In this document: positions 1 through 50,903 of the stretch, piece after piece | Layout: each line of letters opens with the position of its first letter | Position numbering within the stretch: position 1 is the first letter of the stretch | Assembly (NCBI GenBank): GCA_021201535.1 | Contig: JAJQEU010000064.1 | Location: 1-50,903 of the forward strand | Direction of reading: 5' to 3' | Source of the DNA: Clostridiales bacterium | Lineage (GTDB): Bacteria > Bacillota > Clostridia > Lachnospirales > Lachnospiraceae | Length of the DNA stretch: 50,903 bases | The notes under the pieces: model-generated | The model's input: the letters and a program-made list of their open reading frames with translations, nothing else | Databases searched by the model: none | Told to the model about the DNA's origin: nothing | Program-made: the position numbers and the translations under genes

Positions 1-52
1 ACTGAGCGTTGAATAAGACAGAAAGATAGGAGGACAGAAGGCCGGAAGGACA

Positions 53-88
53 GGCAGCCGCGCGAAAACACTTCGCGCGGCTGCCTTT
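53..88 (+). terminator. Rho-independent terminator of an upstream gene
   Basis: A perfect 14-bp stem, GGCAGCCGCGCGAA against TTCGCGCGGCTGCC with a 5-nt loop, is followed by TTTAAAA. It ends a transcription unit that lies to the left of the window. Confidence 0.85.
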
Positions 89-495
89 AAAAAAAACACA
101 TTGTGTTAAAAAAATAACAATACGCTCAAAGCGTTCTTAAAAGACAGGATAACCATAATGGACAGATACAATTTATGACAGATCGTGTCATTTTCTCGTA
201 TAAGATTATTTCAAGGCTGTAGAGGATTTGAGATTATGTAAGGCAAGCGTTGAGAAATCTTTCGCATATGTGTATTTTTTGTGTGTTTTCCATGATTTAC
301 ATTAAGTAAGTATTGACATTTTCCGCTTTTGGGATAAAAATATATTACAATACTGTTACGATACCGTTACCGCTCCGGTTTGTTTTGAGGAAGCTGCACG
401 GAGGCCGGTGTTTCGGATTCCGGCCGGCCTGAAAGACGCATGATGAAGGACGGCGTTTCAGGTTTTGTACAGATATATACAAAACAGACGGCATA
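89..495. other. AT-rich intergenic region ahead of the sulfotransferase
   Basis: No credible ORF is present on either strand. A TTGACA at 313-318 could be a -35 box, but no good -10 lies 16-18 nt downstream; the nearest TATATT starts at 341, which is too far. The promoter of the next gene is therefore not settled. Confidence 0.4.
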
Positions 496-510
496 TGGGA
501 GGATAAAGGC

Positions 511-1488
511 ATGGGGTGTCCGGATTTTGTCTGCATGGGTTTTCAGAAATGCGGAACATCGACACTGTATGAGATCCTGCGTCAGCATCCGCAGATCGCG
601 CTGTGCAGTGATGTGAAGGAGCCGATGTATTACCGGGTTCCGGTGTGGAGCACCGTTTTCTGGGGGAAGGTGGGATATCGGGTGCGATATTTCACATATC
701 TGAAGAAGGATGATCCGAGACTGAGAGGTGAGGTGAACGCCGGGCTTACCTTTAACGGCTGTGCAAAAAAACTCACGAAAAATTTTGATCCGGATACGAA
801 AATGATCTTTATGCTGCGCAATCCGGTTGACAGAAGCTACTCTGCTTACAAATATTTCCTTGCCCGCGGTTTTCTGCCGGAAGATGCGGTGGAGGATGAT
901 CAGAGGCTCGGACACGCGGCGGGATTCGACCGCTATGTACATACGGTGCTGGATGATCCGGCCACACGGAATGAGATTATGGAGAAGCGGATGAAATATC
1001 TCGTCCTTTCGCAGAGTAATTACGGGGCGTGCATTGACGAGTACCTGCCTGCGTTTGACCGGAAAAATATGCAGTTCATCGTGTTTGAAGATTTTATCTG
1101 TGATGAGCATCGGTCCTGCCGGGCGCTTTATGAGTTTCTGGACATTGACGACGCGGAGGGGATCCGTTACGGGCTGGCGGTCAATCCTGGAAACGAGAGG
1201 GCGGTTTCCGCTTCCCGGGCGAAGCATTTTATGATCGTAAAGGGCTGGAACTATTTTCTTTATGACCTGTGCGCCATGAAACACTGGAATCCGTTTTTTT
1301 ACAAATGGTTTTGCAGATACTATGACCGGGTTCGTGAAAAAACGCTGGTTCCGGATACGGACAGGTCGAAGCTGCTTCCCGAGACCCGCGTCTATCTGGA
1401 ACGTTACTTTGATGCGGATGTCACAAGGACGGAGGAAATCACTGGGATGCCTTTAAAATCTATGTGGAAGTGGGGAACAGCGCCATGA
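511..1488 (+). CDS. Sulfotransferase-domain protein
   Basis: A cytosolic enzyme of the PAPS-dependent sulfotransferase fold (325 aa), expected to move a sulfuryl group from PAPS to a hydroxyl or amine; the acceptor cannot be told. The 5'-phosphosulfate loop is at residues 10-23 (GFQKCGTSTLYEIL), and the 3'-phosphate segment is at about 101-113 (MLRNPVDRSYSAY, with the expected Arg and Ser). The start follows GGGAGGATAAAGGC, a good ribosome site. Length suits bacterial carbohydrate or lipid sulfotransferases. The next gene, a TauE/SafE-type permease, starts 31 nt downstream, so the two probably form a small operon that handles sulfur compounds or exports the leftover oxyanion; that link is inference. 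No PAPS synthesis genes are in the window. Confidence 0.85.
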   Translation: MGCPDFVCMGFQKCGTSTLYEILRQHPQIALCSDVKEPMYYRVPVWSTVFWGKVGYRVRYFTYLKKDDPRLRGEVNAGLTFNGCAKKLTKNFDPDTKMIFMLRNPVDRSYSAYKYFLARGFLPEDAVEDDQRLGHAAGFDRYVHTVLDDPATRNEIMEKRMKYLVLSQSNYGACIDEYLPAFDRKNMQFIVFEDFICDEHRSCRALYEFLDIDDAEGIRYGLAVNPGNERAVSASRAKHFMIVKGWNYFLYDLCAMKHWNPFFYKWFCRYYDRVREKTLVPDTDRSKLLPETRVYLERYFDADVTRTEEITGMPLKSMWKWGTAP

Positions 1489-1519
1489 TACAGCCTAAAT
1501 GTAAGCGGGGGATAATGCC

Positions 1520-2302
1520 ATGATACAAGTGTTTTTTGTCTGCCTGTTTGCGGGGGTCGTCGCGGGCATTGAGATCGGGTTTGCCAGCGTTTCGGCGGCT
1601 ACGATCATCGCGCCCATCCTGATCGCCCTGCTGGGCGTTCCCTGGTATGAGGCCATCGGCATTGGGCTCGCGGCGGATGTGCTGGCTGCCGCCTTTGCCG
1701 CATACGAATACCGGAAACAGATCGATGTGAAAAACGGGCTGATCATGCTCGCGTTTGTACTGATCATGACCTTTGTCGGCAGCTATTTCTCCCAGTATCT
1801 GCCGAATACGGAGATGAGCTGGATATCCATCATCCTTTCGCTGATCTGCGGACTGCGGTTTCTGCGGAGCGCGAAGGGAAAGGAGGGGAAGAATTTTCTG
1901 TCCTTTTTTATGCAGTGGGACTGGATGAAACGGGTCCTTGCCATCGGCGTCGGCTGCTATATCGGTTTCTGGTGCGGGTTTGTCGGAGCCGGAGGCGGCA
2001 TGATGATGCTCTTCGGGCTGACGATTATTCTTGGTTATGAGGTGAAGACGGCGGTCGGCACCGGCGTCTTTATCATGATTTTTACGGCGCTGATCGGAGC
2101 GGTTTCCCATGGATATTTCGGAGATATGCAGGACTATATTCCTGCGCTGATTTTCTGCTGTATCTTTACCTTTATCGCGGCGTGGATCTCTTCTAAATTT
2201 GCCAACCGGATGGAGACCCGGAAGACCAGTCTGGTGACGGGGACGATTCTGCTGGTGCTGTGCGTGTGCCTGATCATAAAGATGGCGGTGTCACTGATTT
2301 GA
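1520..2302 (+). CDS. TauE/SafE-family permease
   Basis: An integral membrane protein of 260 aa belonging to the TauE/SafE (DUF81) group, which moves sulfite, sulfoacetate or other small organic anions across the membrane. It has seven or eight hydrophobic segments in two halves, with glycine-rich turns in each, for example near residues 150-170 (CGFVGAGGGMMMLFG), typical of the family. The start sits behind GCGGGGGATAATGCC, a modest ribosome site. It lies just downstream of the sulfotransferase and probably shares its transcript. Substrate and direction cannot be read from the sequence; family membership is confident. Confidence 0.85.
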   Translation: MIQVFFVCLFAGVVAGIEIGFASVSAATIIAPILIALLGVPWYEAIGIGLAADVLAAAFAAYEYRKQIDVKNGLIMLAFVLIMTFVGSYFSQYLPNTEMSWISIILSLICGLRFLRSAKGKEGKNFLSFFMQWDWMKRVLAIGVGCYIGFWCGFVGAGGGMMMLFGLTIILGYEVKTAVGTGVFIMIFTALIGAVSHGYFGDMQDYIPALIFCCIFTFIAAWISSKFANRMETRKTSLVTGTILLVLCVCLIIKMAVSLI

Positions 2303-2321
2303 TGGGCTCTCCACCGTGATG

Positions 2322-2440
2322 TAATAACTGGCTAATATTCGAGGTACTGGACATGAAGCGGCTCCTTCTTCGCATGTGCGGTGGAAGGTCTGTGCATGGT
2401 AACCTGCATGCGCTGCTGTCGCAGCCTCACAAACATCTAT
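2322..2440. repeat. Degenerate MITE-family fragment
   Basis: TAATAACTGGCTA is joined directly to ATATTCGAGGTACT at 2322-2348. These are the two ends of the long hairpin element at 41193-41358, with its centre missing. At 2407-2440, CATGCGCTGCTGTCGCAGC and AACATCTAT repeat the left edge of the copy at 29377. No gene is present in 2303-2460. Confidence 0.6.
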
Positions 2441-2469
2441 AAAAAATACAGATAAAAATGATTCTTTCC

Positions 2470-2498
2470 TTGAAAAAAGTTATTCCTACGATTATAAT
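2470..2498 (+). promoter_or_regulatory. Sigma-A-type promoter of bioB
   Basis: TTGAAA (2470-2475) and a perfect TATAAT (2493-2498) are separated by 17 nt. Transcription would start near 2505, directly before the BirA-like site. Confidence 0.8.
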
Positions 2499-2507
2499 AG
2501 GAAAAGA

Positions 2508-2541
2508 ATGTTAACCACTTACATCTGAAACATATTGACAA
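2508..2541 (+). promoter_or_regulatory. Putative BirA (biotin repressor) operator
   Basis: ATGTTAACC (2508-2516), a 16-nt spacer, then TATTGACAA (2533-2541) resemble the known BirA arms TTGTTAACC / GGTTAACAA with 14-16 nt between them. The left arm is near perfect and the right arm matches 6 of 9. It covers the expected transcription start of bioB, so repression by biotin-loaded BirA is likely. Confidence 0.65.
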
Positions 2542-2637
2542 TCAGGCGCGGGCATAAGTTTCTGCTTCGCCGGTAATTGTGTATCAGATGACAAAGCAGG
2601 GGTAGACGGTGAAAAAAGTGTGGAAGGAAGGAAAACA

Positions 2638-3606
2638 ATGAATGCAGCAGTTTTAGCGGAGGAGATTATAGACGGAAGGCGGCTGAGCCGGGAGGATGAC
2701 CTGTCCGGTTTTATCGACTGCCCTCTGGAAGAACTGTGTCGGGGTGCCGACCGTATCCGGGCACATTTTCGCGGAGATAAGGTAGATCTCTGTACGATTA
2801 TCAACGGGAAGAGCGGACAGTGCAGTGAGGACTGCAAATACTGTGCACAGTCCTGTCACAACCATACAGGCGTGGAAGAGTATGCATTTTTGCCGACAGA
2901 GCAGATTGTGCGGGAAGCGCTGGCGAATGAGCGCGAGGGTGTGGACCGGTTTTCCATTGTGACGGCGGGACGGCGCCTGAGTGACAGTGATTTTGAGAAG
3001 GCGATCAACGCGTATCAGGCGATGCGCCGGCAGTGCAAGCTGGCTCTCTGCGCTTCCCACGGGCTGCTCACGACTGAGCAGTTTCGCCGGCTTCGCGAGG
3101 CGGGGGTGACCGGCTATCACGCGAACATCGAGACATCCCGCAGATTTTTTCCGTATATCTGCACGACACATACATATGACGATAAGATTGAAACCATCCG
3201 GCGGGCGCAGGCGGAAGGACTGCATGTCTGTTCCGGCGGGATCATCGGCATGGGTGAGACATGGGAGGATCGGCTGGACATGGCGGTCAGCCTGTCGGAG
3301 CTCCATGTGATGTCCATCCCGATTAATGCGCTCAATCCGATTCCGGGCACGCCGCTGGAGGGAAGAGCGCCGCTGGAAGAGAAGGATATCCTGCGGACGA
3401 TCGCGTTTTTCCGTTATCTGAATCCGGAGGCGGATGTACGGCTGGCAGCAGGAAGGGCGCTGCTGACGGAGACCGGGAGACAGGCGTTTTCGAGCGGAGC
3501 CAGCGCGACGATCACGGGGAATATGCTGACGACGACGGGATCGGATATTTGCAGCGACCGCAGGATGCTGACGGAGATGGGACGGGAGATCGCACGAGGT
3601 AAATAA
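2638..3606 (+). CDS. bioB: Biotin synthase
   Basis: A radical-SAM enzyme (322 aa) that inserts sulfur into dethiobiotin to make biotin, using a [4Fe-4S] and a [2Fe-2S] cluster. The radical-SAM cysteines are C62, C66 and C69 in CSEDCKYC. Other family segments include YHANIETS near 160 and the C-terminal SGASATITGNMLTT. The ATG at 2638 is chosen over the in-frame GTG at 2620 because GGAAGGA sits just ahead of it. No other bio gene is nearby, so the cell may salvage dethiobiotin or keep the rest elsewhere. The upstream promoter and BirA-like operator indicate control by biotin. tcdA follows after 3 nt. Confidence 0.93.
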   Translation: MNAAVLAEEIIDGRRLSREDDLSGFIDCPLEELCRGADRIRAHFRGDKVDLCTIINGKSGQCSEDCKYCAQSCHNHTGVEEYAFLPTEQIVREALANEREGVDRFSIVTAGRRLSDSDFEKAINAYQAMRRQCKLALCASHGLLTTEQFRRLREAGVTGYHANIETSRRFFPYICTTHTYDDKIETIRRAQAEGLHVCSGGIIGMGETWEDRLDMAVSLSELHVMSIPINALNPIPGTPLEGRAPLEEKDILRTIAFFRYLNPEADVRLAAGRALLTETGRQAFSSGASATITGNMLTTTGSDICSDRRMLTEMGREIARGK

Positions 3607-3609
3607 TTT

Positions 3610-4365
3610 ATGCTGAATCAATTTTCCAGAACGGAGCTCCTGCTCGGCAGAGAGCGGATGGAAAAGCTCTTTGAGTCGCGCGTCGCCGTGTTCGGAATCG
3701 GCGGCGTCGGCGGTTACACGGTGGAGGCGCTGGCACGCAGCGGCGTCGGCACTCTGGATCTGATCGACGACGACCGGATCTGTCTGACGAACCTGAATCG
3801 CCAGATTCTGGCGACGCGTCAGACTGTCGGGAAATATAAGGTGGATGTGGCAAGAGAGCGCATCCTGTCAATCAACCCGAATGCGGTCGTTTATACTTAT
3901 AAGACATTTTACATGCCGGAGACGGCGGATCAGTTTGATTTTTCCGCATATGACTATGTTGTGGACGCCATCGACACGGTGACGGGAAAGATTGCCCTGG
4001 TCATGCAGGCGGAGCAGTCCGGCACGCCTATCATCAGCTGTATGGGAGCAGGCAACAAGATGGAAGCTTCCGCTTTCGAGGTGGCGGATATCTATGAGAC
4101 GAGTGTCTGTCCGCTGGCACGGGTGATGCGCCGCGAACTGAAAAAACGCGGCATCAGAAAACTGAAGGTCGTCTACTCCAGGGAACCGGCCATGCAGCCC
4201 ATGGAGGACTCGGAGACCAGCTGTAAGAGCGGGTGCATCTGTCCGCCCGGCACGGCGCGGAACTGCCTGCAGCGCCGTCAGGTGCCGGGCAGCAACGCGT
4301 TTGTGCCGGCCGCGGCGGGTCTGATCATCGCGGGGGAAGTGGTGCGGGATCTGAGCGGGTGTTGA
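3610..4365 (+). CDS. tcdA: tRNA threonylcarbamoyladenosine dehydratase
   Basis: An E1-like enzyme of the ThiF/MoeB/HesA fold (251 aa) that cyclises t6A at position 37 of ANN-decoding tRNAs to ct6A using ATP. The nucleotide loop is GIGGVGG at residues 29-35, the acidic DDD is at 53-55 and NLNRQ at 61-65. The C-terminal half carries a Cys-rich stretch (SCKSGCICPPG) and the VPAAAGLIIAGEVV segment usual in this group. It starts 3 nt after bioB behind GAGGT, so it is probably translated from the same transcript. The pairing with bioB looks like shared transcription rather than shared function. Other ThiF-like activities are less likely given length and order of motifs. Confidence 0.88.
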   Translation: MLNQFSRTELLLGRERMEKLFESRVAVFGIGGVGGYTVEALARSGVGTLDLIDDDRICLTNLNRQILATRQTVGKYKVDVARERILSINPNAVVYTYKTFYMPETADQFDFSAYDYVVDAIDTVTGKIALVMQAEQSGTPIISCMGAGNKMEASAFEVADIYETSVCPLARVMRRELKKRGIRKLKVVYSREPAMQPMEDSETSCKSGCICPPGTARNCLQRRQVPGSNAFVPAAAGLIIAGEVVRDLSGC

Positions 4366-4374
4366 ATGTGACAG

Positions 4375-4443
4375 TTCCTAACCCGGATGAACCGGAATAG
4401 AAATTTTGCCATTTTGCGCAAAAATCGTTTCTAAGCGCCTAAA
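4375..4443 (+). repeat. 70-bp dispersed repeat, copy 1
   Basis: It matches the reverse complement of 32516-32584 with about two substitutions and two single-base indels over 70 nt. It contains the near-palindrome TTTTGCGCAAAA. It lies in the gap between the convergent tcdA and the DUF4143 ATPase. Confidence 0.85.
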
Positions 4444-4559
4444 CGCTGATCGGTTTTATAAGCCATGCTTTAAGGACCGCACAGATATTCGAAAACACTT
4501 TCTTACGTGTTTACATGATGATTTTGTTTCAGATACTGATGAGCCATGGAACCTGTCTT

Positions 4560-5783
4560 TCAGATCAGATTGCCCGGGATAAAACAGTTATCCTTATCAA
4601 TCGGAATCGGTTCTTCACACATACAGATGATGCCGCCGCAGCCGCGATTTAATGAGGCTTTGTCTATGACACTGTATTTTTTTATCTCACGCCGATCGGG
4701 TGAAGCGCTTTTCTTGATTTCCAGCGGATGAATGACATCGTTCTCCTCTATAAAGACGTCGATCTCTTTCTTGTTGGAGTCGCGAAACCAGGTAAGGTTC
4801 ACCTTTGATTTTGCATAAGCATAGTTTTTTACAAGCTCCATCACGACATAATTTTCATAGAAATGACCGCTTGCGGCGCCGTTTCGCAGTGTGTCCGGTG
4901 TCAGCCACATGCTTAGATATGCACAAAGCCCCGTGTCGCAGAAGTACAGTTTCGGTGTTTTGCTGAGCCGTTTCAGCGCATTGTTGGAGTATGGCATGAG
5001 CAGGTAGATGATGTGCAGTCCTTCAAGCACTCTGAGCCACTGTTTTGCTGTGGACGGGGCAATGTCAGCAGATTCAGCCAGCGTTGTGTAATTGACCTGT
5101 TCCGAGACGAGAGAGGCGCATCCTGTAAGGAATCTGCGGAATCTTACCGCATCGGTAATCCCTCCGGCTTCGGTGGCGTCACGCATCAGATATGTTTCTA
5201 TATAGGAATTGAAGTATTCCAGTCGGAGTTCATCGTCTATTCCCTGCACCTGCGGCATGCCGCCCTCCCAGATGTGCTGAAACACCTGAATCACATCGTT
5301 TTTCGGAAGCCTGCGCTGCCGTGTCTGCAAGGCGGTCAGCGAGAAATCCAGATCATCATCGAATACAACCCCCGACTTTTCTCTGGCAGACAGACTGTAC
5401 AACTCTAATATTCCGATTCTTCCGGCCAGGGTTTCCCGGACATTCTTTATCATCTCATATTGCTGAGAACCGGTCAGCCAGATCAGTCCTTTTTCATCGT
5501 TCTCATCACAAATGATTTTGATTTGCTCAAACAACTCCGGCGCCTTCTGTACCTCATCAATCAGGATCGGCGGCTTCCAGGTCTGAAAGAACAGCTGAGG
5601 ATCAGACACAGCAAGCTCTCTGGCCATGGCATTATCCATGGTGACATACGTTCTGCCATCCTCGGCCAGGTGTCTCAGCATCGTCGTTTTGCCGACCTGT
5701 CTGGCGCCTGTAACAAGGATAACTTTGAAAAAATCATTGAGTTTCAGGAACTTTCTTTCAAGTTCCCGTGAGATGTATGCCAT
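4560..5783 (-). CDS. AAA_14 / DUF4143 family ATPase
   Basis: A 407-aa P-loop protein of a family common in gut bacteria, whose biological role is not established. Walker A is GARQVGKTT at residues 26-34 and Walker B is ILIDE at 73-77. A sensor-like GLIWLTGSQQ follows near 140. The C-terminal half is DUF4143, with a winged-helix-like stretch near 235-255 and a PD-(D/E)XK-like end (TWFRDSNKKEIDVFIEE, then HPLEIKKS). The start follows GGAGGTTCACA. It stands alone, convergent with tcdA, with its own minus-strand promoter at 5823-5852. Such genes are often patchy between strains, which fits accessory gene status. Confidence 0.85.
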   Translation of the reverse strand: MAYISRELERKFLKLNDFFKVILVTGARQVGKTTMLRHLAEDGRTYVTMDNAMARELAVSDPQLFFQTWKPPILIDEVQKAPELFEQIKIICDENDEKGLIWLTGSQQYEMIKNVRETLAGRIGILELYSLSAREKSGVVFDDDLDFSLTALQTRQRRLPKNDVIQVFQHIWEGGMPQVQGIDDELRLEYFNSYIETYLMRDATEAGGITDAVRFRRFLTGCASLVSEQVNYTTLAESADIAPSTAKQWLRVLEGLHIIYLLMPYSNNALKRLSKTPKLYFCDTGLCAYLSMWLTPDTLRNGAASGHFYENYVVMELVKNYAYAKSKVNLTWFRDSNKKEIDVFIEENDVIHPLEIKKSASPDRREIKKYSVIDKASLNRGCGGIICMCEEPIPIDKDNCFIPGNLI

Positions 5784-5822
5784 TGTGAACCTCCGTTTTT
5801 AAGATAATCTGTGATGAATCAT

Positions 5823-5852
5823 ATTTTATCATAATATTTGCCGGCGGGTCAA
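5823..5852 (-). promoter_or_regulatory. Promoter of the DUF4143 ATPase gene
   Basis: Read on the minus strand, TTGACC (5852-5847) and TAAAAT (5828-5823) are 18 nt apart, about 40 nt before the start codon. Confidence 0.55.
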
Positions 5853-5972
5853 GAAGTTCTGCTATGTTTCTGTTTCATTTCCGGTGCAGTGTCCCTTCAT
5901 TACTAATTGGACTTTATGCGCTGAATCATAATGTTCTGCATTAGAGAACACACATATTTATTTGAAATTTTA

Positions 5973-6001
5973 CTGACATTTTTTCCCCGGCGTGTTACAC
6001 T
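5973..6001 (+). promoter_or_regulatory. Promoter of the uridine phosphorylase gene
   Basis: CTGACA (5973-5978) and TACACT (5996-6001) are separated by 17 nt. The leader that follows holds GACTGCTTCGCAGTTATCATCAC, a short palindrome module similar to the one at 49911. Confidence 0.55.
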
Positions 6002-6073
6002 TTCAAAAAAGCAAACGGAAAAGACTGCTTCGCAGTTATCATCACGTGATTTATGAAAAATGGGAGGTCTGTC

Positions 6074-6829
6074 ATGAAATATTCAGAAAACGGTATCCAG
6101 TACCACCTCGGCATACAGAACGGTGACGTAGGAAAATATGTCATTCTTCCGGGAGATCCGAAGCGATGCGCGAAGATCGCGTCGCATTTTGATGACACTC
6201 GTCTCGTGGCAGATGTGAGAGAGTTTACCACTTATACCGGGTATCTGGACGGCGGGAAAGTCAGCGTGACATCCACGGGGATCGGCGGGCCGTCAGCAGC
6301 TATCGCCATGGAGGAACTGGTTCGCTGCGGCGCGGATACGTTCATTCGCGTGGGTACCTGCGGCGGCATGCAGGAGCGGATCAAAAGCGGAGATCTGGTC
6401 ATCGCCTCCGGAGCGGTTCGGATGGAGGGCACAAGCAGGGAATACGCGCCGGTTGAGTTTCCGGCAGTGGCGGATTTCCGGGTCGTACAGGCTCTCTCGC
6501 AGGCGGCGCACGAGCTGGATTATCCGGCGCATGTCGGTGTGGTGCAGTGCAAGGATTCTTTCTACGGACAGCATGAACCGGAGATCATGCCGGTCGGATA
6601 TGAGCTGACACAAAAGTGGGAGGCGTGGAAGCGGCTGGGATGCCTGGCCTCCGAGATGGAGTCGGCCGCGCTGTTTATCGTCGCGGCGCATCTGGGCGTT
6701 CGTGTCGGTTCCGTTTTTCTGACCGTGGCGAACCAGGAGCGGGAGCGGCTGGGGCTGGAGAATCCGGTGGTGCATGATACCGGCGCGGCGATCGAGGTGG
6801 CGGTGCGGGCGCTGCGATTGCTGATGTAA
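6074..6829 (+). CDS. udp: Uridine phosphorylase (nucleoside phosphorylase family 1)
   Basis: A cytosolic enzyme (251 aa) that splits uridine with phosphate to uracil and ribose-1-phosphate in pyrimidine salvage. The phosphate loop ([12 protein letters not shown]) is near residue 25, followed by [17 protein letters not shown] and RVGTCGGMQ, and the ribose-binding segment [10 protein letters not shown] near 193-202. The ATG at 6074 is preferred over 6053 because GGGAGG lies 7 nt ahead of it. It is a single-gene unit with its own promoter and ends at a strong terminator shared with the next, convergent gene. A related purine or mixed nucleoside phosphorylase cannot be excluded, but length and motifs favour Udp. 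Confidence 0.85.
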
Positions 6830-6853
6830 GAAAATAGTAACTTATTCAGGACA

Positions 6854-6878
6854 GTACTTCGCACCTGCTGCGAAGTAC
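6854..6878. repeat. Perfect short inverted repeat
   Basis: GTACTTCGCA and TGCGAAGTAC form a 10-bp stem with loop CCTGC. There is no T-run, so it is not a plain terminator. It resembles the small palindrome modules near the MITE copies. Confidence 0.6.
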
Positions 6879-6921
6879 GTCTGATAGCGTAGATTACACA
6901 GAAAATATTTTAATGGTTCTG

Positions 6922-6963
6922 AAACCCGAAACCATCCGGAGTGACGGATGGTTTCGGGTTTTT
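6922..6963. terminator. Bidirectional terminator between udp and the XRE gene
   Basis: A 17-bp perfect stem, AAACCCGAAACCATCCG paired with its complement at 6945-6961, has a 6-nt loop and T-runs on both strands. It serves both convergent genes. Confidence 0.9.
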
Positions 6964-6968
6964 CAGAC

Positions 6969-7316
6969 TTATTCTTCTTCCGTTTTCTGAACCGCCTGGA
7001 TGTAGTGTGACACGATCTGTGTCAGATGATCGAGATAATCCGGCGGGCAGGTGCGAATCAGCGCGGTTACCGGCGTATACCTGTCATCCGCGGATTGCGG
7101 TCCGAACAGAATATAATCGGCAGGAATCGAGAGCGCAGCAGCGATATTGCAGAGTGTATGAAGCGACATGTTTTTGGAACCAAGTTCAATGTCATAACAG
7201 AAGCGAGGCGTGATGTCCGCAAACTCCGCCAGTTTTTCCCGAGAATATCCTTTTAAAGTTCGTTGCTCTTTGATTCGCTGTCCCATCAGGACTGCATCGG
7301 CAATTTTTGCACTCAT
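6969..7316 (-). CDS. XRE-family transcriptional regulator
   Basis: A 115-aa DNA-binding protein with a Cro/C1-type helix-turn-helix at about residues 12-68 (IKEQRTLKGYSREKLAEFAD, then the recognition helix before YDIELGSKNMS). The short C-terminal part looks helical and may dimerise. The start follows GGGAGGTAATTTGGT. It is divergent from the Tad block, and the gap between them holds a 17-bp perfect palindrome at 7392-7408 and the Tad promoter, so control of the Tad operon, of itself, or both is a reasonable inference. No ligand domain is visible. Confidence 0.85.
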   Translation of the reverse strand: MSAKIADAVLMGQRIKEQRTLKGYSREKLAEFADITPRFCYDIELGSKNMSLHTLCNIAAALSIPADYILFGPQSADDRYTPVTALIRTCPPDYLDHLTQIVSHYIQAVQKTEEE

Positions 7317-7391
7317 ACCAAATTACCTCCCTGGCTGATCCGCAGAAAAAGATTTTCGTGGTTCATTTTTTCTAATAATTCTATTGCAAAC

Positions 7392-7408
7392 TGCATAGTT
7401 ACTATGCA
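7392..7408. promoter_or_regulatory. 17-bp palindromic operator candidate
   Basis: TGCATAGT-T-ACTATGCA is a perfect palindrome lying between the divergent XRE gene and the Tad-block promoter, 51 bp before the -35 box. XRE dimers bind such sites; the pairing is inferred from position. Confidence 0.55.
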
Positions 7409-7458
7409 TTTTACGGACGGTTTTTATCACGAAATATGAACTGACAGGGGATAAAATA

Positions 7459-7487
7459 TTGACGAATAGTTCATGTTGTCGTATAAT
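7459..7487 (+). promoter_or_regulatory. Promoter of the Tad / kinase block
   Basis: TTGACG (7459-7464) and a perfect TATAAT (7482-7487) are separated by 17 nt. Transcription would start near 7494, about 25 nt before tadZ. Confidence 0.8.
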
Positions 7488-7518
7488 ATAACAATAAATA
7501 AGATGAGGAACTGGACAA

Positions 7519-8580
7519 ATGAAGATAAGAGTTGCGATATTGGATAATGATGTTAATTATTTGAGTCGGATATCAGATGTTTTTCATACAAAATATGCAG
7601 AAAGAATAGAATTATATTCTTTCACGGATTGCGAGACGGCGGTAGAGGCATTGGCGAGCACCAGAATTCATGTTTTTCTGGCAAGTGATCTGTTTGACGT
7701 GGAATGCGCGAGACTTCCGGAAAAATGTGGCTTTGCATATTTTGTGGAGTCTGGCGGTATTGAGATGATAAGAGGCCGGAAAGCGGTATGCAAATTCCAG
7801 AAAGCGGATGTTATTTATCAACAGATTCTCAGTATCTATTCGGACTGCTCGGAGGGTATTTCGGGAACTGGGTTTCGTGAGACAGATGGAAAAAGGATTG
7901 CTTTTTTGTCGCCAGTTGGCGGGAGTGGAAGTTCCACCATGGCAGCTGCCTGTGCGCTTCATTTTGCCAGACAGGGAAAAAAGGTGTTTTATTTGAATCT
8001 GGAAAAATTCGGGTCCGCCGATCTTTTTTTTTCCGGGGACGGAAGTTTTAATTTGAGCGACGTTATTTTTGCCTTGAAAAATAAAAAGGCAAATATGGAG
8101 ACACGATTGGAAAGTTGCATGAAGTTAGATGAGGGTGGCGTTGCTTTTTTCTCTCATCCGAAGGTGGCATTAGACGCGATGGAACTGAGAGCAGATGAGA
8201 TTCGACGTTTGCTGATCGGTCTGCAGACTGTTGACGATTATGAGTATATCGTGTTGGATATGGATTTTGCTATCGATGCGGATATGCTGGAGCTGTATTC
8301 CATGATGCAGTCAATTGTGATGGTGGGTGATGGGTCAGAAATCTCTAACTGGAAGATCAGCCGGGCGTACCAGACATTTTTTGTTTTGGAGCAGGTGATG
8401 GATACTATACTGACGGATCATATAGTGACAATATATAACCGCTTTAATAGTACATATTGTAAATTGATTTCTGGAGATGGTCCCCAAAATATCGGCGGTG
8501 CGCCTCGGTACAGAAATGTATCGGTACGACAGATGGTCAGGCAGCTGTCCAGCATGGAAATGTTTGATCATATTGTATAG
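7519..8580 (+). CDS. tadZ: TadZ/CpaE-like pilus localisation ATPase
   Basis: A 353-aa protein that heads the Tad operon and by family places the pilus machine in the cell. Residues 1-120 resemble a response-regulator receiver (acidic DND at 9-11, possible acceptor D57). From about 126 it is a MinD/ParA-type domain. The P-loop at 131-141 reads SPVGGSGSSTM, so the lysine of the usual GKT is replaced by Ser and nucleotide hydrolysis is doubtful; TadZ proteins are often atypical here. A later LDMDFAID near 247 fits the Walker B position. The start follows GAGGAACTGGACA. cpaF begins 44 nt downstream. Confidence 0.8.
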   Translation: MKIRVAILDNDVNYLSRISDVFHTKYAERIELYSFTDCETAVEALASTRIHVFLASDLFDVECARLPEKCGFAYFVESGGIEMIRGRKAVCKFQKADVIYQQILSIYSDCSEGISGTGFRETDGKRIAFLSPVGGSGSSTMAAACALHFARQGKKVFYLNLEKFGSADLFFSGDGSFNLSDVIFALKNKKANMETRLESCMKLDEGGVAFFSHPKVALDAMELRADEIRRLLIGLQTVDDYEYIVLDMDFAIDADMLELYSMMQSIVMVGDGSEISNWKISRAYQTFFVLEQVMDTILTDHIVTIYNRFNSTYCKLISGDGPQNIGGAPRYRNVSVRQMVRQLSSMEMFDHIV

Positions 8581-8624
8581 CGGTTCAGAAATGTGTAGAT
8601 GCGAGAGTCGCGAAGGGAGTCGGG

Positions 8625-9863
8625 ATGCAGTTTGAAGAGGAACAGCGGTTTGTTGCGTCGCTGAGAAGATATGTGACAGAAAATCTTCCGCTCAGCAAAA
8701 TCAGCGATGAAGAACTGGAGGAGAGGATTGAGGAGATTGTTAATCAGAGAATTGGCAATCAGTATTGTTCCATAGAACAGCGTATTTCAATCGTACAGCA
8801 GATTTTCAGTTCCATTCGGGGGTTTGGATTGCTGGACACAATCATGTCGGACGATAGTATCACGGAGGTTATGATTAACGGACCTGATCATGTGTTTATA
8901 GAGCAGGATGGCAGCCTGGTTCAATTAAATAAAAAATTTGAGAGCCAGCGAAATCTTGAAGATGTGATTCAACGGATCGTTGGCCTCGCAGGGAGGGAGG
9001 TTAATCAGGCAAATCCGATTTGTGATACGAGGCTGCCAGACGGTTCTCGTGTCAATGTTGTGCTTCCTCCCATTGCCTTGTGTGGTCCGACAGTAACGAT
9101 TCGTAAATTCACGAAGACGCCGATGACGATCGATATGCTGATAGGCTATGGTTCTTTGACCAGAGATATCGCGGGTAAACTGGAACTTTTAGTTAAGGCA
9201 AAATATAACATATTTATTTCCGGCGGTACGGGTTCTGGAAAAACAACGTTTCTGAATGCGTTGTCTAACTATATTCCGAAAGATGAACGCGTGATTACAA
9301 TAGAGGATTCTGCTGAACTGCAGATTACGGGCATAGACAATCTCGTGAGTCTGGAGACACGAAATGCGAACGCTTCCGGTGCTGGGCAGATCACGATACG
9401 TGACCTGATTAAATCTTCTTTGCGAATGAGACCGGAAAGGATTATTGTTGGTGAGTGCCGTGGCGGAGAGGCGTTAGACATGCTTCAGGCTATGAATACC
9501 GGTCATGACGGTTCTCTTTCTACTGGCCATGCGAATTCTACGGAGGACATGCTGAGTCGTCTGGAAACGATGGTGTTGCAGGGGGCGACAGGTTTGCCTC
9601 TTGAGGCGATACGTCAGCAGATTGCTTCCGCTGTAGATATTATCATACATTTGTCCCGGCTTCGTGACAAGTCAAGAAAAACCATGGCAATTACAGAGGT
9701 GGTTGGATACGAAAACGGAACTATTCGGCTGAATCCGCTGTATATTTTTGAGGAGGATGAGAACAGTAAGCTGGAGCGTGTATCTGGATGTCTGCGAAGA
9801 ACGGAAAATAAGATGATACATGATTTTAAATTAAAAATTGCCGGTATAAAAGAAGAAATATGA
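8625..9863 (+). CDS. cpaF: CpaF/TadA secretion ATPase
   Basis: The hexameric cytosolic motor (412 aa) that powers assembly, and in some systems retraction, of type IVb Tad pili. The N-terminal domain is at 60-160, Walker A is GGTGSGKTT at 200-208, the Asp box IEDSAEL at 226-232, Walker B RIIVGECRG at 272-280, and the His box TGHDGSLSTGHAN at 292-304. All catalytic elements are intact. It starts after GGGAGTCGGG. It stands second in the block, in the usual tadZ-tadA-tadB-tadC order, so this is the core of a functional Tad machine. Confidence 0.93.
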   Translation: MQFEEEQRFVASLRRYVTENLPLSKISDEELEERIEEIVNQRIGNQYCSIEQRISIVQQIFSSIRGFGLLDTIMSDDSITEVMINGPDHVFIEQDGSLVQLNKKFESQRNLEDVIQRIVGLAGREVNQANPICDTRLPDGSRVNVVLPPIALCGPTVTIRKFTKTPMTIDMLIGYGSLTRDIAGKLELLVKAKYNIFISGGTGSGKTTFLNALSNYIPKDERVITIEDSAELQITGIDNLVSLETRNANASGAGQITIRDLIKSSLRMRPERIIVGECRGGEALDMLQAMNTGHDGSLSTGHANSTEDMLSRLETMVLQGATGLPLEAIRQQIASAVDIIIHLSRLRDKSRKTMAITEVVGYENGTIRLNPLYIFEEDENSKLERVSGCLRRTENKMIHDFKLKIAGIKEEI

Positions 9864-9948
9864 TAACAGGCAGAATACAATCAGGTTCAGACAAATGGAG
9901 ATGGAGTCGGAATTATGACAGGATCTATAGGAATGCAGGAGGAGAACA

Positions 9949-10818
9949 ATGGGGATTTTTGTAACAGATTCAAAGGAAAAGGGGGCTCCTGAACCGCAGT
10001 ATTACCGATCCGCCACCAATATGCAGGTGGTCAACTATAAAGTTTATTACATGTCCGGTAAGGAAAAAATGCTGTATTTTCTGGTGGCATTTGCGGTCGG
10101 TGCGGCGGTGGGATACCTGTTTTACGGTGGTCTTGCAAAGGACGAGTATAGCCAGGCGACACTAATGACTTATGTTTTAAATATTGTAATTTCTGTGGCG
10201 GTTGGCATTGTCGCAGGGAAATTGTTCATGCCGATCAGAACGAAACAGATTGTGGAAAAGAGGAGAAAGGATCTGACCAGACAGTTCCGGGATATGCTGG
10301 ACGGTCTCACAACCTCGCTTGGCGCTGGAAATAATGTGGTGGATTCACTGTATGCCGCTTACCATGATCTGCAGATTCAGTACGAGGAAGATGCCCTGAT
10401 TTTGAAAGAAATGGAGGTCATTATTGCGGGGGTGCAAAATAATGTTCCGATTGAAGACCTTTTTTATGATTTTGGCACTAGGAGTAATATTGATGACATC
10501 AAAAGTTTTGCGGAGGTATTTCGGGTTTCCTATCGGAAAGGCGGTAATATCAGAGATATAATTCAGAATACGTATACGATTCTGAATGACAAGCTTGAGA
10601 TTCGAGAGGATATTGAGACGATTGTTACATCCGGCAAAACAGAACAGAATTTAATGATTGTGATGCCGATTATCCTGATTGCGCTCATTAAATTTATGAG
10701 CCCGGAATTTGCCGCGAATTTTGCTACGGCTACAGGTGTGTTTTCTACGACAGTCGCAATTATCTGTTTTATTGTGGCATATTTTATAGGAAAAATGATT
10801 TTAGATATCAGGATATAA
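9949..10818 (+). CDS. tadB: TadB-like inner-membrane platform protein
   Basis: A 289-aa type II secretion F-domain protein that forms the membrane platform on which CpaF acts. Two membrane segments lie near residues 41-60 and 68-92, then the cytosolic GspF-like domain (about 110-225, RQFRDMLDGLTTSLGAGNNV), then two more near 230-250 and 262-285. The N-terminus is polar and without a signal peptide. The start follows GGAGGAGAACA. The 85-nt gap from cpaF is the largest between core genes and holds no ORF of note. TadC follows, as expected. Confidence 0.88.
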   Translation: MGIFVTDSKEKGAPEPQYYRSATNMQVVNYKVYYMSGKEKMLYFLVAFAVGAAVGYLFYGGLAKDEYSQATLMTYVLNIVISVAVGIVAGKLFMPIRTKQIVEKRRKDLTRQFRDMLDGLTTSLGAGNNVVDSLYAAYHDLQIQYEEDALILKEMEVIIAGVQNNVPIEDLFYDFGTRSNIDDIKSFAEVFRVSYRKGGNIRDIIQNTYTILNDKLEIREDIETIVTSGKTEQNLMIVMPIILIALIKFMSPEFAANFATATGVFSTTVAIICFIVAYFIGKMILDIRI

Positions 10819-10853
10819 ATTTTCCTGCTTCAGTCGAACGAGGAGGAGGCTGT

Positions 10854-11732
10854 ATGATTTTTTTATCATTAAAAGATATGCTGATTCTGGGAATTGGCTG
10901 CATCTGTCTGCTGATGTGGTTGGTGATACTTTTTGGTTCACGGAAATATGATAGTCTGTTTGACGGATTGGATGAAAAGGAATATCCGCTGAAAGAGTTG
11001 TACTCTACCGGATACGCAGTGATGCAGATGTCGAAGTATAAGTACAGGTCGAAGTTTGATCGGAAACTCAGACAGGAACTTGATATTTTATACGAAAAAA
11101 AATATGTGGATTATTATATGCGTGTCACTTATGCGAGGGCTTTTACCTATGGGATGCTGCTGTTTTTACTTGGATTTGTTCTATACGGTCTCTCAGCTTC
11201 TGCGGCGGCGATGGGCGTTATGTTTTTATTTGCATTCGTTGCTGTCTACTATGTTCTGACACTTGCATCGAAAAAGATTACAAAGCGGTCGGAAGCGCTT
11301 ATGAATGACTTTTCTGAAGTGGTTTCCAAACTGGCGTTGCTGACAAATGCGGGAATGATCCTCAGGGAAGCCTGGGAAGTTACAGCGAGAGCCGGAGAAG
11401 GTCTTTTTTATGAGGAAATGAGGCTGGCGCTGGATGATATGGAAAATGGGGTATCGGAAATGGAGGCAATACGTCGGCTTGGCCTGCGTTGTGTTATACC
11501 GGAGATAAAGAAATTTTCTGCTACGATCACGCAGGGGATACAGAAGGGGAACAGTGAACTGTCTGCCATGCTGCAAGATCAGAGTGCCGAAGTGTGGAAT
11601 TTGAGAAAACAAAACGCACACAGACAGGGAGAAAAAGCGGCAAGCAAGTTGATGATACCGATTTTTATCATGTTTCTGGGTGTCATCATTATGATTATCG
11701 TGCCGATTTTTTCCAATTTAGGGAGTATCTAA
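10854..11732 (+). CDS. tadC: TadC-like inner-membrane platform protein
   Basis: The second GspF-type platform protein (292 aa), partner of TadB. Membrane segments lie at about residues 7-27, 98-115, 120-140 and 265-288, with the F domain between (SEALMNDFSEVVSKLALLTN, about 142-255). The ribosome site GAGGAGGAGG precedes the start. It belongs to the same run, ends 44 nt before the pilin gene and shows no broken motif. Confidence 0.87.
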   Translation: MIFLSLKDMLILGIGCICLLMWLVILFGSRKYDSLFDGLDEKEYPLKELYSTGYAVMQMSKYKYRSKFDRKLRQELDILYEKKYVDYYMRVTYARAFTYGMLLFLLGFVLYGLSASAAAMGVMFLFAFVAVYYVLTLASKKITKRSEALMNDFSEVVSKLALLTNAGMILREAWEVTARAGEGLFYEEMRLALDDMENGVSEMEAIRRLGLRCVIPEIKKFSATITQGIQKGNSELSAMLQDQSAEVWNLRKQNAHRQGEKAASKLMIPIFIMFLGVIIMIIVPIFSNLGSI

Positions 11733-11776
11733 ACTGTTAAAGTTCAGATAAAAATATGGGAAAGGAGGACCGGGTT

Positions 11777-12001
11777 ATGGATAGAATCAATGGGGTTCTT
11801 ATTTACTTAAAATTTCGTGCAAAAAATCTGGCGGAAGATTTTTTCTTTAATGAGGAAGGCGATGTTAATATTGTCAGTATCATTGTCCTGATAGGAATCG
11901 TAATTATAGTGGCGCTGGTATTCCGTAAGCGGATTACCAGTCTGGTAAACAGTTTATTTGACAGCATTGATGAGTCTGCGTCAGATGCGATTACAAATTA
12001 G
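11777..12001 (+). CDS. flp: Flp1-like type IVb pilin
   Basis: A 74-aa small protein with one strong hydrophobic helix (about residues 35-55), the candidate structural pilin. The ATG at 11777 is used rather than 11756 because AAAGGAGG lies just before it. The probable prepilin cleavage is after Gly in NEEG^DVNIVSIIV. The usual Glu at +5 (and Tyr at +6 in classic Flp) is missing: +5 is Val. The basic FRKRITSLVNSLF after the helix matches the Clostridial Flp1-like group. A stem-loop follows at 12067, which could raise pilin message relative to later genes. It could also be a minor pilin, with the main one elsewhere. Confidence 0.75.
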   Translation: MDRINGVLIYLKFRAKNLAEDFFFNEEGDVNIVSIIVLIGIVIIVALVFRKRITSLVNSLFDSIDESASDAITN

Positions 12002-12066
12002 TACAACGTTCTGTGTCTGACGGAGAGATGTTTTATCAGCGCATGCCGATTTGCGGAAACTTTTGG

Positions 12067-12095
12067 GGGAGAGGCAGGAGAGGACGGCCTCTCCC
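12067..12095 (+). other. Stem-loop after the pilin gene
   Basis: GGGAGAGGC and GCCTCTCCC form a perfect 9-bp stem with an 11-nt loop in the 128-nt gap between flp and tadE. There is no T-run, so a message-stabilising or partial-stop hairpin fits better than a full terminator. Confidence 0.6.
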
Positions 12096-12129
12096 GCAGC
12101 TGGCAGACTGTGGGGCGATGGAGAAAACG

Positions 12130-12744
12130 ATGAGAAGGGAAGAAAAGGGAGCTTTGATCGTGGAAGCAACGCTGGTGTTTCCGGTGATGTTTTTTGTTCT
12201 TTTGCTTTTATTATATATGGGGAATATGTTTTATATGCGTTCACAGGTAGACGCAATCGTCAGTATGGCGGCGACGCAGGCGGCGGCGAAGTGTGCAGAC
12301 CCGTTTCTGGAAACGGTGGAGGAGAATGGGTCGGTTCCAGGTACGATCAGTGATATTCAGCCATATCACAGTATTTTAGGAGGGAGCTCAGCTGCGAGTG
12401 ATGTCCGGGATGATATGGTAGATCGTTTGAATCATTTGGGTACAGGTTTTTTTGCCGGAATGGGACTCAGAAATATTACGGTAAATGAATTTGCCTATGA
12501 AAATCACTTGATCTACGCGACATTTACAGTGGATGTCAGTTATAAAATAAAGTTTCCGATACGGTTATTGGGGCAGAAAGACGCGACGGTGTTGGAACTG
12601 CACGCGCGCAGCGTCGTTCCGGTAACAGATACAGGAGGCTTTATTCAGAATGTGGATATGGCAGTCGATTACGCGCAGTCCACCGGACTGACAGAGAAGC
12701 TCAGCAAGCTAAAGGAAACAGTGTCAGGTTTTCTGGGCGGATAG
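12130..12744 (+). CDS. tadE: TadE-like pseudopilin
   Basis: A 204-aa minor pilin of the TadE group, processed by the prepilin peptidase and placed with the pilus. The N-terminus is short and basic, with the cleavage motif KG^ALIVEATLVF carrying the canonical Glu at +5, then a membrane helix (about 10-30) and an extracellular domain. ATG choices are 12118 and 12130; 12130 has GGAG 6 nt ahead and gives the usual short leader. An upstream GTG/ATG near 12013-12028 would add an unlikely 30-residue leader. Confidence 0.82.
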   Translation: MRREEKGALIVEATLVFPVMFFVLLLLLYMGNMFYMRSQVDAIVSMAATQAAAKCADPFLETVEENGSVPGTISDIQPYHSILGGSSAASDVRDDMVDRLNHLGTGFFAGMGLRNITVNEFAYENHLIYATFTVDVSYKIKFPIRLLGQKDATVLELHARSVVPVTDTGGFIQNVDMAVDYAQSTGLTEKLSKLKETVSGFLGG

Positions 12745-12757
12745 CAAAGGAGGAATT

Positions 12758-15700
12758 ATGCTTCGGATATTTATAAAGAAAAATGGAGCAGTGTCTGTAT
12801 TCCTCACGATTATTCTGGTGCCGGTCCTGGTGGTCTGTTTTCTGTTTGTTGATGTGAGCCGGACGAAGCTTGCGCAGGGAGTGGTGAATTCTGCCGGGGA
12901 TCTGACACTGAACACCGTGCTGACCCAGTATGACAGCACGTTGAATGATTATTATGGATTGTTGGCCTCCTGTCAGGATATTGATACTTTTCTGGCGACA
13001 GCGGATGAGTATTTTCAGGCATGCCTTATTTCTCAGGGAGTGGACGCAGCGGAGGCGCGCAGCTATTCCGCCATGATCAATGGATTGCTGACCGGGGATG
13101 CCAGTGAGATTTCGGATCTGTTGCAGATTACGGAATCGGAAAGCAGTTCATTTACAGTCTCGGCAGTTGATAACGGTACATTGGAAAATCCGGCATTGAT
13201 GAAAAAAGAAATCGTGGAGTTTATGAGATACCGTGCGCCAATTGAAGGAGTGTCAGAGATACTGGGGCTATTTCAGGATTCAGCTTCGGATTTGGAGAAT
13301 TCTTCGGATACTGCGGATCTGGTTGATAAAAAACAGGATTATTATGAGGCGGAGAGTGATCTGGAGGAACAGGCATTGGATGCCTACCAGAAGTTGAAGG
13401 AATATGTCAATCTGAATATTTCAAAGGATGAGATAGATTCGTTGAAGCAGACGTTGGAATCACTGGAAAGTACTTACCGAACCCTTCATATAAAAATGGT
13501 GAAGGATCTGTATAACACACAGAATCTGAATATCTATTCGGCAGTTGATCTGAATCTGGATTATGTGGCTCCGGAGTCCTCTGTGAGTACGACACAGATT
13601 GATATATATATACAGAATGCAGCCGATAGTCTGTATCGGTTTATGAATGCGCGTCAGGCTCTGGAAAATCTGTATTCGACTCTGCCGGTTTATCAGACCG
13701 GTATTGTCTATGATATCCAATTTTGGGTTGCCTGTGATGCGATACTCAAGCAAACTACGGCGTATTCAGATTATGTAACCGCGGCACAGAACATGTGTAC
13801 GAGTATGGCAAATCTCAAAACGGCTATGAGTTTGTTGTCAGAGGAGGAAAAGAATGAGCTGTATCTGTTGGAAGAATATACAAATGTGGATGCAGGCGGA
13901 GAGGCAACGAGACAGGAACATTATGACACACTTTTTCTACAGTATGAAAATCTGAAACAGACGGATCTGAATAATGCCTCATCGCCATACAATGAGATTA
14001 CCTCAAATCTGTCCCGTATTTCCGAAACTTATATCGGTGCAACAAGTACGGCAGATGTGGACGCGCAGATTCAGAGTATCTGCAGTGATCTGAGTTCTTT
14101 GTATGAGAAATATGATGACGCTTATGAAAAGGTTGCATCCGCGGTAAATGAGCTGAAAAAACTGAAGAAAGAGGTACAAATATGTCAGAATAAGCTTAAA
14201 ATATGGAGCAATGCAGCGGACAGTTATGCCAGAACAATTAGTATGGCGAAAGATGATCAGACGGAAATCAGCGAAATTGAACAAAATCTGTTGACAGATT
14301 TGTCGGAAGAGAACATTCAGGAACTGATTGATCGTTTGAATAATATCAAGAGTCTTCTCGGGAGCGTAAAGAGCGGAATTGATGAGTATCAGTATAATGG
14401 AACGAAGTTGCGCAGTATAAAAAACTATGCGCAGATGAAGAAGAAATCCGGCGTGGATGAGACAAAGATTTCTTATAGAGTTGCCGACCTGAATGACTAT
14501 GCGGAACAGAGTTTTTCATTTACTTCTTCCTCCACACTGCAGAATGTTTCCGTCACAGATCAGAATAATCCGGCGGTCGCGGAGGTCAATACTCCGACCG
14601 TATATACGTACCTGATAAATCAGTTCAGTAGCTACAGTGAATCAGGCACCGACGAGCAGAAGGAAAAGTATCAGTCGGAAAAAGACGACTATGAGAATGC
14701 TCTCGAACATGTGGATGAGGGCAGCTCTTCCGTGAGCAGCGCGGAGATTAAGGATCAGGAATCTCTTCCGTCGTCATCGTATGCCACGGCGCAATCGGAA
14801 GGGCTGGTTTCCACTGATGCAGGGAAAATATCAAAGGTGGTGTCAGGTTTGTTTTCTGATTTCAGCAAAACAGTTTCACAGAGTTTACTAAACTTGAGGG
14901 ACGATCTTTATGGTATGGAGTATATCATGAGCATGTTCAGCTATGATACCTATGAGGCGGAGGCAAAGTATCAACTGAGTGGTTCGGATGCGACGTTGGA
15001 GAATTATGAGACGAAGTACGCTTCTGTACAGAGTCAATGGGAGAGTACTGATTTGACAGTTACAGTCAACAAAACGCTGACAAACAAAATGATCAGTACG
15101 GAAAACAATTATTCCTTTGGAAATGAGGTGGAATATATTTTGTACGGCGGAACAAACGAAGAAAATAAGTCTTCCGCTTACAGTACGATCTTTGCTATTC
15201 GCTTTGCCCTGAATCTTTCGCCTGAATTTAGTCGTTACTGGACAGCTTCATCTGAATACCCGGATTCGATTGCCCTGGAGGCTGCAGCGGATGCGGTTGA
15301 AGCTGGATCCTGTGGGATTATTCCAGCACCGTTGTTTAAAATGGTAGTTATTTTGGGATTGACTGCTCTAGAATCGGCACAGGATTTGAACTATCTGAAA
15401 AACGGAATGCCGGTCGACCTGGTAAAGGAAGCGGAAAATCTGGAGATTTCATATCCATCAAAGTCGACGGACTCGGCCGGAACCAGAAATTTATCATCAA
15501 CGGCGTTTTTCTATAGTGATTATTTAAGACTGATTTTGTTTTTGAAGCTGTCGATGGGGGATGAATATGCCGTCTATGCTCGGACTGCGGATGTCATACA
15601 GGCGAATATGAATTATAAGATATCTTCTGACAGCGGATTTTCCATGAACAGGGCAATTGTTTATTTTTCGGGTACTGTTACAGTGGAGGTAAAGCCGTTG

Positions 15701-15796
15701 ATGCTGAAGTTGCCGTTGGCATCTGGATACACGGGCTCTATTTCCAGTAACAGCGTATTGAATACAATCACCTATCAGGCCATACGGGGTTACTGA
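12758..15796 (+). CDS. DUF5702-like Tad-associated surface protein
   Basis: A 1012-aa protein with one N-terminal membrane helix (about residues 12-32) and a very long extracellular part. The first residues, KNGAVSVFLTIIL, match the start of proteins found in Clostridial Tad loci. Residues about 170-570 are rich in heptad-like Leu/Glu/Lys and probably coiled coil; 600-720 is Ser/Glu-rich; the last 300 residues look folded, with a beta-rich end. The leader resembles a prepilin Gly cleavage site but lacks Glu at +5. The ribosome site AAAGGAGG is strong. Position between two TadE genes suggests a pilus-associated or tip-like role, which is inference. Confidence 0.75.
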   Translation: MLRIFIKKNGAVSVFLTIILVPVLVVCFLFVDVSRTKLAQGVVNSAGDLTLNTVLTQYDSTLNDYYGLLASCQDIDTFLATADEYFQACLISQGVDAAEARSYSAMINGLLTGDASEISDLLQITESESSSFTVSAVDNGTLENPALMKKEIVEFMRYRAPIEGVSEILGLFQDSASDLENSSDTADLVDKKQDYYEAESDLEEQALDAYQKLKEYVNLNISKDEIDSLKQTLESLESTYRTLHIKMVKDLYNTQNLNIYSAVDLNLDYVAPESSVSTTQIDIYIQNAADSLYRFMNARQALENLYSTLPVYQTGIVYDIQFWVACDAILKQTTAYSDYVTAAQNMCTSMANLKTAMSLLSEEEKNELYLLEEYTNVDAGGEATRQEHYDTLFLQYENLKQTDLNNASSPYNEITSNLSRISETYIGATSTADVDAQIQSICSDLSSLYEKYDDAYEKVASAVNELKKLKKEVQICQNKLKIWSNAADSYARTISMAKDDQTEISEIEQNLLTDLSEENIQELIDRLNNIKSLLGSVKSGIDEYQYNGTKLRSIKNYAQMKKKSGVDETKISYRVADLNDYAEQSFSFTSSSTLQNVSVTDQNNPAVAEVNTPTVYTYLINQFSSYSESGTDEQKEKYQSEKDDYENALEHVDEGSSSVSSAEIKDQESLPSSSYATAQSEGLVSTDAGKISKVVSGLFSDFSKTVSQSLLNLRDDLYGMEYIMSMFSYDTYEAEAKYQLSGSDATLENYETKYASVQSQWESTDLTVTVNKTLTNKMISTENNYSFGNEVEYILYGGTNEENKSSAYSTIFAIRFALNLSPEFSRYWTASSEYPDSIALEAAADAVEAGSCGIIPAPLFKMVVILGLTALESAQDLNYLKNGMPVDLVKEAENLEISYPSKSTDSAGTRNLSSTAFFYSDYLRLILFLKLSMGDEYAVYARTADVIQANMNYKISSDSGFSMNRAIVYFSGTVTVEVKPLMLKLPLASGYTGSISSNSVLNTITYQAIRGY

Positions 15797-15832
15797 ATTT
15801 TAAGTGCGCTCTTTCGGAGGTGATGTGGGCAT

Positions 15833-16495
15833 ATGTCGGCAAAAAGAGAAAAACAGAAAAATCAGGATGGCGCAATCGTCATTGAAGCCACCCTGTCACT
15901 GACCGCGTTTATGTTTCTGGTGGTTGTCATATTGTCGGTGACAAATATCTGTCTGGCTCAGGCGAAGATTGGAACATTGATACATGGAATCGCCAAGGAT
16001 GTATCGAGTTACAGTTATATCTATACAATGGCAGGATTGGACAGTTTGAAAACTGATGCATCGGAAAAGGCAACTCAGGCCAGGGAGAGTATCGACACAG
16101 TTCTCTCGGATACTGCAGAAACCTATGAGAAATTAGCTGAGATTGCAAATGTTGCCTTTGATAACGAGTTCTGGAGCAGCTTTGTGAGTCTTGTCGAGGT
16201 TGAGGCGGCGAATGAGATGAAAGCAGTCGTTCTGGATAAAATCTGCAGAGAAATTGCGGAGGATCGTCTGACAATGAACGGCAGCAGCGCGGATTCCTAT
16301 CTGCGCTGGCTTGGAGTTCGGGGCGGCGTAGATGGACTGGATTTTTCATCTTCTGAGTTCTGTGCGGGGGGAAGTGACGAAATCAAGATTATTGTAGAAT
16401 ATGATGTGCATGTTTTGAAACTGTTGGGCGTAGATTTTTCATTCCACTTTGAACAGTGCGCTTATACCAGGGCATGGCAGGCGGCCGACTCTTAA
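15833..16495 (+). CDS. Second TadE-like pseudopilin
   Basis: A 220-aa protein with the prepilin-type start QDG^AIVIEATLSLTAF, including Glu at +5, a membrane helix at about residues 17-37, and an extracellular domain (40-215). It is expected to be cut by the peptidase encoded next door and to act as a minor pilin with the first TadE protein. GGAGGTGATG precedes the start. The downstream peptidase begins 21 nt later. Confidence 0.82.
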   Translation: MSAKREKQKNQDGAIVIEATLSLTAFMFLVVVILSVTNICLAQAKIGTLIHGIAKDVSSYSYIYTMAGLDSLKTDASEKATQARESIDTVLSDTAETYEKLAEIANVAFDNEFWSSFVSLVEVEAANEMKAVVLDKICREIAEDRLTMNGSSADSYLRWLGVRGGVDGLDFSSSEFCAGGSDEIKIIVEYDVHVLKLLGVDFSFHFEQCAYTRAWQAADS

Positions 16496-16516
16496 GACGG
16501 AAAGGAAACAGGTGGT

Positions 16517-17170
16517 ATGTCAGTGATATTTCACTACAGTACGATTTTTGTAGCGGTTGTCATGAGCGTGTTGCAGAACCTGATGAGAAAGAAGATGGAA
16601 GAGGTTCCGGAGATACAGACGAAACAGCAGGTGTGGTATTTTAGGCTTTTGCCATTTGCTTTGCTGGCCGTGGCTGTCTGGCTGCCGCTGGCAGACGGGG
16701 AATTGGACATTTTAGCTGCCTGGAGAGCACTGATGATGCTGTCAATGCTATGGATGATTGCTTATATAGATTACAGGGAACATTTGATTCCAAACCGGGC
16801 TCTTCTGATTGCACTTGTGATGCGGGCAGTTGTATTTGTCTGCGAAATGGCGATGGATGCGTCAGATGCATTGACTGAGATTGCGGGAGAACTGATTGTC
16901 TGCCTTGTTCTGTTGGCGTTTTGCTGGCTTCTCCGTTTTTTGTCCAGGAAGGGAATCGGTATGGGAGATGTGAAGCTTTTTGCCGTTCTTCCCCTCTTTT
17001 TTGGTCCGATGGGAAGTCTTCGGGTGACCATGTACGCGTTGATCATTATTTTTGTACAGTCCTGTTTCTGTCTTATTTTAAAGAAAAAGGGAAGAAAGGA
17101 CGTGCTTCCGTTTGCACCGGCTGCTTCGGGAGGCGCATGGATTTATGTGATACTGTCGGTATTTTTATAA
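16517..17170 (+). CDS. Prepilin peptidase (A24, TadV/CpaA type)
   Basis: A polytopic membrane aspartic protease (217 aa) that removes the leader from prepilins. The catalytic aspartates are D85 in YIDYREHLIPN and D151 in GMGDVKLF, the type IV prepilin peptidase signature. Six or so membrane segments are visible. The N-methylase domain of PilD is absent, as usual for Tad peptidases. It should process the two TadE proteins and the Flp-like pilin encoded upstream. The start follows AAACAGGTGGT, a weak site. Confidence 0.9.
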   Translation: MSVIFHYSTIFVAVVMSVLQNLMRKKMEEVPEIQTKQQVWYFRLLPFALLAVAVWLPLADGELDILAAWRALMMLSMLWMIAYIDYREHLIPNRALLIALVMRAVVFVCEMAMDASDALTEIAGELIVCLVLLAFCWLLRFLSRKGIGMGDVKLFAVLPLFFGPMGSLRVTMYALIIIFVQSCFCLILKKKGRKDVLPFAPAASGGAWIYVILSVFL

Positions 17171-17283
17171 GAAAGATTGGCAGGATTGTGGGAGCGCGAA
17201 GCTCGGAACGATCCGTGAACCAGTCTTGATACGTGAATTAAGATTCGGATGATCACGAAATAGATCACCGGAAGGAGTATGCT

Positions 17284-18597
17284 GTGAAAGGATATAGATA
17301 TCTGTTAGCGCTGGCACTGGTCGCAGCTATGGCAGGAAGCGTTTATATGGCGATTTCCCAGGCTGCCGAAAAAAATATGCAATATGAGGAATATCTCACC
17401 GAAGCGAGGAGACTGGCAGAGCTTAATGTCGTTGAGGATTCCGCGGCATATTATAAGCAGGCTCTGGCATTGCGGGACAGCGTTGAAGTCAGTATAGAAC
17501 TTGGGCAGGTTTATGAGGATAATGATTGGATTGGCGAGGCGATTTCATGGGGAGAATATATGACGGATCACTTTTCGAACGACCCGTCTGTGTATACGTT
17601 TTTACTTCGTCAGTACATTGCGGATGAGGATTATACGGAATGCTTTGCCCTTCGGGATGAGGTGGAGGCCAGAGATGTGCTGAGCAGTGATTTTACTGCT
17701 CTTCTGGATGAGATTGAGTACGTATATGAATTTGGATATGACTTTTACGATGATGTTTCCGTTTTTGGCAATGGCCTCTGTGCAGTGCTTTCCAATGAAA
17801 AATGGGGATATGCTAATCTGAGCGGTTCAAAGGAAATTAAATGTCAGTTTGCGTGGGCAGGTGTGTTTACGACGGATGAGATTGCACCGGTGCAGGATGA
17901 AAACGGAGATTTCTTTTATATTTCTTTGACCGGAAATAAAAAGATAGCTGTTCAGAATCTGGAAAACTGTGATGGACTCGGGGCATCTGTCGATCAAATT
18001 TTGCCGGCATCAGACAATGGAGTCTATGCGTATTATGATCTGGAATTTGAAAAAATAGCTGGAGATTATGATGATGCGACAGTTATCAACGGGGGAGTGG
18101 GAGCCGTGGAAGAGGATGGAAGCTGGTATTTGGTGGATTCCGCCGGCAATATATTGAGCGATAATGCATACGAATCTGTGGTGATGGATGACAAGGGAAT
18201 TGTCTGTCGGAATGAAAGAATTTTTGCGGAGACAGAGGATGGAATCGTGATGCTGGATACTTCCGGAGCGCAGATTGGCAGTCAGATTTATGAGGACGCG
18301 AAGTTGTTTCTGGAGACAGACAGCTATGCGGCGGTTCTGATTGACAGTGAATGGGGTTTTGTAGATCAGGAAGGAAATCTTGTGATCGAGGCTTCTTACG
18401 AGGATGCCAGATCATTTTCAAACGGTTATGCGGCTGTGGAGATAAACGGAAAGTGGGGATTTATTGATACAGAAGGAAATATTGTGATTGAGGCAATCTT
18501 TCAGGATGCCCGGGATTTCAATGAACAGGGCTGTGTCTTTATACAGCGGTCTAATTCATGGCAGATGTTGAAACTGATTAAAGAAAATTATGATTAG
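17284..18597 (+). CDS. Membrane-anchored WG-repeat protein
   Basis: A 437-aa protein with an N-terminal hydrophobic segment (about residues 5-25, signal anchor), a helical TPR-like region (35-145) and then WG repeats to the end, each like KWGFIDTEGNIVIEA followed by a variable loop; the two last ones (about 355-425) are the clearest. WG repeats form beta structures used in binding, and no enzyme motif is visible. The GTG start at 17284 lies behind GGAAGGAG. It sits between the pilus genes and the phospho-signalling genes, and could link them at the outer surface. Confidence 0.8.
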   Translation: MKGYRYLLALALVAAMAGSVYMAISQAAEKNMQYEEYLTEARRLAELNVVEDSAAYYKQALALRDSVEVSIELGQVYEDNDWIGEAISWGEYMTDHFSNDPSVYTFLLRQYIADEDYTECFALRDEVEARDVLSSDFTALLDEIEYVYEFGYDFYDDVSVFGNGLCAVLSNEKWGYANLSGSKEIKCQFAWAGVFTTDEIAPVQDENGDFFYISLTGNKKIAVQNLENCDGLGASVDQILPASDNGVYAYYDLEFEKIAGDYDDATVINGGVGAVEEDGSWYLVDSAGNILSDNAYESVVMDDKGIVCRNERIFAETEDGIVMLDTSGAQIGSQIYEDAKLFLETDSYAAVLIDSEWGFVDQEGNLVIEASYEDARSFSNGYAAVEINGKWGFIDTEGNIVIEAIFQDARDFNEQGCVFIQRSNSWQMLKLIKENYD

Positions 18598-18610
18598 AGG
18601 TGACAACCAT

Positions 18611-20200
18611 ATGGGAGAATTTCGATTTGAGAATCAGGGGAATCATACTTGGCTGATATATGCTTTCGGCGAAGAGGATGTAATTGATACTGTGTGCCTC
18701 GGTATGTTGACGAACAATCGGATACCGGGACTGGCCGAGTCACTGTACAATCAGATGGATCACATGAAAATGATGAAATATAGGGTGTCGTCAAAGGTAA
18801 CCGTGAGACAGTTTCTGACTGGTATGATGAACAAAAAACGCGTGACAGCTGTGTTTTTGTGGATTGTGAATGCTATACTTTCTGCGGAGGATTACATGAT
18901 CGAACCGGATTCGATTTTGTTGGATCCGGATTATATGTTTGTAGATGTATCAACCTGCGAGACCGCTTTGATTTGTGTGCCGGTGAAGGAAAAACTACAG
19001 CCAGATATGAATCTTAGAATGTTTTTTAAGAATATTGTTGTCGGAATCCAGTATGATCCAATGGAAAACGGAGATTATGTGACCAGAATATTGAATTATC
19101 TGAATTGTCAGACCGGGTTTTCTCTGCCGGATTTTAAAAAACTATTGAATGAAATTGATTGTCCGTCAGACAGTCTGTATTCAGATCCGGAAAAAGAAAA
19201 ACAGAGGCAAAATCGAAAAGAATCTGTCCCGGCGCGTGCGTCGGACGTGAAACAGGTGTGGAAAAAGGAACAGCAGGTTGTGATAGTGGGAGGAAAGATG
19301 GAACAGCAGTTGCAACCACATTCTGAAAAAATGCCTGTTTCATCGACAGCACCTGGAAAGTCGACTGTCGAGGAGAAACCAGAGAAGGCGGAAGAACGGA
19401 TTCAGATTCCTCCCGCTGTGGTATCCGAATATCCTGAAACAGATGGTGAGAAGGGCGCGGCTGACATAATGTCTCTGGCATATCTGCTCCAACATTATAA
19501 TAAAGAAAATGCGGCAATCTATAAAGCACAGAAGCGGGATAAAAAATCATCGGAATATTCTGGTAAAAAAAAGAATAAAAAAGCCACTGAGACTAACAGA
19601 AAACATAAGAAAGCATCGAACGAGTGTAAAATTGCGGATCAGGGTGGTTTTGTCATACCGGGAAAGGATGTACATAAAGAACAGAATCTTTATCATGTAA
19701 GAGATTCAGAGGAGCAGAATCCTCATCGGGAAAGAGGGCAGGGGAACGGCTCGGCGGGAGCGGGTGCACAGCGAGTAAAACAGCCAGACAGACCGGATAC
19801 CGGAATGGGAACAGATTTAAATTATCTGGATCGGACCATTCTGTCAGAGTCGGTTGGATTTGATAAAACGCTGGTTTCCGGGATGGATCAGAATGCTGTT
19901 GCAGTACCGTATCTGCTGCGACTCAGAAATGATGAAAAAATCTTGCTTGACAAACCGGTTTTTCGAATTGGAACCAGGCGGGATTATGCGGATTATTGTA
20001 TCAGGGACAATCCGACGGTCAGCAGAAGTCATGCAACAATTCTGATACGTGACGGAAAATATTATGTGCTGGATACAAATTCAAGCAATCATACTTATGT
20101 AGATGGACGAATGATTTCGAGTAATGTGGAGACGGAGCTTTCTCATGGCATGCGTCTGAAGTTTTCAAATGAGGAATTTGAATTCCGGATGTTCGGATGA
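18611..20200 (+). CDS. DUF6382-FHA-like phosphopeptide reader
   Basis: A 529-aa cytosolic protein. Residues 1-190 resemble the DUF6382 domain (YRVSSKVTVRQFLTGMM). About 190-400 is low-complexity and Lys/Glu-rich, probably a disordered linker. An FHA domain fills about 440-525 (FRIGTRRDYADYCI, SRSHATI, LDTNSSNHTYVDG), with the conserved Gly-x-Arg, Ser-x-x-His and Asn-Gly-like positions. Just before it, DRTIL and DKTLV (Thr near 409 and 420) look like phosphorylation sites that an FHA domain could bind. ATG 18611 is used because AGAGGTGA precedes it. It is followed by the PP2C and kinase genes, so it is the likely reader of their signal. Confidence 0.85.
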   Translation: MGEFRFENQGNHTWLIYAFGEEDVIDTVCLGMLTNNRIPGLAESLYNQMDHMKMMKYRVSSKVTVRQFLTGMMNKKRVTAVFLWIVNAILSAEDYMIEPDSILLDPDYMFVDVSTCETALICVPVKEKLQPDMNLRMFFKNIVVGIQYDPMENGDYVTRILNYLNCQTGFSLPDFKKLLNEIDCPSDSLYSDPEKEKQRQNRKESVPARASDVKQVWKKEQQVVIVGGKMEQQLQPHSEKMPVSSTAPGKSTVEEKPEKAEERIQIPPAVVSEYPETDGEKGAADIMSLAYLLQHYNKENAAIYKAQKRDKKSSEYSGKKKNKKATETNRKHKKASNECKIADQGGFVIPGKDVHKEQNLYHVRDSEEQNPHRERGQGNGSAGAGAQRVKQPDRPDTGMGTDLNYLDRTILSESVGFDKTLVSGMDQNAVAVPYLLRLRNDEKILLDKPVFRIGTRRDYADYCIRDNPTVSRSHATILIRDGKYYVLDTNSSNHTYVDGRMISSNVETELSHGMRLKFSNEEFEFRMFG

Positions 20201-20213
20201 CGAGGGATAAGCA

Positions 20214-20984
20214 ATGGATTTTATGATATCAGCCAACACGGACATAGGAACCAGCCGTTCTTCCAATGAGGATGGAGTTCTGATAAATGTGATCGACACG
20301 GTACACGGCAGGATGGTTTTGGCGGTTCTCTGTGACGGTATGGGAGGCCTGTCCTGCGGAGATGTGGCTAGTACGTTTATGATCCGGGCTTTTGAGAACT
20401 GGTCGCAGGAGGAATTGCCTGATTTGTGTCGTGTGACGCTTACGGATTCTGTTGTCCGTACTTCCTGGGAAAGGCTGATTGAAACCTGCAGCCGGGAAAT
20501 CCAGATGTACGGGAATCGTAATAACATGCGTCTCGGTACGACGATCGTAGCGATTCTGATCACACAGGTGCGCTATTATGTGATGAATGTTGGAGATTCC
20601 AGAGCTTATGAACTGACAGAAGATGGGATAAGGCAGCTTACAGAGGATCAGACGGTTGTAAATAATCAGGTGCGCATGGGAATTCTGAGCAGAGAAGAGG
20701 CGCAACGGGATCCAAACAGGCATGTGTTGAGCCAGTGCGTGGGGGCATCGAAAGAAGTATATCCGGAGATGTTTTTCGGTGTTGCGAGGAAGGATGCGGT
20801 ATATTTGCTCTGTTCAGATGGATTTTATAATCAGATGCTACCGTGCGAGATACAGGAGAGCCTGCGTCCGTCGGAATTATGCAATGATTATATCATGACG
20901 CAGCGTTCGTTGGAGCTGATTGAACAGGACAAGCGGCGTGGGGAACATGACAATATTACAGTGGCTTTGGTTCGAACATACTGA
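20214..20984 (+). CDS. PP2C-type Ser/Thr phosphatase, copy 1
   Basis: A metal-dependent cytosolic phosphatase (256 aa) expected to reverse phosphorylation by the kinase encoded two genes downstream. Motifs are SSNED (D20), CDGMGG (D41-G45), LGTT, NVGDSRAYEL, LTEDQT, LCSDGF and HDNITVALV, so the metal-binding set is complete. No membrane segment is seen, and it is PrpC/Stp-like in size. It shares length and motif placement with the protein at 29573-30340, which points to duplication. Confidence 0.9.
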   Translation: MDFMISANTDIGTSRSSNEDGVLINVIDTVHGRMVLAVLCDGMGGLSCGDVASTFMIRAFENWSQEELPDLCRVTLTDSVVRTSWERLIETCSREIQMYGNRNNMRLGTTIVAILITQVRYYVMNVGDSRAYELTEDGIRQLTEDQTVVNNQVRMGILSREEAQRDPNRHVLSQCVGASKEVYPEMFFGVARKDAVYLLCSDGFYNQMLPCEIQESLRPSELCNDYIMTQRSLELIEQDKRRGEHDNITVALVRTY

Positions 20985-21030
20985 AAACGGGTGTTAAAGC
21001 GAATGGAGGATTTACCAGGGAGAAAGATAA

Positions 21031-21189
21031 ATGAACTGGATAACAGATGAAACCCTGTTTTATATCGGCGCGGTGATCGCGGTCGGTGCACTGCTGGCAG
21101 GAATCTTGTTCTGGCGTATATCGAAAGCGCGTTCGGTCAGGTTGCGTGTTGAACTGGAACAGGAGTACGGAGAAAAAGTGAAGAAATAG
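21031..21189 (+). CDS. Small single-pass membrane protein
   Basis: A 52-aa ORF, MNWITDETLFYIGAVIAV at its start, with one hydrophobic helix (about residues 9-28) and a basic then acidic tail. AGGGAGA lies ahead of the ATG. It fits exactly between the PP2C and kinase genes, with 15 nt to the kinase. The second module also has a small membrane protein (32114), though it comes after its kinase. Function unknown; a partner of the kinase or phosphatase is plausible. Confidence 0.7.
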   Translation: MNWITDETLFYIGAVIAVGALLAGILFWRISKARSVRLRVELEQEYGEKVKK

Positions 21190-21204
21190 GACGGTAAGAC
21201 TCAT

Positions 21205-24060
21205 ATGTCAATGATTATTGCTTCAACCTATCAGATTATAAAAGAAATCGGTTCTGGCGGAGCCGGCAGAGTATATTTGGCGAGACATCTGCGCCTGGGA
21301 AAAAATGTTGTTTTAAAAGCGGACAAGCGCAGAATTACGACCCGCCCGGAACTGCTGCGACGTGAAGTGGATACATTGAAAGATTTAAAACATCCGTATA
21401 TTCCCCAGGTTTATGATTTTGTGGTTGAGGACGAAACTGTATATACGGTCATGGATTATGTTGAGGGAGAAAGTCTTGACATAGCGTTGAGGCGTGGCGA
21501 GAGTTTTTCACAGCCGCAGGTAATTCTATGGGCACGCCAACTTCTGGATGCGCTATGTTATCTTCATAGCCCGATTCATGGTAATCCCCCGCGAGGGTAT
21601 GTACATAGCGATATTAAACCGGCCAATCTAATGTGTACACCATCCGGCGATATTTGCCTGATTGATTTCAACATCGCGCTTGCTCTCGGAGAAGAACATG
21701 TCGTGGGGCGCAGTCCGGGTTATGCATCTCCGGAGCATTTAGGTCTGGACTATTCCTCTTTTGGTACTGAGAGTATAGACACCTGCAATCAGGATACAGA
21801 AACACTGACAAGTATTGATCAGACATTGAAAGTGGTCCAGGAACCATTTACTTCATCCGGGAAAAAAATCAAGCCTGACGTCCGGTCAGATATCTACAGC
21901 GTTGGCGCGACCCTGTATCATTTGCTGAGCGGGCAGCGTCCGTCTGCAAATGCTATGGAAGTAGTTCGACTTTCAGAGCAGGAATTCAGTCCTCAGATCG
22001 TAGAGATCATCGCGAAAGCAATGTGTCCGAATCCGGAGCTGAGATATCAAAGCGCTGCGGAGATGCTGGACGCACTGACGGGTTTGTATGAAAACGACGA
22101 CCGTACGAAGCGGTTTCGGCGAAATACCGTGCGGGGAGGCGTTCTTCTGGCGGTGATATTTTTCTTCGGGCTGGGGATGACGCTGACCGGACTGAAACGG
22201 ATGCAGACGACGGAGAGCTGGCTGAAGCTGGCGGAGTATGCGCAGACCTCTCTGGCGGAGGGGGACTCCGATGCGGCGCTGTCCTATGCACTGCAGGCAC
22301 TGCCGACGGGAAGGAGTTTTCTTCAGCCGGATTACACGGCGGAGGCACAGATGGCGCTCACGGATGCCCTCGGCGTGTATGATCTGTCGGACGGATTCAG
22401 GATATACAGGACAGCAGAGCTCCCGGACAATCCGTTGTACATGGATATTGCTTCGGATGGAACCACAGCGGCCTGTGTGTATTCCGGATCTGTATGTGTG
22501 ATTGACACCGAGACGGCGGAACAGATTGTCTCTTTGCCGGCTGTATCCTCCGCGCTGGCGGAAGTGCAGTATCTGAATGACCATACCATTCTTTATGCCG
22601 GGAGTGACGGAATCTGCGCTTATGATATTTCAGAAGGAACGGTGCTGTGGACCGGGGAGCCGGCAACGGCGATCTGTGTTTCCGGGGACGGAGGAACGGC
22701 GGCAGCGGTCTGTAAGGACGATTCTTTTGCCGTTGTTTACGATACGGCGACGGGAGAGGAAAAATGCCGTGTTGATTTTGGAGGAAGATCTCAGAGTGTG
22801 ACGGTAAATGACAGCTTTGCAAATCCGAGTGACAACCTCTTTGCGCTGAACGCTGACGGAACTCTGCTGGGTGCGAGTTTTTCCGACGGCTCGCTGTCTG
22901 TATTTGATCTGGAGAATCCGGATGGGCAGACGGATATTTTTGACAATACATCCGGGTTCACACATTTTGAAGGCGGATTTTATGAACAGTATTTTGCTTT
23001 TTCCGGATCGGACGCATCCTCGTCTGTGTTTGCGGTGATTGACATGGATCAGATGGTTCAGACCGGAGGATTTGAGGCGGAGAGCGGCTTTGGCGTACAG
23101 ACGGACGAAAACGGGATATATGTACAGTCGGAAAATATTCTGGTTCGGATTGATCCGGTCACGGGCGATCAGGAACCTCTGGTGACGACCTCCGAGAATC
23201 TGTACCGTTTTGCTGTGAGTGATACGCACACGGCTGTACTGTATCAGGATGGGATTCTGTTTTTTGACTCTGACGCGCAGCTGACGGAGCGTTTTGAAAA
23301 CACGGCGGGTGATTTTATTGAGATCGCAAACGGAATCGCTCTGGTTGGCAGTATGGATTCCGATAAAATCAGGATACTGAAGTATGAAAATCATGCGGAG
23401 GCGGAGGTTTTTACTTATGATTCCGGCTATGATCACGATGAGGCGAGAATCAGCGCGGATGGAGAGACTGTCATGCTGTTTTCCTACAAAGAGTTCCGCC
23501 TGTACCGGATGACGGGAGATCTGATCTGCGAGATCAGTATACCGGATGCCGATCAGGTGTACGATCAGCAGTTTGTCCGTGAGGAGGGAGAATCCTGTCT
23601 GGAAGTGACTTATAATGACGGAACGGTCATTACTTACAGTGCGAGGGACGGCAGCGTTCTTTCGGAGATACAGGGTGAGATACCGGATGCCTCCCTGTAT
23701 GAGGAGTTTTATACGGATTCATTTCGCATTGAGTCTCCGCTTCACGGTACGCCGGTGGTTTACAGTCTCACGTCCGGCAGAGAAATCTGTGAGCTGGAGG
23801 AGGATGCTTATCTCACTTATATCACACAGGTGGGAGACAATATCGTGGCGCAGTATTACACGACAGACGGAGAATATTACGGTCTGCTGTATAACAGTGA
23901 TTGGGAAACGATTGCGTATTTACCGGATCTGTGTGATGTATATGAAGAGGAGCTATACTTCGATTATTCGACAGGTAATTTGAGGAAATCTCAAATTTTT
24001 AATATAGATGAACTGATCACAATGGGTCAAAATGAAACAGAAGGGAGAAAAACCGAATGA
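21205..24060 (+). CDS. Transmembrane Ser/Thr kinase with propeller-like ectodomain
   Basis: A 951-aa Hanks-type kinase. Gly loop IGSGGAGRVYLA (15-26), Lys K38, helix-C Glu E54, catalytic loop HSDIKPAN (H134-N141, Asp D136) and DFN instead of DFG (D154-N156). HRD has Ser for Arg. A 40-residue Thr/Ser-rich insertion (about 183-224) lies in the segment before the substrate-binding lobe. The transmembrane helix is at about 311-329, a short helical TPR-like part at 336-380, then repeated beta strands with DTETAEQI or DTATGEEK patterns, like a WD40/PQQ-type propeller. Key Asp, Lys and Asn remain, so activity is likely though Mg contact via DFN is unusual. It overlaps the next gene by 4 nt. Confidence 0.88.
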   Translation: MSMIIASTYQIIKEIGSGGAGRVYLARHLRLGKNVVLKADKRRITTRPELLRREVDTLKDLKHPYIPQVYDFVVEDETVYTVMDYVEGESLDIALRRGESFSQPQVILWARQLLDALCYLHSPIHGNPPRGYVHSDIKPANLMCTPSGDICLIDFNIALALGEEHVVGRSPGYASPEHLGLDYSSFGTESIDTCNQDTETLTSIDQTLKVVQEPFTSSGKKIKPDVRSDIYSVGATLYHLLSGQRPSANAMEVVRLSEQEFSPQIVEIIAKAMCPNPELRYQSAAEMLDALTGLYENDDRTKRFRRNTVRGGVLLAVIFFFGLGMTLTGLKRMQTTESWLKLAEYAQTSLAEGDSDAALSYALQALPTGRSFLQPDYTAEAQMALTDALGVYDLSDGFRIYRTAELPDNPLYMDIASDGTTAACVYSGSVCVIDTETAEQIVSLPAVSSALAEVQYLNDHTILYAGSDGICAYDISEGTVLWTGEPATAICVSGDGGTAAAVCKDDSFAVVYDTATGEEKCRVDFGGRSQSVTVNDSFANPSDNLFALNADGTLLGASFSDGSLSVFDLENPDGQTDIFDNTSGFTHFEGGFYEQYFAFSGSDASSSVFAVIDMDQMVQTGGFEAESGFGVQTDENGIYVQSENILVRIDPVTGDQEPLVTTSENLYRFAVSDTHTAVLYQDGILFFDSDAQLTERFENTAGDFIEIANGIALVGSMDSDKIRILKYENHAEAEVFTYDSGYDHDEARISADGETVMLFSYKEFRLYRMTGDLICEISIPDADQVYDQQFVREEGESCLEVTYNDGTVITYSARDGSVLSEIQGEIPDASLYEEFYTDSFRIESPLHGTPVVYSLTSGREICELEEDAYLTYITQVGDNIVAQYYTTDGEYYGLLYNSDWETIAYLPDLCDVYEEELYFDYSTGNLRKSQIFNIDELITMGQNETEGRKTE

Positions 24061-27000
24061 AAAAATGGACGAAGATTCTGGCTGTGATATTGGCGGTCGT
24101 TCTGGTCGTGCCGACGCTGTCCTATGTGGGGAACGCGGCGGACAGTGTCTGGGGCGTTGTGGAAGACATGGGTGTGACAGAATCGGATGAGACGGGTGAC
24201 GGGCAAATCAGTGAGAATGCGTTGGAGAGCAATGCAGCCGGAACAGACGGAATGACTGTATCTCTGTCAGCGGGAGATACGGGAGAGGCAGATCCTGCGC
24301 AAAACGAAACGGAGGATAATGAGGGAACGGGCGATGGGGATCTGAACGCAGCGAATGGCGCCGGAGAGACTGAGGATGTGTCTTCTAAAGCAAACATACA
24401 GGCTGCTGCGGCTCTGTCCGGTTCGGGGCAGATGGTGACGGAGGAAGAGGAAGCGAGTGAGGGCGACGATGAAACGAACGCTGAGACGGCAGAGGATACA
24501 GACGGAACGCAGGAAGTCAGCGGAAGCCTATCGGATGCGTCTGATGACACGATGTCGCAGATGTCCTTACTTCCGCTGAGTGAAGTCAATGCATATCTGA
24601 TTCTGAGCGATTATTCAGAAGAAGAATTAACATCTGTGCCGGTGGATGCTGTTCTGGAAATGCTTCGGGATTCAGAAGGAAACCAGATGGAGATCGCAGA
24701 TTCAGCGACGACTGTCTGGAAATATGTGAAGGACGATATGGATGGGATCGAGGTATATGAGAAGTACACCATCGGCAACAACGAGACCATTGATTTATCC
24801 ACGGGAGAAGATATTTCCACTTATACGATGGAATTGATTATTGGCAGTGAGAATCAGCTGGATGCCGATAACATTCGCTATCAGGTGAAGGTTTATCTCC
24901 TGAGTACTGTTACCGAGAGTGTAGAATATGAGCTGTATACTCAGGACGAAGACGGCAACCGCACGGAGGTAGAACCGAGCCAGGTTGAGGTGACGACCAA
25001 TACTCAGCTTACTATGACAGTAGAGGTAACACAATGGACCGTTGTGGGACATGAAGAAAACACGGAGTACTATCTTGGCATTACTTCGGAAGCGGATGAA
25101 CATCCTTATATCCAGACGGATGTCTATACATTCGCAGAGTTTTACAACTATCTTTATAGCACGGATGCGGTTTCTATTACAGATCAGATACTGAATCAGG
25201 ATATGGAAGAGGTGGATGCGGGGTATCTGGGTGTTTATGATCCGACAACAAGTATTTATGATACCAAAAATCTGTTCTTCCTGGTGTATACTGACACACT
25301 GACCGGGTCGCTGGTCAACTATGCCTGCTATGCATTCTGTGTCAGCGCTGATGAAACATCCTATATTGAGGGGCATATTTATACCTGCGATGGAAATGAA
25401 ATGACGGATGTTGTGTGTTATGACGCCAGTGAGATAACCATCAATAACGTAACTGTCGATCTGACAACCGGTGCTGTAGCCGCAGCAGACAGCGTTCAGG
25501 GTTTATATTATATGCTGGAGGATGGCTATTCTGCAGACGATGAGTATTACTGCGTATTGAACGCATATGGGTCAACATACGGTTACGATGCCAACAGCTA
25601 TGTAACAAAGGCGGTTGTTGGATTGTATGATTCTCTTGAGGATGCGGCGGATGCGGAGGATATTAAGGAAGAACTGATTCCTGTTGATCAGACTTCGGTT
25701 CCCCGCGGCTACAAGGCAAATTATAATTACGGGAGCAAAGGGGTTTACTTTACTGTTTTCTTTGAGGATGGATCTGTCTGGAAGGTCAATGTGCGTACGA
25801 TTGAGTATATGGCAGAATATGATGAGGCCTATGTTCGGAGCTATACCGATGCCCCCATTGTCGGTGAAGCCGATCCCTGGTTCCAGGTTACCGGCGTGCA
25901 GCAGAATGGTGAGGCGCTGGATACCTATATCGTGGAAAACGGGAAAAGTATTAACATGGATACCATGTACGGCTATGGATATCAGACCGTGTTCATCAAT
26001 GATGAAGACGCGGATATGTCTGAACTGCAGCCTGACTTCTGGACGGCTGATGCGGACCGGATCGAGGTGTATGTGAACGGAACGAAAATAAACTCCGGCG
26101 ATACCATCGACTGTTCAGCCGGCACGGTCGAGTTCAGCGTGATCATAGACGGCAATGTAAAAAATTACATGGTATCATTTATAAAAAAGACGTCAAAATC
26201 ACAGCTGTATGTTTGCGGACCGAACACGCGGGAAGTGTTCCTGGATGAATATTTTGAGTACAAGCATGATATCCTCATAGCGAATGTCGGCGGTGAAACA
26301 CTGACCGGACTGCGCGTGGAACTGGATGCCACAAACTGCAAACTGGATTCCTACTGGACGGTAGGCGGAGAGGGCAATGACACGCTGGCAGCCTTTACAA
26401 CGACAGAGAGCACTGCAAAATACGGAGAACTGAGCAATCTCGCGAAAATTCGTCTTCTTCCGGACGGGGAAGGAGAGATTGAGGGAACGCTGACCATCTA
26501 TGCGGACGGTATGGTGCCGATTGTGATTACGCTGACCGGACGCGCACAGAATCCGAAGATTGTGACAGAGGATCTGACAGACGCGGTAAAATATGTTCCG
26601 TACTCCTGTCTTGTCACGACAAATAATATGTATGACTGGACGGATGTTACATTTTCTATTACATCCGGAGAACTGCCGGAGGGAGTGGAACTTAACACGT
26701 CAACGGGCGAGATTTACGGCGTCGCCCAGGAGACGGGAGAATTTGATATTACAGTGGAGGCTGCGTTTACCAGTGACACTTATACATTCGAATCTTCTTC
26801 GGTGGATGTAACGCTCACTGTTCTGGATAACACAAATGATAATGTTTATTACGAGACGGATGACGGCTATGATATTCTGGTATCTGTCGGCGAGGACGAA
26901 GATGGCACGCATGATTATATTCTGACGGAATATGATGATGAGGAGTTCCGTTCCTCCGGCGAGATGGGAGAATTTATCGATCTCTGGCTGAATGGTGAGA

Positions 27001-27842
27001 AACTGGAGGAAGGCATCGATTACACGGTGGCAAGCGGAAGTACAAAAATCACGATTATGAAACAGACATTTGAGAATAAGGCGAACACGAGCGGAAGCAA
27101 CACATTGGCGGCGGAGTTCCGTGTGAACGGAGATACGTCCAATACGCTGAAGCGTACCGCCCAGAACTTCCGAATCAGTCTTGCGTCGAGCAGCAGTTCT
27201 TCCGACAGCACATCTTCCGGAAGCGGGAGCAGCACGAGCAGCTCCGGCAGTACGGGGAGCAGCAGCTCTTCATCCTCATCAGGGAGCAGCTCCTCGTCCT
27301 CGAGTACGACAACGGGGAGCACTTCATCCTCTGACGGAAATACTTCTTCCGCGAGCAGTACGACCGGGAGCAGCAGCTCGACCAGCAGTAAATATGTGAC
27401 GGGTATCATCTGTATCGTAGATGGAGACGGTAATCCGATTTCAGGTCTGTCTTTGGAGATGCACTCATCTGTTCTGACTGCAACGACGAATCAGGAAGGA
27501 TATGCCTCTTTCAGCAATCTTGAATTTGGAAGCCATACGCTTTATATAAAGGATGAAAACGGCAATGTGGCGGCGCAGAAGAGCTTCACCATTCAATCCG
27601 GACAGAGTGTGTCGCTGAGCGGGGATACGGTTACGGTGCCGCGCGGAGGCGTATTTACATTGACAGTTCAGTATGACGGCCATGATCTGACCCTGCTGTC
27701 TGTGCAGACAGGGAATGCTCAGGCAACCGATTCTGTTAAGACCGGGGATACGGCGACCTGGATCTGCTGGATCATTATCATCCTGATTGCGTTTGGCGGG
27801 ATTATGTTTTTCAGACGAAGGATGAGAAAAGCGAGAGCTTAG
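24057..27842 (+). CDS. Large wall- or membrane-anchored surface protein with Ig-like domains
   Basis: A 1261-aa secreted protein translated with the kinase (ATGA overlap). Signal peptide at 1-27 (AVILAVVLVVPTLSYVGNAA). Then an acidic low-complexity stretch (about 35-165), folded beta-rich regions, a He_PIG-like Ig repeat near 875-910 (LPEGVELNTSTGEIYGVA), a Ser-rich linker (about 1041-1111) and a CnaB-like domain (about 1120-1205, GNPISGLSLEM). The C-terminus is SVKTGD, then a hydrophobic helix, then RRRMRKARA: a sorting-signal-like end with VKTGD in place of LPxTG. Probably displayed by the cell and the partner or ligand of the kinase ectodomain, which is inference. Confidence 0.82.
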   Translation: MKKWTKILAVILAVVLVVPTLSYVGNAADSVWGVVEDMGVTESDETGDGQISENALESNAAGTDGMTVSLSAGDTGEADPAQNETEDNEGTGDGDLNAANGAGETEDVSSKANIQAAAALSGSGQMVTEEEEASEGDDETNAETAEDTDGTQEVSGSLSDASDDTMSQMSLLPLSEVNAYLILSDYSEEELTSVPVDAVLEMLRDSEGNQMEIADSATTVWKYVKDDMDGIEVYEKYTIGNNETIDLSTGEDISTYTMELIIGSENQLDADNIRYQVKVYLLSTVTESVEYELYTQDEDGNRTEVEPSQVEVTTNTQLTMTVEVTQWTVVGHEENTEYYLGITSEADEHPYIQTDVYTFAEFYNYLYSTDAVSITDQILNQDMEEVDAGYLGVYDPTTSIYDTKNLFFLVYTDTLTGSLVNYACYAFCVSADETSYIEGHIYTCDGNEMTDVVCYDASEITINNVTVDLTTGAVAAADSVQGLYYMLEDGYSADDEYYCVLNAYGSTYGYDANSYVTKAVVGLYDSLEDAADAEDIKEELIPVDQTSVPRGYKANYNYGSKGVYFTVFFEDGSVWKVNVRTIEYMAEYDEAYVRSYTDAPIVGEADPWFQVTGVQQNGEALDTYIVENGKSINMDTMYGYGYQTVFINDEDADMSELQPDFWTADADRIEVYVNGTKINSGDTIDCSAGTVEFSVIIDGNVKNYMVSFIKKTSKSQLYVCGPNTREVFLDEYFEYKHDILIANVGGETLTGLRVELDATNCKLDSYWTVGGEGNDTLAAFTTTESTAKYGELSNLAKIRLLPDGEGEIEGTLTIYADGMVPIVITLTGRAQNPKIVTEDLTDAVKYVPYSCLVTTNNMYDWTDVTFSITSGELPEGVELNTSTGEIYGVAQETGEFDITVEAAFTSDTYTFESSSVDVTLTVLDNTNDNVYYETDDGYDILVSVGEDEDGTHDYILTEYDDEEFRSSGEMGEFIDLWLNGEKLEEGIDYTVASGSTKITIMKQTFENKANTSGSNTLAAEFRVNGDTSNTLKRTAQNFRISLASSSSSSDSTSSGSGSSTSSSGSTGSSSSSSSSGSSSSSSSTTTGSTSSSDGNTSSASSTTGSSSSTSSKYVTGIICIVDGDGNPISGLSLEMHSSVLTATTNQEGYASFSNLEFGSHTLYIKDENGNVAAQKSFTIQSGQSVSLSGDTVTVPRGGVFTLTVQYDGHDLTLLSVQTGNAQATDSVKTGDTATWICWIIIILIAFGGIMFFRRRMRKARA

Positions 27843-28007
27843 GAACTGTCGAAAAATATCGTGAGTGTCAAAAATATTTGTCGTTCACTATAAATGCTAC
27901 GCACACGATCGCGCAAGACATGACGGGAGTATGAAAAAAGTCTGTAAAAGTTTAAATGTCAGGTCTTCTATGGTAAAATCCCGCCATTGAATTGAAATTT
28001 TGCAGCT

Positions 28008-28122
28008 CAGCCGGAGAATCCTTACGGATACTCCGGCTGAAATCTACCTCAGATTATTTCTTCAGGGTTAGCGAGGCGCACCATGCTGTGCCTCGCTAAC
28101 AGACGTAATCTCGAAGAGATTA
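28008..28122. other. Three consecutive stem-loops in a non-coding gap
   Basis: Stems are CAGCCGGAG/CTCCGGCTG (28008-28039), GTTAGCGAGGC/GCCTCGCTAAC extended to an about 14-bp stem (28067-28100), and TAATCTC/GAGATTA (28106-28122). No T-run follows the first two. The 496-nt gap (27843-28338) has no credible gene before the toxin. It may hold an RNA or worn repeats. Confidence 0.5.
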
Positions 28123-28241
28123 GTCACACCGGCGACGGCTGTTTACATATCGTGCGTGTCGGCTTCTTTATTCACGGTGAGTAAATGAAAAACAGAATAT
28201 ATCCGCATGCTTTTATATAACGTAAAAATCCTGAAAAGAAA

Positions 28242-28270
28242 TTGCGCAGGAATAAAAACCGTGTTATCAT
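28242..28270 (+). promoter_or_regulatory. Promoter of the toxin gene
   Basis: TTGCGC (28242-28247) and TATCAT (28265-28270) are 17 nt apart, giving a start near 28277. In the leader, CCTCCC (28301-28306) is complementary to GGGAGG (28325-28330), the ribosome site, so the site can be masked by a hairpin. Confidence 0.6.
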
Positions 28271-28338
28271 GTCCTATAGCATCCGTGACAGGGTGGACAG
28301 CCTCCCGGCCTGAATACATAGGAAGGGAGGTGGTGCGG

Positions 28339-28458
28339 ATGACGGCTTATGAGACCGTAATGGTCATCCTCGGGATACTGGGCCTTTTGGCAGCCTTTGG
28401 AAGCCTGTTGGTAGCACTGCTGAACTTTCTCGACAAGAGAAGGAAGAAGCGAAAATAA
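28339..28458 (+). CDS. Holin-like small toxin of a type I system
   Basis: A 39-aa peptide, MTAYETVMVILGILGLLAAF at the start, then a second half rich in Leu and ending in KRRKKRK. It fits the putative holin-like toxin group: a short start with YE, one membrane helix, basic tail. The ATG at 28339 lies 8 nt after GGGAGG. An upstream in-frame start exists but would put 44 extra polar residues before the helix. An antisense RNA is encoded on the other strand, overlapping the 3' side. It would act by damaging the membrane when made in excess. Annotating pipelines may miss it. Confidence 0.7.
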   Translation: MTAYETVMVILGILGLLAAFGSLLVALLNFLDKRRKKRK

Positions 28459-28553
28459 AAATGCCTATCCTGTCTGATCCACAGGATAGGCGGCGTCCGT
28501 AAGGACAAAACGCTAATTCCGGGAGCATCCACTTTGGAGCGGGTGCTTTCCTT
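28455..28553 (-). ncRNA. Probable antisense RNA antitoxin
   Basis: The minus-strand promoter at 28560-28588 would start an RNA near 28553. It ends at an 11-bp perfect stem, GCCTATCCTGT/ACAGGATAGGC (28463-28491), followed on this strand by ATTTTTATTTT. The roughly 100-nt RNA is complementary to the 3' untranslated part of the toxin message. A plus-strand hairpin AGCATCC/GGGTGCT (28524-28547) with TTTCCTT could end the toxin message inside the overlap. Confidence 0.65.
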
Positions 28554-28559
28554 ACACAT

Positions 28560-28588
28560 ACTATAACACTGATTGACCGGGATTTCAA
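28560..28588 (-). promoter_or_regulatory. Promoter of the antisense RNA
   Basis: On the minus strand TTGAAA (28588-28583) and TATAGT (28565-28560) are 17 nt apart. Confidence 0.7.
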
Positions 28589-28619
28589 CATAAATTTCCC
28601 GGCCCATCCGAAATCAGAT

Positions 28620-28727
28620 TCAGTCTTCTAATGCTTTTTCGATGCGCGCATTGTTCGCTTCAAGATATTCCAGTGCTTTTTCAACATTGCCTTCTTTCAG
28701 AGTCTCGATTTGAATGGTTACTGAATA
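28620..28727 (-). pseudogene. In-frame continuation beyond a stop codon
   Basis: After the TAA at 28730-28728 the same frame stays open for 35 codons to TGA at 28622-28620, in a helical, Lys/Glu-rich stretch (IETLKEGNVEKALEYLEANN). It has no start codon or ribosome site of its own. With the upstream ORF it would make a 92-codon gene broken by one stop. Confidence 0.45.
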
Positions 28728-28898
28728 TTATTGTTTATCGTCGTTGCAAAGGGTTTCGTATTTTTCCGTGATTTCCCGGAAATCATCCATGGTTTTGCAT
28801 TCTTTCAGATCAAGCAGAATGCGGGTGCGCTCCAGCTTGCGAGCCAGGGCTTCGATTGTTTCCGCGCTGGATGGCATCAGATCATCCCTCTCTTCCAT
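28728..28898 (-). CDS. Small acidic helical protein, possibly truncated
   Basis: A 56-aa ORF (MEERDDLMPSSAETIEALAR at its start) with a strong ribosome site (GGGAGGCGGTGA) and a good promoter at 28932-28960. The sequence is charged and helical, without membrane segments or known motifs. The reading frame continues past its TAA (28620-28727), so the gene may be a nonsense-broken version of a 92-codon one. I do not recognise the family. Confidence 0.55.
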   Translation of the reverse strand: MEERDDLMPSSAETIEALARKLERTRILLDLKECKTMDDFREITEKYETLCNDDKQ

Positions 28899-28931
28899 AA
28901 TGTCACCGCCTCCCTGATTTCAGATAAAATC

Positions 28932-28960
28932 ATTATAGCGGTTTGGACGGGAGGTGTAAA
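28932..28960 (-). promoter_or_regulatory. Promoter of the small minus-strand ORF
   Basis: On the minus strand TTTACA (28960-28955) and TATAAT (28937-28932) are separated by 17 nt, 34 nt ahead of the start codon. Confidence 0.7.
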
Positions 28961-29180
28961 GCCTGTTCAGTTATCAAAGTGCGAAATGACACGGTGAATT
29001 TATCGTTGACATCGCAAAGTACTGATGATGCGTCAGAGTGCAGGCTGCCGGTGCAGGGCTGTTCTGAATATCGCCAATATGAAAGAAAGATATGATATTG
29101 TGCAAGTATAACATATAATGGCCGGAAAACAATAAAGAATTTGTGAAAGATTTATAAAGAAAATTTTATGAGTTATATAC

Positions 29181-29209
29181 TCGACAATGAAAAGTAATTG
29201 TGTTATAGT
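29181..29209 (+). promoter_or_regulatory. Promoter of the second phosphatase-kinase module
   Basis: TCGACA (29181-29186) and TATAGT (29204-29209) are 17 nt apart, giving a start near 29217. The nearest gene, PP2C copy 2, begins 356 nt further on. Confidence 0.6.
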
Positions 29210-29216
29210 GTTCTCG

Positions 29217-29376
29217 TTTCAAACACATCGCTACTTTCTGAACTTCACGATGTGTTCCGCATCCTGTATCTGATACGGGATGTCTGAAATTCGGCTTTTC
29301 GCCATTTATTTTACTTTAAACTATGTAACTGCTTGTACAGGATGGGAGTGTTTTTCTGTTCTTATCAGAAAACTCC
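29217..29376 (+). other. Structured long leader
   Basis: Several hairpins lie in the leader: ACACATCG/CGATGTGT (about 29222-29255), CATCCTGTAT/ATACGGGATG, and GGGAG plus TTTTCTG against CAGAAAACTCCC with a 3-nt bulge. No coding sequence or known riboswitch motif is seen between 28961 and 29572. Confidence 0.45.
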
Positions 29377-29513
29377 CATGCGCTGCTGTCGCAGCGCGCC
29401 AACATCTATGAAAGTCGATTGCTCCGCACTTCGAGTCTACGCTTCGCTCCGGTCGGCGCTAAACAGACGTCCCCCGGACGTCTAGCGCCCCGCGATGGCC
29501 GCCGGTATTCGGG
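29377..29513 (+). repeat. MITE-family copy, right side missing
   Basis: It shares about 115 nt with the reverse complement of 41417-41547, including ATCTATGAAAGTCGAT and GGTCGGCGCTAAACAGACGT. It stops after GCCGGTATTCG, whereas the copies at 41148 and 49931 go on. It lies in the leader of the second module. Confidence 0.85.
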
Positions 29514-29572
29514 TATAAAGAGATTTCGGGCGGATATATAACGATATACAACGGCAGGGAGGGCATGGATCA

Positions 29573-30340
29573 ATGGATTTTAAGATTGCGGCACATACGG
29601 ATGCCGGTATAAGGAAAAGGATCAATCAGGACTCGGTTCTGGTAAAGGTAGCAGGGACAGACCGGGGCAGCGTATGCCTGGCTTCGATTTGCGACGGTAT
29701 GGGCGGACTTGAGAGAGGCGAACTGGCCAGCGCGACTGCAGTCCGGCAGATATCGGACTGGTTTGAACATGAGTTCCCGGATCTGCTGTATCGGGGACTC
29801 AGTATGGAGATCCTGGCAGAACGGTGGACGGAAATGATCTACAGCATCAACAGGCGCATCAGTACATACGGCCATATGGCGCATATGGATCTCGGGACGA
29901 CGATGGTCATCCTGCTGCTGGCGGAGCGTACATATTATATAGCGAGTGTAGGCGATTCCCGGGTTTATCTGCTGAGGGAGGACCTGAAGCAGCTGACGAA
30001 GGATCAGACTTTTATTCAGAGGGAGATAGATGAGGGACGCATGACCCGGGAGGAGGCCCGCAGAGATCCCAGACGGAATGTTCTGCTGCAGTGTGTGGGC
30101 GCTTCTGATGAGATCGTGCCGGATTTTTCTTTCGGAACCATCGTGCCGGGCAGTATGTTTCTTGTCTGCAGTGATGGGTTCCGTCATGCGATTTCAAAAA
30201 AGGAGATGTATGCTTACCTCTGCCCGCGGCATCTGTTTCAGGAGAAGATGATGCAGGAGGGAATCGAGAAGCTGACAGAGCTGGATAAATACCGCAGGGA
30301 ATCAGACAATATTTCATCCGTTCTGATTCGGTGCGATTAG
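29573..30340 (+). CDS. PP2C-type Ser/Thr phosphatase, copy 2
   Basis: A 255-aa metal-dependent phosphatase with the same plan as copy 1: INQD (D20), CDGMGG (D41-G45), LGTT, SVGDSRVYLL, LTKDQT, VCSDGF and SDNISSVLI. The key acidic residues are in place. The two proteins differ clearly in sequence despite matching motif positions, so the duplication is old or the genes came separately. It starts the second module; the kinase begins 58 nt downstream. Confidence 0.9.
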   Translation: MDFKIAAHTDAGIRKRINQDSVLVKVAGTDRGSVCLASICDGMGGLERGELASATAVRQISDWFEHEFPDLLYRGLSMEILAERWTEMIYSINRRISTYGHMAHMDLGTTMVILLLAERTYYIASVGDSRVYLLREDLKQLTKDQTFIQREIDEGRMTREEARRDPRRNVLLQCVGASDEIVPDFSFGTIVPGSMFLVCSDGFRHAISKKEMYAYLCPRHLFQEKMMQEGIEKLTELDKYRRESDNISSVLIRCD

Positions 30341-30398
30341 ATTTTTACAAACGAATGCCGGTAAAATTTTTATTTTGATTGGTGGGGGTCAGGAGACT

Positions 30399-32117
30399 AT
30401 GCTGGAGATAGGTTCCCTGGTGGACGGCAAATACAGGGTATTAAATAAATGCGGGGAGGGCGGCATGAGCGTGGTCTATATGGCGATCAACGAGCGTGCC
30501 AACAAGACCTGGGCAATCAAGGAGGTCCGGAAGGACGGCGTGAAGGACTTTGATCTGGTAAAGCAGGGGTTGATTGTTGAGACAAACCTGTTGAAGAGAC
30601 TGAGTCATCCGAATCTTCCCAGTATCGTGGATGTGATCGACAGTGACGACAGTTTTCTGATTGTCATGGATTTTATTGAGGGAAGGACGCTGAAAGATAT
30701 GCTGGCTGAGTTCGGTCCGCAGCATCAGGAGGATGTGATCGACTGGGCAAAGCAGCTGTGCGGTGTGATGGGCTATCTTCATTCCCGAAAACCGCCGATT
30801 ATTTATCGGGATATGAAGCCGTCGAATGTCATGCTGAAGCCGGATGGGACGATCGTGCTCTTTGATTTCGGAGCTGCCCGGGAATACAAGCTTTCGAGTC
30901 CGGGAGATACGACCTGTCTGGGAACCAGAGGATATGCCGCGCCGGAACAGTACGGCGGACATGGGCAGACGGATGCCAGAACGGATATTTTCTGCCTGGG
31001 AGCCACGATGTATCATCTTGTCACCGGACATAATCCGGGCAGTCCCCCCTATCAGATGTATCCGATTCGTCAGTGGAACCAGAATCTGTCTGCCGGACTG
31101 GAATCTATCATAACAAAGTGTACGCAGCAGAATCCGGACGACCGGTACGCGAGCTGCGCCGGGCTTTTATACGACCTGGAGCATTTCGGAGAAGCAGATA
31201 TCGCATATCGGAAAAAACAGATCAGAAAGCTTCGCAAATTCATCGTTTCGGCTGCGGCGGCCGCAGTTTTCTGTGCGGCATCTCTTTCATTTTATTATCT
31301 GGAGAACTCTGAGAAAAAGAGCACGTATGATTATTATATCAGCAGTGCGGAGAAAGCGTCCGGCGATGAGCGGATCGCGTATTATCGAAACGCCATCAGT
31401 CTGGAGCCTGAGAATGAGGAGGCGTGGAATGCACTGCTGAAAGAATTCTCGGAGGATGATACCTTTACTTCGGATGAGAGCAGTATGCTGCAGAGTATTC
31501 TGATCGCGACGAACGGCGGCCAGACGAACGAGACTTCTTTTAAAAATAAAAACCGGGAAGGGTATGATAAATTTTGTTTTGAAGTCGGAATTTTATATTA
31601 TTACAAGCTGGAGACCGGAAATGGCAGGATGCAGGCAAAGCATTACTTCGGCGTAGCAATGGCATCGGAATATCTGAGCGAGGATCAGATCGTACGGGCG
31701 GAATGTCTGTTCCGGATTTCTGAATACTATTCAATCATCGGCAGGGTGGACAATACCGGCGATTCTTCGGTATCCTACAGGGATTACTGGGATGATCTGG
31801 TGGAGCTGACCGCGGGTAATCTGGTGGAGATGGATAATCCCAACACAGCCATTATTATGTATCGTGAAATGACATCTCAGATCATATCCCGCGCCGATGA
31901 TTTCAAAAACAGCGGCGTTACGCAGAGTGAGATGCAAGAGCAGCTGGAGAATATCCGGGAGCATCTGGAGACTGATTTTAACTCTCTGACAGAGAGTCAG
32001 GAGAGCGGGATACAGGACAGCCTGAAGGCATTGAATGAGTCTCTTTCTCAGGCGGAGCAGGTAATCAACAGTAAATTTGGCAGAAGATCGGAGGAACAGC
32101 AGGAGGAGGAAGTTTGA
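30399..32117 (+). CDS. Transmembrane Ser/Thr kinase
   Basis: A 572-aa Hanks-type kinase with a complete active site: Gly loop CGEGGMSVVYMA (18-29), Lys K41, helix-C Glu E61, catalytic YRDMKPSN (Y136-N143, Asp D138), DFG (156-158) and APEQ (181-184). The basic IRKLRK precedes a membrane helix at about 281-300, then an extracellular helical part (310-560) with TPR-like pairs, including AYYRNAISLEPENEEAW. It lacks PASTA repeats, so it is not a PrkC copy. ATG 30399 is taken for its AGGAG. It overlaps the next ORF by 4 nt. Confidence 0.9.
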   Translation: MLEIGSLVDGKYRVLNKCGEGGMSVVYMAINERANKTWAIKEVRKDGVKDFDLVKQGLIVETNLLKRLSHPNLPSIVDVIDSDDSFLIVMDFIEGRTLKDMLAEFGPQHQEDVIDWAKQLCGVMGYLHSRKPPIIYRDMKPSNVMLKPDGTIVLFDFGAAREYKLSSPGDTTCLGTRGYAAPEQYGGHGQTDARTDIFCLGATMYHLVTGHNPGSPPYQMYPIRQWNQNLSAGLESIITKCTQQNPDDRYASCAGLLYDLEHFGEADIAYRKKQIRKLRKFIVSAAAAAVFCAASLSFYYLENSEKKSTYDYYISSAEKASGDERIAYYRNAISLEPENEEAWNALLKEFSEDDTFTSDESSMLQSILIATNGGQTNETSFKNKNREGYDKFCFEVGILYYYKLETGNGRMQAKHYFGVAMASEYLSEDQIVRAECLFRISEYYSIIGRVDNTGDSSVSYRDYWDDLVELTAGNLVEMDNPNTAIIMYREMTSQIISRADDFKNSGVTQSEMQEQLENIREHLETDFNSLTESQESGIQDSLKALNESLSQAEQVINSKFGRRSEEQQEEEV

Positions 32118-32518
32118 AAAATATTGAATTATATGAACAGTACCATTATCTGTTTCTTGGCTGTCTCATCGCCTGCATGGCTCTGGCGGCGATCACGGTG
32201 ATTCTGTTCTTTGTTCTGGATATCAGGGGTGTGGCCGGATATCTCAGCGGCAGGACGGCAAGGCGTCAGATTCAGAAGATTGAGGAAGAGAATGCAGCCG
32301 GCGGAGAGAGCACGTCGCAGCTGATCCGTGAGACAGAACAGATCCATACCACAGGCGATATGACGGAATTCCTGCAGGACAGAAACGGAGTGGCGGGAGA
32401 ATCTTCACCCGTGAGAGAAGAGAAAACGTTTTACGGATATGCAGTGAGCAGGAAGACAACCGGCGCCTTTATGATTGAGCGGGAGATCGTCATGATACAT
32501 TCGGAGGAAATTATTTAG
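32114..32518 (+). CDS. Single-pass membrane protein of the second module
   Basis: A 134-aa protein with a TTG start (32114) preceded by AGGAGGAGGAAG and overlapping the kinase stop. A membrane helix lies at about residues 14-37; the rest is cytosolic, with RRQIQKIEEE and Thr-rich stretches (QLIRETEQIHTTGDMTEFL) that could be kinase targets. Its place parallels the 52-aa protein of the first module, though it is longer and comes after the kinase. Function unknown. Confidence 0.75.
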   Translation: MKNIELYEQYHYLFLGCLIACMALAAITVILFFVLDIRGVAGYLSGRTARRQIQKIEEENAAGGESTSQLIRETEQIHTTGDMTEFLQDRNGVAGESSPVREEKTFYGYAVSRKTTGAFMIEREIVMIHSEEII

Positions 32519-32584
32519 GCGCTTAGAAACGATTTTTTGCGCAAAATGGCAAAATTCTGTTCCGGTTCATCCGGGTCAGGAATG
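32516..32584 (-). repeat. 70-bp dispersed repeat, copy 2
   Basis: Inverted relative to copy 1 at 4375-4443 and nearly identical. It begins over the stop codon of the membrane protein gene and ends 53 nt before the start of the giant surface protein gene. Confidence 0.85.
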
Positions 32585-32636
32585 GTACAGAAACAGCAGA
32601 TTATGGACAATAGTGGACAATAAGCGGAGGAAAGCG

Positions 32637-35600
32637 ATGAAAAAGAATCTGTCAAAACAGGGAACGAAGATACTGGCGGTTATTCTGGCTCTGGTGGTGG
32701 CGTCCGGTGTTTTTTCCGATACGGCACTGTTCGGAAGCACCAGTGTGTTTGCGGAGGAGGAGAAAGCCGCACCGGAGCTGATTTCTTATACGATCACGGG
32801 AACCACTCTGTATCAGGTGGACGGTGTGGATGTATATCAGAATGTGGATGGCGATGACGTTACGCTGACCTGGATCATCCATGCCGGCGATGATTCCTGG
32901 GATGCGTCCCGCATGACACTGACGATCCGCAACAGAACAACCGGAAATCATGCCGTAGAAATCTGCGGGGATGATACGTCCATCGAGTGGGATCAGGACG
33001 GTGATCTGCACACAGCGGCGTATACGTTTGACGGGGATACGGATCCGGCGAATTATGACGTTCAGATTTTCTATGTGGATGATGAGCAGAACGCGATGGT
33101 CAGTGCGGATGAGGCTCTGGCTGTGGCGGACGGAACGTACACCAGTGAAGAGTTTATTCTGGATCACAGCGCGCCGACCTTTGAGATCACATACAGTGAG
33201 GCCGTCCGGCTGGTTTCCGACGCGACAGGCATGCCGGCGGACGACATCACATCGGATATTGAAGGAGCGGACAGCGTTGTGCCGACGACCGGCTACGCAG
33301 CATACTATGACGGTTCTGTTGATGTGACCGTAAAGATTTACGATGATTATATAGCGGTGGAAGAGGATGATACGGGCACCGTTATCGATCTTCCTCAGTT
33401 TACTCTGCTGGTGAACGGCGAGTGTGAGGATCTGCCCGCGGTCGTGTGGGAGTATGATGAGACAACCGCCTGCTGCACGGGAGAGTTTACGATTCCGGAT
33501 GAAGGTGATTATGTACTGACCGTCGGCTATGTGGACGCGGCCGGAAATATCGTGAAGGTCGGAGAGATCGTACAGGGATCCGCAGTGGATCTGGAAACGG
33601 CTGACTTCGATGGAACTTACATGAGCACGCAGCTCATTGTGGATAAGACTGCTCCCGTGGTGGATCTGGCTTACGGAACATACAGTCCGGAGAACGGGTT
33701 TGAGGAGACGGATCCCTCTGCGTCCTATGATGGCGACGATTGCAGCTATTTTAATGAGCCGGGCGGTATCTGGCTGAGGGTTTGTGTTCAGGATGATCAT
33801 ATCCGTTGCGCGGAGGTTCTGGATTACCTGATGGCGTCGCTGACGGCGACAGACCTCTATGGCGATGATATCACGGCGGATACGGCTGCTTACCTGTATC
33901 TGCAGGAGATGATGGAACAGAATGCCGGCGAAGCGGTGCAGGGAACACTGACGCTGTATATTCCGTTCACGGATGATGCGTATTACGATCTTTCCTCCGG
34001 CACGGTGACCGACCTGGCGCGGAATGTCTCCGAACCGGCTGCGGAACAGCATATCTGTGCAGACGATACCATGCCGGAGGATGATATCCTGGCGGAATAT
34101 GCCAGCGATATATACCAGGGGTTTACAGACGAATTCTGCGGTCTCGTTCTGTATCGGGAATATTTCTTCGGCAGACAGTACATGGATGTTGTGCTGTATC
34201 TGCAGGATAATCTGTCCGGCGTGCAGACGATTTCTTACCTGTATGACGGCGGCACGGCACAGACCGCAGAACGTGACGGCGCTCTGACGGATGATACAGG
34301 AGACGGTGTTCTCCGTGCGAAGTTTACGATATCTCTGCCTGTGGCCGCATACAGTGACGGAGACGACATTCTGATCAACGGGCATCTGGTGCTCACTGAG
34401 ATCACGGACCGCGCCGGCAACGTGCGGACCGTAAACGGCGCAAGTGCGGAATACACGGGTGATACGGAACTGATCATCGACAATGTGAATCCGGATGTTC
34501 AGGTGATTTACCCGGCTTCGGATGACGACGGCACGTATGAGAACTGTTATTTTTACCATCAGGACGAGGCGCAGTCGGATGAGGTGGTGACGCTGGTATA
34601 TACGGAGCGCTATTTCATGGAACATGTCGTGACGGATGCGGACGGCTATGTCGTTTATACAGACGGAGAACCGTCTCCGATCTATCCGACCATTACTGTG
34701 GAGGTGAACGGCAGCGCCGTGGAGGTCTCTTCTGCTGTGAGCGATACGCAGCCCTATGTTGTGTGGGGAGATTACAACACATCTGATGATACGATCGAGG
34801 CGCAGCTGCATCTGCCGTACAGTATCACAGAAAACGGCGCTGAGATCGAATACGTGATTGAGACGGAATATGCGGATGGATCCGGCAATGTGCTGGTGAG
34901 AAGCGCGGATGATTCCTTCTCGACGATTTCGGACGACGGCCTGTACCGGAGCGGAACCCTTGTGCTGGATACTCTGGCGCCGGAGCTTCTCTCTCATACC
35001 ATCTCGGGAACGACCGACTGTGAGTCGGACGGCGTGCCTGTCTACCGGAATGTGGACGGCGGCGACGTCACTTTGAACTGGGTGATCTGTGATAATGACA
35101 AGTACTGGAATCCGTCTGATCTGACAGTCACGATCCGGAATGTGACGACCGGTGAGATATCGGTACAGATTAGCGGAAACGATGAGTCGATCGAGTGGGA
35201 CGGGGACGGAAAGGCCGGCGAGTGCCTGCACACCGCGGCATACACTTTTGACGGGGACGAGAATCCGGCAAATTATTTTGTGGAAATATATTATGCCGAC
35301 CGCGCAGGGAATGTGATGATCAGCGGAAATGAAGAGCTGACCGTGGAAAGCGGGATATATCAGAGCGGAGAGTTTATCCTGGATCATGCAGCGCCGGTTT
35401 TTAATATCCGCTATACAAAAGCGTATCGGCTGGTGAAGGATTCAGATACGGCGCAGAGCAATGATAAAAAAAATGCGGCTCCGACAACAGGTTACACCGC
35501 GTACTACAGCTCAGATATTGAGGTGACTATCGAAATCACCGAAGATTATGCACTGGTACAGAATACGACCGGGGCGGATGGCACTCAGAGTATGATCGGT

Positions 35601-38600
35601 CTGACTGATTACACGCTGCAGGTCGGCGGAATACTGACAGAGTCCTATACGCCGGAGTGCATATGGTCTTATGACGAGGATACGAAAACCTGTACGGTGC
35701 GGTTTACTCTCACGGAAGAGGACGAGTATAACATTTCTGTCTCCTATACAGATGCGGCGGGCAATGTCATGACAAAAGGCGGCGAGGTGCAGGGATCTTC
35801 CGTGAGTCTGGACAGCACAGATCTGAACGGCAGCTATGTCAGCACGGCGCTGGTGATCGACAGGACAGCTCCTCAGATTACCGGGACATACGGCGGTACG
35901 GTGATCGATGAGACGGCCGGGCGATATTACTTTAATCGCAGTACGGCGCTGACGCTGACAGTGACGGATGCCAATATCCGGGATCAGGAATTAAAGGATG
36001 CAATGAGTGCAGACAGGGCGTATGCGATAGAAAATAGCGGGGCGAATCTGTTCGGGAGTACGTCGGCATATGCGTCGCTGAACGCTTTGGACGGAAAAAC
36101 GATACACTCCGGGCAGGACAGGGCGGAGTATACGCTCAGCCTGAGCGCACAGGCCAACTACGATCTGCTGATCACGGGATACGAGGATCTGGCGGGAAAT
36201 ACGGCGGTCATCACAGATTACAATCCTTACGTGTGCGTGGATACTGCCGGCCCGACGGATGTGACCTTTACCTATTCGGTGAACTCCGCGGGAACATGGG
36301 AAGCGATCAATTACGCGAAGCTCGGTTATGTATTTGCAAATTCAGAACTGACGGTTCAGGCAGCTGTGAAGGACGCGACCGCCGGACTGAAGCAGATGAC
36401 CTTCTATGTGACGGATGAGAACGGAACGGTGACGGTCATTGAGAGAAGCACGGAGCCGGCCGCGAGCGCATCGGAGACGATCATACTGCCTGTAAGCGGA
36501 GATGATTTCAGGGGTTCGGTAGAGGTGGTTGTCACTGACTGGTCCGGAAATACAGGCAGTAAAACAGAAGGCCAGATTGTCCAGAGCGCGGCCAGACATG
36601 CGAGCGCGGGCCGCGCGGCCATCACGACGCTCACCAGTCCGAGCCGTACAGTGAACGGTGTGGATTATTATAACACGGATGTGACATTTAATCTGACAAT
36701 GAAGGAGACCTATGCAGGTCTGCGAAGCTGCAGCTACACGGCGGGAAGTCTGATTTCAGAGACAATTGATTACAGCGCGCAGGCCGGATATGATCTGACT
36801 CAGAGCAAAAGCTGTGAGATCACGGATACCTTCTCCGCGAACCTGACGCTCCTGGCCTCCGCGAACAATCAGAATGATGTGAGCGTACAGGCTTCTTACG
36901 TTGATAATACGGGGTATACCGGTTCTGTGAGCCAGACTTATCATATCGATATCACAAAGCCGATCATCGAAGTGACCTATGACAACAACCGTCCGGCCAA
37001 CGGGACATACTACAGCGATGCGCGGACGGCAACCGTGGTGATCACGGAGCGGAATTTCGATGCGGACGACGTTGTATTTACCATCACGAGCAGCGACGGC
37101 GCGACGCCGGCGATCAGCGGATGGACGACGACCGGGAGCGGCGACGCGACAAAGCACACGGCTACCGTGACATTCAGTGCCGACGGTGATTACACTTTTA
37201 CGGTGTCGTTTCAGGATCTGGCCGGAAATAAGGCAGATGACAGCGCGACAGATCGGTTTACGATCGACAGAACCGTACCGACCTGTAGCGTTACCTATGA
37301 CAATAACAGCCCGCAGAATGAGTATTACTATGATGCGGACCGTGTGGCGACCATTGACATTCTGGAGCATAATTTTGATGCTTCTGACGTAACCATAACA
37401 GTGAGCAGAGACGGATCGGACATCACGCCGGAGATTTCCGGATGGGTGAGAAACGGAGATCATCATATCGCTGCCGTGAGCTTTCATGCGGACGGGGAAT
37501 ATACCTTTACCATCTCCGGCGCGGATCTTGCGGCAAATCCGATGGATGACTATACGATGGATTATTTTGTGATAGATACGGAGAACCCGGAGGTCGAGAT
37601 TTATAATATTGAGAATTATTCAGCGAACAACGGCGTCGTACAGCCGGGTGTCAGATGCAGCGATATAAACTGTGATACCGATACTGTCACGGTGGAAATC
37701 GTCGGTTATTACAACGGCGTGATCCGTCCGGATGGCAGGGAGACCATCACGTCGGACGGCATGGAGATTCTGATGGATGATTTTGAGTACGTGCGGGAAA
37801 TGGACGACATGTATACGATGACCGCCACGGTGTGTGATCTGGCCGGAAACCGTTCGGAGGCTGCCGTGACATTCTCTGTCAACCGTTTTGGTTCTGTCTA
37901 TACGTTTGACAGCGCGACAAACGCCCTGGTCGGTGAAAACGGCAGCTATTATACGAATGAAGAGCCGACCATCGTGGTGATCGAGACAAACGTGGATATT
38001 TTGAAATCCTGTGAGATTGCGAGGAATCTGAACGGCGATCTGAGCACGCTTGAGGAGGATGAGGATTACACAGTGAAGGTAAGCGGCGACGATGTGAGCT
38101 GGAAACAGTATACCTACACGCTGGATTCGTCTGACTTTGAGACGGAGGGCGAGTATATCCTGACCTTCATGTCGCAGGACCGCGCGGCAAATTATAACAC
38201 AAATGAGAAGCAGATCGGGTTTGTGGTGGACAAGACGGCTCCGACGGTTCTGGTTTCCGGTATCACAGACGGGGAACAGCTGAGAGAGGAGACGCATGAT
38301 ATTGTGATCAGCGCTGCGGATAATGTCCGTCTGGACAGCGTGACGGTGATCAACGACGGCGAATCCACAGAGTATGATGCCGCGGACGTGACAGACGGCT
38401 CGTTTACCCACACTCTGAGCAGTAAGGATGAGCGGCAGACGCTGCAGGTCATTGCTACAGATGCGGCGGGAAATAAGAGTACAGTTATGAGCATCGTGGA
38501 TGAGTCCGGAAATGTGGTGGATGAGATGGAGGAGCTTCATTTTCTGCTGACGACAAACCTGCGAAGCCGGTTCGTGTCTGATATACTGCTGCCGGTTGGA

Positions 38601-38699
38601 GTCATGGTGATGATTGCGGCAGTTGTGATTCTCCTGTTCCGGTGGTTCCTCTTCGGAAGAAAGCGGAGAAAGAAGGGTAAGGATATGGCTTCCGTATAG
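32637..38699 (+). CDS. Giant Ig-like surface protein anchored at the membrane
   Basis: A 2020-aa secreted protein. Signal peptide about 1-39 (ending TSVFA). A long block about 45-330 (LISYTITGTTLYQVDG, HTAAYTFDG, EEFILDHSAP) is repeated about 780-1075 (LSHTISGTT, HTAAYTFDG, GEFILDHAAP), so it was duplicated. Later come Ig-like repeats with ISGW and ADGEYTFTISGADLA-like strands (about 1445-1640). The end is a membrane helix followed by RKRRKKGKDMASV, with no sorting motif. ATG 32637 follows GCGGAGG. It is the surface partner in the second module, as the 1261-aa protein is in the first; adhesion or ligand sensing is inferred. Confidence 0.85.
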   Translation: MKKNLSKQGTKILAVILALVVASGVFSDTALFGSTSVFAEEEKAAPELISYTITGTTLYQVDGVDVYQNVDGDDVTLTWIIHAGDDSWDASRMTLTIRNRTTGNHAVEICGDDTSIEWDQDGDLHTAAYTFDGDTDPANYDVQIFYVDDEQNAMVSADEALAVADGTYTSEEFILDHSAPTFEITYSEAVRLVSDATGMPADDITSDIEGADSVVPTTGYAAYYDGSVDVTVKIYDDYIAVEEDDTGTVIDLPQFTLLVNGECEDLPAVVWEYDETTACCTGEFTIPDEGDYVLTVGYVDAAGNIVKVGEIVQGSAVDLETADFDGTYMSTQLIVDKTAPVVDLAYGTYSPENGFEETDPSASYDGDDCSYFNEPGGIWLRVCVQDDHIRCAEVLDYLMASLTATDLYGDDITADTAAYLYLQEMMEQNAGEAVQGTLTLYIPFTDDAYYDLSSGTVTDLARNVSEPAAEQHICADDTMPEDDILAEYASDIYQGFTDEFCGLVLYREYFFGRQYMDVVLYLQDNLSGVQTISYLYDGGTAQTAERDGALTDDTGDGVLRAKFTISLPVAAYSDGDDILINGHLVLTEITDRAGNVRTVNGASAEYTGDTELIIDNVNPDVQVIYPASDDDGTYENCYFYHQDEAQSDEVVTLVYTERYFMEHVVTDADGYVVYTDGEPSPIYPTITVEVNGSAVEVSSAVSDTQPYVVWGDYNTSDDTIEAQLHLPYSITENGAEIEYVIETEYADGSGNVLVRSADDSFSTISDDGLYRSGTLVLDTLAPELLSHTISGTTDCESDGVPVYRNVDGGDVTLNWVICDNDKYWNPSDLTVTIRNVTTGEISVQISGNDESIEWDGDGKAGECLHTAAYTFDGDENPANYFVEIYYADRAGNVMISGNEELTVESGIYQSGEFILDHAAPVFNIRYTKAYRLVKDSDTAQSNDKKNAAPTTGYTAYYSSDIEVTIEITEDYALVQNTTGADGTQSMIGLTDYTLQVGGILTESYTPECIWSYDEDTKTCTVRFTLTEEDEYNISVSYTDAAGNVMTKGGEVQGSSVSLDSTDLNGSYVSTALVIDRTAPQITGTYGGTVIDETAGRYYFNRSTALTLTVTDANIRDQELKDAMSADRAYAIENSGANLFGSTSAYASLNALDGKTIHSGQDRAEYTLSLSAQANYDLLITGYEDLAGNTAVITDYNPYVCVDTAGPTDVTFTYSVNSAGTWEAINYAKLGYVFANSELTVQAAVKDATAGLKQMTFYVTDENGTVTVIERSTEPAASASETIILPVSGDDFRGSVEVVVTDWSGNTGSKTEGQIVQSAARHASAGRAAITTLTSPSRTVNGVDYYNTDVTFNLTMKETYAGLRSCSYTAGSLISETIDYSAQAGYDLTQSKSCEITDTFSANLTLLASANNQNDVSVQASYVDNTGYTGSVSQTYHIDITKPIIEVTYDNNRPANGTYYSDARTATVVITERNFDADDVVFTITSSDGATPAISGWTTTGSGDATKHTATVTFSADGDYTFTVSFQDLAGNKADDSATDRFTIDRTVPTCSVTYDNNSPQNEYYYDADRVATIDILEHNFDASDVTITVSRDGSDITPEISGWVRNGDHHIAAVSFHADGEYTFTISGADLAANPMDDYTMDYFVIDTENPEVEIYNIENYSANNGVVQPGVRCSDINCDTDTVTVEIVGYYNGVIRPDGRETITSDGMEILMDDFEYVREMDDMYTMTATVCDLAGNRSEAAVTFSVNRFGSVYTFDSATNALVGENGSYYTNEEPTIVVIETNVDILKSCEIARNLNGDLSTLEEDEDYTVKVSGDDVSWKQYTYTLDSSDFETEGEYILTFMSQDRAANYNTNEKQIGFVVDKTAPTVLVSGITDGEQLREETHDIVISAADNVRLDSVTVINDGESTEYDAADVTDGSFTHTLSSKDERQTLQVIATDAAGNKSTVMSIVDESGNVVDEMEELHFLLTTNLRSRFVSDILLPVGVMVMIAAVVILLFRWFLFGRKRRKKGKDMASV

Positions 38700-38706
38700 G
38701 AAGCGC

Positions 38707-38745
38707 TGGCTGAACATAATGGTTATTGTGTTCAGCCATTCTCTT
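38707..38745. terminator. Terminator after the giant surface protein gene
   Basis: TGGCTGAACA and TGTTCAGCCA form a 10-bp stem with a 12-nt loop, then TTCTCTTT. It lies between convergent genes and may act both ways. Confidence 0.75.
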
Positions 38746-38791
38746 TCATTATTACAGAAAAATGGATATGTCCCTGTACGGTGGGGAGTTG

Positions 38792-40498
38792 TCATTCACT
38801 GTAAACAGAATCAGTCAGAACAACCCGACAGCGTTTCTTATAACAGGCGATTCCATATTTCAGAATTTTTTCAATCCCCTCGTCAAGCAGCTTCTCATCA
38901 TAGCGCATATCCTCGATTTGGTTCAACGCTTCAAGGCATGCGGTTTCGAAATCACCGTTTTCCGCATACTTGATTTCCAGGATGATGCCGAGTTCTTCCT
39001 CTTCGATCTCAATCAGAATATCGCTGTAACCGTTCCCGGACTCCGCATTTGAAGAGACGATCCAGGAATCTTTTACGCCAAGGATTCCTAAAAGTATGCC
39101 GTGGAAAAAGCTTTCTTTTCGCTCTTTCCGGACGAAAGTATCCCGGATGCTGATGGTTCTTCGCAAATAAGCACCAAACTGCTCCTCCACGCCCCTCGCA
39201 TCGCCTTTTTTCAGAGCTTCGCAGAAACGGTTCACACGCTCTCCGTCTTTCCGCACATTTTCACGGAAAAGATCCATAATCTGTGTGGCAAAAATCGAAT
39301 GTATTTCCCGGTTTGGGATAACGAGAGCGAACCGGTTCCCGTCCGGTCTGTCTCTTTGTGTCAGATATCCTGTTGTGAACAGGACGCTCCAGATATTCTC
39401 TGTGGAGGTGTACATATCCCGATAGGTGAGTTCCAGATGAATCTCTTTTGTGATGGTCTCTCCGGCCAGAAGTTTTTCAATCTCACGCTTTGTGCTGCCG
39501 TTGTTGTCAGACTCCCGGATAAAACGCCGGACGGCATCGTTCCCGCTGGTGTTGATCCAGTAATTTTCCGGCTGCGCTTCCGAATCTGCACGCAATTTTT
39601 TTGCATGGCAGATGACATCCCAGGGGCAGTATACCTCCGTGTTTCCAAACAGGTAACCGTCGTACCATTCTTTGACCTCATCATAATGAATTGACAATCC
39701 GTAATACTCGAGGAGATTTTTCACCTCCCGGTCCGTGAATCCGAAAAAATCATTAAATTCAACATCAGCTACCGACAAAACGGAAACGTTATTTAATCCG
39801 GTAAATATGCTCTCTCTGGAAATTCTCATACATCCGGTCAGCACCGAAAACTGAAGACTGGTATTTGTCTTCAGCGCCTGTTCAAACAGGTTGCGGATCA
39901 GGAAGATCATCTCGTCATAATATCCGTTTTCATGCGCCTTGGCCAGAGGGACGTCATATTCATCGATCAGGATGACGACTTTGCTTTTATGATGCTTCTC
40001 CAGCAATTCAGAGAGAATTTTCAGACTGCTGTATAATGTTTTTTCATCCATATCATCATGAAGCATGCGTCGAAATTTATTTTTTTCCTCTTCTGTGAGA
40101 AGATTGCTGTCCAGAAGATATTGGAAACGCCTCGCTTCCGTATTGATGGTATCTACAGCCATATCAAAAGCAATCCGGAAGGACAGTGCGTTGATTCCCT
40201 TTAAAGAAACAGAGATCACAGGAAATTTCCCCATATATTTATCGCAGAGTGCCGTTTCTTTTGATATTTCCAGACCGTCAAACAGCGCTTTGTGATCTCC
40301 GATTTCGAAAAAATATCTCAGCATGCTCATGTTGAGGCTTTTTCCGAAACGGCGGGGTCGGGTAAACAGGCTCACTTCGCTCCAGTCATTTAAAAGATCG
40401 CGGATCATCCCCGTCTTATCCACATAATAAAAATCATTTAGCCGCAATTTTTCGAAATCTTCAATTCCGATGGGGAGCTTCTTTTTTGTCAAAGCCAT
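38792..40498 (-). CDS. AAA-ATPase-like / PD-(D/E)XK (DUF1703) protein
   Basis: A 568-aa protein common and often multi-copy in gut Firmicutes and Bacteroidetes, with unknown role. The N-terminal AAA-ATPase_like part includes YYVDKTGMI near 24-32, a P-loop-like RPRRFGKSLNMSML near 45-58 and a Walker B-like VVILIDEYDVP near 170-180. The C-terminus holds a PD-(D/E)XK nuclease-like region (GYSDILIEI, then GIILEIKYA). ATG 40498 is preferred for its AAGGAGGGC. Known speculation ties such genes to mobile or defence functions. It stands alone on the minus strand, like the DUF4143 ATPase at 4560. Confidence 0.85.
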   Translation of the reverse strand: MALTKKKLPIGIEDFEKLRLNDFYYVDKTGMIRDLLNDWSEVSLFTRPRRFGKSLNMSMLRYFFEIGDHKALFDGLEISKETALCDKYMGKFPVISVSLKGINALSFRIAFDMAVDTINTEARRFQYLLDSNLLTEEEKNKFRRMLHDDMDEKTLYSSLKILSELLEKHHKSKVVILIDEYDVPLAKAHENGYYDEMIFLIRNLFEQALKTNTSLQFSVLTGCMRISRESIFTGLNNVSVLSVADVEFNDFFGFTDREVKNLLEYYGLSIHYDEVKEWYDGYLFGNTEVYCPWDVICHAKKLRADSEAQPENYWINTSGNDAVRRFIRESDNNGSTKREIEKLLAGETITKEIHLELTYRDMYTSTENIWSVLFTTGYLTQRDRPDGNRFALVIPNREIHSIFATQIMDLFRENVRKDGERVNRFCEALKKGDARGVEEQFGAYLRRTISIRDTFVRKERKESFFHGILLGILGVKDSWIVSSNAESGNGYSDILIEIEEEELGIILEIKYAENGDFETACLEALNQIEDMRYDEKLLDEGIEKILKYGIACYKKRCRVVLTDSVYSE

Positions 40499-40679
40499 TT
40501 TTGCCCTCCTTATATTTAGCAGAAGGAGCAATATCTGCTGTTTTACAGATAAGGATGCTCATATATTTCCCGGCACTGTATGATATCATTGATCCGGTTA
40601 TTGCCTGCGCTCATTATACCCTGATTCAGCAGGATTGACAATGACCAATCTTTTGACACGTTAATCAATATTTTCCTTC

Positions 40680-40708
40680 TTGCCAACCACCCTCAAATAT
40701 GCTATGAT
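40680..40708 (+). promoter_or_regulatory. Promoter of the T-box leader
   Basis: TTGCCA (40680-40685) and TATGAT (40703-40708) are 17 nt apart, giving a start near 40715. Confidence 0.65.
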
Positions 40709-40714
40709 ACGGAG

Positions 40715-41146
40715 GCATGAAAAGACAGAGAAATGCACAGATGGAGACTCTTGTTTTCAGATACCGACAGGGATAGGGCGTCATGGACTGAGAGCGCCGT
40801 TCGGAGGAGGAGACACAGGGAACACTCCGGAGCAGACAGACTGAACGTGGAGCAGCCGCGTATGCGGACGGGATGAATGGCAGCATACCGTTGACTTCAG
40901 TAGGTTTGTACGGCTGGCACCCGTTATGTGCCGGTGCCCCTGCGGAAGACAGCCGCACAGGCAGGATGAAAAAGACTGCTGTGGCAGATGCAGACTTTGC
41001 TGCTCAGGCAGATGAAATGATTTCCCGGGTGCACATATGAAGCGGAGGGTATATATGATGCTCTCAATGCGGGTGGTACCGCGGAATAGTTACGAGTACG
41101 TTATATTTCGCCCCGAAATGTCACAGGACATTTCGGGGCGTTTTTT
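40715..41146 (+). promoter_or_regulatory. T-box riboswitch leader
   Basis: The T-box motif GGGTGGTACCGCGG is at 41071-41084, followed by a terminator at 41109-41146. About 150 nt earlier AGTAGG and a CCCGTTA segment match the conserved stem before the antiterminator. The leader should read uncharged tRNA and switch on aspS-gatCAB. I could not fix the specifier codon; Asn or Asp is expected from the genes. Confidence 0.88.
41109..41146 (+). terminator. T-box terminator
   Basis: A perfect 14-bp stem, CGCCCCGAAATGTC with loop ACAG, followed by six T. Confidence 0.93.
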
Positions 41147-41147
41147 A

Positions 41148-41522
41148 CTATGAAAGTGTCGTCAATAGACAGACAGATGGACATGCTTGCATGGCTAGTA
41201 CATCGAATAATTAATAACTGGCTATAGCGCGCCGAATGATTTTTCATGTGCAAGGCGGAGGAAGGAGGCGTAGCGGTGGCTACGTCGACTGACGACAACG
41301 CGGCACATGGGAAATCAGGCAAGCGATATGGCTAGTTACTTAATATTCGAGGTACTAGATGGCTGGATATTCGATGACCAGGACGGTATGAGCAAGTAGG
41401 GCGATAGCCCGGATTGCGAATACCGGCGGCGATGACGGGGCGCTAGACGTCCGGGGGACGTCTGTTTAGCGCCGACCGGAGCGGAGCGTAGACTCGCAGA
41501 GCGGAGTCATCGACTTTCATAG
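41148..41522. repeat. MITE-like composite element, longest copy
   Basis: The ends are inverted: CTATGAAAGTG at the left and CTTTCATAG at the right. Its minus strand matches 29377-29513 over about 115 nt and both halves of 49931-50097. It lies between the T-box terminator and aspS, so aspS starts about 430 nt after the switch. It has no ORF for a transposase. Confidence 0.8.
41193..41358. repeat. Nested long imperfect hairpin element
   Basis: Arms of about 58 nt (41193-41251 and 41303-41358) begin GGCTAGTAC and end GGTACTAG, with CATGTGC/GCACATG at the inner tips. The loop is about 50 nt. The same place in the copy at 49931 lacks it, which shows it as an insertion in the outer element. A centre-deleted remnant lies at 2322-2348. 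Confidence 0.75.
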
Positions 41523-41573
41523 ATGGTGGTGCCTGCGAAGCAGGCATGTCAGTTTAGATAGGAGTATATGGTC

Positions 41574-42905
41574 ATGAAAGTAATCACAGGAGTTGCGAAG
41601 AAGGAGACGCTGGAGATCAGCGAGATCCTGGCGCGTGAGATGGACGGTTGTGACGTCAGAGTGAACGGCGCGGTGCACACGATTCGCGATATGGGCGATG
41701 TAGCGTTTATCGTCCTGAGAAAGCGCGAGGGACTGCTGCAGTGCGTCTATGAAAAGGGCCTTTCTGAGTTTGATCTGAAGGATATCCGGGAGGCTGACAC
41801 GGTGGAGTTTACGGGACGCGTGAACCGGGAGGAGAGGGCGCCGCAGGGGTTTGAGATCCGCATCCGGACGGTACGGATTCTGTCGGAGCCGGCGGAGCCG
41901 ATGCCGCTGCAGATTTCAAAGTGGAAAATGAATACGTCGCTGGAAGCGAAATTAAACAACCGCGCGGTTTCCCTGCGCAATGTCCGGGAGCGGGCGAAGT
42001 TCCGCATCCAGGAGGGCATTACCAGGGGTTTCCGGGATTTTCTGTACGGGCAGGGATTTACGGAGATCCACACGCCGAAGATCGGCGCGAAGAGCGCGGA
42101 GGGCGGGGCGAATATGTTCCGGCTGGAGTATTTCCACCGGCCGGCGATCCTGCAGCAGAGTCCGCAGTTCTATAAGCAGATGATGGTGGGTGTGTTTGAC
42201 CGGGTGTTTGAGACCGCGCCCGTGTTCCGCGCCGAGAAGCACAACACAAAGCGCCACCTGAATGAATATACCTCCCTCGACTTTGAGATGGGATATATTG
42301 ACAGTTTTGAGGAGATCATGGCGATGGAGACCGGATTTCTTCAGTACACGATGGACCTGCTGAACCGGGAGTACGCTGCGGATCTGGAGATTCTGGGGAT
42401 AGAGACGCCGCGCGTGGACAGTATCCCGCAGGTTCGTTTTTCCGAGGCGAAGCAGATGGTTGCGGAGAAATATGACCGGAAGTTCCGGAATCCGTTTGAT
42501 CTGGAGCCGGAGGAGGAGTACCTGATCGGACAGCTTTTTAAGGAAGAGTATGACGCGGATTTTGTGTTTGTGACGCATTATCCGTCGAAGAAACGTCCGT
42601 TTTACGCGATGGATGACCCGGAGGATCCGGTATACACGCTGAGCTTCGACCTGCTTTTTTGCGGACTGGAGATCACGACCGGCGGACAGAGGATCCATGA
42701 TTATCATGAGCTGATCGCGAAAGCCGCGGCCCGCGGGATGGAGACGGAGGGGATGGAGCATTATCTGGCGGCCTTTAAGCACGGGATGCCGCCCCACGGC
42801 GGTCTGGGCATCGGTCTGGAGCGTCTGACCATGCATCTGGTCGGGGAGGAAAACGTGCGCGAGGCGACGCTGTTCCCGCGGGATTTAAGCAGGCTGGAGC
42901 CTTAG
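41574..42905 (+). CDS. aspS: Aspartyl-tRNA synthetase, archaeal type, non-discriminating
   Basis: A 443-aa class II synthetase without the bacterial insertion domain, like archaeal AspRS. It has an OB-fold anticodon part (1-100), motif 2 near FRAEKHNTKRHLNEYTSLDF and motif 3 GGLGIGLERLTMHL. From memory, discriminating enzymes carry Trp and Lys at two anticodon-binding places where relaxed ones carry His and Pro. Here H35 (GAVHTIRDMG) and P90 (ERAPQGFEI) suit relaxed charging of tRNA-Asn with Asp. gatCAB follow, which would amidate it. ATG 41574 is 9 nt after GGAG; 41568 is possible. Confidence 0.88.
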   Translation: MKVITGVAKKETLEISEILAREMDGCDVRVNGAVHTIRDMGDVAFIVLRKREGLLQCVYEKGLSEFDLKDIREADTVEFTGRVNREERAPQGFEIRIRTVRILSEPAEPMPLQISKWKMNTSLEAKLNNRAVSLRNVRERAKFRIQEGITRGFRDFLYGQGFTEIHTPKIGAKSAEGGANMFRLEYFHRPAILQQSPQFYKQMMVGVFDRVFETAPVFRAEKHNTKRHLNEYTSLDFEMGYIDSFEEIMAMETGFLQYTMDLLNREYAADLEILGIETPRVDSIPQVRFSEAKQMVAEKYDRKFRNPFDLEPEEEYLIGQLFKEEYDADFVFVTHYPSKKRPFYAMDDPEDPVYTLSFDLLFCGLEITTGGQRIHDYHELIAKAAARGMETEGMEHYLAAFKHGMPPHGGLGIGLERLTMHLVGEENVREATLFPRDLSRLEP

Positions 42906-42917
42906 CGTTGGCAATGA

Positions 42918-43043
42918 GCAGTGCCGGATTTGAGAGATAGTCAGATGCGTCATACTTGCATGTGAGCAGATGACTATCTCTCAAATCCGATAGGGCGAAG
43001 CCCGGAAAACGAAAAATGCGTAGCATTTTGAGTTTAGCACTGC
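42918..43043. repeat. Intergenic element with an 18-bp perfect inverted repeat
   Basis: CGGATTTGAGAGATAGTC (42925-42942) and its exact complement (42972-42989) enclose 29 nt. Outside, GCAGTGC (42918-42924) and GCACTGC (43037-43043) are also inverted. Two small palindromes (GGGCGAAGCCC, AAATGCGTAGCATTT) lie between. It fills most of the aspS-gatC gap. Confidence 0.75.
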
Positions 43044-43079
43044 GGAGTATAGAGACAGATCAGCAGAAAGGAGACATAT

Positions 43080-43997
43080 ATGAAACATCTGGGAACCCAA
43101 ATGATGGCGACCGAGCGTCTGACGCTGCGCCGGTTCACCCCGGAGGACGCCGAGAGCATGTTTTACAACTGGTCCAGTGACCCGGAAGTGACACGGTATC
43201 TTACCTGGGAGCCGCAGGAGAGCGTGGAGAGCACGGCGGCATATCTGGAACAGTGGGAGAGTGAATACGAGAACAGCGAGACATATCGCTGGGCGATTGA
43301 GTTAAATGACACAGAGCAGCCTATCGGAGTGATCGAGGTGATTTCCATGGATGAGCGGATCGGAAGCGCCGAGGTCAGTTTCCGCGTCGGAAAGGAGTAC
43401 TGGCATCACGGCTATGCCTCGGAGGCACTGGCGGAGATTATCCGTTTTCTCATGGGAGAGGCTGGCTTCGGACGTGTGTGGGCGAAGACCGACGTCGCGA
43501 ACGTCCATGCCGGCGAGGTGATGGAGAAATGCGGGATGCTCCCGGAGGGCGTCTTAAAGAGAGCCGGATGGAATCACACAGGCATTGCGGATATCGGTAT
43601 TTACGCGAAAACAGTCAGCGCCGCAGTGGCGGACGATACATCGGAGGAGGACGCTGCGATGACGACCCATGTCACGAAGGTGATGGGCGAGGATGGGAAG
43701 CTGCGAAATGTGATTTCGGATGAGACGATGGAGTACGTGGGCATCCTGGCGAAGCTGGAGCTCACCCCGGAGGAGGCCGAGGCAGCGAAGAAGGATATGG
43801 CGGACATGCTGGATTATATCGATCAGCTGAATGAACTGGATACCGACGGCATCGAGCCGATGTCCCATGTATTTCCGGTTCATAATGTGTTCCGCGAGGA
43901 TGTTGTGACGAACGGGGACGGCAGTGCGGCGACGCTGGCCAACGCCCCGGTGTTGAAGGACGGCGGATTTAAGGTGCCGAAGACGATTGGCGAGTAG
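43080..43997 (+). CDS. gatC: GNAT acetyltransferase fused to GatC
   Basis: A 305-aa protein. Residues 1-180 form a RimJ/RimL-type GNAT domain ([18 protein letters not shown]; acetyl-CoA segment [14 protein letters not shown]). Residues about 210-305 are GatC, the small subunit of the Asp-tRNA(Asn)/Glu-tRNA(Gln) amidotransferase ([32 protein letters not shown]). GatC is normally about 95 aa alone. The join is a 12-residue acidic linker. An internal ATG at 43659 with GGAGGAGG 8 nt ahead could make a 112-aa GatC by itself. gatA begins 12 nt downstream. Confidence 0.88.
43643..43661 (+). promoter_or_regulatory. Internal ribosome site and start for stand-alone GatC
   Basis: GGAGGAGG (43643-43650), 8 nt, then ATG (43659-43661) in the frame of the fusion. 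It would give [16 protein letters not shown] and the whole GatC domain. Confidence 0.6.
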
Positions 43998-44009
43998 GAG
44001 GGCATGAAT

Positions 44010-45599
44010 ATGAGTACAGCAAAAGGGATTCAGACGGATCCGGGCGTCTGCCGCTCCGACCGTCCGGCTGAGAAATGGATGAGTCTGACTGCCGTGGAGC
44101 TCGGCAGAAAAATAAAATCAGGGGAAGTCACTGCTGTGGAGGCGGCGAAGGCGGCTCTGGCGGCGGTGCGCGCGAGGGAAGAACAGATCAACGGTTTTGT
44201 GACCGTCCTGGATGAGTCGGCGATTTTAAAACGGGCGGACGAGGTGCAGGCGCTGATAGACAGCGGAGAACTGACCGGACCGCTGGCCGGCGTCCCGGTG
44301 GCGATCAAGGACAATATGTGTACAAAAGGTATCCTGACAACCTGCGCTTCGAAAATATTGTATAATTTTATCCCGACCTACACGGCGACCGCGGTGGAGA
44401 ATCTGGAAAAAGCAGGCGCCGTGATCATCGGCAAGACGAATATGGATGAGTTTGCCATGGGCAGTACTACGGAGACTTCCGCATTTGGTGAGACGAAAAA
44501 TCCGTGGAACACGGAGCATGTGCCCGGCGGTTCTTCCGGCGGCTCCTGTGCGGCGGTGGCGGCGGAGGAGATACCTTACGCGCTTGGCTCCGACACCGGC
44601 GGTTCCATCCGTCAGCCCAGTTCTTTTTGCGGCGTGACGGGTATCAAGCCGACCTACGGAACCGTATCCCGATATGGCCTGATCGCCTACGGTTCGTCTC
44701 TGGATCAGATTGGTCCGGTTGCGAAGGATGTGACCGACTGTGCGACGATTCTGGAGGTGATTTCCTCTTATGACAGCAGGGATTCTACTTCTGTACAGCG
44801 CGATGATCTGAAATTTACCGAAGCACTGGCGGATGATGTGCAGGGGATGCGGATCGGCATCCCGCGGGATTATTTCGGGGAAGGTCTGGACGCGGAGGTG
44901 AGAGCGGCTGTTCTGGCGGCGGCAAAGGCACTGGAGGCGAAGGGCGCTGTTGTCGAGGAGTTTGACCTCGGACTGGTAGAATATGCGATTCCGGCTTACT
45001 ATGTGATCGCCTGTGCCGAGGCCAGTTCCAACCTGTCCAGGTTTGACGGCGTGAAGTACGGCTACCGCACGGCGGAGTACGACGGCCTCCACAATATGTA
45101 TAAAAAATCCCGCTCCGAGGGATTCGGGGCTGAGGTAAAACGGCGCATCATGCTCGGATCGTTTGTGCTGAGCTCCGGCTACTATGACGCTTATTATCTG
45201 AAAGCCCTCCGCGTGAAGGCGCTGATCAAAAAAGCTTTCGACGAGGCGTTTGCAAAATATGATGTGATCCTCGGTCCCGCCGCGCCTACCACGGCGCCGA
45301 AGCTGGGCGAGTCCTTAAGCGATCCGATCCGCATGTATCTGGGCGACATTTACACGATTTCTGTCAATCTGGCGGGACTTCCGGGGATTTCACTGCCCTG
45401 CGGCACGGACAGCAATGGTCTGCCCATCGGTCTGCAGCTGATCGGCGACTGTTTTAAAGAAAAAAATATCATCCGCGCGGCCTACAGCTACGAGCGGACA
45501 CGGGTGTATCAGCATGCGCCCGCGGCGGTGCCGGTACAGGAACAGGATCCTGTATCCGGGAGTGCACAGAACAATGCTGCGACACAGACAGAGGAGTAA
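44010..45599 (+). CDS. gatA: Asp-tRNA(Asn)/Glu-tRNA(Gln) amidotransferase subunit A
   Basis: The amidase subunit (529 aa), which frees ammonia from glutamine for transfer to Asp- or Glu-tRNA. Lys in VAIKDNMCTKG, the Gly/Ser signature PGGSSGGSCAAVAAEE and the catalytic Ser in SDTGGSIRQPSSFCG make the Ser-cisSer-Lys set. The tail past YSYERTR is about 30 residues longer than usual and low-complexity. AGGAGG 7 nt before 44010 favours that ATG over 44004. It lies between gatC and gatB and shares their transcript. Confidence 0.93.
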   Translation: MSTAKGIQTDPGVCRSDRPAEKWMSLTAVELGRKIKSGEVTAVEAAKAALAAVRAREEQINGFVTVLDESAILKRADEVQALIDSGELTGPLAGVPVAIKDNMCTKGILTTCASKILYNFIPTYTATAVENLEKAGAVIIGKTNMDEFAMGSTTETSAFGETKNPWNTEHVPGGSSGGSCAAVAAEEIPYALGSDTGGSIRQPSSFCGVTGIKPTYGTVSRYGLIAYGSSLDQIGPVAKDVTDCATILEVISSYDSRDSTSVQRDDLKFTEALADDVQGMRIGIPRDYFGEGLDAEVRAAVLAAAKALEAKGAVVEEFDLGLVEYAIPAYYVIACAEASSNLSRFDGVKYGYRTAEYDGLHNMYKKSRSEGFGAEVKRRIMLGSFVLSSGYYDAYYLKALRVKALIKKAFDEAFAKYDVILGPAAPTTAPKLGESLSDPIRMYLGDIYTISVNLAGLPGISLPCGTDSNGLPIGLQLIGDCFKEKNIIRAAYSYERTRVYQHAPAAVPVQEQDPVSGSAQNNAATQTEE

Positions 45600-45709
45600 G
45601 AAAGGAGGATGCGGCGATTTGATTCTATAGAGAAAAGGATATGGCCGATATGGATTTTGAGATAAATTCGTCGGCTGAGAAACAAAAATGAAATCGCTGT
45701 GAGCAAGAT

Positions 45710-47146
45710 ATGAGTAAGAATTACGAAACCGTCATCGGACTGGAAGTCCATGTGGAGCTTGCGACTAAGACAAAGATCTTCTGCTCCTGCTCCACCGCGT
45801 TCGGCGGAAAGCCGAACACCCACACCTGCCCGGTCTGCACCGGCATGCCCGGTTCGCTCCCGGTATTAAATAAACAGGTGGTGGAATATGCCATCGCGGT
45901 CGGCCTGGCGACCAACTGCAAGATCACCCGGCACTGTAAATTTGACAGGAAGAATTATTTTTATCCTGATAATCCGCAGAACTATCAGATTTCCCAGCTG
46001 TATCTGCCCATCTGTCGCGACGGGCATGTGGAGATCGAGACCGCGGGCGGGAAAAAGGATATCCGTATCCATGAGATTCACATGGAGGAGGATGCCGGCA
46101 AGCTGGTTCACGATGAGTGGGAGGATGTCTCCATCGTGGATTTCAACCGTTCCGGCGTGCCGCTGATTGAGATCGTTTCCGAACCCGATATGCGCTCCGC
46201 TGATGAGGTGATCGCTTATCTGGAGATGCTGCGCCAGACAATCCAGTATCTGGGCGCATCCGACTGTAAACTAAACGAGGGTTCCATGCGTGCCGACGTC
46301 AACCTTTCCGTCCGCGAGATGGGATCGCAGAAGTTCGGCACCCGTACCGAGATGAAAAACCTGAACTCCTTCAAGGCTATCGCCCGGGCCATCGAGGGCG
46401 AGCGGGAGCGTCAGATCGAGCTGCTGGAGTTGGGGAGGAAGGTTGTGCAGGAAACCCGCCGATGGGACGATAACAAAGAATCCTCCCATGCGATGCGTTC
46501 CAAGGAGGACGCACAGGATTACCGCTATTTCCCCGACCCGGATCTGGTGCCGGTGGAGATTTCCGACGCGTGGATCGAGACCATCCGCGCGGCGCAGCCG
46601 GAGCTGCGTCCGGAGAAGCTGGAGCGGTATAAAAAAGAATATGATATTCCGGAGTATGATGCGAAGATCATTACGGAGACCAAGCACATGGCGGATCTGT
46701 TTGAGGCGACCAGCGCCATCTGCGGCAAGCCCAAAAAGGTTTCCAACTGGCTCATGGGTGAGACGATGCGTCTGCTGAATGAAAGCGGGCAGGATGCCGA
46801 CGATATATCCTTTGCGCCGGAGCATCTCGCATCCCTCATTCATCTCATCGATGCCGGTACGATCAACGGCACCGTGGCAAAGGAGGTTTTTGAGGAAATC
46901 TTCAAACATGATATCGACCCGGAGAAATACGTGGAGGAACACGGCCTGAAAGCCGTCAACGATGAGGGCGAACTGCGCAGCACGATCGAACAGATTCTTG
47001 CAGACAATCCGAAGTCGGTCGAGGATTATAAAAACGGCAAAAAGAAGGCGATGGGCTTCCTGGTCGGACAGACGATGAAGGCCATGAAGGGAAAGGCAAA
47101 TCCCGGTATGGTAAATCAGATCGTGAAAGAACTTCTGGAACAGTAA
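45710..47146 (+). CDS. gatB: Asp-tRNA(Asn)/Glu-tRNA(Gln) amidotransferase subunit B
   Basis: The kinase and transamidase subunit (478 aa), which activates Asp- or Glu-tRNA with ATP and adds ammonia from GatA. The start YETVIGLEVHVELATKTKIF, the zinc cysteines (CSCS, CPVCTG), and the C-terminal YqeY-type tRNA-binding part (about 330-478, GFLVGQTMKAMKGKANPGMV) are intact. The ribosome site is weak (GTGAGC), and a 110-nt gap holds only an 18-codon ORF. It ends just before the CIRCE site of clpB. Confidence 0.94.
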   Translation: MSKNYETVIGLEVHVELATKTKIFCSCSTAFGGKPNTHTCPVCTGMPGSLPVLNKQVVEYAIAVGLATNCKITRHCKFDRKNYFYPDNPQNYQISQLYLPICRDGHVEIETAGGKKDIRIHEIHMEEDAGKLVHDEWEDVSIVDFNRSGVPLIEIVSEPDMRSADEVIAYLEMLRQTIQYLGASDCKLNEGSMRADVNLSVREMGSQKFGTRTEMKNLNSFKAIARAIEGERERQIELLELGRKVVQETRRWDDNKESSHAMRSKEDAQDYRYFPDPDLVPVEISDAWIETIRAAQPELRPEKLERYKKEYDIPEYDAKIITETKHMADLFEATSAICGKPKKVSNWLMGETMRLLNESGQDADDISFAPEHLASLIHLIDAGTINGTVAKEVFEEIFKHDIDPEKYVEEHGLKAVNDEGELRSTIEQILADNPKSVEDYKNGKKKAMGFLVGQTMKAMKGKANPGMVNQIVKELLEQ

Positions 47147-47157
47147 AAACAAAATTA

Positions 47158-47184
47158 TTAGCACTCGCACTTGACGAGTGCTAA
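47158..47184 (+). promoter_or_regulatory. CIRCE operator (HrcA binding site)
   Basis: TTAGCACTC, 9 nt, GAGTGCTAA is a perfect CIRCE element. It overlaps the -35 box of the clpB promoter, so HrcA should repress until heat shock. Confidence 0.95.
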
Positions 47185-47199
47185 TTTTTGTGCTATAAC
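47171..47199 (+). promoter_or_regulatory. Promoter of clpB
   Basis: TTGACG (47171-47176), lying inside CIRCE, and TATAAC (47194-47199) are 17 nt apart. Confidence 0.8.
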
Positions 47200-47319
47200 T
47201 GAGAAGAACAGAGATTATTACACAGAATATAGAACATATGTGCCATGAAAATGTTTTGATTTTTCATGAATCGTGTTGTCTGCGTCAGCAGACGTGTCCG
47301 CTTTGAAAGGAGGAGCGTT

Positions 47320-49902
47320 ATGAACATTCAGAAATTTACACAGAAGTCGATGGAAGCGGTTCAGGATTGTGAGAAGCTGGCTTATGAATACGGAAATCAG
47401 GAGATTGAACAGGAGCATCTGCTTGTCGCGCTGCTCCGTCAGGAGGATGGGCTGATCCCGAAGCTGATCGAGAAGATGGAGATCAACCGTGAACATTTTA
47501 CGGACAATGCCGAGCGGCATCTGGCAAAGCGGGTGAAGGTTTCCGGCGGTCAGGTGCATATCGGCCAGATGCTGAACAAGGTTCTGATCTCGGCTGAGGA
47601 TGAGGCGAAGCAGATGGGCGACGAGTATGTGTCCGTCGAGCACCTGTTCCTGAGCATGCTTCGCTATCCGAATCCGGCGATGAAGGAGATTTTCAGGGAG
47701 TACGGCATCACGAGAGAGCGTTTTCTTCAGGCACTCTCCACGGTGCGGGGCAACCAGCGCGTTACATCAGACAATCCGGAGGCGACCTACGATACCCTGG
47801 AGAAATACGGCTATGATATGGTGGAGCGCGCCCGCGATCAGAAGCTGGACCCTGTGATCGGGCGGGACAGCGAGATTCGGAACGTGATCCGTATTCTCTC
47901 GAGAAAAACGAAAAATAACCCTGTGCTCATCGGCGAGCCGGGCGTCGGGAAGACGGCGGCGGTCGAGGGTCTGGCACAGCGGATTGTCCGCGGCGACGTA
48001 CCGGAGGGACTGAAGGAGAAAAAACTGTTTGCCCTGGATATGAGCGCTCTGCTGGCCGGCGCCAAATACCGCGGAGAGTTCGAGGAGCGTCTGAAGGCGG
48101 TTCTGGATGAAGTGAAGGCGAGCGACGGACAGATCATCCTGTTTATCGACGAGTTGCATACGATCGTCGGAGCCGGTAAGGCGGACGGCGCCATGGACGC
48201 GGGCAATATGCTGAAGCCGATGCTGGCCCGCGGCGAGCTGCACTGTATCGGAGCGACGACCCTGGACGAGTACAGAGAGTATATTGAGAAGGACGCCGCG
48301 CTGGAGCGCCGGTTTCAGCCGGTCATGGTGGATGAGCCGACGGTGGAAGAGACGATCTCTATCCTGCGCGGCCTGAAGGAACGCTACGAGGTGTTTCACG
48401 GCGTGAAGATCACGGACAGCGCGCTTGTCTCCGCGGCGACGCTCTCCAACCGCTATATTTCTGATCGGTTCCTGCCGGACAAGGCGATCGACCTGGTGGA
48501 TGAGGCCTGCGCCCTGATCAAGACAGAGCTGGATTCCATGCCGACGGAGCTGGATGAGCTGAACCGGCGCGTGATGCAGATGGAGATCGAGGAGACGGCG
48601 CTGAAAAAAGAGGACGACAGCCTGAGCCGGGATCGCCTGGAGAATCTTCAGAAAGAGCTGGCGGAGCTGCGGAATGAGTTTCAGACCAGAAAAGCACAGT
48701 GGGATAATGAGAAAAAAGCGGTGGAGCGCGTGCAGAAGCTGCGCGAGGAGCTGGAGTCTCTGAATAAAGAGATTCAGCTGGCCGAGCAGGATTATGACCT
48801 GAACAAAGCGGCGGAGCTGAAGTACGGCCGGAAGCCGGAGCTGGAAAAGCAGCTGGCGCGGGAGGAAGAAACAGTTAAGAATAAGGATATGTCTCTGGTG
48901 CATGAGAATGTCAGCGAGGATGAGATCGCAAAGATCATCTCCCGCTGGACGGGGATTCCGGTGACCAAACTGACGGAGAGTGAACGAAACAAGACGCTGC
49001 ATCTGGATGAGGAGCTGCATAAACGTGTCGTCGGTCAGGATGAGGGTGTGACGAAGGTGACGGAGGCGATCATCCGCTCCAGAGCCGGCATCAAGGATCC
49101 GGGCAAACCGATCGGGTCTTTCCTGTTCCTCGGGCCTACCGGCGTGGGCAAGACCGAGCTGGCGAAAGCGCTGGCGGCAAGCCTGTTTGACTCTGAGGCA
49201 AACATTGTCCGGTTGGATATGAGCGAATACATGGAGAAATATTCCGTATCCAGGCTGATCGGAGCGCCTCCCGGATATGTGGGTTACGATGAGGGAGGAC
49301 AGCTCACCGAGGCGGTTCGCAGGAAACCGTATTCCGTTGTGCTGTTTGACGAGGTGGAGAAGGCGCACCCGGATGTATTCAATGTGCTGCTGCAGGTGCT
49401 GGACGACGGACGGATCACGGACTCCCAGGGACGGACCGTTGATTTTAAGAATACAATCATTATCATGACGTCGAATCTGGGCTCGGCATATCTGCTGGAC
49501 GGAATTGATGAGAACGGTGAGATCAGCGCCGGGGCGGAGGAGCATGTCATGAACGAGCTGCGCGGGAATTTCCGGCCGGAATTTCTGAACCGGCTGGATG
49601 AGATCATCCTGTTCAAGCCGCTGACGAAGGATAATATCGGAAATATCATCCGGCTGATGATGGATCAGCTGAACCGCCGTCTGGAGGATCGCGAGATCCG
49701 TGTGGAGCTGACGCCGGCCGCAGAAACGTTTGTCGTGGATCACGGATATGATCCGGTCTACGGCGCCCGGCCGCTGAAGCGTTTTCTCCAGAAGCATGTG
49801 GAGACGCTCTCCGCGAAGCTGATTCTGGCGGATCAGGTTCGCGCGGGGGATACCATCCTCATGGATGTGGAGGGGGATCATCTGAGCGCGGGAGTGAAGT
49901 AG
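47320..49902 (+). CDS. clpB: ATP-dependent chaperone ClpB
   Basis: A 860-aa two-ring AAA+ disaggregase that pulls proteins out of aggregates with DnaK. Clp_N repeats at 1-145, Walker A1 GEPGVGKTA and Walker B1 LFIDELHT, the coiled M-domain (about 400-520, [19 protein letters not shown]), Walker A2 GPTGVGKTE and Walker B2 [10 protein letters not shown], and the C-terminal D2-small domain with [11 protein letters not shown]. The M-domain tells it from ClpC/ClpA. ATG 47320 follows GAAAGGAGGAGCGTT; an earlier in-frame start at 47266 is less likely. Controlled by the CIRCE site upstream. Confidence 0.96.
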
Positions 49903-49930
49903 AAGGAAATGACTGCTACGCAGTCATCAC

Positions 49931-50097
49931 TATCAATGAAAGCCCATCGCTCCGCTCTTCGAGCTCCCGCGATGGCCGCCGGTATTCGCAATCCGCGCTA
50001 TCGCGCTACTTGCTCATACCGGCTTGGTTGTCTAATATCCTGTCATTCGGGTGTGCAAGCACCCCCGTCTGACAGTCTATTGACAACGCTTTCATAG
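49931..50097 (+). repeat. MITE-family copy, short form
   Basis: It has an AATGAAAGC left end and a GCTTTCATAG right end, and agrees with the reverse complement of both outer parts of 41148-41522 (GCCGGTATTCGCAATCCG, TGCTCATACCG, GTCTATTGAC). It lacks the nested hairpin and the CTAAACAGACGT part. A palindrome GACTGCTACGCAGTC (49911-49925) sits at its left. The gap 49903-50105 has no gene. Confidence 0.8.
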
Positions 50098-50105
50098 TAA
50101 AAAGG

Positions 50106-50151
50106 AACCGTCGCATTCATGGTTGATGATCCATGGATGTGGCGGTTTTTT
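50106..50151 (+). terminator. Terminator after clpB
   Basis: AACCGTCGCATTCATGG pairs with CCATGGATGTGGCGGTT with a few wobbles, followed by a T-run to 50151. Confidence 0.8.
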
Positions 50152-50234
50152 CACGCTATAGGAATGTGTTCCTATTCACAGGAAATTCCTTTCATTTTAC
50201 ATTCTTTCATTTTATCCTTTTTGAAACAGGTCTG

Positions 50235-50756
50235 TTACACGCATCGGATCACGGCATCGACAATCTGACCGACACCCGGTATACCGGAAGGATTGTTCGG
50301 GTTGCCGTTGTCGATAAAATAATATCCGTCGTTTGCCAGCTGCCGGACGTTGCGCTGTACGGCCGCGTTTCGATAAAGCATGGGACTCATGTTCATTGCG
50401 ATCAGCTTCGGCCCCTCAAACGAGAGGACATTGGTAGAGAGCAGATCGTCCGCGATGCCGTTCGCCGCCTTGCCGATCATGTCGGCAGAGGCGGGAGCGA
50501 GCAGGAGCAGATCACCGCTCATAGTCCATGACTGGTAGGATTTGTCCCACACAGCCGGAGGAGCGAACTGATCGACCTGAACCGGGTTTTTGGACAGAGA
50601 CTGCAGTATCAGCGGTGATACAAAATTAGTTGCATGCTCTGTCATGATCACTTTTACGTCAGCTTCCTCATTTCGCAGCGCCATGACAATGTCTGCGGCC
50701 TGATAAGCGGGAGTGCATGCGCATACCCCCAGTAAAATGATTTTCCCTTTTAACAT
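50235..50756 (-). CDS. HFCD-family flavoprotein (PPC-decarboxylase-like)
   Basis: A 173-aa protein of the FMN-binding family of phosphopantothenoylcysteine decarboxylase, EpiD/LanD and UbiX/Dfp. It has the N-terminal nucleotide strand KIILLGVCACTPAYQAAD, MTEHATNFVSPLILQSLS, the LAPASADMIGKAANGIADDL segment and MNMSPMLYRNAAVQ at the substrate clamp. The usual GxTG(S/G)IAAYK start is altered to GVCACTPAYQAA. Its gene starts 3 nt after the stop of a Pro/Gly-rich gene, so they are translated together. Substrate cannot be told; a stand-alone CoaC-like or a RiPP-type decarboxylase are both open. Confidence 0.8.
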   Translation of the reverse strand: MLKGKIILLGVCACTPAYQAADIVMALRNEEADVKVIMTEHATNFVSPLILQSLSKNPVQVDQFAPPAVWDKSYQSWTMSGDLLLLAPASADMIGKAANGIADDLLSTNVLSFEGPKLIAMNMSPMLYRNAAVQRNVRQLANDGYYFIDNGNPNNPSGIPGVGQIVDAVIRCV

Positions 50757-50759
50757 AGA

Positions 50760-50903
50760 TTATTTGTCACATCCTTCTTTCCCGTCTTTCGGGGGTACCG
50801 GAGGCTTGCCTTTGGGAGGCTCGTCCTTCGGAGGCCGATTCATCGGAGGGCCACCCTGCGGACCGCCCATGGGAGGCCGTCCCATCGGAGGACCGCCCTG
50901 CGG
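50760..50903 (-). CDS. C-terminal end of a Pro/Gly-rich protein (partial)
   Basis: The last 47 codons of a gene running off the window: repeats of GGPPM-like units (PPMGRPPMGGPQGGPPMNRPP), then PPK repeats and GKEGCDK before TAA at 50762-50760. No start is visible. The composition suggests a disordered tail. It directly precedes the flavoprotein gene. I do not recognise the family. Confidence 0.6.
   Translation of the reverse strand, partial: PQGGPPMGRPPMGGPQGGPPMNRPPKDEPPKGKPPVPPKDGKEGCDK

Follow-up and report, generated by a model that had tools for sequence, protein, structure and literature searches.

The window (the whole 50,903 nt stretch of Clostridiales DNA that was analysed) contains a small XRE-family regulator gene and, 202 bases away on the opposite strand, tadZ. 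The gap between them and its surroundings hold the following features.

6838..7488, no strand: block 98% identical to the sister genome G010; the similarity ends at the tadZ -10 box, beyond which G010 has DUF6382-FHA and EssC-like genes
6969..7316, - strand: 115-aa XRE protein with one HTH_3 domain (15-69) and a C-terminal helical tail (domain scan, predicted structure)
7392..7408, no strand: perfect 17-bp palindrome, covering the last base of the putative XRE -10 box and the position at which XRE transcription is expected to start
7408..7436, - strand: putative XRE promoter, TATTTC (7436-7431), 17 nt, TAAAAT (7413-7408)
7438..7472, no strand: dyad GAACT-N25-AGTTC with central GGGATAAAA (TTTTATCCC on the - strand), the proposed XRE operator (spacing conservation, held-out matrix)
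7459..7487, + strand: divergent tadZ promoter, TTGACG (7459-7464), 17-nt spacer, TATAAT (7482-7487)
7519..8580, + strand: TadZ-like protein, first gene of the Tad operon (domain scan)

The XRE protein belongs to the XRE/HTH_3 regulators, scoring 35.6 bits against PF01381 (curated cut-off 23). Its predicted monomer has a five-helix HTH domain modelled with high confidence, followed by a less certain helical tail (block pLDDT 61-76). On the other side of the gene, between it and the convergent nucleoside phosphorylase gene, 6922-6961 forms a perfect 17-nt inverted repeat with a 6-nt loop that looks like a bidirectional terminator; the consensus scan listed no terminator there.

The 17-bp palindrome

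The original prediction had placed a perfect 17-bp palindrome between the XRE gene and the Tad side, and the window scan recovers TGCATAGTTACTATGCA at exactly 7392-7408 with no mismatches, the arms reaching 12 bases if one mismatch is allowed (11/12 complementary, 92%). Its rarity is moderate. Of 5000 dinucleotide shuffles of the 202-base gap, 37 contain an odd-centred palindrome with arms of at least 8 bases and 70 contain one of odd or even centre; the whole window has four odd palindromes of this kind, where 60 shuffles average 0.63. This implies that the palindrome is uncommon for the gap, though not unique in the window. TGCATAGTTACTATGCA has no other match in the window at up to three mismatches (23 of 100 shuffles give at least one at the same looseness), and a second dyad, the spaced inverted repeat 7433-7442 / 7468-7477, is also present between XRE and tadZ.

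Orthologues of the XRE gene were collected through a GTDB scan that gave 12 loci, which became 12 distinct orthologues once the window was added and the duplicate L045, identical upstream to L044, was removed. With a threshold of E 0.001, some XRE-like match turns up in 129 of the 195 genomes, and the footprint was limited to strong orthologues; the weaker L013-L018 were inspected and not used in it, and L019-L034 lie outside the comparison. L040, which has no dyad, was left out of the shuffle, information, matrix, promoter and pair comparisons.

The palindrome is found upstream of just two of these 12 genes, that of the window and L035 of G010, whose XRE protein is 97% identical to the window's. 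As the two sequences are 98% identical over 6838-7488, their common palindrome carries little weight. Nine other orthologues retain 1-4 of the 8 palindrome pairs at the aligned position, or 3-6 of 8 if the centre slides by up to 6 bases either way; L037 and L039 have the left arm CATAG in common with the window but not the right arm. L040, the twelfth, offers no dyad to align on, and its upstream region contains no such palindrome. The stretch covering 11 of the 17 palindrome bases has a mean information content of 0.31 bits in an 11-row alignment anchored on GAAC/GTTC. Hence the motif is not conserved beside homologous loci, the finding that the original prediction had named as telling against an operator.

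Genomes were also scanned for the motif, as had been suggested. The 15-base core, at up to two mismatches, has 80 forward matches summed across 20 genomes of the genus, compared with 204 for the reversed control; in the window's own genome alone, the 17-base pattern at up to three mismatches occurs in four places versus two for the reversed control. On these counts a genus-wide regulon motif was rejected or left as weak. That the palindrome is instead the operator of another regulator, repressing XRE transcription from its start site, appears improbable. The slight excess in the own genome is consistent with it, since it includes the symmetric near-copy TGTATAGTTACTATACA at G000:C61:302-318, which UbiD-like and transporter genes adjoin (by eye). 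So is the core GTATAGTNACTATAC, present in at least 6 of the 20 genus genomes: in G011 and G006 it lies between LysR-regulator-like and transporter genes (by eye), and in G000 and G010 UbiD-like and transporter genes adjoin it. Against this, the 15-base pattern is rarer than its control across the genus, no regulator is tied to the palindrome at this locus, and the site is not retained in 10 of the 12 orthologues. The palindrome is probably a chance or lineage-specific sequence, real yet unimportant, and in itself ordinary sequence.

A TGTATAGTNACTATACA palindrome was seen at L067:2999 (G011:C66) and L069:3015 (G006:C5), between genes resembling LysR regulators and solute transporters (by eye), and is possibly the site of the neighbouring LysR-like regulator in those two genomes. 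Assignment of the window palindrome to a LysR- or GntR-type site was rejected as resting on likeness only.

The conserved dyad and the putative divergent promoters

The second dyad lies about 30 bases from the palindrome, between the XRE and tadZ promoters, with arms GAACT at 7438-7442 and AGTTC at 7468-7472. Read in the orientation of the XRE gene, the pattern GAACT....TTTTATCCC....AGTTCATATTT recurs upstream of the orthologues, and the distance from GAAC to GTTC is exactly 31 nt in 10 of the 12, at protein identities of 44-97%; the exceptions are L041, which has GAAT for GAAC, and L040, which has no such block. When the 11 regions chosen for having the dyad were subjected to 2000 mononucleotide shuffles, at most two regions had a common spacing. 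Information averages 1.05 bits across the 45-nt block, against 0.26-0.51 in its flanks, in a profile whose anchoring on GAAC/GTTC favours the block and whose rows include two close pairs (window/L035 and L037/L039). A matrix built on nine orthologues, neither the window nor L035 among them, gives the window dyad a score of 58.8; the next match in the window, at 11.8, is the same dyad read in reverse, and no second dyad scores above 5.

The dyad is embedded in promoter-like sequence. The tadZ promoter hexamers match the consensus at 11 of 12 positions and form the best of three promoter-like sites found in the region by the consensus scan, compared with 1.8 in shuffles, and the AGTTC arm sits within their -35/-10 spacer. 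In 9 of 11 orthologues a divergent -35/-10 pair with a 17-nt spacer is found at the corresponding position, its hexamers matching at only 4/6 and 5/6 in L044; in the two exceptions, L043 and L046, the arm spacing is retained although the divergent promoter is unrecognisable. The other arm of the dyad abuts the -35 region of the putative XRE promoter. As the consensus scan gave no match for this promoter, it is proposed from conservation: a TAAAAT-like -10 box recurs at one fixed offset in 8 of the 11 orthologues, while the TATTTC -35 is weak. The last base of that -10 box is also the first of the palindrome, and the XRE transcription start, if 6-8 bases past TAAAAT, would fall near the palindrome centre. 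Only one arm would then be transcribed, and for this reason a hairpin in the 5' end of the mRNA was rejected as a role for the palindrome.

It is likely that the XRE protein binds the dyad at 7438-7472 and represses both itself and the neighbouring surface module, and that the palindrome is not its operator. The position, spacing and conservation of the dyad, and its overlap with promoter-like hexamers, can be read directly from the DNA; we infer the identity of the binding protein, its repressive effect and its oligomeric state. An XRE dimer, or dimer of dimers, on the dyad would block both promoters, the outcome being autorepression together with repression of the divergent surface module, here Tad. 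Two features argue against an XRE operator, namely the asymmetric core TTTTATCCC, which a simple dimer leaves unexplained, and the 27 nt between GAAC and GTTC, which is long for one HTH dimer. The proposal that the XRE protein controls itself or the pilus genes from this gap is nonetheless supported in kind, through a dyad that is conserved in 10 of 12 orthologues and lies over the promoters, but not through the palindrome originally assigned as operator.

The conserved half-site, AGTTCAT / ATGAACT, allows the palindrome to be judged as an XRE site in its own right, perhaps an extra one beside the dyad. It is perfect and lies at the XRE start region, and its best half-site score, 6.9, ranks fourth of 382 positions in the gap, such that it resembles a weak half-site. 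By contrast, the dyad arms score 16.2 and 15.0, the palindrome core is TAAC rather than GAAC, and 10 of the 12 orthologues lack the palindrome. It is therefore very improbable that the palindrome is the XRE operator.

If the dyad is the operator, Tad pili and type VII secretion in the mostly uncultured Lachnospiraceae gain a repressor and an operator that can be tested as a pair, along with a sequence tag for the surface module that each species puts under the switch. A literature search, covering titles and abstracts and few subscription journals, found no paper on XRE control of Tad or type VII genes in Lachnospiraceae.

Distribution of the XRE gene and the dyad

Within the 20 genus genomes, seven have an XRE orthologue (E 1e-20), seven have the dyad and six have both (Fisher p = 0.0012), an association that is not independent evidence because most of the pairs share one locus and helped define the pattern. 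Dyads in the genus that played no part in defining it are those of G018 and a second site in G006. The latter, at G006:C15:42107-42141 (L090:10107-10141) in a type VII cluster, lies about 12 kb from the first dyad in the same cluster, just ahead of a DUF6382-FHA gene. Downstream of it, the DUF6382-FHA gene (domain scan) is followed by PP2C-like, kinase-like and surface-protein genes (by eye).

Across 397 genomes of the family, the dyad pattern was detected in three (G000, G234 and G218) and its reversed control in none; G000 and G234 (L044) had served to write the pattern, whereas G218 had not. G046 (L046), also among the 397, has the gene and the spacing but is too divergent for the dyad pattern. 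Three genomes do not fit neatly with an XRE operator. G018, which is 91% complete, has the dyad, and the profile finds no XRE protein in it at E 0.001; in G218 the dyad lies at the end of a contig and the XRE proteins are only distant ones, the best at E 1.6e-12; and G017 (L040) has the XRE gene without the dyad.

These cases bear on a further explanation, in which the XRE gene is a bystander: the block would then owe its conservation to its role as a divergent promoter alone, or to a protein other than XRE that binds it. The conserved columns do include the -35 and -10 hexamers, and in G018 and G218 no clear XRE orthologue accompanies the block. Nevertheless, the columns GAACT, TTTTATCCC and AGTTCAT fall mostly outside the hexamers of both promoters, the arm spacing persists in L043 and L046, where no promoter can be recognised, and six of the seven dyad-bearing genus genomes carry the XRE gene. 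A bystander XRE gene accordingly seems unlikely, and binding of the dyad by the XRE protein is the preferred reading.

Surface genes behind the putative switch and comparison with known regulators

The genes on the divergent side differ between orthologues. The module in the window is Tad, with TadZ and a T2SSE-family ATPase. L035 has a DUF6382-FHA protein and an EssC-type FtsK/SpoIIIE-FHA protein (Pfam), as does L036, assigned via an 81% identical EssC; in G006, three WXG100 proteins are encoded downstream of the DUF6382-FHA/EssC-type genes. In L037, Pfam identifies a protein kinase and a giant protein that contains an Ig-like domain; L039 has the same by its near-identical reading. L038 has a DUF6382 match just below the curated cut-off, then PP2C-like and kinase-like genes (by eye), and L041 and L042 have Big_2 surface proteins. 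A bacterial sugar transferase gene lies 777 bp distant in L043, while L044 has a NusG-like gene and L040 no close divergent gene, the nearest listed being 882 bp distant. The gene in L046, at 319 bp, looks purC-like by eye and does not count among the surface genes. Overall, a surface, secretion or polysaccharide gene lies behind the putative switch in 9 of the 12 orthologues, by assignments made partly by eye.

The window and its sister genome differ in this respect. Searches of the own genome recovered a single TadZ of this kind and, for EssC, only an FtsK-like partial match; G010 has EssC, and its TadZ match is only distant (24%). The nucleoside phosphorylase gene that is the left neighbour of XRE in the window lies near the end of another contig in G010 (98%). 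The ends of contigs G010:C200 and G010:C187 carry matching inverted-repeat sequence, whereas the window is continuous there (junction 6839/6840), which suggests that a small mobile element probably separates the XRE and phosphorylase genes in G010. Further along the window, 29519-38696 contains PP2C-like, kinase-like and 2067-codon surface-protein frames (by eye), related to the module behind the XRE promoter in L037/L039. Genes of the window between about 30.4 and 38 kb resemble the L037 kinase/surface module, with matches of 76% over 814 bp and 69% over 1838 bp.

Tentatively, the XRE gene, dyad operator and divergent promoter could form a fixed control head for interchangeable surface machines, though this is somewhat doubtful. 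Such a head would stand beside a nucleoside phosphorylase gene in several species, its cargo being Tad pili in the window, an operon for type VII secretion in both G010 and G006, and modules of the kinase/adhesin kind in G001, G007 and G015. Between the window and G010 the head is 98% identical and the cargo switches at the -10 box; the Tad genes of the window and the type VII genes of G006 precede a kinase/surface-protein module, related to the one that directly follows the head elsewhere, as if inserted between it and the head. Were this true, one small repressor would gate interchangeable surface machinery.

Controller proteins of restriction-modification systems and phage-type XRE repressors are small autoregulating XRE proteins. 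The XRE protein of the window is like both, in that controllers such as C.BclI and C.AhdI and phage-type repressors are the best Foldseek matches of its model. The solved controller chains differ in being shorter and without the C-terminal tail, and no restriction genes were noticed near the window XRE gene when its neighbourhood was read by eye. SinR chain 3qq6 is among the best PDB sequence matches (E 5.6e-9), with C.BclI, C.AhdI and 3ivp scoring similarly. The fold search aligned SinR 1b0n_A over 115 columns only at an rmsd of 11.2, and the NCBIfam SlrR model scores 16.3 bits against a cut-off of 250. Convincing similarity to SinR is confined to the HTH domain.

SinR of Bacillus subtilis is described as a repressor of biofilm genes whose motifs vary in number and orientation (PMC3163267). 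Like SinR, the XRE protein is a small member of the XRE/HTH_3 group, of similar length and with a predicted helical C-terminal part, and it would act through half-sites with a GTTC core on surface or matrix genes. The SinR operator motif GTTCTYT, as given there, is not the conserved half-site, which here is ATGAACT(A/G), and GTTCTTT occurs only in L046 among the upstream regions listed; the arms here stand in the order GAAC...GTTC at a fixed 31-nt spacing, unlike the varied SinR motifs of that account. In outline, the XRE protein may work like SinR, and its matches equally include restriction controllers and other XRE repressors.

Follow-up and report, generated by a model that had tools for sequence, protein, structure and literature searches.

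The FHA gene and its neighborhood

The window, that is, the whole stretch of DNA analyzed here with its 50,903 nucleotides, carries an FHA-domain gene as well as phosphatase and kinase genes that bear on its interpretation:

18611..20200, + strand: DUF6382-linker-FHA protein, 529 aa (open reading frame; Pfam DUF6382 and FHA above cut-off)
20214..20984, + strand: PP2C/PPM-type Ser/Thr phosphatase, the presumed eraser (Pfam PP2C_2 and PP2C; same position in relatives)
21205..24060, + strand: Ser/Thr kinase (STKa) with a PQQ-type beta-propeller, the presumed writer (Pfam Pkinase, E 6e-35; PQQ_2)
29573..30340, + strand: second PP2C (Pfam)
30375..32117, + strand: second Ser/Thr kinase, STKb type (Pfam Pkinase, E 5e-45)

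A ribosome-binding-like sequence, AGAGGTG, lies just 5' of the ATG at 18611, and 13 bases separate the FHA gene from the PP2C gene at 20214-20984. An adjacent phosphatase and kinase had been part of the original prediction, and the PP2C (20214-20984) and the kinase (21205-24060) are indeed found directly 3' of the FHA gene; this FHA-PP2C-kinase order is conserved in Lachnospiraceae, Oscillospiraceae and Bacillaceae. The region 5' of the FHA gene encodes a Tad-pilus set (TadZ, TadA/T2SSE, two T2SSF proteins, TadE and a prepilin peptidase) and a WG-repeat protein. No gene for an EssC-type ATPase was found in the window, and the assembly (94% complete) holds one FtsK_SpoIIIE-domain locus with an 863-aa frame. 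A promoter and terminator scan returned little above chance.

The second PP2C/STKb pair (29573-32117) has no nearby FHA gene, and its sequence resembles the pair located 3' of trypsin-like-FHA genes in relatives (L102). A trypsin-FHA remnant 5' of this orphan pair was sought in all six frames of 27700-29700, and none was seen.

Architecture of the window protein

The following parts can be distinguished in the DUF6382-linker-FHA protein:

18629..19087, + strand: DUF6382 domain, aa 7-159 (Pfam, E 1.1e-19)
19088..19903, + strand: long linker, aa 160-431, disordered mostly from about aa 200 (AlphaFold2)
19475..19558, + strand: linker helix, aa 289-316 (AlphaFold2 pLDDT ~94; conserved in alignment A1)
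19829..19843, + strand: Thr motif copy 1, D-R-T409-I-L, aa 407-411, with R408 in the conserved Thr column (alignments)
19862..19876, + strand: Thr motif copy 2, D-K-T420-L-V, aa 418-422, with K419 in the conserved Thr column (alignments)
19913..20191, + strand: FHA domain, aa 435-527 (Pfam aa 452-518, E 1e-13; AlphaFold2; alignment)

The predicted succession of an N-terminal DUF6382 domain, a long disordered linker and a C-terminal FHA domain was confirmed by Pfam (E 1e-19 and 1e-13) and AlphaFold2. In the AlphaFold model of the window protein, calculated with a 71-sequence alignment, the DUF6382 and FHA domains are confident and the Thr-motif region is disordered; pLDDT values are mostly below 55 between about aa 200 and 426, the helix at 289-316 excepted. 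Orthologues from Tad loci keep this helix as SLFYLLQHYNKxNAAxYKxQK, and it looks like a docking helix.

The DUF6382 domain gave a weak profile match to the N-terminus of EssB (hhalign prob 49, E 1.7e-4, 88 columns), and profile comparison with kinases yielded a prob of 3.5; an EssB-like fold or EssB-like pseudokinase is thus possible, yet the match is suggestive only. In structure searches with the models of the window protein and of a relative carrying three canonical motifs (L093), the hit lists were filled by matches to the FHA domain. The only open-access paper found that names the domain leaves its function open.

Four FHA residues for phospho-Thr recognition (S471, R472, H474 and N493) are kept in the window protein. 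Position 455, which follows the IG dipeptide, is basic (Lys or Arg) in 64 of the 71 aligned sequences; in this protein it is a Thr, with the basic R456 adjacent to it. The nearest solved FHA fold is that of DgcB with its own phospho-tail (6hc1; Z 18.6 for the L093 model and 18.1 for the window model), tied with EmbR and followed by GarA and OdhI at Z ~17.

A conserved threonine motif ahead of the FHA domain

DUF6382-FHA proteins were gathered by genome and contig searches, and the last 70 linker residues of the 166 non-redundant relatives analyzed were covered by an unsupervised motif search. One motif dominates these linkers, G/E-E-T-[TV]-[VL]-L, in which the Thr at position 0 is preceded by Gly/Glu at -2 and an acidic residue at -1, and followed by Val/Thr at +1, Leu/Val at +2 and Leu at +3 (117/164). 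Its information content amounts to 8.7 bits per site, compared with 2.7-3.2 bits in shuffled linkers and 3.4 bits for a Ser-centered motif. The distance to the FHA domain has a median of 23 residues and is about 21-33 residues in most members. When sites were picked by their flanks alone (score of at least 6), position 0 was Thr in 110 of 119 cases and Ser in none. Thr-x-x-[LIM] sites comprise 261 of the 723 Thr residues near the FHA domain (36%) versus 56 of 1030 elsewhere in the linker (5%), and Ser-x-x-[LIM] sites showed no enrichment near versus far from it. We regard this family-wide motif as the real find of our analysis.

FHA domains distinguish between phosphorylated Thr and phosphorylated Ser, and are often selective for the residue at +3. 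The Thr-specificity of the motif and its Leu at +3 are consequently what one would expect of a ligand for an FHA domain. Selectivity at +3 is also described for DgcB, whose self-peptide preferences are hydrophobic residues at -3, +2 and +3 and Glu at -2 (PMC6733907). Among 154 proteins whose phospho-Thr-binding FHA residues are intact, 122 have the motif, versus 6 of the 16 in which these residues are not intact (p = 0.0008, a value that ignores kinship). Collectively, these features agree with a motif that serves as the phospho-Thr ligand of an FHA domain, probably the protein's own.

Two further properties of the family bear on the question of which FHA domain reads the motif. Tandem copies are found in 41 of the 166 relatives, with a spacing of 10-13 residues and up to seven copies, and the same pair of motif and FHA domain occurs behind trypsin-like domains. 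If the phosphorylated linker were bound by the FHA domain of another molecule or another protein, oligomers or a scaffold would result. Arrays of up to seven motifs per FHA domain are unlike a one-to-one latch in cis and allow binding in trans beside it; in the window protein, moreover, the 12 residues between copy 2 and the first FHA strand leave little length for reaching the groove of the same molecule, and T7SS relatives possess ATPases with phospho-Thr-competent FHA domains (PMC11217815). Against this stand the fixed position of the motif some 21-33 residues before the FHA domain in most members and its joint movement with the FHA domain between unrelated N-terminal domains, both of which favor a partnership with the protein's own FHA domain. 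We consequently consider a purely trans-acting ligand possible but unlikely.

No docking of the unphosphorylated linker on the FHA domain appeared in the AlphaFold models of the window protein or of L093, in both of which the linker motifs have pLDDT values below 50; for a contact that depends on phosphorylation, this result speaks neither for nor against.

The trypsin-like proteases (L053, L056, L059, L122, L228 and L230) carry tandem ETTxL/ETSVL motifs and a C-terminal FHA domain, and PP2C and kinase genes adjoin them where the locus is visible. They constitute a putative FHA-linked membrane protease system. A further variant is seen in L085, L087, L090, L091 and L098, whose FHA-linker arrays consist of acidic-T-G-L-L units, with up to seven scored copies, in which Gly replaces the second Thr of TT.

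The motif copies of the window protein are off register

The presence of DRTIL and DKTLV ahead of the FHA domain, the starting point of the original prediction, is real: the FHA profile begins 32 residues after T409 and 21 after T420, and the first beta-strand predicted by AlphaFold2, at aa 432, follows them at 23 and 12 residues. The two copies are not chance occurrences, as they align with the corresponding columns of a motif that the family conserves strongly. The expected conservation across homologues holds for the Thr motif, which is strongly kept among relatives across the Firmicutes, but the Thr residues originally singled out are one position off: in alignments A1 and A2 (71 sequences), R408 and K419 occupy the conserved Thr columns, with T409 and T420 at +1. 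The first copy has Thr in this column in 10 of the 11 sequences of alignment A1. The two adjacent Thr residues of many relatives are absent from the window protein, which has R-T and K-T instead, and the residue at +3 from its own Thr is Ser in both copies. A relative of the same genus, L227, is canonical (NFGATTVLN..AETSVLSG, with IGKE in its FHA domain).

R408/K419 and T455 make the window protein an outlier of its family and not its best example. As read from the alignments, it is a divergent member for which the place of the motif had been predicted rightly and the conserved residue wrongly, and it is either register-shifted or decaying. Decay would mean that this copy has lost phospho-Thr switching, that its motifs and its FHA pocket are under relaxed constraint, and that DRTIL and DKTLV are remnants. 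This would account for R408 and K419 at the conserved Thr, for Ser at +3 and for T455 in place of Lys/Arg, all of this beside a canonical protein from the same genus. It would not readily explain why both copies are altered alike and both retain Thr at +1, with the Thr of copy 2 standing where L227 has Ser, nor why S471, R472, H474 and N493 are kept with the basic R456 next to T455. Similar off-register copies are also found in the relatives L069 (DKTMLS) and L033 (LDRTIV). We therefore rate decay as quite unlikely, and the parallel change of both copies leads us to infer a register shift in preference to random decay. OdhI offers a precedent for the use of adjacent residues: its Thr14 and Thr15 can be phosphorylated individually or both at once (PMC2784874).

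Threonine motifs in the kinases

Two stretches within the kinases of the window resemble, or may correspond to, the linker motif:

21739..21876, + strand: 46-residue insert after the activation segment (SPEH), with the sites FGTESI, DTETL and DQTLKV (sequence of the kinase at 21205)
30903..30926, + strand: STKb activation-loop GDTTCLGT, a look-alike of the linker motif GETTVLG (11.5 bits with the linker matrix)

The kinase adjacent to the FHA gene in most orthologous loci is of the STKb type, like the window kinase at 30375, and has the activation loop xDT[TV]xLGTxGYAAPEQ. The DT[TV]xLGT stretch of these activation loops is similar to the linker motif: of 37 Thr-containing loops from FHA-adjacent kinases, 25 reach 5 bits or more with the linker matrix, a score attained by none of 19 PASTA kinases. 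Specificity of the look-alike loop for FHA-adjacent kinases was weakened by the finding that STKb-clade kinases without an FHA gene within ~1.5 kb share it. The loop motif is a property of the clade and occurs as well at loci whose FHA linker is without the motif.

The close match between the linker motif and the STKb activation loop would also fit a linker that is only a kinase substrate or pseudosubstrate, one that engages the kinase by mimicking this loop and does not serve as a ligand of the FHA domain. We deem this improbable, as Thr-specificity combined with Leu at +3 is an FHA recognition signature, and as the motif is associated with intact FHA residues.

At the Tad locus of the window, the beta-propeller kinase at 21205 takes the place of the usual STKb partner of the FHA protein. 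The kinase (21205-24060) is likely a membrane-anchored sensor, the anchor being suggested by a hydrophobic stretch after the kinase domain. STKa relatives were found in 15 of 299 genomes of the bacterial family. The activation loop of the 21205 kinase itself is devoid of Thr, and the STKa kinases L306-L319 likewise have no activation-loop Thr and a variable Thr-rich insert directly behind SPEH. These inserts can form arrays, such as NTTVLL, NETLFL, TETLYL and KETAFL in L106 and KTEVL, STEVL and DTEIL in L097. The insert of the L313 kinase is a long array of DxTEREQT-like units.

Individual loci show a striking correspondence between kinase and FHA protein (KTVLM and RTVIM in L316; PTEML and PTEFM in L318). 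Across ten STKa loci, covariation of kinase insert and FHA motif reached p 0.046 for positions T+1 to +3 and p 0.32 for a wider stretch, and is only suggestive.

A model of a proposed linker switch

We propose a regulatory switch on the basis of features that can be read directly from the sequences, namely the motif, its conservation, Thr-specificity and position, the gene order and the look-alike in the kinases; phosphorylation, FHA binding, closure in cis, competition by the kinase and the output are the inferred steps. A kinase of the cluster would phosphorylate the linker motif that precedes the FHA domain, and the adjacent PP2C would take the phosphate off again. An FHA domain, most probably the protein's own, would bind the phospho-Thr and thereby be blocked to other partners, as in GarA/OdhI. 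DUF6382 would serve as the output or anchoring part within the Tad-pilus locus, and the window protein would carry its phosphosite at T409/T420, one position C-terminal of the family Thr.

The same FHA domain probably docks also on its cognate kinase, via the STKb activation loop or some of the STKa post-loop inserts, and this docking would compete with self-binding. We judge the chances of this scheme as a whole to be about even. GarA is recruited by PknB via the PknB activation loop (Villarino 2005, as cited in PMC6213207 and PMC2784874), which makes it plausible that one FHA domain reads a kinase loop and its own linker. A more far-reaching and tentative proposal, which we consider rather unlikely, is that the linker motifs copy the kinases' phospho-Thr motif (loop DT[TV]xLGT or TxxL-type insert arrays), so that one FHA domain would read kinase and self state competitively and the tandem copy number would set a threshold.

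Comparison with known FHA systems

The disordered tail of GarA/OdhI carries two adjacent Thr residues, ETTSVF. Like the motif described here (21 and 32 residues in the window protein, family median 23), this Thr tail lies 20-30 residues before a C-terminal single FHA domain; Ser/Thr kinases phosphorylate it, a phosphatase reverses this, and OdhI, once phosphorylated, folds back onto the FHA domain of the same molecule (PMC2784874). The proposed likeness to GarA/OdhI stands with respect to distance, Thr-specificity, operon order and FHA fold, and falls short in that the window Thr is displaced and the phosphate-contact Lys/Arg lost. The proteins also differ in that GarA and OdhI have ~150 aa and regulate 2-oxoglutarate metabolism, whereas the window protein has DUF6382, a long linker, tandem motifs and a place in a Tad-pilus operon. 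Its score of 26.2 bits against the OdhI family NF041660 is below the cut-off of 200, and its locus gives no genomic hint of an inhibition of 2-oxoglutarate dehydrogenase or glutamate enzymes, the role of GarA/OdhI.

DgcB of Bdellovibrio is similar in that an N-terminal Thr tail is bound by its own FHA domain with a hydrophobic +3 specificity (PMC6733907); it differs by its GGDEF output C-terminal to the FHA domain, a stimulatory tail, a single motif and the lack of DUF6382. The pairing of DUF6382 and FHA recurs in TseJ/TsfJ (T7SSe/T7SSf), with a phosphatase and often a kinase in the cluster, as described in PMC11217815, the passages of which covered here make no mention of the Thr motif; the window protein is unlike TseJ/TsfJ in its Tad-pilus cluster, in which no EssC-type ATPase was seen. 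Control of a secretion machine by a kinase, a PP2C and an FHA protein is likewise known for PpkA-PppA-Fha/TagH of T6SS, but the window protein scores 26.4 bits against the TagH family, below its cut-off of 120.25. In the Agrobacterium T6SS, the FHA ligand is the phospho-Thr of TssL, a partner in trans (PMC3953482; PMC11217815). In the part of the open-access literature covered, no paper was found that joins FHA domain, Tad pilus, kinase and Lachnospiraceae.

Of 200 sampled genomes of the window organism's bacterial family, 192 encode DUF6382 proteins. A Thr motif at a fixed place predicts for these proteins the phosphorylated residue, the FHA ligand and the competing kinase loop. If true, switches of the GarA/OdhI type, known from the metabolism of actinobacteria, would operate at pilus and secretion loci in gut Firmicutes as well. 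If the linker motifs are in addition copies of the kinase motif, Tad pili, T7SS and membrane proteases of Firmicutes would share a widespread switch that has so far gone undescribed, and in the lineage of the window a change of kinase type would have accompanied the shift in phosphosite register. In the genome of the window, which has one FtsK_SpoIIIE locus only, two contigs (C45 and C104) hold L001 and L005, probably a single further DUF6382-FHA protein split across two contig ends, which carries the motif IGETGHTEFF.
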